A stretch of 34,255 bases of DNA from Azospirillaceae bacterium (GTDB taxonomy: Bacteria > Pseudomonadota > Alphaproteobacteria > Azospirillales > Azospirillaceae): positions 1 through 34,255 of the forward strand of contig JANQJV010000035.1 of NCBI GenBank assembly GCA_028281465.1, written 5' to 3'. How positions within the stretch are numbered: the first letter of the stretch is position 1; the number at the start of each line of letters is the position of its first letter. The notes under the pieces were generated by a model that was not told the origin of the DNA, made no database searches, and worked only from the letters and a program-made list of their open reading frames with translations. This document shows, piece by piece, positions 1 to 34,255 of this stretch. The position numbers and the translations under genes are program-made.

Positions 1-120
1 ATCTAGAGATCCGTCAATATGTTGTGGACTAGCTAAAGCGACCGTGACAAAATAGACTCTATCTCAACTGAGTCGGGACTCCTGCGGGCGCACCACTAGC
101 AATGCCGCTGGAGGCCGTTT

Positions 121-630
121 ATGGACGTGACGGTGGCGGAGAACGGACGCCTGCATTGGCGGGACTGGGACGTGCCGTGCCGGCTTGGCCGCAGCGGTAT
201 CCGCACCACCAAGCGGGAAGGCGACGGCGCCACACCGGCCGGCATCTTCCCGCTGCGCCGTGTCCTGTTCCGCGCTGACCGAGTGGCCCATCCGAAAACC
301 GGCCTGCCGGTTCAGCCGATAGCCTTGAGCGACGGTTGGTGCGACGACCCGAATGATCCTGCGTACAACCGACCGGTCACCCTGCCCTTCTCGGGCGGTC
401 ACGAAATCTTGTGGCGGACAGACGGCCTCTACGACGTGATCGTGGTATTGGGGCATAACGACAAGCCGGTGGTGCCGGGACTCGGCAGCGCCGTGTTTTT
501 GCATGTGGCCGACCCGGCCGGCGCACCAACCGCGGGATGCGTGGCCTTGCCCCTATCCCCGTTGCTAGCGTTGCTGGCCGATTGCACACCCGCGAGCAGG
601 CTCATCATCCGACCGGGAGCGTCCGCCTGA
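121..630 (+). CDS. L,D-transpeptidase family protein (YkuD fold)
   Basis: 169 residues. The C-terminal half carries the YkuD signature: His128 in an HVADPAGAP context followed by TAGCVAL with the catalytic Cys140. In this family the cysteine attacks a peptidoglycan tetrapeptide stem and forms 3-3 cross-links or attaches proteins to the wall. Short stand-alone versions lacking a LysM domain are common in alphaproteobacteria. I see no obvious signal peptide at the N-terminus, so export is unproven. The ATG is preceded by GGAGG about seven bases upstream, which supports this start. A strong hairpin directly follows the stop. The family call is firm; the exact substrate is not visible. Confidence 0.85.
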   Translation: MDVTVAENGRLHWRDWDVPCRLGRSGIRTTKREGDGATPAGIFPLRRVLFRADRVAHPKTGLPVQPIALSDGWCDDPNDPAYNRPVTLPFSGGHEILWRTDGLYDVIVVLGHNDKPVVPGLGSAVFLHVADPAGAPTAGCVALPLSPLLALLADCTPASRLIIRPGASA

Positions 631-655
631 CCGGTTCGGATCATCCCCGAACCGG
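631..655 (+). terminator. Hairpin immediately after the L,D-transpeptidase stop
   Basis: A perfect 9-bp stem (CCGGTTCGG paired with CCGAACCGG) with a 7-nt loop begins on the base after the TGA. It is not followed by a T-run, so it may act as an RNA 3'-end stabiliser or a weak terminator rather than a classical intrinsic terminator. Confidence 0.35.
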
Positions 656-668
656 AGCCATCCCCCCC

Positions 669-713
669 GTGACCATCCTTGTGACCGGCGCGACCGGCGG
701 TGAGGCGATCCGG
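669..713 (+). pseudogene. Possible N-terminal scrap of an NAD(P)-binding (SDR/NmrA) protein
   Basis: Starting from a GTG, the frame reads VTILVTGATGG, a typical first beta-strand and dinucleotide-binding loop of an SDR or NmrA-type protein. After about 15 codons the frame loses any family resemblance. No helix or second strand follows, so at most this is a relic. A chance match cannot be excluded. Confidence 0.2.
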
Positions 714-869
714 GTCCCGATACGCCCCGCCACCAGGCGGTGCAATCTCAAGCATTTCCCGCTCATACTGGTCTGCGGACCCTACTCTCATTCTTTGTTT
801 TTTCAGCAGAATCACTGTCGCAGATTGGATCAAACGGCTCGGCGCGCCCGGTTGACCAATCGCGGTGCT

Positions 870-1514
870 TCACGCCATCATGGTCTGAAGTTCCGCCTCC
901 ACCACGTCGAACAGGGGTACGAAACAACGCGGATCCTGCGCGCCCGACAAGGTATAGCGGCGGTTGAACAGAAAGAATGGCACAGCATTCAGATCGAACT
1001 GCCGGGCCATGCGCTCGGCGCTACGCACACGATCGAAACCCGCCTCGCTCTCGAGGAAACGGCGCGCCGCGTCAACGTCTAAACCCAAATCGTCGGCGAT
1101 CCGGCATAGGACACGGATGTCACCGATATCGCGCCCTTCGCCAAAATAGGCCGTGAACAAGGACCAAATGACCGCGTCCGCGCGGTCCTGCCGCTCGGCC
1201 CAAAACACCAGCCGATGGGCATTGGCGGTGTTGGGCATGCGGGCGATCCGGCCGATGCGCAATGGCAGCCCCTCTTGCGCCGCCGCGGCCTCGACCACGC
1301 TATAGATTTGCTTGGCCCGGTACTGGCCACCGAATTTGATTGCCGTATAGAGAGATCGTTCGATACCTTCCGGAGGCAAGTCCGGATTGAGTTCGTAAGG
1401 TAACCATCGGCGCACGAACATCCGCTCTGGCCGATCGGCCAGGGCACGGCGTAGCCGGTGCGTACCGATGTAGCACCACGGACAGACGAAATCCGAGAAA
1501 ACTTCGATCAACAT
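870..1514 (-). CDS. DsbA family oxidoreductase (FrnE-like)
   Basis: About 214 residues from the chosen ATG. The protein opens with a thioredoxin-type beta strand and the CPWC redox pair (EVFSDFVCPWCYIG), and has a cis-proline loop near the C-terminus (NAVPFFLFN). The helical insert and lack of a signal peptide resemble the cytosolic FrnE branch of DsbA proteins rather than periplasmic DsbA. That branch acts in disulfide or isomerisation chemistry, or in 2-hydroxychromene-2-carboxylate-type reactions. An in-frame ATG 12 codons upstream (at 1550) is possible; neither start has a clear ribosome binding site. It is convergent with the L,D-transpeptidase and divergent from the next gene. Confidence 0.8.
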   Translation of the reverse strand: MLIEVFSDFVCPWCYIGTHRLRRALADRPERMFVRRWLPYELNPDLPPEGIERSLYTAIKFGGQYRAKQIYSVVEAAAAQEGLPLRIGRIARMPNTANAHRLVFWAERQDRADAVIWSLFTAYFGEGRDIGDIRVLCRIADDLGLDVDAARRFLESEAGFDRVRSAERMARQFDLNAVPFFLFNRRYTLSGAQDPRCFVPLFDVVEAELQTMMA

Positions 1515-1655
1515 GCGTCGTGCGCTCTTGCCGCCAGGAAGACCTTTCATCAGTATCAGAAAGGCAGCGCCGAGAGAATTGCCGCAATCCCGAACCCACG
1601 AACCGGATGGGGACCAACACCGGCCCCGCCCCAACGGTGCCAGGATGGAACGGCC

Positions 1656-2135
1656 ATGAACGATCGCTACGTTGATGAGAGAGTGCGTGAAGCACTGACC
1701 TTGGCCCGGGGAAGCCGCGGCGAGGCACAAAAGCTTCTTGTGGCCTGGGCCATGCGCGACGATCGCCTCCTACAGGAGATCGCTCGCCCGTTCCTCAAAG
1801 CCATCTGCGGCGCTGCGGTGGAGGGCGCCTGGCGGCGCGGCGTGCGACCGGGCACCACCCCTCCAGTGCGCCAAGGCCAATTGTCGCAGGATGCGGTGCG
1901 CGCGATCGTCAGCCAGATCGGCCGAGCCGATCAAGGCGCAGCCGGGGGTGCGGACGGAGAATTGAGCCTGGGCGATATCTTTGGCAGGGCGTCGGACCCC
2001 GCACAGGGCACCGGTGCCGGCCAGCCCCAGACCGGTGACGGGGCGGCCGGCATGGAGACCCGCGGGAGGCCCGGCCAATCCACGGCGATCCGCACCCTGG
2101 CCGCCGCATTCCTTGAACAGAAGGCGCGTCGGTGA
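1656..2135 (+). CDS. Conserved hypothetical protein, soluble
   Basis: 159 residues. The N-terminal 70 residues look helical (arginine- and alanine-rich, no membrane segment), followed by a low-complexity Gly/Gln/Ala linker around 95-140 and a short basic C-terminal helix ending KARR. I do not recognise a family. The ATG is chosen because the compositional signal of a protein begins there; the longer frame upstream lies antisense to the DsbA gene. It sits between a divergent DsbA gene and a chemoreceptor, which does not suggest a role. Confidence 0.6.
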   Translation: MNDRYVDERVREALTLARGSRGEAQKLLVAWAMRDDRLLQEIARPFLKAICGAAVEGAWRRGVRPGTTPPVRQGQLSQDAVRAIVSQIGRADQGAAGGADGELSLGDIFGRASDPAQGTGAGQPQTGDGAAGMETRGRPGQSTAIRTLAAAFLEQKARR

Positions 2136-2171
2136 CCGACCCGGCAGGTGCCACGTCGGAAACCCTCGGGT

Positions 2172-2204
2172 GTCATGTTTCTGTCATGGCGTCCGTGACA
2201 TGAC
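2172..2204. repeat. Three GTCATG half-sites (two direct, one inverted)
   Basis: GTCATG occurs at 2172 and 2183 (11-bp spacing), and the inverted copy CATGAC at 2199, all in the 125-bp gap before the chemoreceptor gene. One helical turn between the first two copies would suit an operator for a dimeric regulator. No regulator is identified. Confidence 0.25.
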
Positions 2205-2260
2205 GAGTGACGACGCGCGGCCGGCACTGCCAGCTCGCGTAGGCCGACGACGGCAGAAAC

Positions 2261-3412
2261 ATGGACCACGTCAGCATGGCGAAACGGATGGAATCGAGGA
2301 CGACGACGCTCGGGGCCGGACTCGTCGCACGGCTCCTTGCCATCCAATGGTTGATCCTGCCGGCCGTTTTCTTCGGTCTTTATTGGCTCGACGTGGCTCG
2401 CATGGACCCGGCGGACGCCCTACTCGCCATTCTGCTGTCCGGCCTTGTCGCCACAGCCGCCACGATTCAGGTCCTGCGCGGTCGGCTTGCCCTGGTGCAA
2501 GACCAGGCGGACCGGTGCGCGCATGGAGTGCCGACGGCCGACGTGGAACCGATCTCGGCCGCCGATGCCGCCGTGCGCGCCCAACCGGACAATCGCACGC
2601 CATCAGCTCCCTCCCAACAATCGGCTCACGACCGACGCTGCGCGGAGGCCGCCGTGATGGCGCTGTTGGCCCAGTTGCCCAAGGCGATCGAGTGCATCCA
2701 AGGCAATGCCCAGCAGGTGCAGGATCAGGCGGAAAACGCCATCGCCCTGACGGAACACGGTGATCGGTCGGCCCAAACCATCGCAACCGCCGCAGCCCAG
2801 CTCGACTCTGGCATGACGGCACTTGCTGATCAGGCGCACGGGCTCGCGAGTTTGTTGCAAAGGCTCGACACACAGTCAGGAATCACGCAGCAACAGGTCA
2901 CGGCCCTTGACGGAGCGTCGGAAAAAATCGGCGGATTTACCAAACTGATCCACCAGATCGCCAACCAAACAAACCTCCTGGCGCTGAATGCGACCATCGA
3001 GGCAGCCCGCGCCGGCGACTCCGGCCGAGGTTTCGCCGTGGTCGCCGCTGAAGTGAAGAACCTGGCCGGTCAGACCGCCAAGGCCACCGATGAGATTACA
3101 GCCCTGATCGCCACGCTGCAGGACATCGCCCGCCAGACCACGGAGGCGACAGAAACGGTGATGGCCGGCATCCGTGAGGCCAACACCATCATCGCCAGCC
3201 TTGCCCAGGCCGCCGCGCAACAGGCCGAAGCGGTGCGCGCCGTGGCCGAGACGGCCGCAGAGGTTCCCCGCCTGTCGCGCGCCATCACCACCAGTGGACA
3301 AACTCTAATCGCGGCGTCGCAGCAAACCCTCGACCAAGCCGGCTCCATGCACGGCACCCTGACACAAGTGCTCCAATCGATGGACGCCCTGGGTGCAACG
3401 AGCACCGAATAA
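2261..3412 (+). CDS. Methyl-accepting chemotaxis protein without periplasmic sensor domain
   Basis: 383 residues. Two hydrophobic helices (about 20-43 and 50-70) separated by a very short loop replace the usual periplasmic ligand domain. Residues about 110-383 form the cytoplasmic coiled-coil signalling domain. The conserved hairpin tip ([20 protein letters not shown] and the following [19 protein letters not shown]) lies near residues 230-270. Such receptors couple CheA/CheW to an internal or membrane-derived signal. No PAS domain is present in the 70-110 linker, so the input is unknown. Several ATGs lie close together (2261, 2276, 2288), and none has a strong ribosome binding site. Confidence 0.85.
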
Positions 3413-3714
3413 CCGACACGCCTGCGACAAAAAAGCGCAAGTCTCTCATAGACCTTCGCGCGATCGTTCCCACCCGCTCGCTGCAGTAAATCAAGTCCTG
3501 CGACGAACCAACGCAGGCTGAATGCGCCTTTCGGCACCCCCAATTGCCTACATCCTTGGTATTAACACTGTGCGGATTTGCTCGCCTGTCAGAGTTGTCA
3601 GGTGTGATTGCTTCGAATAGGTGCATAAGTACTCATCATCGACGAACGGCAGAGACCGACGCGCAGAACCAAAAAAAACGCCAACCCGCCCTGGCCGCCT
3701 TAAGGAGTGACGTC
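3413..3714. other. Intergenic stretch, no gene seen
   Basis: About 300 bases between the chemoreceptor stop and the CBS gene. The only clear element is the ribosome binding site (AAGGAG) at its right end. Frames crossing it have no protein-like composition. I see no hairpin with a T-run and no convincing promoter hexamers. Confidence 0.4.
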
Positions 3715-4173
3715 ATGAACATCGCCGAGATCATCAACGAGCGCGATACGGAAGTCGTAACCATTTTCCCGACCGAAACGGTCGAGACAGCCTCGGTACT
3801 GATGTCCGAACACGGCATCGGGGCGCTGGTCGTTTGCGACCGCTGGGGCAAGGTGATCGGCATCATGTCGGAACGCGATATCGTCCGTGCCCTTGGCGAA
3901 CGCGGTGCAACCGCCATGAAACTGCCGGTCGGTGCGCTGATGAGCCATAACCCGGTCACCTGCAACCCGCTCGACGACACCGACGATGTCATGAAGGAGA
4001 TGAACCGGCGCCGCTTCCGACATATGCCAGTGATCGACAAGAGCGAGCTGGTTGGCATGGTCACTGTTCGCGATGTGCTGAAATCGGTTGTGGATTCGAA
4101 AGCGCAAGCCAATGCATGGCCCCGTTACATGAACCGCCTGCAAGGTCGTATGCCCGTGATGATCACGCGCTGA
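3715..4173 (+). CDS. Two-CBS-domain protein
   Basis: 152 residues comprising a single CBS pair: the first at about 8-65 (ALVVCDRWGKVIGIMSERDIV) and the second at about 78-130 (HMPVIDKSELVGMVTVRDVL). A CBS pair binds adenosine ligands such as AMP, ATP or SAM. Stand-alone versions in alphaproteobacteria are thought to sense energy status, but their targets are mostly unknown. The ATG is chosen because AAGGAG lies at ideal spacing; the frame upstream is non-coding. The gene appears monocistronic and is followed by a good intrinsic terminator. Confidence 0.85.
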   Translation: MNIAEIINERDTEVVTIFPTETVETASVLMSEHGIGALVVCDRWGKVIGIMSERDIVRALGERGATAMKLPVGALMSHNPVTCNPLDDTDDVMKEMNRRRFRHMPVIDKSELVGMVTVRDVLKSVVDSKAQANAWPRYMNRLQGRMPVMITR

Positions 4174-4284
4174 GGAGTTGGAGACCGAGAGGTCAGTCAG
4201 GCGCTTCACCGTTCTGTCGTCGATGTCTGGTATCAGCCGGAGGGCCAGACACCGGTGACGAAACTCTGGCATCCCGTCGCCACG

Positions 4285-4322
4285 CCGCGGTCCGACCGGT
4301 TCGGGCCGCGGTTTTCTTTGTT
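4285..4322 (+). terminator. Rho-independent terminator
   Basis: An 11-bp stem (CCGCGGTCCGA with TCGGGCCGCGG, one G-T pair) and a 5-nt loop are followed directly by TTTTCTTTGTT. It lies about 110 bp after the CBS gene and 65 bp before mnmA, so it separates the two transcription units. It also argues that the mnmA start lies downstream of it. Confidence 0.75.
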
Positions 4323-4386
4323 CCGGACCTGGAGTGCCCATCCGAACCGCTGGTCATCGGCCGCGACGCGTCCCATATTGCGGCGC

Positions 4387-5505
4387 ATGAACGGGATGGA
4401 AATTGACAAGGCACCGGCGGAAACGCGCGTTGTGGTCGCCATGTCGGGCGGGGTGGATTCGTCAGTGACCGCTGCCCTGCTCAGGGATCAAGGCTACGAC
4501 GTCATCGGCATCACTCTGCAGCTTTACGACCACGGCGCTGCCGTCGGACGCAAGGGGGCATGCTGCGCCGGCCAGGATATCCATGACGCGCGTGCGGTCG
4601 CCGCCCGGCTGGATATCCCGCACTACGTGCTTGACTACGAAGGCGTGTTTCGCCAGGCCGTCATCGATGATTTCGCTGACAGCTATCTGGCCGGACAAAC
4701 GCCGATCCCTTGCGTGCGCTGTAATCAGCGCGTCAAATTCGCCGACCTAATGCGCACTGCCCGGGAGATCGGCGCCGATTGCCTGGCAACAGGCCACTAC
4801 GTGCGGCGAGCGAACGGCCCCAGTGGCGCCGAATTGTGGCGGGCGGTCGATGACGATCGCGACCAGAGCTACTTTCTGTTCGCCACCACACCGGCCCAAT
4901 TGTCTTTCTTGCGTTTTCCGCTCGGAGGCATGCCCAAGGCGGCGACTCGCGCGCTAGCCGAGCGCTACGCCCTGCCGGTGGCGGCGAAGCCAGACAGTCA
5001 GGATATCTGCTTCGTCCCCAATGGCTCGTATGCCGACGTGGTCGCCAAGCTGCGTCCCGCGGCCACGCGGCCCGGAGAGATCGTGCATGTGGACGGCCGC
5101 GTGCTTGGCCGGCATGACGGCATCATTCACTACACGATCGGCCAACGCCGTGGCCTGGGCATCGGTGGTCGGCGCGGCGAACCGGAGTCGCCGCTCTACG
5201 TCGTGCGACTGGATGCGGCGCACAACCGGGTCGTGGTCGGCCCACGTGCAGCGCTCGCCCGTCAGACCGTCTGGCTGCGGCAGGTTAACTGGTTGGCGAC
5301 GGATACGGCGGCGCAGAGCGAGCGCGCCACGGTCAAACTGCGCTCGACACAACCGGCGGTGCCAGCCACGATCCAGCTTGGGCCAGATGACGGCGCGAAG
5401 GTACTCTTGGATGAACCGCAGCTTGGGGTCGCCCCCGGACAGGCCTGTGTCGCCTACAACGGCGATCGGGTACTCGGTGGTGGTTGGATCACCAGGACGG
5501 CGTGA
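4387..5505 (+). CDS. mnmA: tRNA-specific 2-thiouridylase MnmA
   Basis: 372 residues, usual for the family. MnmA activates the C2 of U34 in tRNA-Lys, -Glu and -Gln with ATP and inserts sulfur. The PP-loop SGGVDSS is at residues 20-26, catalytic Cys109 is in the PCVRCN motif, and the persulfide Cys208 is in DSQDICFVP. The typical alphaproteobacterial [26 protein letters not shown] stretch follows the PP-loop. The start at 4387 (or 4396) is chosen because the long upstream extension crosses a terminator. It ends 24 bp from the convergent response-regulator gene. Confidence 0.95.
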
Positions 5506-5529
5506 CGCGGAACCGACCGTTCCACTGGC

Positions 5530-6381
5530 TTAACGGATGCCGGTCCAGTAGTCGGCGCGCTCAATGAGCGTGCCCGGGGCTATGGGCTTGACCATGTAGC
5601 CGTCCGCACCCGCGCGCTTGGCCTCGACCACCGCTTCGCGCTGAGTCGCCGCGGTCAGAAAGACGATCGGCAATTGCAGGTTGGGGTAGGTGCTACGGAT
5701 CTTGCGGCACACCACCAAGCCGTCCATCTCCGGCATGTCCATGTCCAGAAACAGAGCTTTCGGCTGTAGCGTTGTCAATTTCGACAGACATTCCGAACCG
5801 CTTCCGCACACCACGATGTTGAAGCCAGCCCGCTTGAGGATCACCGAAACGAAACGACGGATGTTCTCATCGTCATCAACGAACATAACAATTTTCCGCC
5901 GCCGCTGTGCTGTCCTCTCCTGCTCCGGCGCTTCCTCATCGCCGTCGACCGGCTCCGCCACCTCCGGCCCAACAACAGACTTCAGCGCCTTGCGCTCCAA
6001 GAACTTGCGATCGATGGCGAAGGCGGCACAACGGTATAGCATGACAGCCGTTGTCATCCCATCCAGATCGACGACGTCCTGGGCACCGTTTTTGATAAGG
6101 AACCGGGCCCGCACCACATCCAAGCTGCGACACAACACCACTGTGGGATAGGTGACGGGCACATGAGCCTGCATCCGGATGAAACGACTGGAGTCATTCT
6201 CGTTACTTGAGACAATGCTGATCAAAACAACGTCAAAAATACTGCGCTCGAAATGTTCGCGTACCCGACTTGGATCCACACAGAGTGTCAGATTAAACGC
6301 GACTTGCTTCAGGTCACGAGCAACAATGTCCTCGATAAATTTCGCATGCACGGGGTCTTCGTCGATGAGCAGCGTTTCCAT
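5530..6381 (-). CDS. Tandem-receiver response regulator with degenerate first domain
   Basis: 283 residues with two receiver folds and no output domain. Residues 1-120 are REC-like, but the phospho-acceptor position after DVVLI is Ser55 instead of Asp, so this domain probably cannot be phosphorylated. A charged linker at about 137-162 leads to a complete receiver with the acidic triad 169-171, phospho-acceptor Asp213 (LFLDMDMPEMDG), Thr243 and Lys265 (MVKP). Such proteins act by protein-protein contact in phosphorelays, chemotaxis or stress signalling. No histidine kinase is adjacent. Homology to PleD-like double receivers is possible, but the GGDEF domain is absent. Confidence 0.85.
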   Translation of the reverse strand: METLLIDEDPVHAKFIEDIVARDLKQVAFNLTLCVDPSRVREHFERSIFDVVLISIVSSNENDSSRFIRMQAHVPVTYPTVVLCRSLDVVRARFLIKNGAQDVVDLDGMTTAVMLYRCAAFAIDRKFLERKALKSVVGPEVAEPVDGDEEAPEQERTAQRRRKIVMFVDDDENIRRFVSVILKRAGFNIVVCGSGSECLSKLTTLQPKALFLDMDMPEMDGLVVCRKIRSTYPNLQLPIVFLTAATQREAVVEAKRAGADGYMVKPIAPGTLIERADYWTGIR

Positions 6382-6636
6382 CGTGCCGTTTCCCCAACGC
6401 TCCCGTCACCGCCATCAGAAGGCAAGCACGCGCAATCTTGCTCCTCCAGCATCATGGCCGCGATGGCAGCCCTGGACGGCAAAATCGGCTGCCTCAGCGG
6501 CGACAACCCATCCTGAGACTCAGTTTTATCGGCGTGCCGGTCACCGATCAAGCGAGGATCGATGGCGAGGATCAGTGGCGGTGATCGGGCAAGCCAAGGT
6601 GGGCAGAGAGCCCGATCAACCTGGCACATCGTAACC

Positions 6637-7266
6637 CTATTGACGGTTCTGTAGAACCTTCTCCTGCAGGGCGACGAGGAGCGGATCGATCCGCCCGCCG
6701 TTACGCTGGATCACAGAGGCGAACTCGCGGCGTTGGGTAATGCCCATACTGATGCCTTCGACGCGCACATCGATGATGCGGTAGCCATCATCCTGCTGCG
6801 GTCGCACCACCCAATCGACCAGGGCTGGCTTAGCCTCCGGGGTGGGACGGATCGCCGTCGTCACGAACACATCGTTGCGCTGACCACGTTGCTCGGCCCC
6901 GGTGACCTCGAATTCCACACCGCGCAAGTCGGAGAACTGGATCATGTAGTTCTGAACCACCATCTCCTCGAACAACGCGATGAAGCGACCTTGCTGGTCC
7001 GACGTGGCGACCCGCCAATAGCGGCCGAGCACGAAGCGACCAATCCAAGGCACGTCGAAGCCACGGCTGAAGATGCCCTGAAACGTCTCGTAGGCCTCCC
7101 GTTCAGAGACCGTACGCTGCCCCAAAGCCGTCAGGATCTCATCCCCGAGGTTTTGCACGAAAGCCTGCGCCCCCGTCGGCGACGCACCAGCCGGCACTGC
7201 ATGGACCCCCAGGCCAATGACCAAAATGAGCGCCGCCAGGCGCCTGATCTCCGAATGTCCGCTCAC
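6637..7266 (-). CDS. mlaC: MlaC-family phospholipid-binding protein (Ttg2D/toluene-tolerance family)
   Basis: 209 residues. A cleavable signal peptide (hydrophobic LAALILVIGLGVHAVPAGASP) is followed by the MlaC fold, with typical segments YWRVATSDQQGRFIALFEEMVVQNYMIQF and a C-terminal YRIIDVRVEGISMGITQRREFASVI. Family members ferry phospholipids (or hopanoids, HpnM branch) through the periplasm between the outer membrane and the MlaFEDB ABC complex. No other mla gene is adjacent. I place the start at the GTG at 7266, because GAGG lies seven bases upstream of it; the TTG at 7272 would overlap that site. It is divergent from the ArsR-methyltransferase gene. Confidence 0.85.
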   Translation of the reverse strand: MSGHSEIRRLAALILVIGLGVHAVPAGASPTGAQAFVQNLGDEILTALGQRTVSEREAYETFQGIFSRGFDVPWIGRFVLGRYWRVATSDQQGRFIALFEEMVVQNYMIQFSDLRGVEFEVTGAEQRGQRNDVFVTTAIRPTPEAKPALVDWVVRPQQDDGYRIIDVRVEGISMGITQRREFASVIQRNGGRIDPLLVALQEKVLQNRQ

Positions 7267-7459
7267 AGCCAATCCTCTTCGCTTCTTCGTCCATCAATAC
7301 GGTGGTCGAACGGCCTCTGCCGTTGCCCGTCGCAACTTTCCGTCACTCAACCAATGCCGACCGCCTTATCACGACCCTCTCCAGGTTGCCAACTAGCCAG
7401 TGGCACTATCGCCTGTCAGGTTTATCACCGGGCCGCAGAGTCAAGAATCGATTTCAGTC

Positions 7460-7488
7460 TTTACCGGGCATAAAGATATCTTTATATG
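7460..7488 (+). promoter_or_regulatory. Putative sigma-70 promoter of the methionine-cycle operon
   Basis: TTTACC at 7460-7465 and TATATG at 7483-7488 are separated by 17 bp and lie about 55 bp before the first gene. The match is moderate (about 4 of 6 at each box). The spacing and the embedded palindrome make it plausible. Confidence 0.45.
7470..7485. promoter_or_regulatory. Perfect 16-bp palindrome ATAAAGATATCTTTAT, likely ArsR/SahR-type operator
   Basis: ATAAAGATATCTTTAT is its own reverse complement. It occupies the spacer and the edge of the -10 box of the putative promoter of the ArsR-methyltransferase/metF/metH block, so a bound dimer would block RNA polymerase. ArsR-family SahR regulators that respond to S-adenosylhomocysteine are known to control methionine-cycle genes in Proteobacteria through AT-rich palindromes of this kind. 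I saw no second copy in the window. That the first gene encodes the protein binding here is inference. Confidence 0.7.
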
Positions 7489-7544
7489 TGGATTGAACGG
7501 GGCGTACCGTCCGGCCTCGCCACCGTCTTGCACTGGGAGACCGC

Positions 7545-8591
7545 ATGGGCGGCATGGATGACCTGTTGACGGCCCTCAAAGCAGCCGCCGAGCCGACGCG
7601 ATTGCGGCTGTTGGCACTGTGCGCTCATGCGGAGCTAACGGTTACGGACCTCACGCAGATTTTAGGCCAAAGCCAACCGCGGGTGTCCCGCCACTTAAAA
7701 ATGCTGTGCGACGCCGGTCTGCTCGACAGGTTCCGAGAAGGGGCCTGGGTTTACTACCGCCAGGCCGAAACCGGCGCAGGTGCCGATTTGGCCCGCACCC
7801 TTGTTTCGATGATGCGGCCGCAGGACCCGTCCTCGCTGCTCGACCTGGAGCGCCTGGACGCGCTCAAACGCGCCCGCAACGAGGCGGCGGCTGATTACTT
7901 CCGTCGCAATGCCCAGAATTGGGACCGCATCCGCGCGTTGCACGTGCCCGAACCGGAGGTCGAATCCCGATTGCGCGGCCTCCTGCCAAAGAACGGCGTC
8001 GACCGCTTGCTGGATATCGGCACGGGAACAGGGCGCATGCTCGAGATTTTCGCCGACCGCGCCAGATCAGCCCTCGGCGTCGACCAGTCGCGCGAGATGC
8101 TCGCCGCGGCCCGGAGCAAGCTGGAACAGGCTGGGCTGCGCCACTGCCACGTGCGCTTCGCTGATATGTACCAACTCCCAGTCCCGTCGGCATCCTTCGA
8201 CGCCGTCGTCATCCACCAGGTGCTGCATTTCGCCGAGGAGCCGGCCCAGGTGATCCGCGAAGCCGGCCGGGTGCTGGCCCCGGGCGGCCAAGTGCTGATC
8301 GTCGATTTCGCCCGCCATGCACTGGAGAGTCTGCGGGCTGAACATGCCCATCGGCGCCTGGGCTTCGAGCCAGACGAGATCACGGCCTGGTGCGATGCCA
8401 CCGGCCTAACGAGCGAACCAATGCTCACTTTACCCGGCGACCCGCTGACGGTGTGCATCTGGCTGGCCCGGCGGCCGCACAAGGACACCGGTGCCAATCT
8501 GCCCACCGACCAACGGATCGCGCCGACCGCTGTGCCGCCCTCGGCACGTAATGATTTCACTCCCTCCCCCGACTCCGGAGTTAGACCATGA
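7545..8591 (+). CDS. ArsR-family regulator fused to SAM-dependent methyltransferase (SahR-like)
   Basis: 348 residues. The N-terminal winged helix at about 5-90 (EPTRLRLLALCAHAELTVTDL and SQPRVSRHLKMLCDAGLL) lacks the cysteines of metal-sensing ArsR proteins. A class I methyltransferase domain follows at about 115-290, with the SAM motif LDIGTGTGR near residues 156-165 and an acidic ADMYQLPVPSASFDAVVIHQ post-motif. In alphaproteobacteria such fusions head methionine-cycle operons, where SAM or SAH binding is thought to control DNA binding. Whether the domain also methylates something is unclear. The start is supported by GGGAG at good spacing. The stop overlaps metF as ATGA, implying translational coupling. 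The Pro-rich tail after about residue 305 is probably disordered. Confidence 0.85.
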   Translation: MGGMDDLLTALKAAAEPTRLRLLALCAHAELTVTDLTQILGQSQPRVSRHLKMLCDAGLLDRFREGAWVYYRQAETGAGADLARTLVSMMRPQDPSSLLDLERLDALKRARNEAAADYFRRNAQNWDRIRALHVPEPEVESRLRGLLPKNGVDRLLDIGTGTGRMLEIFADRARSALGVDQSREMLAAARSKLEQAGLRHCHVRFADMYQLPVPSASFDAVVIHQVLHFAEEPAQVIREAGRVLAPGGQVLIVDFARHALESLRAEHAHRRLGFEPDEITAWCDATGLTSEPMLTLPGDPLTVCIWLARRPHKDTGANLPTDQRIAPTAVPPSARNDFTPSPDSGVRP

Positions 8592-9544
8592 CTGCTGTCC
8601 CGGTCCCACGGCCCGCTGCCGGCTTGGTTCAGGACGGCCTGTCGACCAAGACGGCGACCGGCTCACCCTCCGTCAGCTTCGAATTCTTCCCTCCCAAGAC
8701 GGCGAAGATGGAGGCGGCCCTGTGGCAGTCGATCCGGCGGCTGGCACCCATCGGACCAGCCTTTTTTTCAGTCACCTATGGGGCCGGCGGCTCGACCCGG
8801 GAACGCACGCATGCCACAGTCACGCGCTTGCAGGCGGAAACCAGGCTGCCCGCTGCAGCGCACCTGACCTGCGTCGACGCCACCCGCGAGACGATCGATG
8901 ACATCGCTCGACACTATTGGGCCGGTGGTATCCGCCATATCGTGGCCCTGCGCGGCGACCCGCCCGTGGCGGCCGATGGCTCAGGCGGATTGGGAGGGCG
9001 TGGCTACATCCCGACCGCGGGCGGCTATGCCTTCGCAGCCGATCTGGTGGCCGGGCTGCGCCGGATCGGCGATTTCGAGATCAGCGTCGCCGCCTACCCG
9101 GAGACGCATCCAGAAGCCACGTCGGCCGACGCCGATCTGGACAACCTGAAGCGTAAAGTGGACGCGGGCGCTAGCCGCGCGATCACCCAGTTCTTTTTCG
9201 ACAACGCCGCGTATTTCCGGTTTCTCGACCGCGCCCGGGCGGCGGGCATCACCGTGCCCATTGCCCCGGGAATCCTGCCAATCACCAATTTCACCAAGAC
9301 CGTGGAATTCGCCGGCAAGTGCGGCGCTCAGGTGCCGCGCTGGTTCGCCGAGACCTTTGTGGGTCTGGACTCGGAACCCGAAACGCGCCAGCTCGTGGCG
9401 GCCACCGTAGCCGCCCGGCAATGCGACGAATTGCGCCGTCACGGGGTCGACCATTTCCACTTCTATACTTTGAACCGGGCAGAACTCACCGTCGCGATCT
9501 GTCACATGCTTGGCCTACGCGGTCCAGTGGCGGCGGCGGCGTGA
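8588..9544 (+). CDS. metF: 5,10-methylenetetrahydrofolate reductase MetF
   Basis: 318 residues. The (beta-alpha)8 FAD enzyme reduces methylenetetrahydrofolate to methyltetrahydrofolate, the methyl donor used by MetH encoded downstream. Family landmarks are SFEFFPPKT near the N-terminus, FFSVTYGAGGSTRERT, HLTCVDATRE, ALRGDPP, AAYPETHPEA, QFFFDNAAYFRF and the C-terminal HFHFYTLNRAELT. A 25-residue extension precedes the first strand. The start overlaps the preceding stop by four bases, and the enzyme is presumably co-regulated through the upstream palindrome. Confidence 0.96.
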   Translation: MTAVPVPRPAAGLVQDGLSTKTATGSPSVSFEFFPPKTAKMEAALWQSIRRLAPIGPAFFSVTYGAGGSTRERTHATVTRLQAETRLPAAAHLTCVDATRETIDDIARHYWAGGIRHIVALRGDPPVAADGSGGLGGRGYIPTAGGYAFAADLVAGLRRIGDFEISVAAYPETHPEATSADADLDNLKRKVDAGASRAITQFFFDNAAYFRFLDRARAAGITVPIAPGILPITNFTKTVEFAGKCGAQVPRWFAETFVGLDSEPETRQLVAATVAARQCDELRRHGVDHFHFYTLNRAELTVAICHMLGLRGPVAAAA

Positions 9545-9568
9545 CCACAGGGCGGCGGGGAGGCGGCC

Positions 9569-10036
9569 ATGGATGGCGGCTGGGATTACCGGACCGATTA
9601 CTATGCCTGGACCCACGAACAGGGCCGATTGCTGAGCCAGGAAAGCGAACGCCACGGCGCCGGCCCACTCGACTACCGCAACCTGGCTTGGGAGGTATTC
9701 AATCTGGGCCGGGCCCAAAAGCGTGCCGTACAGTGGGCACTGACGCGCATTCTGGAGAACCTGATCAAGCTGATGCGGGACGACGATGCGGCCCGCCGCG
9801 ACCGCTGGCGCGACAAGGTGACCACCAGCCGATACGTCATCCTGGGCCACCTGGACCAGAGCCCAAGCCTCCGTGGCGAACTCGACCTGGTGCGCGCCTA
9901 TCGCGACGGCCGACGCATGGCCCGCGTCGACCTGCAACTCGCCGATACGCAGGCCCTGAGCATTCCCAGGGAATGCCCATTCACTCTGGACATGGCATTG
10001 GGCGAGGATTGGTGGCCAGAGGGGTCGGCGCCATGA
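9569..10036 (+). CDS. DUF29 family protein
   Basis: 155 residues. The pattern matches DUF29: an N-terminal YYAWTHEQGRLLSQ helix, LDYRNLAWEVFNLGRAQKRAVQWALTRILENLIKLM in the middle, a W-RDKVTTSRYVILGHLDQSPSLRGELD stretch, and an acidic/aromatic C-terminal region. DUF29 proteins are small helical proteins of unknown function, abundant and often multicopy in cyanobacteria and some proteobacteria. GGGGAGG sits just upstream of the ATG. It lies inside the metF-metH block, 24 bp after metF, and is probably co-transcribed, but nothing in the sequence ties it to methionine metabolism. Confidence 0.8.
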   Translation: MDGGWDYRTDYYAWTHEQGRLLSQESERHGAGPLDYRNLAWEVFNLGRAQKRAVQWALTRILENLIKLMRDDDAARRDRWRDKVTTSRYVILGHLDQSPSLRGELDLVRAYRDGRRMARVDLQLADTQALSIPRECPFTLDMALGEDWWPEGSAP

Positions 10037-10228
10037 CAGCGGTACCCGGGCGCGACGACGCTTTCCTGGCCCGGAACCAGGCGCAAACCCAGACGCTGCA
10101 CGGCACGGCCGCACGCCGGATGGAAACGCTCGAAGATCGCGCACCGCGCGCGCATGCACGACCTGGTGCGCCACCGCCCAAGCCTGCGCCGCCGAATCGA
10201 CCCCACGCGCGGCCATGACACGACCTGA
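10033..10228 (+). pseudogene. Decayed second DUF29 copy
   Basis: Starting in the last codons of the intact DUF29 gene (ATGA overlap), one frame opens with GRDDAFLARNQAQTQTLHG, resembling a DUF29 first helix. A second frame then reads GWKRSKIAHRARMHDLVRHR followed by PSLRRRID, resembling the late W..I..R..I...L...PSL DUF29 segment. The central helices are missing and the two parts are in different frames. I read this as a tandem duplicate with an internal deletion and frameshift. The single-frame 61-codon ORF (to 10218) is Pro/Arg-rich and unlikely to be functional. Confidence 0.45.
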
Positions 10229-10234
10229 CGCCCG

Positions 10235-10270
10235 CCCCCCTCGGCCTAGCAGCCCCCCTCGGCCTAGCAG
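10235..10270 (+). repeat. Tandem duplication, 2 x 18 bp
   Basis: The 18-bp unit CCCCCCTCGGCCTAGCAG occurs twice with no mismatch between the DUF29 remnant and metH. It is probably a recent slippage event. Confidence 0.85.
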
Positions 10271-10364
10271 ATGGAGGGCTCCCCCGATGCCTCGATGCCA
10301 CCAACCTGCCCATACAGTCTGCACCAGGGTCTGGACGAGGGTGGGTGGACGGCAAACGTGCATG

Positions 10365-10396
10365 GCCTGGAGCCATGAAACCTGGCTCAGCCAGGC
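10365..10396 (+). promoter_or_regulatory. Stable hairpin in the metH leader
   Basis: GCCTGG plus AGCCA pairs with TGGCT plus CCAGGC, giving 11 bp interrupted by a 3-nt bulge, with the loop TGAAACC. It lies about 80 nt before the metH start. No T-run follows. I looked for a cobalamin box or SAH/SAM riboswitch core and did not find one, so a role as processing site, attenuator or leader structure is open. Confidence 0.3.
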
Positions 10397-10473
10397 ATAG
10401 TCAAGCATGCCAAATCCCGGTGCTGCTCCGGCGCCGCACACGGACCCCCCAAAAAACCGACAAGGCTAGAGAC

Positions 10474-13400
10474 ATGCCGCATCTCCTCGATCTTCTCTAC
10501 GACCGCGTGCTTCTGTGCGACGGCGGCATGGGCAGCCGAGTTCAAGCCCTCGACCTCGATGTCGAACGCGACTACTGGGGTAATGAGAACTGCACCGAGG
10601 TGCTTTGCCTGTCCCGTCCCGACCTGGTGCGCGACATTCACCGCGGCTATTTCGAGGCTGGCGCCGATATGGTGGAAACCAACACCTTCGGCGGCTCGCC
10701 GATCACGCTCGGCGAATTCAGCCTGACTGACCGCGCCTTCGAAATCAACAAGTTGGCCGGAGAGCTGGCGCGTGAGGCGTCACTCGGCTTCAACGATGGC
10801 CGCGACCGCTTCGTCATCGGCTCAATTGGCCCGGGCACCCGACTGCCCTCACTCGGCCATGTCGCCTATGCCGCCCTGGAAGACGCCTTCACGATCCAGG
10901 CCCGTGGCCTGATCGCCGGCGGCGTGGACGCCATTCTGATCGAGACCTGCCAGGACCCGCTGCAGATCAAGGCCGCAGTCAACGGCGTTAAAACGGCACG
11001 CCAGGAGTCAGGCACCGACACGCCGGCCTTCGTCCAAGTCACCATCGAAACCACAGGCACGATGCTGGTCGGCACCGACATCGCCGCCGCCGCCACCATC
11101 ATCCATTCCCTTGGTGTACCGCTGATTGGCCTCAACTGCGCGACCGGCCCCATGGAGATGGTCGAGCACGTCAAATGGCTGGCGGAGACCTGGACCGGCC
11201 TCCTATCGTGTCAACCCAATGCGGGCCTGCCCGAGCTGGTCGACGGCAAGACGCACTACCCCTTGACCGCCGAGGAGCTGGCGCGCTGGCACGAGCGCTT
11301 TCTGACCGACCACGGCCTGAATCTGATCGGCGGCTGCTGCGGCACCACCATCGAGCACATCCAGGCGGTCGACGCCATGCTGCGCCGGCGCGCCGAAACC
11401 GGCATCCGGCCGGGCGTGCGACCACGCACGGCGCATTGGGTGCCGTCGGTCGCCTCGCTCTATGGGCAAGTGCCGCTGCGCCAGGAGAATGCGTATTTCT
11501 CCATCGGCGAACGCTGTAACGCCAACGGCAGCCGCAAATGGCGCGGCCTGCAGGAACGGCACGATTGGGACGGCTGCGTCGACATGGCGCGCGAGCAGGT
11601 GACCGAGGGCTCCAACGCCATCGACGTATGCACCGCCTTCGTCGGCCGCGACGAAAAAGCCGAGATGAACGACGTGGTCAGCCGCTTCGTCGGCTCGGTG
11701 ACCGCCCCCCTGGTGATCGACAGCACCGAGTTCGGCGTACTGGAGTCCGCACTTGAACTCTATGGCGGCAAGGCGGTGCTCAACTCGATCAACTTCGAGG
11801 ACGGCGAGGAGCCGGCGCGCAAACGCCTGGCGCTGGCGCGCAAGTTCGGCTGTGCGGTGATTGCCTTGACCATCGACGAAGACGGCATGGCCAAGACGCC
11901 CGATCGCAAGCTGGCCATCGCCAAACGCTTGTATGACCTGGCGGTGGGCGAATACGGGCTGCCGCCGTCCGACCTGCTGTTCGACCCGCTCACCTTCACC
12001 ATCGCCACCGGCAACGAAGACGACCGCAAGCTGGGCGTCTGGACCCTGGAGGGCATCGAGGCGATCGCACGCGACATGCCCGACTGCCAGATCATCCTCG
12101 GCCTGTCCAACATCTCCTTCGGCCTGAACGCGGCAGCGCGCCATGTGCTGAACTCCGTGTTCCTGGACCATGCCGTGCGCCGCGGCATGACCGGCGCCAT
12201 CGTGCATGTGTCGAAGATTCTGCCGCTGCACCAGATCGACGCCAAGGAAGTGCAGGTGGCCGAGGACCTGGTCTTCGACCGCCGGCGCGAGGGCTACGAT
12301 CCGCTGCAGGCGCTGCTGGGCCTGTTCGCCGGACGCAAGGCGGCGGAGGCCAAGACCCGGCAGCGCCCGGCCGAGATCGAGGAGCGCCTGAAGCAGCGCA
12401 TCGTCGACGGCGACCGCCAGGAGCTGGAGGCGGACCTGGACCTGGCCATGACGTCCTATGCGCCGCTGGACATCATCAACACCTTCCTGCTCGACGGCAT
12501 GAAGGTGGTCGGCGAACTGTTCGGCGCCGGCAAGATGCAGCTCCCGTTCGTGCTGCAGTCGGCGGAGACCATGAAGGCGGCCGTGGCCCATCTGGAGCCG
12601 CACATGGAGAAGGTGGAGGGCCAGGAAAAAGGCACCATCGTGCTGGCCACGGTGAAGGGCGACGTGCACGACATCGGCAAGAACCTGGTCGACATCATCT
12701 TGACCAACAACGGCTACCGGGTCGTCAACCTGGGCATCAAACAACCGATCGCCACCATCCTGCAGGCCGCCGGCGAGCACAAGGCGCACGCCATCGGCAT
12801 GTCCGGCCTGCTGGTCAAATCCACCGTGATCATGCGCGAGAACCTGGAGGAGATGAACCGCGAGCGCTGGGACATTCCGGTGTTGCTGGGCGGGGCCGCC
12901 CTGACGCGGGCTTATGTGGAGACCGACTGCGCCCAGGCCTATGCCGGCGGCAGTGTGGCCTACGCGCGCGACGCCTTCGACGGCTTGTCGCTGATGGACA
13001 AGGTGGTGACCGGCGCGTTCGACGCCTACGCGCGGGCCCTGGTGATCAAGCAGGCCAGCCGGACATCGAACCAGTCGCGCAAACTGGGAGAAGCGGTGCG
13101 CAAGACTGGCGGCCCGGTCGACCGCGACGCGGTGCGGGCCCGGCGCACGCGGCTCGGCGACGGCGTTGACGTGCCCGAGCCGCCGTTCTGGGGACCGCGG
13201 GTGATCGCGCGCGTGCCGGTCAAGACGCTGGTGCCGTATCTCAACGAGCGCATGCTGTACCAGTTGCAATGGGGCTTCCGGAAGGAAGGCCGCCGGCTGG
13301 AGGACTACATGGCCTGGGCGCGCAAGGAGCTGCGCCCCATCCTCCGGCGCATGGTCGACGTGTCGATCCAGCAGGATATTCTGGTGCCGCAGGCGATCTA

Positions 13401-13962
13401 CGGCTACTGGCGCTGCGCTGCCGACGGCAACGACGTGGTGCTGTTCGAGCAAGACGGTACCACCGAGGCGTGCCGGTTTACGCTGCCGCGCCAGGCGCGC
13501 GAGGACGGCGAGTGCATCGCCGATTTCTTCCGCGACATCACCGCCCCCGAGCGCGACGTCATCGGCCTGCAGGTGGTCACGGTCGGCCAGCGCGCGTCGG
13601 ACATCGCGCGTGAGTGGTTCGCCGACAACCGCTACCAGGATTACCTGTACCTGCATGGCCTCAGCGTGGAACTGGCCGAGGCCATGGCGGAATATGTGCA
13701 CACGCGCATCCGCAAGGAGCTGGGCTTCGGCCACGAAGACGACCAGGACATGGAGAAGCTGCTGCAACAAGGCTACCGCGGCAGCCGCTACTCCTTCGGC
13801 TACCCGGCCTGCCCCAACCTGGAAGACCAGGACCCCTTGCTGAGATTATTGGGCGCCGAGCGCATCGGCGTGGAACTGAGCGACGAACACCAACTCCACC
13901 CGGAACAAAGCACCAGCGCCATCGTCCTGCACCACCCAAAGGCAAAGTATTTTTCTGTGTGA
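10474..13962 (+). CDS. metH: Cobalamin-dependent methionine synthase MetH
   Basis: 1162 residues, a full-length four-module enzyme. The homocysteine domain (about 1-310) has zinc ligands in GLNCATGP (Cys near 222) and GGCCGTT (near 287). The methyltetrahydrofolate domain follows (about 340-620: ERCNANGSRKWRGL, then VIDSTEF). The cobalamin cap and Rossmann module has the base-off ligand motif GDVHDIGKN, with His near 732. The activation domain runs from about 870 to the end, with RGSRYSFGYPACPN near 1102. It transfers the methyl of methyltetrahydrofolate made by MetF to homocysteine. The ATG is chosen because similarity starts there; the upstream extension is non-homologous. The very long antisense frame over it is a codon-bias shadow. 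Confidence 0.97.
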   Translation: MPHLLDLLYDRVLLCDGGMGSRVQALDLDVERDYWGNENCTEVLCLSRPDLVRDIHRGYFEAGADMVETNTFGGSPITLGEFSLTDRAFEINKLAGELAREASLGFNDGRDRFVIGSIGPGTRLPSLGHVAYAALEDAFTIQARGLIAGGVDAILIETCQDPLQIKAAVNGVKTARQESGTDTPAFVQVTIETTGTMLVGTDIAAAATIIHSLGVPLIGLNCATGPMEMVEHVKWLAETWTGLLSCQPNAGLPELVDGKTHYPLTAEELARWHERFLTDHGLNLIGGCCGTTIEHIQAVDAMLRRRAETGIRPGVRPRTAHWVPSVASLYGQVPLRQENAYFSIGERCNANGSRKWRGLQERHDWDGCVDMAREQVTEGSNAIDVCTAFVGRDEKAEMNDVVSRFVGSVTAPLVIDSTEFGVLESALELYGGKAVLNSINFEDGEEPARKRLALARKFGCAVIALTIDEDGMAKTPDRKLAIAKRLYDLAVGEYGLPPSDLLFDPLTFTIATGNEDDRKLGVWTLEGIEAIARDMPDCQIILGLSNISFGLNAAARHVLNSVFLDHAVRRGMTGAIVHVSKILPLHQIDAKEVQVAEDLVFDRRREGYDPLQALLGLFAGRKAAEAKTRQRPAEIEERLKQRIVDGDRQELEADLDLAMTSYAPLDIINTFLLDGMKVVGELFGAGKMQLPFVLQSAETMKAAVAHLEPHMEKVEGQEKGTIVLATVKGDVHDIGKNLVDIILTNNGYRVVNLGIKQPIATILQAAGEHKAHAIGMSGLLVKSTVIMRENLEEMNRERWDIPVLLGGAALTRAYVETDCAQAYAGGSVAYARDAFDGLSLMDKVVTGAFDAYARALVIKQASRTSNQSRKLGEAVRKTGGPVDRDAVRARRTRLGDGVDVPEPPFWGPRVIARVPVKTLVPYLNERMLYQLQWGFRKEGRRLEDYMAWARKELRPILRRMVDVSIQQDILVPQAIYGYWRCAADGNDVVLFEQDGTTEACRFTLPRQAREDGECIADFFRDITAPERDVIGLQVVTVGQRASDIAREWFADNRYQDYLYLHGLSVELAEAMAEYVHTRIRKELGFGHEDDQDMEKLLQQGYRGSRYSFGYPACPNLEDQDPLLRLLGAERIGVELSDEHQLHPEQSTSAIVLHHPKAKYFSV

Positions 13963-14482
13963 GGGGGTGGACGGGGACGCGTGCCCGGCGCTCCGCCTGA
14001 TCGGTCGCTGGCGCCGGGAAGCTTCGAGTTTGTCGAGTGAACCACAGGCGAGGGTATGTGGGATTGCCTCTTGCGAGCTTTGCGATTGTGTGCGCTCGCC
14101 CACAGCATCCGCGATCTTGATAGGCAGATGTCGCAGATATCTGCATTTGCGCTGCGACGAATTAGAGCTTCATACCGGCCGATCACCAGAACCATTGATC
14201 ATTTCAACACTGTTCTATTGCCACTGCAGGCCCACAGCCCATCGAAGAGGCCCTTGATGCACTCGAAACGAACCAACATCGGATCGTCAAACGCCGCATC
14301 GCAGATCCCACATCCCGGGGCTGTGGTTAAGTCACATCAAGCCTGATATCGACCCGATCCTTCTACAATCCCAGCTCGACCATATACCCACAAAGCTGAT
14401 CAGAAATATCAAGAGCAGGGTTTTATTCCATGCATATCCATTAATAGAATTGAGCTTTTGTGGCTGGCAGCAAATGCGCAGG
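13963..14482. other. Intergenic left border of the AT-richer island
   Basis: 520 bases without a supported gene. Just after metH an 8-bp GC stem (CCCGGCGC at 13984-13991 with GCGCCGGG at 14011-14018) may help end transcription, but no T-run follows. From about 14,100 onward the base composition visibly falls towards AT, marking the junction with accessory DNA. Short frames here (for example 14056-14346 on the plus strand) have no recognisable features. Confidence 0.4.
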
Positions 14483-15301
14483 CTATGTTTCCACCACGCA
14501 AACAAGCATGGCGGGGATGCCAAGGCTGAGCAACTCGAGTGTTGAACTACCCGCAGATGCCTGACATACCACCCCTTTCTTTGATTCATCGTAGAAATCT
14601 GCAAATATGCTGATATCAAGGACGGCTTCACTCTCTTCGTCAGACCTATCACCAATAGCACTGCTTAATGCAATCAAGAAATCTGGCCTATCTACATAAC
14701 TTGAATCAGCAGACGTATCGGGGGCTTCGCAGATCGATCTTTCTCCTGGTACTGGCCCGAGGCTAATGAAACGCAAAACACCGGAATTCCCTGGGACTAC
14801 TGTGGGATGTGCCAGGCCAAGAGGTGGCAGCCGATCTCGTGCGGGGTCAATCCTAGTAGCAGAAGCATCCCGAAAAGAGTATGTCGACAAACAGTACCTC
14901 TTCTTACCGACGCGAACGTCGGCATACTCATCAACGACAATGCCGCTATATCCTACAGCCGCAGTATTTACATAACCTAATGCAACATCAACAACGAGAT
15001 ACTTCACACCATCCGGATACTCCTCGAACGCTAAGGTGACGAACTTTGGAGGTATCATCTGAATTGACGCACCTCTAGAGTAGAAGAATATGTTCAATAG
15101 AATTGTAAAGACTGACAACAAAAAAGCCGTCGCAGCAAGTAAATCTGACCTCCGCTCTATCAACAGAATCCCGAAAAAATCCCAGTCCTGCCTGTTTCTC
15201 TTTCGGGCACTTTCTTGATCGGAAACCTGCGCGTCTTGCATCCCAACCTCCATTGCTGGTACTGATAAGCGATTGATGATACTGGATTCAATGAAGTTCA
15301 C
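14483..15301 (-). CDS. Unrecognised membrane-anchored protein (single N-terminal TM)
   Basis: Up to 272 residues. A charged N-terminus (ESARKRNRQDWDFF, about 31-43) precedes one hydrophobic helix (LLAATAFLLSVFTILLNIFF, about 54-73). The remaining 200 residues are beta-strand-like and probably face the periplasm or exterior (type II topology). In-frame ATGs at residues 17 and 21 are alternative starts. I do not recognise a family. Its AT-richer codons differ from those of the flanking housekeeping genes, which suggests acquisition. It follows the 393-residue gene by 90 bp on the same strand, so they may form a two-gene unit. Confidence 0.6.
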   Translation of the reverse strand: MNFIESSIINRLSVPAMEVGMQDAQVSDQESARKRNRQDWDFFGILLIERRSDLLAATAFLLSVFTILLNIFFYSRGASIQMIPPKFVTLAFEEYPDGVKYLVVDVALGYVNTAAVGYSGIVVDEYADVRVGKKRYCLSTYSFRDASATRIDPARDRLPPLGLAHPTVVPGNSGVLRFISLGPVPGERSICEAPDTSADSSYVDRPDFLIALSSAIGDRSDEESEAVLDISIFADFYDESKKGVVCQASAGSSTLELLSLGIPAMLVCVVET

Positions 15302-15391
15302 GAAACACCACCAACTACATCGAGCTTTTTTACTCTACCAGGACTAGACAGGTCGTGAAAACCAAAGCTACTTCGTCCGTAGCTGGGCGAG

Positions 15392-16573
15392 TTAATTCCC
15401 CGGAATCGATTGGTCAATCGGAAGTTCAACTGGGTCCTGCCTGGGTGTTATTGCCATGATCTCAACCAACTCGTCACATGCATCAATCTTCTCCTTTAAG
15501 GCACCCAATAGCACAGAGAAATCTGCACCCCCTCGATTTCTTACCTCAGATAATGTCTCGAAAAGGATACTACAGACATCTCCATCAATTCGACCTATAG
15601 TCGCATCTGGCTCTAAGGCGAATATGGGGATCTGGAAAAATGAATGAGAAAGTTCAATGCCATATCTTCCGAATCTCAATGATACTGAGCGTGCAAGTAT
15701 CGGCGGTCCACCCATCATCTGGAGCGGCAACGGGATTACAATTGTTCGCTCACGACCCGCGGGAATAATTGTAGCAGAGAGCAACCCGTCACTACTTGGT
15801 GGCCAAAGAAATGTCTGCGACTCGAACAGCCTCATACCAATGCGTGATAGACCAATTGCCACTGTTGTCTGGTTTGGATTCTCGACATGCGCTGACGGGC
15901 GCAGCGCCCTCAGCTCTCTCTCACTAGTAATAATGGCTGCTCTTGAGTTCATTGCAGAAGATGGAATTGCACCAGGACCAACAACTGCACCAAGAACTGC
16001 TAGCGGACCTCTATCTCGATAGAGCAATCTTTCAAATCGATGCCAATATTTTCTGATTCTAATGATTGAAAACACTGAGGGAAACTTCAAAACACTTACC
16101 GTAGGGTAAACAGAAACATGCCAACTCGGAAACCATGGATTTTTTTGATCACTTTCCTGACTGCCAAGATTCCGATAAACAGCTTCGTAAACCTGAGGGT
16201 CGGGCATCGATTCAGATTTAGCAAATTTGTCGATCAACGACTCTAAAGTGAGGGACTTGTGAACAGCAATACGCCCATCCGAATAATGACGGATATCAAA
16301 CACCCGATCTCCAAGACGCACAATCACGGAATCTATCTCACGAGCCCGGTCAACAGGAAGCAGAAGGGCATTCTCATTCAAAGCGTCAATAGATTTGCCA
16401 AGGCCTTGCGCAGCAACCGATCCTAGCAAAGAAGAAAAAAACAAGACTGTTGCACCAATGAAAAACCGACCTAAGCACTTATCCACTGCAGTACGTGCAA
16501 CGCTTATTGAGATCATCGCTGCAAACCCCACCTGGTACACATAGGAGATTCCGGCTGACTCAGTCACAATCAT
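15392..16573 (-). CDS. Unrecognised exported or membrane-anchored protein
   Basis: 393 residues. Hydrophobic segments near 10-26 and 36-55 (FFIGATVLFFSSLLGSVAAQG, which could be a late signal sequence if translation starts at Met20) precede a large soluble region with no repeats or motifs I can name. GGAG lies eight bases before the first ATG and GGTGGGG lies before Met20, so both starts are credible. Low GC matches the neighbouring 272-residue gene. The very AT-rich stretch upstream (16,678-16,710) would suit a promoter. Function unknown; the pair could be cargo of a small genomic island. Confidence 0.6.
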   Translation of the reverse strand: MIVTESAGISYVYQVGFAAMISISVARTAVDKCLGRFFIGATVLFFSSLLGSVAAQGLGKSIDALNENALLLPVDRAREIDSVIVRLGDRVFDIRHYSDGRIAVHKSLTLESLIDKFAKSESMPDPQVYEAVYRNLGSQESDQKNPWFPSWHVSVYPTVSVLKFPSVFSIIRIRKYWHRFERLLYRDRGPLAVLGAVVGPGAIPSSAMNSRAAIITSERELRALRPSAHVENPNQTTVAIGLSRIGMRLFESQTFLWPPSSDGLLSATIIPAGRERTIVIPLPLQMMGGPPILARSVSLRFGRYGIELSHSFFQIPIFALEPDATIGRIDGDVCSILFETLSEVRNRGGADFSVLLGALKEKIDACDELVEIMAITPRQDPVELPIDQSIPGN

Positions 16574-16881
16574 TAACTAATCTCCGCTATCAGAGTATCG
16601 AATCTAGCAGCTTCCTTCATAAAGTTCAATTGTACGCTCGGCGAAAAGCTACCCGCAGTGTGAATACCAGAGTGCTACAAATATATAAAATTAATTTATA
16701 ATTATGAACAGCAGCCGTGTTCGTGTTGCATTGTCTTGCGAGTTCTGATCGCAGTATCGGATGCCAAATTGGTCAAGATTTCTGACAAAACAGATTGCAT
16801 ATATTGCCGCTGGCTACCTCTAAAGCACCAAAGCAATTCCCAGCTTGCGGAAAAACCAACATAGCATTGCGCACCAGTCTC
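16574..16881. other. AT-rich intergenic region, probable promoter zone of the island pair
   Basis: About 300 bases without a gene. A run of almost pure A/T around 16,678-16,710 stands out in an otherwise GC-rich window and is well placed to drive the minus-strand 393-residue gene. No hexamer pair stands out enough to define a promoter. Confidence 0.35.
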
Positions 16882-16885
16882 CTAG

Positions 16886-16900
16886 GACCTGTGGACATTT
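16886..16900 (+). repeat. IS left inverted repeat
   Basis: GACCTGTGGACATTT, preceded directly by the target duplicate CTAG. It matches the right end in 14 of 15 positions. Confidence 0.9.
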
Positions 16901-16981
16901 TCCAGCCCAGATGATCAAGGACGGGGTTCACATGGGACTCGGTTCGTGATTCAAGGCTCCAAATTTAGGGGGAGTTGGATC

Positions 16982-17347
16982 ATGATCCGCTTGATATTGA
17001 CGGACCCGCAGTGGGAGAGGATCAAGGACCTGATGCCGGGTAAACCTGGTGATCGTGGTCGGACTGGCTCAGACAATCGTCTCTTCATTGAGGCCGTTCT
17101 TTGGTTGGTGCGTACCGGGGTACCATGGCGTGATCTTCCCAGCGAGTTTGGGCCTTGGTCCAGGGTCTGGAAGCGATTTAGTCGTTGGGCCAAGAACGGC
17201 GTTTGGGAGAGAGTTTTCAATGAGCTAGCGAAGGACCCCGACTTCGAGTACGTCATGATCGACTCAACCATTGTCCGCGCACACCAGCACGCGACTGGCG
17301 CAAAAGGGGGACTCAAAATCGGGTCATTGGCAGGTCACAGGGTGTAA
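16982..17347 (+). CDS. IS5-family transposase, upstream frame (orfA)
   Basis: 121 residues: the N-terminal helix-turn-helix part (LTDPQWERIKDLMPGKPGD), LFIEAVLWLVRTGVPWRDLP, and the first catalytic aspartate in YVMIDSTIVRAHQHATGAKGG. GGGGGAG lies eight bases before the ATG. After the A4G5 run at 17302-17310 the frame stops making sense, while the -1 frame continues the transposase perfectly. orfA and orfB together would make one roughly 250-residue DDE enzyme by -1 slippage, as in IS427-type IS5 relatives. Confidence 0.85.
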   Translation: MIRLILTDPQWERIKDLMPGKPGDRGRTGSDNRLFIEAVLWLVRTGVPWRDLPSEFGPWSRVWKRFSRWAKNGVWERVFNELAKDPDFEYVMIDSTIVRAHQHATGAKGGLKIGSLAGHRV

Positions 17348-17733
17348 ACAGCACCAAGATAAACGCGATAGTGGACAGTCTCGGAAACCCTATACGTTTT
17401 ACCGTGACACCAGGGCAAGTGCATGATTGCACACAAGCAGCAGAGCTGATTGAAGACACTCCAGCCAAGCATTTGATCGCTGACAAAGGATACGACACCA
17501 ACGATCTGCGCACGAGTCTCCAGGAGGCATCTATAGAAGCAGTCATTCCAGCGAAGTGTAACCGTAAGGAGCCGATTCCATACGATAAGGATCTCCACAA
17601 AGAGCGCAATCTCATGGAGATATTCTTCAACAAAATCAAGTATTTCCGCCGTATTGCCACGCGCTACGGGAAGACGGCTCGCAACTACCTGGCAATTCTA
17701 TATCTTGTTGCTGCTATAATCTGGTTACGCTAA
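17311..17733 (+). CDS. IS5-family transposase, downstream frame (orfB, -1 frame)
   Basis: From the A4G5 run the -1 frame reads TQNRVIGRSQGVNSTKINAI and continues into the standard IS5 core: LGNPIRFTVTPGQVHD, the second catalytic aspartate in LIADKGYDTNDL, and the glutamate segment ERNLMEIFFNKIKYFRRIATRYGKT. There is no own ribosome binding site. It is most likely expressed only by ribosomal frameshifting from orfA. A single-base loss that inactivated the element cannot be excluded from sequence alone. Confidence 0.82.
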   Translation, partial: TQNRVIGRSQGVNSTKINAIVDSLGNPIRFTVTPGQVHDCTQAAELIEDTPAKHLIADKGYDTNDLRTSLQEASIEAVIPAKCNRKEPIPYDKDLHKERNLMEIFFNKIKYFRRIATRYGKTARNYLAILYLVAAIIWLR

Positions 17734-17746
17734 ATGTCCACAGGCC
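17732..17746 (-). repeat. IS right inverted repeat
   Basis: AAATGTCCACAGGCC, followed by the target duplicate CTAG. It overlaps the end of the transposase stop codon. Confidence 0.9.
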
Positions 17747-17887
17747 CTAGAGCGGTTTCACATTGACCGGATTCAGAGAAATCACCTTGGCGGAACAACG
17801 AATGTGGCAGCAGGACAGTTAGGCATGGCCGAATCAGCAAGAACCGCACAGCGTCCGACTACGACCGCACGATTGTAATGCCATTGC

Positions 17888-18516
17888 TCAGTTTCTCCGC
17901 CAATCCATTTCATCGGCCGCCACGGTTTCAGTATCGCCGCTTGGAAATCTCACATAGTAACCGTCGCCGTCCCTGCCGAGTACTTCGACCGGCTTGCCGT
18001 GCCGAGCCCGCGGCCGGCTCAGGTCCTCCGCGCTGGCAACCGCCTGCCAGTCGTCGTCCAGTCCGGGGCCCCGCGCCTGACGCCAAGCGGTTTCCAAACC
18101 GCAATCATCATTGGTCGTAATAATGTCGGTTATCAGCCCATCGCACGCCAAGAGCGCCAGATAGCGATGGGCGCGGGTTGGCGCGATCTCGGCCAAACGG
18201 GCAAATCTCCAGCGTCTGCCTCGTCAGCGTTAAAGCAGTCAATCGCATCGGCTGACCTCAGAGCGGCTTTGAACTTACAGATGAGATCTGTGGTCGCCGG
18301 GACGCTACCGACCGAAACGCCGGCTCCGACCAACGGCACCACCCGTCGCTGGAGGACGGCCGCCATGAACTTGTCAAACCGTTCGTCTGTGGTGCTGGTT
18401 ACAACATACTGTGCATCTATGGCACCCCACCCCATAATTTCTACCCTCATCGAAAAAATGTATTTTCTGAAACTTATGAAGCCACCTGTAGCATGTGGAT
18501 CGGTTCGCCGACGCAT
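17888..18516 (-). pseudogene. Frameshifted SIR2-like gene
   Basis: One frame (from 18516, or an internal ATG near residue 23) carries a SIR2-type NAD-binding start: RFDKFMAAVLQRRVVPLVGAGVS. It loses sense near residue 100. The next frame picks up near 18,196 with APTRAHRYLALLACDGLITD followed by IITTNDDCGLETAW, which is the SIR2 TTNYD segment (here D for Y). It then ends in an 80-residue tail (KPVEVLGRDGDGYYVRFPSG) I do not recognise. SIR2-like domains act as NADases in several anti-phage systems. This copy is broken by a frameshift near 18,196-18,215, is short, and lies 140 bp from the IS, so it is probably a relic of a defence gene. Confidence 0.6.
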
Positions 18517-19205
18517 GCACGGATTAGGCCATTGCTCGGATACGATGACGTTTCACATCATGCCACATTGGCGTCAGCTCCGGTAGATCCTCCGAACAGT
18601 ATCCTAGAGGTTTTTCCTGAGCGCCAGAGACAATTTCCGTTGGGTTCCTGGCGTGTCTATGGTCGGGAATAGCCGTATATGACCTCTGTGAAAGCATGAA
18701 TGGTTTTCCTTTTAGAAATCTATCAATTTGCATCCATTCCTGATAGAGATGGAAAACACTTCTGAAAAGTCGATTCTGCCATGTTCCGATGAAGCCCGGA
18801 TAGAGTTGCCGGGCCTGCGACCCGGCCTCGGCGCTCACCGGGATTGACCCGCCTCTGCTTTTGGTGTCCGCCCCGCTGTCTTGATCGTTGTGTCTGTGTG
18901 GCAGTTATGTCGAGCGGGCCGCCTGTGCGCGCGGGGTTTTCCATCGCGAACCGGCTGATCAACATCGTCATTTGAGACGTCGCCCCTTATGGTTGCGCGT
19001 CCGTCGATTGCCAAAATCGCACAAAACCCGGCACCGATCGCCGGCACGGCCTATCCGGGCCGCGCCACCGGTCACTTTGCCGTGGGGCATCCCCCACGGC
19101 TCGTCGGCCCGATGGCAAGGGCTGTCGCCCTCGACCACGGCCACCCCGAAAAAGTCGCGGCCTGCCCTCGGTTTTGCTCCCTATCCGGTCATCGACAACA
19201 GCCTG
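18517..19205. other. Right flank of the island, no supported gene
   Basis: About 690 bases. The first half is AT-richer. A 104-codon minus-strand frame (18524-18838) has no recognisable features, so I do not call it. The second half returns to high GC and holds two adjacent hairpins. It probably consists of decayed mobile or defence DNA between the SIR2 remnant and the Na/Pi-cotransporter-like gene. Confidence 0.4.
19080..19131. repeat. Pair of adjacent perfect hairpins (REP-like)
   Basis: CCGTGGGG/CCCCACGG with a 4-nt loop (19080-19099) is followed 18 bp later by AGGGC/GCCCT with a 4-nt loop (19118-19131). Neither is followed by a T-run on either strand. They could belong to an interspersed repeat family or a transcription end for the minus-strand gene at 19206. 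Confidence 0.35.
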
Positions 19206-20816
19206 CTAACCATGGGCTTCCTGCAACACCAGGCGGTGCATCGTCCAGAAAACCCGGTCGGTCACGCGGGTCAGCTCGAAGATGATCTGGTGCTGTTGTT
19301 GGGTCAGGCCGTCCATTTGCGAGGCAAGCCGGTCGCTCAAATCGGACATGGTCTGGGACCTGTCCGCCGTCAGCGTGCGCGCAATCTCCAGATCGTCCGC
19401 GCTCCGCGACTGAAGCGCTTCGGCAACGGTCATGGCGACCACATGGAGGCTCTCGACCAGGTTTTCTGCCGTCGCCGCGAGCGGCTCATGGGCGGAGGCT
19501 TGGCCCACAACCGCAACGAATTGCGCAACGCTGTCCGTGGCGTCCCTCGCCAACTGGGTCTGCTGCGCCAACCGGCCGCCTTGTACGAGCAATGCCCGGG
19601 AGTTGCAGCGATCCAACGTATCTTGAAGGAAGGTCTGGATCCGTTCCGCCAGCGCCCGATTGGCCGCGGCGTAAACCCAGGCTGAATGGGACGGCGGCAC
19701 CTCCGGTTCCTTCTGCACCGTCTCGACCATGGTGGTCGCCTGGGACGGTAGACGCAGCAGTTCGGCTCTCGCCAGCTCGAGCGCCGTCTCGATATCCGCC
19801 CATCCATCCGCGGGCAGGTATTTCGGCGTAGCCAGGTCTTCCGTCGCAGATCTGCGAACAAAGCGCCCCGCGATGCGCAATCCGGCGTCACGGAACACGA
19901 CGGCTTGGAGCAAGGGGATGGTCTGCAGCAGCACCATGATGAGCGCGCTTTGCTCGCCAAGGCTATCCGGCGCCAGGGCGTTGGTCAGGCTGCTGATCGG
20001 CGCCGCCAGGCCAACCCATTCGACCGTTGCCAGGAGTCCAACGAACACCGCACCGGTGAGCCGGTTGAACCAGTCGAAATAGGCGAGCGTCTGCGTGGCA
20101 CCGTCCAGGCGGACGACATACAGCGGCCATGTGCATATGCTGCCCGCAACCGCACCGGTCAGGACGAAACACACGGTCATGAAATCAAGAATGCCAGCAC
20201 TGGCAAGGGAAACCACAACCGCCGAAATGGAAAGATAAGACGGCAGAATAATCCCAATCAGGATTCCGACCATCAGGGCAACCACCGGGTGGTAAGCCGC
20301 CAGGCCGATGATCTCGCGCATCAAAGCGATCTCTTGCATCCGTGCCGCCGACTGGGCGATGAAATTGATGCCGAGCATCAATAGCCCAACCGCCAGGAGC
20401 AGTGCCGTCATGTGTCGCAGGCGATCGCTTCGATGAAAATCAAAGTAGTGGAAGATGCCACTCAGACTGAGCATGACCATGATCAACAATTCGGAGTCGA
20501 TTTTGGCCGTCAGGACCACGATCATGACCGAAAGGCCGATATAGGCCCATGACAGAACATCGGCCCCGCGCCTTAGGGACATGGACCGACTTTGCATAAG
20601 GCCGGAAATCGTAAAGAAAACCAGCATAATGCTCTGGGCCGCACCGCCGAATATCAACCCCAGGCCGCAAGCGATCGGATAGGATTGCGTAACTCGCGCG
20701 AGCTGGAGGCGAAGTTTGCGGCCAACCATCTCCTGGACCGACGACGTCAGGAGCTTCATTCCGGTGAAGATGAGACCCAGGCCCCCCAAGAACATCAAGA
20801 CTGCCAGCAAAATCAT
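19206..20816 (-). CDS. Na/Pi-cotransporter (NptA/PhoU-like) family membrane protein
   Basis: 536 residues. About nine hydrophobic helices (1-310) are arranged as two related halves, beginning LMFLGGLGLIFTGMKLLTSSVQEM, typical of the NptA family. A soluble helical PhoU-like region follows (about 350-536). The QSSSA-type substrate motif of true cotransporters is not intact: the first copy reads AAQSIMLVFFTISG and the second LPSYLSISAVVVSLASAG. Phosphate transport is therefore uncertain; this may be a regulatory or differently selective branch. It is probably co-oriented with the binding-protein gene upstream but separated by about 150 bp. Confidence 0.75.
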   Translation of the reverse strand: MILLAVLMFLGGLGLIFTGMKLLTSSVQEMVGRKLRLQLARVTQSYPIACGLGLIFGGAAQSIMLVFFTISGLMQSRSMSLRRGADVLSWAYIGLSVMIVVLTAKIDSELLIMVMLSLSGIFHYFDFHRSDRLRHMTALLLAVGLLMLGINFIAQSAARMQEIALMREIIGLAAYHPVVALMVGILIGIILPSYLSISAVVVSLASAGILDFMTVCFVLTGAVAGSICTWPLYVVRLDGATQTLAYFDWFNRLTGAVFVGLLATVEWVGLAAPISSLTNALAPDSLGEQSALIMVLLQTIPLLQAVVFRDAGLRIAGRFVRRSATEDLATPKYLPADGWADIETALELARAELLRLPSQATTMVETVQKEPEVPPSHSAWVYAAANRALAERIQTFLQDTLDRCNSRALLVQGGRLAQQTQLARDATDSVAQFVAVVGQASAHEPLAATAENLVESLHVVAMTVAEALQSRSADDLEIARTLTADRSQTMSDLSDRLASQMDGLTQQQHQIIFELTRVTDRVFWTMHRLVLQEAHG

Positions 20817-20963
20817 GTCCCCATTCGCGCCGACATGGCGTTGTCCGTCGGAAACCAGGCATGTCTCATCATCGTCGCAGAGTGGCGCACCCTACGATAC
20901 CGGATGGTGGAAATCCCAATGAGCCAATGCACTCTGTGAGCACCCGTGTGGGCGCAAACGGTT

Positions 20964-21932
20964 TCAGGGCAGCAATGTCGACAACCGCTCGCGGGCGGCA
21001 TCGCTCAGCCAGACCGACCATTCATCCGAATAGGTGGTCAGATAGTGGGTTGCCGTCTCACTGGCCGACGCCTTGTTGGCTTGCTGCCAGGAGAGCAGCT
21101 CGCTCATACGCTGATTGGTGAAACTGATGTTCGACATCAGCGCCGCGATTTCGGGTTCCCGCTCAACGAAATCCGCGGTTCCCGTGGTGATCACCCGCGA
21201 CGGCGGATAAGACGTGATACCGGGGGTGGCACAATCGACGGTTGCATTGCATGCGTGGATTTCCGGCACATACGGGCCAACATCCACCTGGACCATTGGA
21301 TACCGGCCCAGGATCCACGATGGCCCCCAGTAGTAGCCGAACCACGGCGCCTGGTCCGCATGGGCTGCGGCAACCGACGTTGCCAGGGTCTCGACGGAGG
21401 TATGATTAAAGACGTCTATTCCGTGATCTTCCAGATTGAGCGCCCGGATCAGGTTGTCGTTGAAGATCCGGCAGCCCCAGCCAACGGCGCAGTTATGGAA
21501 CCGGCCTCCGACCAGGTCTGGATTGGCCAAGACGCCCTCGATCGTGGTCAACGCGGGGTGGGCCGCCGCAAGATAAGCGGGAATCCACCAGCCTTCGACG
21601 CCACCGTCGGACAGCACGGTGGCGAGCGTGAGCAATCTGCCGGATGCCGTCAGGTCTTCGTAGACCGCGGCATTGTTCGGCCAGATTTCGGTGGCGATGT
21701 CCGGCTCGCCGTTTTCTGCGATCGAGACCAGCGCCGGCACGGTTGAGGAAGGGACGACGGCGACCTCGCAGCCATAGCCTTCGCGCATCAGGAAGGCCGA
21801 GATGGCGGTGACCAGCCGAGCGGAGGCCCAGTCCATCTCGGTGATCGACACCGTGCCGCAATCAGCCGACACGGTGCGCGGGTAAGCTATGCAGGCAATG
21901 GCACCAACCAGTGCCATGGTCAGGGGTCTCAT
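20964..21932 (-). CDS. Glycine betaine/choline-type ABC substrate-binding protein (OpuAC/ProX family)
   Basis: 322 residues. The signal peptide MRPLTMALVGAIACIAYPRT is followed by mature DCGTVSITEMDWASARL. The OpuAC fold is indicated by a set of tryptophan/tyrosine-rich segments (EIWPNN, GWWIPAYL, WFGYYWGPSWILGRYPMV) that form the aromatic cage for quaternary ammonium groups. Cysteine pairs (HNCAVGWGC and HACNATVDC) may form disulfides in the periplasm. No permease or ATPase gene is nearby, so it must pair with a transporter encoded elsewhere. The exact ligand is not readable from sequence. Confidence 0.85.
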   Translation of the reverse strand: MRPLTMALVGAIACIAYPRTVSADCGTVSITEMDWASARLVTAISAFLMREGYGCEVAVVPSSTVPALVSIAENGEPDIATEIWPNNAAVYEDLTASGRLLTLATVLSDGGVEGWWIPAYLAAAHPALTTIEGVLANPDLVGGRFHNCAVGWGCRIFNDNLIRALNLEDHGIDVFNHTSVETLATSVAAAHADQAPWFGYYWGPSWILGRYPMVQVDVGPYVPEIHACNATVDCATPGITSYPPSRVITTGTADFVEREPEIAALMSNISFTNQRMSELLSWQQANKASASETATHYLTTYSDEWSVWLSDAARERLSTLLP

Positions 21933-22211
21933 ATCGGCTCTATCCTTCGCGATGGGTGGTCACGGTGCCCGATTGGGAGGCCGAGCATTTGTCCCCACGC
22001 GAACGGCCGGACAACGCAGGATTTCCGGCCGAACGCTCGAAGGCAAAGCTACGGCCATGCCCCGTCCCTGCCAAGCACGCTATCCAGCTCGCCACGCAAA
22101 AACGGTAGCACCCCGGGAGTCTGTGGTCAGTTGGTGTTCAGTTGGCGCCATTGGAAGGCTTGGCGCCGCCCCGACGGCCACGCCTGTGCCTTGGCGGCAT
22201 TTCCCGTCACA

Positions 22212-22262
22212 TCAACCGGAGCCATTGGGGCCGATCAGCACGTTGAGCGGTTGCATCTCGAA
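22212..22262 (-). pseudogene. Walker-A scrap of an SMC/RecF-type ATPase
   Basis: The minus strand reads FEMQPLNVLIGPNGSG and then a stop exactly where the Walker-A lysine should be. PLNVLIGPNGSGKSN is the usual start of SMC/RecF/OLD-like AAA ATPases found in repair and anti-phage genes. No continuation was seen in other frames. It is probably a residue of a deleted ATPase gene. Confidence 0.4.
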
Positions 22263-22273
22263 CGGCCGACTAT

Positions 22274-22309
22274 CCGGGGCAAAGGCCGGGGCAAAGGCCG
22301 GGGCAAAGG
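22274..22309 (+). repeat. Tandem repeat, 3 x 12 bp
   Basis: CCGGGGCAAAGG occurs three times without mismatch. It abuts the Walker-A scrap and probably arose by slippage. Confidence 0.85.
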
Positions 22310-22404
22310 AGAGAAACCCGCTCAGATGGAGCCTCTCGAAAAACGTCCGTGGCCCAATGCCCGCCCCTCTTGTTCTCGCGAACCGCCCATCGACGAGTGC
22401 CTCG

Positions 22405-23745
22405 TCACCGCAGCGTTACGAACTCCTCCGCCGCGGACGGGTGCAGGCCGATGGTGCGGTCGAAGTCGGCTTTGGTGGCGCCGCAGTTCAGGGCGACGCC
22501 CAGGCCTTGCACGATTTCCGGCGCATCGTTGCCGAGCATGTGGCAGCCAAGCACACGACCGGTAGCATGATCAGCGATCAGCTTGATCATGATCTTCTCT
22601 TCCCGCCCCGACAGGGTGTTCTTCATGGGGCGGAAGCTGGTGCGGTAGATGTCGATCTCACCGTGCCGGTCGCGCGCTTGCGCCTCGGTCAGCCCGACGG
22701 TGCCGATGTGCGGGCTGCCGAACACGGCGGTCGGAATGTTGTCGTAATTCACCTGGATCGGGTTGTTGTTGAAGAGGGTCTCGGCCATGGCGCGGCCCTC
22801 GGTGATCGCCACCGGGGTCAAGTTCACCCGGTCCGTGACGTCCCCAACGGCATAGATGTTCGGCACCGACGTGCGCGACCAGTCGTCGACCTTCACCGCG
22901 CCGTTGCCGGCCATGGCCACGCCGACCTCTTCCAGGCCGATGCCGCGGCTGTTCGGGGCCCGGCCGGTCGCTGCCATGACCAGTTCGGTCTCCAGCACCC
23001 GGCCGTCCGTCGCCGTCAATCGATAGCCGCCCTCGATCTGCTCCAGGCGCTCCGGCTTGAAACCGCTTTCGATGCGGATGCCGCGCCGGGTCATCTCGGT
23101 TTCCAGGGCGATGCGGATGTCGTCGTCGAAGCCGTTGAGCAGGTGCTCGCCGCGGATCACTTCGGTGACCTGCACACCGAGGGCGCGGAAGATGCAGGCA
23201 AACTCCACGGCGATGTAGCCGCCGCCGACGACCACCAAACTGTGCGGCAAGGCCGGCAGCTCCAAGGCTTCGTTGGAGGTGATCGCCTGCTCCATGCCCG
23301 GTACCGGCAGGGTCACCGGCCAGCCGCCGGTGGCAATCAAAATTCGTTCCGCGGTCACCGTGCGGTCGCCGACTTGCACCGTGTGCGCGTCGATGAGCCG
23401 GCCCCTGTCGGTGAACAAGTCCACGCCGGCCTTGGCCAGCATGGTGATGTAGATCTGGTTGAGCCGGTCGATCTCCCGGTCCTTGTTCTGCAGCAAGGTC
23501 GGCCAGTCGAACGGCGGCACCCGGGAATCCCAGCCGTAGCCAACCGAATCCTCAAACGCGTCACGGAACTGGCCGCCGTACATCAAGAGCTTTTTCGGCA
23601 CGCAACCGCGGATCACGCAGGTGCCGCCGACCCGGCTGTCTTCGCAGATGCCGACACGCGGACCATAGGAGGCCGCCCGCCGGCTCGCCGCCACGCCGCC
23701 CGAGCCGGCACCAATGGTGAACAAATCGAAATCATAGTGCGCCAC
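22405..23745 (-). CDS. gor: Glutathione-disulfide reductase
   Basis: 446 residues. An FAD- and NADPH-dependent flavoenzyme that regenerates reduced glutathione. The FAD-binding start is DLFTIGAGSGGVAASRRAAS. The redox-active disulfide is Cys43/Cys48 in GTCVIRGCVPKK. The NADPH Rossmann segment is VVVGGGYIAVEFACIF, and the catalytic dyad His435/Glu440 lies in LHPSAAEEF at the C-terminus. The CVIRGCVPKK form is typical of plant/alphaproteobacterial glutathione reductases rather than of lipoamide dehydrogenase. It is a single gene, co-oriented with the CheY-like gene 41 bp upstream. Confidence 0.95.
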   Translation of the reverse strand: MAHYDFDLFTIGAGSGGVAASRRAASYGPRVGICEDSRVGGTCVIRGCVPKKLLMYGGQFRDAFEDSVGYGWDSRVPPFDWPTLLQNKDREIDRLNQIYITMLAKAGVDLFTDRGRLIDAHTVQVGDRTVTAERILIATGGWPVTLPVPGMEQAITSNEALELPALPHSLVVVGGGYIAVEFACIFRALGVQVTEVIRGEHLLNGFDDDIRIALETEMTRRGIRIESGFKPERLEQIEGGYRLTATDGRVLETELVMAATGRAPNSRGIGLEEVGVAMAGNGAVKVDDWSRTSVPNIYAVGDVTDRVNLTPVAITEGRAMAETLFNNNPIQVNYDNIPTAVFGSPHIGTVGLTEAQARDRHGEIDIYRTSFRPMKNTLSGREEKIMIKLIADHATGRVLGCHMLGNDAPEIVQGLGVALNCGATKADFDRTIGLHPSAAEEFVTLR

Positions 23746-23786
23746 AGCGCCGCTCCTTCAGCCTGCCGCCGCTCGATCGACAGCGG

Positions 23787-24152
23787 TCACGGGCTCACTT
23801 TGCGTACGGTATCGATCAGCCGTTGCGGATTGAACGGTTTCACAAGCCAGCCGGTCGCCCCGGCCTGCCGGCCTTCGGTTTTCTTTTCCGGCGCGCCTTC
23901 GGTTGTGAGCAACAGCACCGGCGTCGACCGGTTGCGGACATCGGCGCGCACCACACGGGTGAGCGCCAGTCCATCCATGCCAGGCATGTTTAGATCGGTG
24001 ATGATGCAATCAAACCGATGCTTGGCGACCATGGCGGCGGCTGCCTGGCCGTCCGCCGCTTCCACCAGCGCGTAGCCCGCCCCCTTCAGCGTGAAGCTGA
24101 CCATATCGCGAATGGTCTTGGAATCATCGGCAATCAGGATCGTCTTTGCCAT
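23787..24152 (-). CDS. Single-domain response regulator (CheY-like)
   Basis: 121 residues, one receiver domain only. The acidic pair Asp9/Asp10, phospho-acceptor Asp53 (ITDLNMPGMDG), Thr83/84 and Lys105 (LVKPF) are all present, so it should be phosphorylatable. The TTEG and GWLVKPFNPQRL segments are close to chemotaxis CheY of alphaproteobacteria, but no che cluster is adjacent. The start is set at the ATG preceding MAKTILIADDSKTIR, with a G-rich ribosome binding site; the longer frame is antisense filler. It lies between grpE and gor on the same strand. Confidence 0.9.
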   Translation of the reverse strand: MAKTILIADDSKTIRDMVSFTLKGAGYALVEAADGQAAAAMVAKHRFDCIITDLNMPGMDGLALTRVVRADVRNRSTPVLLLTTEGAPEKKTEGRQAGATGWLVKPFNPQRLIDTVRKVSP

Positions 24153-24195
24153 AGGTTCGCCCCCCTTCGACCGCGCTCCCCCATCGGGGCTCGCC

Positions 24196-24867
24196 TTACG
24201 CCGTGGTGTCCACCCGGGGAGGCTCCTGACCGGCCTCACCCTTGGCCACGCCCACCATGGCCTCGCGCAACAGGCGGCCCTGGATGGTATAGCCGTCCTG
24301 CAGCACCTGCACGATGGTGCCAGCCGCACGCCCCGTGTTGTCCAATTCGAACATCACCTGGTGATAGTTCGGGTCGAACGGCTGATCCATGGCGTCGATC
24401 TTCTTCACGCCGAAGCGGTCGAAGGCGGCGAATAGCTGACGTTCCGTCGCCTCCACGCCAACCAACAGGTTATGCAGCACCTCATTGTCGCTGCGATGCT
24501 CCTGCGGCACTGAGTCGATGGCGCGGCGTAGATTGTCGGCCACGGCCAACAGTTCCTTGGCAAAGCCGGACACTGCGAATTTGGCCGTGTCGTCGCGCTC
24601 GCGTTGGGCGCGCCGGCGCGTGTTCTCCAGCTCGGCCAGCGCGCGCAGCGACTGGTCCTTGAGCGAAGCAACCTCGGATTCAAGTGCCGCAATACGGTCA
24701 GCCTGCTCCGATTCCAGGTTCGGGCCCGCCATCGCCGCGCCGGCATCGGCGGTACCGGCTCCGGCGTCGGCCGGCGGTGCTGCGTCCGCCCCCCCGGCCC
24801 CATTGCCGGTCGGCTGCGCCGGGGTCTGGGTTGCGGGCTCGGGGGGGGTCTCGGTCGTTTCGTTCAT
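24196..24867 (-). CDS. grpE: Nucleotide exchange factor GrpE
   Basis: 223 residues. A disordered Pro/Ala/Gly-rich N-terminus (1-50) is followed by the long dimerising helix (IAALESEVASLKDQSLRALA, ELENTRRRAQRERDDTAKFA) and the C-terminal beta domain with the family ending FDPNYHQVMFELD and GYTIQGRLLREAMVGVAKG. GrpE drives ADP release from DnaK. It lies 49 bp downstream of hrcA in the same direction, the standard alphaproteobacterial order. No dnaK or dnaJ is in the window. Confidence 0.96.
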   Translation of the reverse strand: MNETTETPPEPATQTPAQPTGNGAGGADAAPPADAGAGTADAGAAMAGPNLESEQADRIAALESEVASLKDQSLRALAELENTRRRAQRERDDTAKFAVSGFAKELLAVADNLRRAIDSVPQEHRSDNEVLHNLLVGVEATERQLFAAFDRFGVKKIDAMDQPFDPNYHQVMFELDNTGRAAGTIVQVLQDGYTIQGRLLREAMVGVAKGEAGQEPPRVDTTA

Positions 24868-24916
24868 GTCTCCGTCCTTCCGGTTTGGTACCGATACGGG
24901 TCGTGACGTCCGGCAC

Positions 24917-25954
24917 TCAGCCGAGCAGCCGTCCGACCACCCGCGAGGTGTAATCGACCATCGGAATGATGCGGGCGTAGTTGATACGCGTTGGCCCGAT
25001 CACACCGATGGCCCCAATGATCTGTTCCTGACTGTCCCGATACGGCGACACCACCAGGGAGCAGCCGGCATGGCGGAACAGGATGTTTTCCGAGCCGATG
25101 AAGATCTGTACGCCGTCGGCTTCGCCCGTGGCTTCGAGTAGCCGGACCATGGCTTCGCGCGTCTCCAGCGCGTCGAACAAGCCGCGGATGCGCTCCAGGT
25201 CGCCGATGGCGGTCACGTCTTCTAGCAATCGCGCCTGTCCGCGCACGATCAGTTGCCGGGCCCGGTTGCCTTCGCCACCCCAGGTGGCCAATCCGGCCTC
25301 TACCACCCGGGTGGTCAACTCGTCTAGCTGGCTGCGGTGGTGCTCGATCTCATGCAAGACGATCTGGCGCAATTCATCCAGCGTGTTGCTGCCGATGTGG
25401 GCATTCAGATAGTTGGACGCGGACTGCAGAGCTGACACCGGCAAGCCCAGCGGCAACTCCACCACCCGGTTCTCGACCAGGCCGTCGGCGGTGATCAGCA
25501 CCACCAAAGCACGTCCCGGGCCGATATTGATGAATTCGATGTGGCGGAGCGGCCGATCGGTCTTGGGGGCAAGAACGAGGCCGGCACAGCTCGACAAGCC
25601 GGACAAAAGGTCGCTCACCTCCGACAGCACCTCGGGCACCGAGCGCCCAGCGGAAGCGCATTTGGCGTCGATCTGCACCCGGTCCTCTTCGGTCAGATCA
25701 CCGATCTCCAAGATGCCGTCGACAAACAAGCGCAACCCCAGATCGGTCGGGATGCGCCCGGCCGAGGTGTGCGGCGCATACAGCAGCCCCTGCTCTTCCA
25801 GGTCGGCCATGACGTTGCGCACGGTCGCAGCCGACAGTGTCTGTCCCAAACGCCTGGAAATCGTGCGCGAGCCGACCGGTTCGCCCGACGCCACATAGGT
25901 GTCGACGATATGCCTGAAAATCTCCCGCGACCGGTCGTTGAGCTCGGCGATCAT
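24917..25954 (-). CDS. hrcA: Heat-inducible transcription repressor HrcA
   Basis: 345 residues from the ATG before IAELNDRSREIFRHIVDTYV. An N-terminal winged helix (about 1-75, including LSAATVRNVMADLEEQGLL) is followed by the effector domain (SGRIPTDLGLRLFVDGIL-type segment, then GSENILFRHAGCSLVVSPYR and GVIGPTRINYARIIPMVDYT). HrcA represses groESL and related operons at CIRCE elements. I looked for TTAGCACTC-N9-GAGTGCTAA here and found none, so self-regulation through CIRCE is not supported. It is divergent from rph. Confidence 0.95.
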   Translation of the reverse strand: MIAELNDRSREIFRHIVDTYVASGEPVGSRTISRRLGQTLSAATVRNVMADLEEQGLLYAPHTSAGRIPTDLGLRLFVDGILEIGDLTEEDRVQIDAKCASAGRSVPEVLSEVSDLLSGLSSCAGLVLAPKTDRPLRHIEFINIGPGRALVVLITADGLVENRVVELPLGLPVSALQSASNYLNAHIGSNTLDELRQIVLHEIEHHRSQLDELTTRVVEAGLATWGGEGNRARQLIVRGQARLLEDVTAIGDLERIRGLFDALETREAMVRLLEATGEADGVQIFIGSENILFRHAGCSLVVSPYRDSQEQIIGAIGVIGPTRINYARIIPMVDYTSRVVGRLLG

Positions 25955-26186
25955 GCACTGTGCCAAGGTGCGAACCGTAAAGACGTAACCCAGTCCCAGA
26001 ACCCCACTCGATCCCATCCCCGGGAGTCTAATCCGACCGTTCCGGGCTTTCAACGTTGGCTGAGATAAGCGCGGGCGAGCCTAGACGCAAGCGGTTCGCC
26101 GGGAGTAGGGTCCGGCGTCCCGACACCGACAGGACATGCTCCGGCACAGGACGATCCATCAGACCAAGACAAGGACCGGATACGCC

Positions 26187-26948
26187 ATGAGCGGGCCCTC
26201 CCCCACCCTGCCCGACAGCCCCGTCACGCGCCCCTCCGGCCGGGCGCCCGACCAACTGCGCCCCATCGCCCTGGAGCCTGGATTCGCCAAATACGCCGAA
26301 GGCTCCTGCCTGACCCGTTTCGGTGATACCCACGTGCTGTGCACCGCCACGGTGGAAGACCGGGTGCCGCCGTTCCTGAAGGGCACCGGTCTGGGCTGGA
26401 TCACCGCGGAATACGGCATGCTGCCGCGCTCCAGCCCGCAGCGCATCGAACGCGAAGCGGCGCGCGGCCGCCAATCGGGCCGCACCCAGGAAATTCAGCG
26501 CCTGATCGGGCGCAGTCTGCGCGCCGTGCTCGACCGTCCGGCGCTTGGCGAACTCCAGATCCGTATTGACTGCGATGTCATCCAAGCCGACGGCGGCACG
26601 CGCACCGCCGCCATCACCGGCGGCTATGTCGCCCTCGTACTCGCCTGCCGACATCTACGCGACATCGGCCGCCTGCCGCATATCCCGCTGAACGGCAGCG
26701 TTGCCGCGGTCTCGTGCGGCCTGTACCAGGGCGTACCGGTACTCGATCTGGATTATGCGGAGGATTCCCATGCCCAGGCCGATGCCAATTTCGTGCTCAC
26801 CGGCGACTGCGGCATCGTCGAGATCCAGGCCACGGCCGAGGAACGCTGGTTCGCCGAAGACCAGTTCCAGACCCTGCTCGATCTGGCACGCACGGGCATT
26901 GCGGACCTGACCGCCCTGCAAACGAAGGTCTTGGCGGCGGTGCCATGA
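26187..26948 (+). CDS. rph: Ribonuclease PH
   Basis: 253 residues. A phosphorolytic 3'-5' exoribonuclease that trims tRNA 3' ends. Landmarks are [54 protein letters not shown] with the downstream [17 protein letters not shown], and the active-site segment [21 protein letters not shown] 15-residue extension precedes the usual N-terminus; the ATG is kept since no better start follows. The stop overlaps rdgB as ATGA. It is divergent from hrcA, as in many alphaproteobacteria. Confidence 0.96.
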
Positions 26949-27547
26949 GCCGCCGCTTCGCCGACGACACGCTGGTCATCGCCACCCATAACCCAGGCAA
27001 ACTGCGCGAGATCGCCGAGTTGCTGGCCTCTCGCGTGGGCACGATCCAGGGTGCGGCCGCGCTCGGCCTGGCCGAACCGAAGGAGACCGGTACCAGCTTC
27101 GTCGCCAATGCCGAACTTAAGGCGCGTGCCGCCAGCATGGCGAGCGGCCGGGTGGCATTGGCGGATGACAGCGGTCTTGTCGTGCCAGCTCTGGACGGTG
27201 CCCCGGGCATCTATTCGGCGCGCTGGGCCGGCCCCCATAAAGATTTCGGCGTGGCCATGCGCAAGGTCGAAGGCGCACTGTCGACCGCCCAAACCACCGA
27301 CCGGCGCGCCTGGTTCGCGTGTGCGCTGGCCCTGGCCTGGCCCGACGGACATTGCGAAACCGTCGAAGGCCGGGTGCACGGCACGCTCGCATGGCCGCCG
27401 CGCGGCAACCGGGGTTTCGGCTACGACCCGATGTTCGTGGCTGAAGGCATGACCCAAACCTTCGGTGAGATGGAACCGGCGGCCAAACACGCCATCAGCC
27501 ACCGTGCCGACGCCTTCCGTCAATTGGTGGCCCGCTGCTTTACATAG
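26945..27547 (+). CDS. rdgB: RdgB/HAM1 non-canonical purine NTP pyrophosphatase
   Basis: 200 residues. It hydrolyses dITP, XTP and ITP to monophosphates, keeping deaminated purines out of nucleic acids. Family landmarks are the N-terminal [53 protein letters not shown] and the closing [11 protein letters not shown]. It is translationally coupled to rph by a four-base overlap. The usual next partner hemW is not present downstream. Confidence 0.96.
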
Positions 27548-27683
27548 GAGACGGCCGGCGCAGTCCTGGTATCTCGAGGCCAGCCGCGGAATGGGCACGG
27601 CGCATCCGACCGACACCGCAGACAAGAGCGTCGCAATCCGGCACACTGCCCGCGTCGACACGCGAGACAGGGGAGCAAGCGCG

Positions 27684-28256
27684 ATGGCTGAGCGGTTTGT
27701 CCAGCGGTTTTCCGCCCTGTTCTCAGTGCTAGCGATCTGCCTGCTGCCGCAGGCCGTCCTAGCCTCGCAAACCACCACGATGCCAGCCGCATCGCCCGAC
27801 GCGTGCACCAAACGGGTGTACGATGCGGTCGAGGAAACCGTCCGCACGCTCGCTCAAACGGCTGGCACCTGCACTCCCGGTGCCGCAGCCGGCGAACTGG
27901 ATGGCGAAACAACGGAGTCGGAACGTTTGAGCCTGGTCGGTCTGGGTTTTCTCGCCGGCCTGGCGGTGGCCGACATCATGACCACCGGCGGTGCCGGTGG
28001 CAGCACCGTCGGTCTCGCCGCAAAAGGCGGACTGGGCTCGTTGCTGGCGCTTGGCTTCGAGGGCTTCAAGCGCCGGACCGGCATCGACGACGACCAGCTT
28101 TATGGTGCGGGCGTCGGCGTGTTGGCCGGCCTGGCCGCCGCCGACCTGATCGGCACCGGCGGCCTTGGCACGGCCATGATCGCTGGCCTCGGCGGCCTGG
28201 TCGGTCGCTGGATGATGGCGGTGGGCCCGATTCCGGCCACAACTACCCCCCCCTAA
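27684..28256 (+). CDS. Glycine-rich membrane protein with internal duplication, function unknown
   Basis: 190 residues. A signal peptide (LFSVLAICLLPQAVLAS) and a short acidic/cysteine-containing stretch (two cysteines, Cys41 and about Cys63) precede two similar hydrophobic units: LGFLAGLAVADIMTTGGAGG (near 92-111) and VGVLAGLAAADLIGTGGLGT (near 151-170). Each continues into a further Gly-rich helix, and they are separated by a basic loop (FKRRTGIDDDQ). The glycine spacing resembles glycine-zipper packing. GGGGAG precedes the ATG. No family name comes to mind; a small inner- or outer-membrane protein is likely. Confidence 0.65.
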   Translation: MAERFVQRFSALFSVLAICLLPQAVLASQTTTMPAASPDACTKRVYDAVEETVRTLAQTAGTCTPGAAAGELDGETTESERLSLVGLGFLAGLAVADIMTTGGAGGSTVGLAAKGGLGSLLALGFEGFKRRTGIDDDQLYGAGVGVLAGLAAADLIGTGGLGTAMIAGLGGLVGRWMMAVGPIPATTTPP

Positions 28257-28484
28257 CGGGGAGAGCGGTTCGTCGCCCGTTTGGGCCCTCTCCCGCGACA
28301 AGCGAGTGGAAGAATGCGGCAGCAAAGCGGCCGGGTGAGGGTGGTGCCGCCAGAGAGAAGGAGCTGGGGTGGGCCAAGTCGCAAGACTTTCACCCCTGTC
28401 TCCTCCCAAATCGGGCGTACGGCTCGCAGACCCAATGGGGAAGCGAACGGCGAGCGTGCGGAGGAATGGATGGGGCTATTCTCC
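28257..28484. repeat. REP-like intergenic sequence
   Basis: Right after the glycine-rich gene, GGGCCCTCTCCCGC is followed about 45 bases later by GGGTGAGGG. This layout is common in GC-rich intergenic repeats that form hairpins. The rest of the stretch up to the yhhQ stop has no recognisable element. Confidence 0.25.
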
Positions 28485-29027
28485 TCAGAGCCGGCTGGGC
28501 GACCAAACCGGCAGGCGGTGGCGGAGAACGCCATACGGCAGCAGCATGGCAAGCGCAACAGCCAATTTCACCGCCAAGTCGCCGATGCCCCAGGTGACCC
28601 AGGGCAGCCCGGTGCCGACGAAGGCGAGCGAGAAGAATAAGAATGTATCCGTGGTCGAGGCCAAAGAGGACGATACCAGCGGTGCTTTCCACCACTGTTG
28701 CCGACGCAGCCGGTGGAACACCGTCACATCCAACAATTGCGCCAAGAGGAAGGCCGTGCCGGAGGCCACCGCGATACGCGGCGTCGCGAACAAAGCCGAC
28801 AGCAGCACGCCAACCGCGAACCCGGCATAGACCACCCGACGCGCCTTGGCTGGACCGAACATACGGTTGCTCAAATCCGTGATCAAGAACGACACGGGGT
28901 AGGCGAACGCCCCCCAGGTCAACCAGTCGTTGATGGGAAACTGCACCGTGATGTTCGACACCACCACGATGCCAACCATGGCCAGCATGGCCATAATCAC
29001 CCCGCGCGAAAACAGATCAGACGTCAT
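28485..29027 (-). CDS. yhhQ: YhhQ/VUT-family queuosine precursor transporter
   Basis: 180 residues, about five to six TM helices. It aligns well by eye with E. coli YhhQ: SNITVQFPI, LTWGAFAYPVSFLITDLSNR followed by MFGPAKARRVVYA, LLAQLLDVTVFHRLRRQQWW, and SSSLASTTDTFLFFSLAFVG. YhhQ imports the 7-deazaguanine precursors preQ0/preQ1 that TGT inserts into RNA, and a TGT-like gene lies two genes upstream. The ATG at 29027 best matches the family N-terminus. A GTG at 29084 would add 19 residues and overlap the preceding stop as GTGA, the coupling style of this operon. It is the last gene of the RNA-modification operon. Confidence 0.88.
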   Translation of the reverse strand: MTSDLFSRGVIMAMLAMVGIVVVSNITVQFPINDWLTWGAFAYPVSFLITDLSNRMFGPAKARRVVYAGFAVGVLLSALFATPRIAVASGTAFLLAQLLDVTVFHRLRRQQWWKAPLVSSSLASTTDTFLFFSLAFVGTGLPWVTWGIGDLAVKLAVALAMLLPYGVLRHRLPVWSPSRL

Positions 29028-29080
29028 CTCGTTTCCCGAAACCTCGAATCCTGGAGAAAAAAGCGTACAATCGCTTCGAC

Positions 29081-29836
29081 TCACTCAGGATGCAGTCGAA
29101 ACACCAATTCACTGTAAAAGGTAAAGCGTTCCACGCGCCACGGCAATCCGGCAACCAGCGCCTGGAAATGCCTGTCGTAGAAGTCCGCCATGCCCTTGCG
29201 CCGGCCGCCTAAGCTGGCAACCGGGTAGGACACCAGCACGCAGTTCGCCTGGATCGTCTCCAATAGCCGACGGCCCGCGGTCTTGTCCAATTGTTCCAGG
29301 CACGGCACGGCTTTGAGCAGGAGCACCAAATCGGCACGCAGCACCGGTGGTGCAAAGGCCAAATCGGCGATGTCGGCCGTGCCGGCGTAACCCAAGGCCT
29401 GGAAGGCCAGGTTCAGGAATCTGACTGCCGCCGTGTCCACATCCAGCGCCGTGTATGACGTCGCGGTCGGGAGTGGCATCCACGGCCGGGTCATCGGGTT
29501 CAGACCACAGGCCAGATCGAGCACGCTGTTCGGCGCAGAAACGCCGTCCAACAGTGTGGCGTAGAATCCGTCGAGTTCCGAAAGGCGTTCGCGGGTCGAT
29601 GCGTGGGCGGCCAGGATACGCGTGCACACCGGTTTGATCTGGTCAGTGGATGCAGCCCGCAGGCATGCCAGCCAATCCTCATAGGGCGGCGGCCCGTCGC
29701 CGTACGCGGCAACCACTTGGTGCAGTTTGCGTTTGACCGCCTTGACCAGCTCTTTGGTGCGGCCGTGTTTAGTGGCCTCACAGGCGGCCAAGGTATGCAC
29801 GAAGGCCGGATCCAACATCCGGTACTTTGGCGCCAT
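29081..29836 (-). CDS. Rmt/ArmA/FmrO-like 16S rRNA m7G1405 methyltransferase, copy 1
   Basis: 251 residues from the ATG at 29836, which has GGAGGT just upstream; this is the length of RmtA/RmtB. An in-frame ATG at 29881 would overlap the TGT-like stop by 17 bases. The N-terminal helical rRNA-docking part is KYRMLDPAFVHTL to VKAVKRKLHQVVAAY. The family junction is HASTRERLSELDGFY (78-92), the SAM motif is VLDLACGLNP (105-114), LLLKAVPCLEQLD follows (172-184), and the signature is SYPVASLGGRRKGM (203-216). Enzymes of this family methylate N7 of G1405 in helix 44 and give high-level resistance to gentamicin/kanamycin-class aminoglycosides. Signature motifs are intact, so activity is plausible but unproven. 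Confidence 0.85.
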   Translation of the reverse strand: MAPKYRMLDPAFVHTLAACEATKHGRTKELVKAVKRKLHQVVAAYGDGPPPYEDWLACLRAASTDQIKPVCTRILAAHASTRERLSELDGFYATLLDGVSAPNSVLDLACGLNPMTRPWMPLPTATSYTALDVDTAAVRFLNLAFQALGYAGTADIADLAFAPPVLRADLVLLLKAVPCLEQLDKTAGRRLLETIQANCVLVSYPVASLGGRRKGMADFYDRHFQALVAGLPWRVERFTFYSELVFRLHPE

Positions 29837-29864
29837 CAAGACCTCCGCCGCTCCGGCGGACGGA

Positions 29865-30971
29865 TCAGCCGGTGTCAGCATCGCCGTCCGCCAGACCTGC
29901 GGTCAACCGGGCCATGAATGCCAGGTTGTGTACCGTAGCCAGGCGCTGGAACAGCACCTCGTTGATGGCGTTCAGGTGGTTCAGGTAGCCAAGGCTGTAG
30001 GTTCGACAACACAGGCAGTCGCACGTCTCGTCCACCGGCCGGTCGTCCTTCATGTATTTCTGGTCGGCGACATAGACGACCTCGAACCAGTCGCCGCCCC
30101 GAGCCGGCTCGACCGGAACACCGGGCCGAAACCGGTACAGCCGGCCGTGCCGGGCATCCCGGGTCGGCAGGGCGCTGTCGAACTGGGTGTACCCCAACTC
30201 CGTGCAGGCGGCAACGCTGACCGGATGGCCGACACCGAGTGCATGCAAGGGCAGGTTTGGCGGGATCAGGCTGCGCACCAGAGCGAGTTGGTCGGTCAGC
30301 AAGGCTCCGGTTCGGTCGAGCGGCCAGCCACCGAAACCGTAGCCGTCAAAGCCGATCTCCAGCAGCGCTTCCGCACACTGCCGGCGCAGGACCTCCGAAC
30401 CGCCACCCTGAACGATACCATACAGCGCGGGGCGACGCTCGAACGGCACGCGCTTCTCCCCCATCAGCCGATCGAACTCGGCCCGGCATTGCCGCCCCCA
30501 GGCGATGGTCCGAGTCACAGACTCCCGCTGCACGCTGGCCGGGTCATCGGTATGCGTACAATCGTCCAGACAGAACAGCAAATCGGCTCCGAAGCGGACT
30601 TGCAACTGGATGCTCTTCTCCGGCGTGATCTTGAGCTTTCGATCGCCGCTCTCGGGTACGAACAGCAAACCTTTGGCATCGATGCGGCCATATTTTGGAT
30701 TCTGCCGGATCAGCGAGTACGCCTGGAAACCGCCGGAATCCGTGGCAATCGGCCCATCCCAACCGGCCATGCCGTGCAATCCACCGAGGGCCTGCACCGT
30801 GGTCGCCCCCGGTTTCCGCATTAGATGGAACGTATTCATCATCAGCATGCCGATGCCGCAGCGGCGCAGATCTTCGGCGTCCACCGACCGGACGACACCG
30901 AAGGTTGCATCCGGTAAAAACACCGGCGGCACAAAGCTGCGCCCGGCAATGCGAACGGATACCGAACTCAC
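29865..30971 (-). CDS. tgt: Queuine tRNA-ribosyltransferase (TGT)-like protein with altered specificity loop
   Basis: 368 residues with TGT chemistry intact: Asp78 in ATDSGGFQ (base catalyst), Asp136 in CLDDCTH, Gln188 in GIVQGG, nucleophile Asp265 in [14 protein letters not shown], and the zinc set Cys317, Cys319, Cys322 and His348 at canonical spacing. The loop that reads GGLAVGE in ordinary bacterial TGT, next to the base-binding site, is here GGWPLD (214-219). TGT enzymes swap a guanine for a 7-deazaguanine in RNA, usually G34 of tRNA. The start is GTG, overlapping the rsmI-like stop as GTGA. Position between rRNA methyltransferases, and yhhQ nearby, suggest a paralogue whose target may be different. 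Confidence 0.85.
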
Positions 30972-31789
30972 GTCGGAAAATCCGATTCATCCGTGTCGTC
31001 GGGCTCCGGATCGAACACCGAACGTTCCTGAGCATACACCTGAGCGTACGTATCCACGTCCATCGACCCATCCGTATCGGCCCAGCCGTCGAAGTAATCA
31101 GCGGCAATATCGGCACCGCCAACCACCAAACAGTATTCGCCCCGCACCTTCTCGCCGAATGCCGCGATCACCGCCGACAGGTCGGACAACCGCCCGCGCG
31201 TCACCCGTTCGTACAGTTTGGTTAGATCGTTGGCCAGGGCAGCCGGCCGGTCGCCAAAGACAGCGAATGAATCGACGAGCAGTTTGCTAATGCGGTGCGG
31301 ACTTTCATAATATACCAAGGTTGCGACACTGGCCTTGTCCGCCTCCAAGAAACGTTTGCGCTGGCCCGGTTTGCGTGGCGGGAAGCCGCGGAAGGCAAAG
31401 GCGTGCACCGGAAGGCCGGACAGCACCACAGCCATGATCACCGCCGATGCTCCCGGAATCATGGTGACCGGGTGGCCGGCCCGAGCGGCGGCGCGCACCA
31501 GGGTGAACCCAGGATCACAGATGCCAGGTGTGCCAGCGCTGGTCGCCACGGCCACGCTCCGGCCAGACGCCAGCATGGCCATGATCCGTGGGCCAACCCG
31601 ATCTTCGTTGTGTTCGTGGAAGGCGACCTGTTTGGCCTCGATGCCATAGTGCCGGAGTAGGCGGCCGGTGTGCCGCGTGTCCTCGCTGGCAACAATATCC
31701 ACGGACTTCAGCGTATCCAGGGCGCGCACGGTGATGTCGCCCAGGTGGCCGATCGGCGTGGCCACGAGGTAAAGGGTCCCGGTCGTCAA
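30968..31789 (-). CDS. rsmI: RsmI-like 16S rRNA 2'-O-methyltransferase, divergent
   Basis: 273 residues from a TTG that overlaps the preceding stop as TTGA; the longer open frame upstream is antisense or overlapping filler. SAM-dependent tetrapyrrole-methylase fold: [19 protein letters not shown] (6-24), [16 protein letters not shown] (35-50), HEHNE (58-62), [12 protein letters not shown] and [11 protein letters not shown]. RsmI makes the ribose methyl at C1402 of 16S rRNA. Departures from consensus: the usual SDAGTPG is TSAGTPG (83-89), the following SDPG is CDPG, and the usual GPSA is GASA. An acidic 40-residue tail (Asp/Glu-rich) replaces the normal C-terminal domain. It is likely a specialised paralogue rather than the housekeeping copy. 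Confidence 0.85.
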
Positions 31790-32766
31790 GCCGCCGCCCC
31801 CGCTCCGATGCTTGCCCGCCTGGTCACAGCACAAACGAAGAACGCCTCGAAATGCGGCTCGGGCATGATGCGCAGGGCCCGCCCCACCTGCGGGCTGAAC
31901 CGTTCGCCCTCCCAACTGCTTAACGCCGCACGGCCTTCCGGTATGGGCAAACGCACCGGCACCACCTCGGCATCGTCGCGACGGCGCAGGAGATGGTCGA
32001 TCACCGCTTCGTTCTCCTCGGGCGCAAAGGTGCAGGTGGAATAGACCAGCGTGCCCCCCTGCTTCAACAGCTTGAAGGCAGCCACCAGCATCCGCTTCTG
32101 CAAGTCGGCGAATTTTCGGATGCGTGCCTTCGACCAGAAGCGCATGGCCGAGCGTTGGCAAAGATCGATCATGCCCTCGCCACTGCATTGGGCGTCCAAA
32201 AGGATACGGTCGAACGCTCGGTCGATGTACTTGTCGACATATTGCCCGGCATGCTCGGTGATGGTGTCGACTTTGACGCCGAAGCGATCGACCACCTGAC
32301 GCAACCGATTCAGCCGTGGCTTGCTGGAGTCGTTCAGCCACAACCGACAGTCATTGCCGGTGAGTGCGGCGATATGGGCCGATTTGCCGCCGGGAGCGGC
32401 GCATACGTCGAGAACGTCGTCGCCGGGCTGAGCGTCCAGCACCAGCGGCGGCACCAGGCTCGACGCGTTTTGGATGTAGAAAGCGCCGCTTTTGAAACCG
32501 AGCGAGTCCGCCAGTCTGGCCTTGTCGCCAGTGTGGAAGTAACCGTCCGGACACCAGAGGATCGGCTCCAGTCGGTGGCCTTGTTCGGAGAGCTCCGCCA
32601 TCAATGTACGACGCGGACGCGGCACCAACGCGTTCATGCGCACGCTGCTGAGCCGCGCCTGGCTGAGCCGCCCCTCCACCTCAAACTGCGAACACTGCAA
32701 GACCGCCGCCACCCGGTCGAGGAACTGGGCCCGCTTGCGCTGTTCGAACGAATGGTGATCGCTCAC
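31786..32766 (-). CDS. RsmF/NSUN-like RNA m5C methyltransferase
   Basis: 326 residues from a GTG overlapping the previous stop as GTGA. The Rossmann methyltransferase has motif [13 protein letters not shown] (120-131), motif IV with Cys194 in DAQCSGEG, and motif VI with Cys245 in [12 protein letters not shown], the two-cysteine mechanism of RNA m5C enzymes. The SGEG form resembles RsmF (YebU), which makes m5C1407 in 16S rRNA. The nearly invariant proline of DAPCSG is Gln193 here. The N-terminal 100 residues ([16 protein letters not shown]) form a PUA-less recognition domain, and the C-terminal ASP-type extension of RsmF is missing, so its exact target is open. Confidence 0.85.
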
Positions 32767-33605
32767 CGGGCGGCCCCGCGCTTGTCGATCAACACCACCA
32801 CCTCGTTGGGGAATTCGAGCGTCGTGCTGGGCCAACCCTGTTGCGCGACGAAAGCCTCGAGCCGGGCCCCCTTGTGTGCATAGATCGGCGCCGGCCGGCC
32901 GTGCAGGTTGCGCGTGGGAAAGCTGACCGCCAACCACGCGGCTGGCGTGCGCCGGATGACGTCATGCGCGGCGCCGCTGCGTCGGGTTTCCAGGCAATGG
33001 TACATCTTGAAAAGGAACGCAACGCCCGCAGGCGTGAGCGGTGGCGTGGTCAGAATGTCCTGCCACACCGGAGACGGGTCGAACCCGGCCGCCACGAAAT
33101 ACGTGCTCGCCAGGGTTACAAAGTCCTTATTGTTATCGAAAGCGAAATAACGGCAACCGTCGGGCAGACCCATCCAAAGTCGTGCGAACGGGTTCAGGCC
33201 CGCGGCCAGATCGTACACAACGTGCGGCGCGCCGGTGACGGCAAACAAGCGCTGATAAAACTCAGCGACGAACGGCTGGCGTTCCCGGGTCGACGCATGC
33301 GAGTCCAGGATCGTGGCACACACCGACCGGTAGGCATCGGCGGATGGATCGACCACGGCGGCGTCGAGCAGCGCCTGCAGACGTGCCGGCGCACCATCGA
33401 CCAGGTAGTCCGACAACACCCGATGCAGACGCCGCTTGGCTGCCTTCAGCGCCCCAGAAGCGGATCGGTGCAGCGCCAGTTCGCGCCCGAGGATATCGGC
33501 TAGCGTCGTGTCTGCCAGTACGCCGTATTTGCGGTGCACGGACAGGGCGCGCACCCAGCCAGCGACAATCTCGGCCTGCGACTCGGAAGCCTGCACGCCC
33601 GGCAT
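32763..33605 (-). CDS. Rmt/ArmA/FmrO-like 16S rRNA methyltransferase, copy 2 (divergent)
   Basis: 280 residues, paralogous to the copy at 29081. Shared order: N-terminal HRKYGVLADTTLADIL (24-39), AAKRRLHRVLSDYL (55-68), HASTRERQPFVAEFY (103-117), SAM region YDLAAGLNPFARLW (131-144), FLFKMYHCLE (197-206), and VSFPTRNLHGR (227-237). Two family hallmarks differ: the ACG of the SAM loop is AAG, and the LGGRxKGM signature is NLHGRPAP with no KGM. It may bind helix 44 without methylating G1405, methylate another base, or act as a partner of copy 1. A short basic ORF ends 30 bp upstream, and the ribosome binding site is weak. GTGA coupling follows. Confidence 0.78.
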   Translation of the reverse strand: MPGVQASESQAEIVAGWVRALSVHRKYGVLADTTLADILGRELALHRSASGALKAAKRRLHRVLSDYLVDGAPARLQALLDAAVVDPSADAYRSVCATILDSHASTRERQPFVAEFYQRLFAVTGAPHVVYDLAAGLNPFARLWMGLPDGCRYFAFDNNKDFVTLASTYFVAAGFDPSPVWQDILTTPPLTPAGVAFLFKMYHCLETRRSGAAHDVIRRTPAAWLAVSFPTRNLHGRPAPIYAHKGARLEAFVAQQGWPSTTLEFPNEVVVLIDKRGAAR

Positions 33606-33635
33606 AGGGCCCGGCCCACGGTCGCGCCGATGGCT

Positions 33636-33758
33636 CTACCGGCCTTGGCCGATATAGGCCTTCTTCATGCGCCGCGTCTGCTTGTTCTTCGGCTTGCTGG
33701 GGCGGCCATTGCCAATAGAGGTGCGTTTCTTGATCTTGGTGACGGCAAGCGCTTTCAT
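33636..33758 (-). CDS. 40-residue, strongly basic small protein heading the RNA-modification operon
   Basis: 40 codons from an ATG with AGGA seven bases upstream to TAG. It has nine Lys and five Arg and no acidic residue, starts MKALAVTKIKKRTSIG and ends KKAYIGQGR. The composition suits binding to RNA or the ribosome, like tiny 30S proteins of the bTHX or SRA kind, though I see no real alignment to them. The KRTSIG...PKNK...GQGR pattern also reminds me of tiny basic proteins in marine phages; this is an impression only. It lies 30 bp before the first Rmt-like gene, so it is probably co-transcribed and may couple translation to it. Confidence 0.55.
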   Translation of the reverse strand: MKALAVTKIKKRTSIGNGRPSKPKNKQTRRMKKAYIGQGR

Positions 33759-33785
33759 GGCGTCCTGTGCTGTTTAGTGTTCGGC

Positions 33786-33821
33786 GAAGCTTTAGTAAAG
33801 CTAGATCGATGCCGATTTCAA
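33786..33821 (-). promoter_or_regulatory. Putative operon promoter with overlapping 15-bp palindrome
   Basis: On the minus strand TTGAAA (33821-33816) is followed after 16-18 bp by a weak -10 (TTTACT/TACTAA). The -10 area lies within AGCTTTA-G-TAAAGCT (33788-33802), a 7+1+7 inverted repeat that could be an operator. The distance to the small basic ORF is about 30 bp. The hexamer match is modest. Confidence 0.35.
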
Positions 33822-34182
33822 CCGGTTATTCACCGATCGGTCGAAGCGGCATGACCAGGTCGATGCGGGCTAAAATCAGCCCGTTGGATGTCCGGATCAG
33901 ACCGCCGTCGCCGATCACGGCGCCAACCGCCCTCCCCCGCCATTGGCGCATCGAGCCGGCTGAACGTCAAGGGCTCCGTCGGAAAGACATCGATCGTCCG
34001 ACATAACTCCAAACGGCGAACGGGCACCCCGTCAGACCATCCGCAGTGCGGACCGCTATGGAAATCAAGGAACGGCAGCAAGGTCCACCAGATTGAGTCG
34101 GCAATTTTCTATCTTTATATTCCGTTATAGGCTGACACCCATGGCCCGCATTGACGACAGGTTCGGTTTCGGCGCTGAACGA

Positions 34183-34210
34183 GGAGCGCCGGCATCCCTG
34201 CCGGCGCTCC
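34183..34210. other. Perfect 12-bp stem hairpin
   Basis: GGAGCGCCGGCA pairs fully with TGCCGGCGCTCC around the loop TCCC. No T-run follows on either strand. Ten bases on, a second 8-bp stem begins (CGGCCCGA with TCGGGCCG, within about 34,220-34,252). It is perhaps the transcript end or leader of a gene beyond the window. Confidence 0.45.
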
Positions 34211-34255
34211 GAAACAGGGCGGCCCGAGGACCGGTCATTGTTTCGGGCCGTTGGT

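Follow-up and report, generated by a model that had tools for sequence, protein, structure and literature searches.

A low-GC gene pair in an Azospirillaceae genome: a member of a sporadic, unnamed family of predicted membrane proteins beside a gene for a probably exported protein

Organisation and composition of the locus

The window, the whole stretch of 34,255 nucleotides of Azospirillaceae DNA analysed here, contains a patch of lowered and mixed GC content at about 14,000-19,000. Two minus-strand open reading frames, gene A and gene B, lie within this patch together with an insertion sequence and a broken remnant:

14483-15301, minus strand: gene A, 272 aa by longest ORF, GTG start
15077-15142, minus strand: transmembrane segment of gene A, about residues 54-75 by hydropathy, followed by RGASIQMIPPKFV
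15366-15384, minus strand: terminator-like hairpin in the gap between genes B and A
15392-16573, minus strand: gene B, 393 aa, ATG start (374 aa if the alternative ATG at 16516 is used)
16406-16474, minus strand: signal-peptide-like segment of gene B, residues 34-56, ending FFIGATVLFFSSLLGSVAAQ, from hydropathy and a c-region read by eye
16886-17746, plus strand: IS5-family insertion sequence with 15-bp terminal inverted repeats (14/15 matching)
17888-18516, minus strand: presumed SIR2-like remnant, PLVGAGVS... and then IITTNDDCGLETA in another frame; broken, recognised by motif only

The GC contents of gene A (0.475) and gene B (0.464) are far below that of metH, their left neighbour (0.658), and their third-position GC values are 0.46 and 0.40, respectively, against 0.87 in metH. 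A preliminary description of this DNA had called the genes AT-rich and co-directional, 272 and 393 aa long and 90 bp apart, all of which holds when the longest frames are taken. Genes A and B are most likely real low-GC genes gained by a high-GC alphaproteobacterium. Between metH and gene A (13963-14482) GC also falls and no recognisable gene is present; this interval could hold remnants of another element.

The IS5-family element, which separates gene B from the SIR2-like remnant, is flanked on both sides by CTAG (16882-16885 and 17747-17750), and its transposase is spread over two frames. Elsewhere in the genome it finds part-length matches only, of 90-98 bp at 72-82% identity. The hairpin between genes B and A could separate two transcripts; it comes from a scan that gave four terminator-like sites where shuffles averaged 2.3, a weak excess, and promoter-like sites about as often as chance predicts (4 against 3.8).

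Gene A and its predicted topology

A Shine-Dalgarno sequence, GGAGG at 15247-15251, was read 5 nt upstream of an ATG at 15241. The start of gene A most likely lies at this ATG, which would make the gene 14483-15241 (252 aa) and widen the gap to gene B to 150 bp in place of the 90 bp measured between the longest frames. Hydropathy predicts gene A to be a single-pass membrane protein with an anchor-like helix at residues 54-73, and the stretch that follows, RGASIQMIPPKFV, is partly common to the relatives described below, as judged by alignment.

AlphaFold, run on gene A with two pieces from its Brevundimonas relatives, gave a pLDDT of 42.7, with the helix as the only confident part. The gene A model consists of this helix and nine strands, the latter at low confidence, and so gives a faint indication of the large beta-rich exterior part ascribed earlier to both proteins. 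Foldseek found no PDB structure at or below an E value of 0.001 (best 0.78).

Gene B and its predicted export

At 393 aa gene B exceeds every ORF obtained from 300 base shuffles of the region, the longest of which reached 244 aa, and its GC content by codon position (0.55/0.44/0.40) follows a pattern resembling that of gene A. Its N-terminus contains one hydrophobic stretch, ending ...SVAAQG, and hydropathy and inspection by eye make export of gene B more probable than anchoring. Both proteins had been described as carrying an N-terminal anchor. The helix of gene A agrees with this, whereas the stretch in gene B looks like a cleavable signal peptide; an envelope location holds up for both. The AlphaFold model of gene B alone has a pLDDT of 33.7.

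Searches with gene B found its own genome and no other. A single-protein search of 59 genomes matched 1/59, the source genome itself, and none of 14 candidate stretches from an exact-peptide scan of genome contigs was confirmed. Against plasmids the sole match was a Sinorhizobium sequence at E 0.4, dropped as chance; phages and viral contigs gave no match. Gene B has no similarity to the profile of the gene A family or to the partner genes found beside two of its members, in Azotobacter and in the alphaproteobacterium G687. Distant relatives of gene B may exist outside the genomes, plasmids, phages and viral contigs searched. Since gene B has no relative in these searches, the exact pair has no second case, and within their reach it appears private to the source genome.

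Relatives of gene A

Profile and alignment evidence places gene A in a small, unnamed and very divergent family with six relatives: one on an Azotobacter plasmid, one in the alphaproteobacterium G687 and four in Brevundimonas. The Azotobacter protein, WP_198868166.1 of A. chroococcum HR1, was found by tblastn of plasmids with gene A (E 8e-6); no mention of it by accession was found in the literature searched. A single-protein search with gene A found Brevundimonas sp. Root608 (E 3.7e-8), matching 2/289 genomes of the class and 2/398 of the phylum, the source genome counted. A three-row profile added G687 (E 1.6e-13; 4/385 genomes matched, counting the source genome and one match judged chance), and a four-row profile added G661 (E 1.2e-7; 5/398 matched, counting the source genome and two judged chance). 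Finally, a five-row profile run over the family of Root608 added G979 (E 4.2e-44) and G1033 (E 2.5e-53), with 4/199 genomes matched, all of one genus.

Other scans returned little. Within the order of the window the family was found in 1/82 genomes, the source genome itself, and in 0/81 others; within the family of G687, in 1/9, G687 itself. The four-row profile matched 2/61 genomes in the genus of Root608, namely Root608 and the doubtful G812, and a seven-row profile matched 1/113 in a class sample, again the source genome; the sampled genome sets overlap. Plasmids scanned with the other family members and with the Azotobacter partner gave the Azotobacter record itself or nothing, and family scans of phages and viral contigs gave nothing. 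The family is sporadic.

It is also no artefact of iteration. Profiles built from the other six members recovered the left-out member in 7/7 cases, with E values of 6.2e-8 for gene A, 1.2e-11 for the Azotobacter protein, 4.5e-14 for G687 and, for each of the four Brevundimonas proteins, at most 7.3e-38. Among 200 shuffles per member the best E value was 0.29 or worse, and for gene A none of the 200 was listed. When 310 long open frames from the window and the loci were searched, the best seven in each run were the members' own frames.

Six positions are invariant in all seven proteins: P68, N95, F191, K225, C229 and C251 (numbering of the aligned gene A fragment), the two cysteines lying near the C-terminus. 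WP_198868166.1 and the Root608 protein share with gene A the N-terminal helix, the motif RG-x2-[IV]-x3-[PK]P, the N and F residues, K-x3-C and the final cysteine, and each has, like gene A, an exported-looking gene beside it. Both are 25% identical to gene A in the seven-way alignment, in which the six relatives range from 15 to 25%.

Several further matches were set aside, all but the last as chance. A match in G000:C227 (E 0.008) lies opposite a longer ORF, one in Pseudomonas syringae (E 0.03) is on the strand opposite annotated genes, and one in G721 (E 3.1e-4) covers 66 positions inside a thiolase-like ORF. Those in G527 (E 0.0045) and G551 (E 0.007) are short stretches presumed to be chance. 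The match in G812 (E 0.001) was left out of the counts: one of its bases is ambiguous, and no complete gene can be read from it. As a separate observation, 896-1804 of that locus (L020) is possibly an incomplete fifth Brevundimonas copy, situated next to the grxD- and thioesterase-like pair that borders the other four.

Adjacent partner genes

By hydropathy or lipobox, a co-directional, exported-looking gene is adjacent at 7/7 loci of the family. It lies upstream in the window, in Azotobacter and in G687, with gaps of 150, 5 and -14 bp, respectively; the Azotobacter and G687 partners show no sequence similarity to gene B. In Brevundimonas the partner is a downstream lipoprotein: at 4/4 loci an ORF overlaps the end of the gene A relative by 25-106 bp (longest ORF; gaps of -40, -106, -61 and -25 bp) and encodes a small protein of 51-175 aa with a lipobox-like site and CPGDxRC:

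L006, 623-1060: lipoprotein with CPGDxRC
L016, 1854-2009: lipoprotein with CPGDxRC
L031, 3719-4246: lipoprotein with CPGDxRC
L032, 5597-5941: lipoprotein with CPGDxRC

Each of the four Brevundimonas copies has a grxD- and thioesterase-like pair on one side and an rpsD-like gene on the other (names read off translations); at some loci one or two extra small ORFs precede rpsD. Because these four loci belong to a single lineage, the seven loci amount to four independent lineages. The 7/7 count suggests a recurrent association; as a raw count from hydropathy and motifs, it is suggestive and not proof. The check for conserved pairing in other genomes, proposed at the outset, shows members of the gene A family beside exported-looking partners, but no second case of the exact A-B pair.

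Library and structure searches

Neither protein had a credible match in Pfam, PADLOC, PHROGs or NCBIfam. Pfam and PHROGs were searched with all seven family members, NCBIfam with gene A and four relatives, and PADLOC with gene A, gene B and the Azotobacter and G687 partners. No PDB chain was found with the family profile. The matches that did appear were rejected as chance: PDB matches for gene A (best 0.095) and gene B (best 0.77), the holin family phrog_4325 for gene B (E 0.2), DUF763 for the family member at L010 (E 0.19), TRAP_beta for the Azotobacter partner (E 0.16), and four PHROG matches of one member each (best 0.03). The statement that neither protein belongs to a nameable family therefore stands across the four libraries and the PDB.

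Links to defence and exclusion systems

The remnant at 17888-18516, 1.3 kb from gene B, is taken to be SIR2-like by motif only; Pfam, PADLOC, PHROGs, NCBIfam, the PDB and plasmids gave no match of it to SIR2. On the Azotobacter plasmid, some 2.6 kb separate the gene A relative from a gene matching SIR2_2, NACHT and HEAT, which is adjoined by a PD-T7-1 homologue (E 1.5e-86). An IS3-type element lies between the relative and these defence genes. Linkage to SIR2 or other defence genes, a further check suggested for the pair, is thus present at the Azotobacter copy, while the window has a motif-level remnant only. SIR2 features are confined to the neighbours, namely the Azotobacter gene and the window remnant, and the SIR2_2, ThsA and Dsr1 models do not match gene A or gene B. 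With defence genes near one relative and four copies among housekeeping-like genes, the defence link of the family is weak, and the defence, toxin-delivery or surface role suggested earlier remains conjectural.

In the existing annotation of the Azotobacter plasmid (L003, 11268-16138), the SIR2-NACHT-HEAT gene is labelled as a HEAT repeat protein alone and the PD-T7-1 homologue as hypothetical.

TraS and TraT are envelope proteins encoded on mobile DNA, one located in the inner membrane and the other exported. Genes A and B would likewise be an inner-membrane and an exported protein on mobile DNA, a resemblance only; neither has a library family match. TraS and TraT count as entry and surface exclusion proteins (PMC11733297, PMC11493245). 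No conjugation genes were noticed by eye among the ORFs of the window, and, unlike the setting of TraS and TraT, the Brevundimonas copies occupy one site among housekeeping-like genes.

Interpretation of the pair

We propose, at about even confidence, that genes B and A entered this genome together by horizontal transfer and form an envelope pair carried as mobile cargo, with A as the anchor and B as its exported partner. Gene A would sit in the inner membrane with one N-terminal helix, N-in, and expose to the periplasm a small, disulfide-stabilised, probably beta-rich domain; the two invariant cysteines near the C-terminus fit such a disulfide. Gene B would be exported by the Sec route and work in the periplasm in contact with gene A, which may be its anchor or receptor. 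Each lineage of the family would have its own exported partner, upstream in the window, Azotobacter and G687 and a downstream lipoprotein in Brevundimonas. The function may be envelope maintenance or an envelope barrier. The proposal draws on the homology of gene A to six proteins and their invariant residues, on the exported-looking partner at 7/7 loci, on the foreign composition and on the failure to find the family in the 81 other genomes of the order. Against the pair, the 150-bp gap with its terminator-like hairpin is looser than the arrangement at any of the six relatives' loci, gene B is unrelated in sequence to the partners in Azotobacter and G687, and the side of gene A on which the partner lies varies by lineage.

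The same observations feed the main rival, to which we give slightly more than a quarter of our confidence: genes A and B may be unrelated cargo lying side by side, with A working alone and B a lineage orphan. The gap and hairpin, the failure to find a relative of gene B and the unlike Azotobacter and G687 partners would all be expected of such a coincidence; counting against it, at 6/6 of the other loci the partner either follows a gap of 5 bp or has an ORF that overlaps the gene A relative. Behind it comes an envelope-level defence or exclusion module in which A and B alter the surface or periplasm and block entry of phages or plasmids. We regard this as unlikely. Foreign composition and sporadic occurrence, the SIR2-NACHT-HEAT gene and PD-T7-1 homologue in Azotobacter and the remnant near gene B are consistent with it, whereas PADLOC matched none of the four proteins scanned, the Brevundimonas copies sit between the grxD-/thioesterase-like pair and rpsD, the remnant is known by motif only, and insertion sequences stand between the pair and both the remnant and the defence genes of Azotobacter.

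Still less probable is a toxin-immunity pair, with gene B an exported toxin and gene A a membrane-anchored immunity protein binding it in the periplasm. An exported gene followed by a membrane gene at 3/3 non-Brevundimonas loci, and the divergent ectodomains of the family, suit this arrangement. Gene B, however, has no credible toxin domain in Pfam, PHROGs, NCBIfam or the PDB, the one holin hit being read as chance, and the Brevundimonas partners are small lipoproteins that follow the gene A relative; gene B may nonetheless be a new type of toxin. We consider it highly improbable that the frame of gene B is open by chance and gene A the sole gene: no collection searched holds a relative of gene B, yet its length exceeds that of any shuffled ORF, its codon-position GC is like that of gene A and its start resembles a signal peptide.

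Beyond the envelope pair that we favour, a broader and speculative extension, which we doubt, is that the family forms a two-part envelope module, a conserved single-pass anchor with interchangeable exported partners, acting as a mobile barrier to phages or conjugative DNA and, in Brevundimonas, established at a single site of the chromosome where its partner is a lipoprotein.

Meaning of the finding

For now the find is a modest one: a protein family that has no name and whose members' roles are at most inferred. If the proposal is true, the family would represent a reusable envelope design, one kind of anchor taking swappable exported partners, that is unnamed in the libraries searched, and the small Brevundimonas locus with its overlapping lipoprotein gene would offer an easy genetic entry to it. 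If the link to mobile defence regions is true, the family would draw attention to systems that block entry and can escape searches starting from cytoplasmic defence genes.
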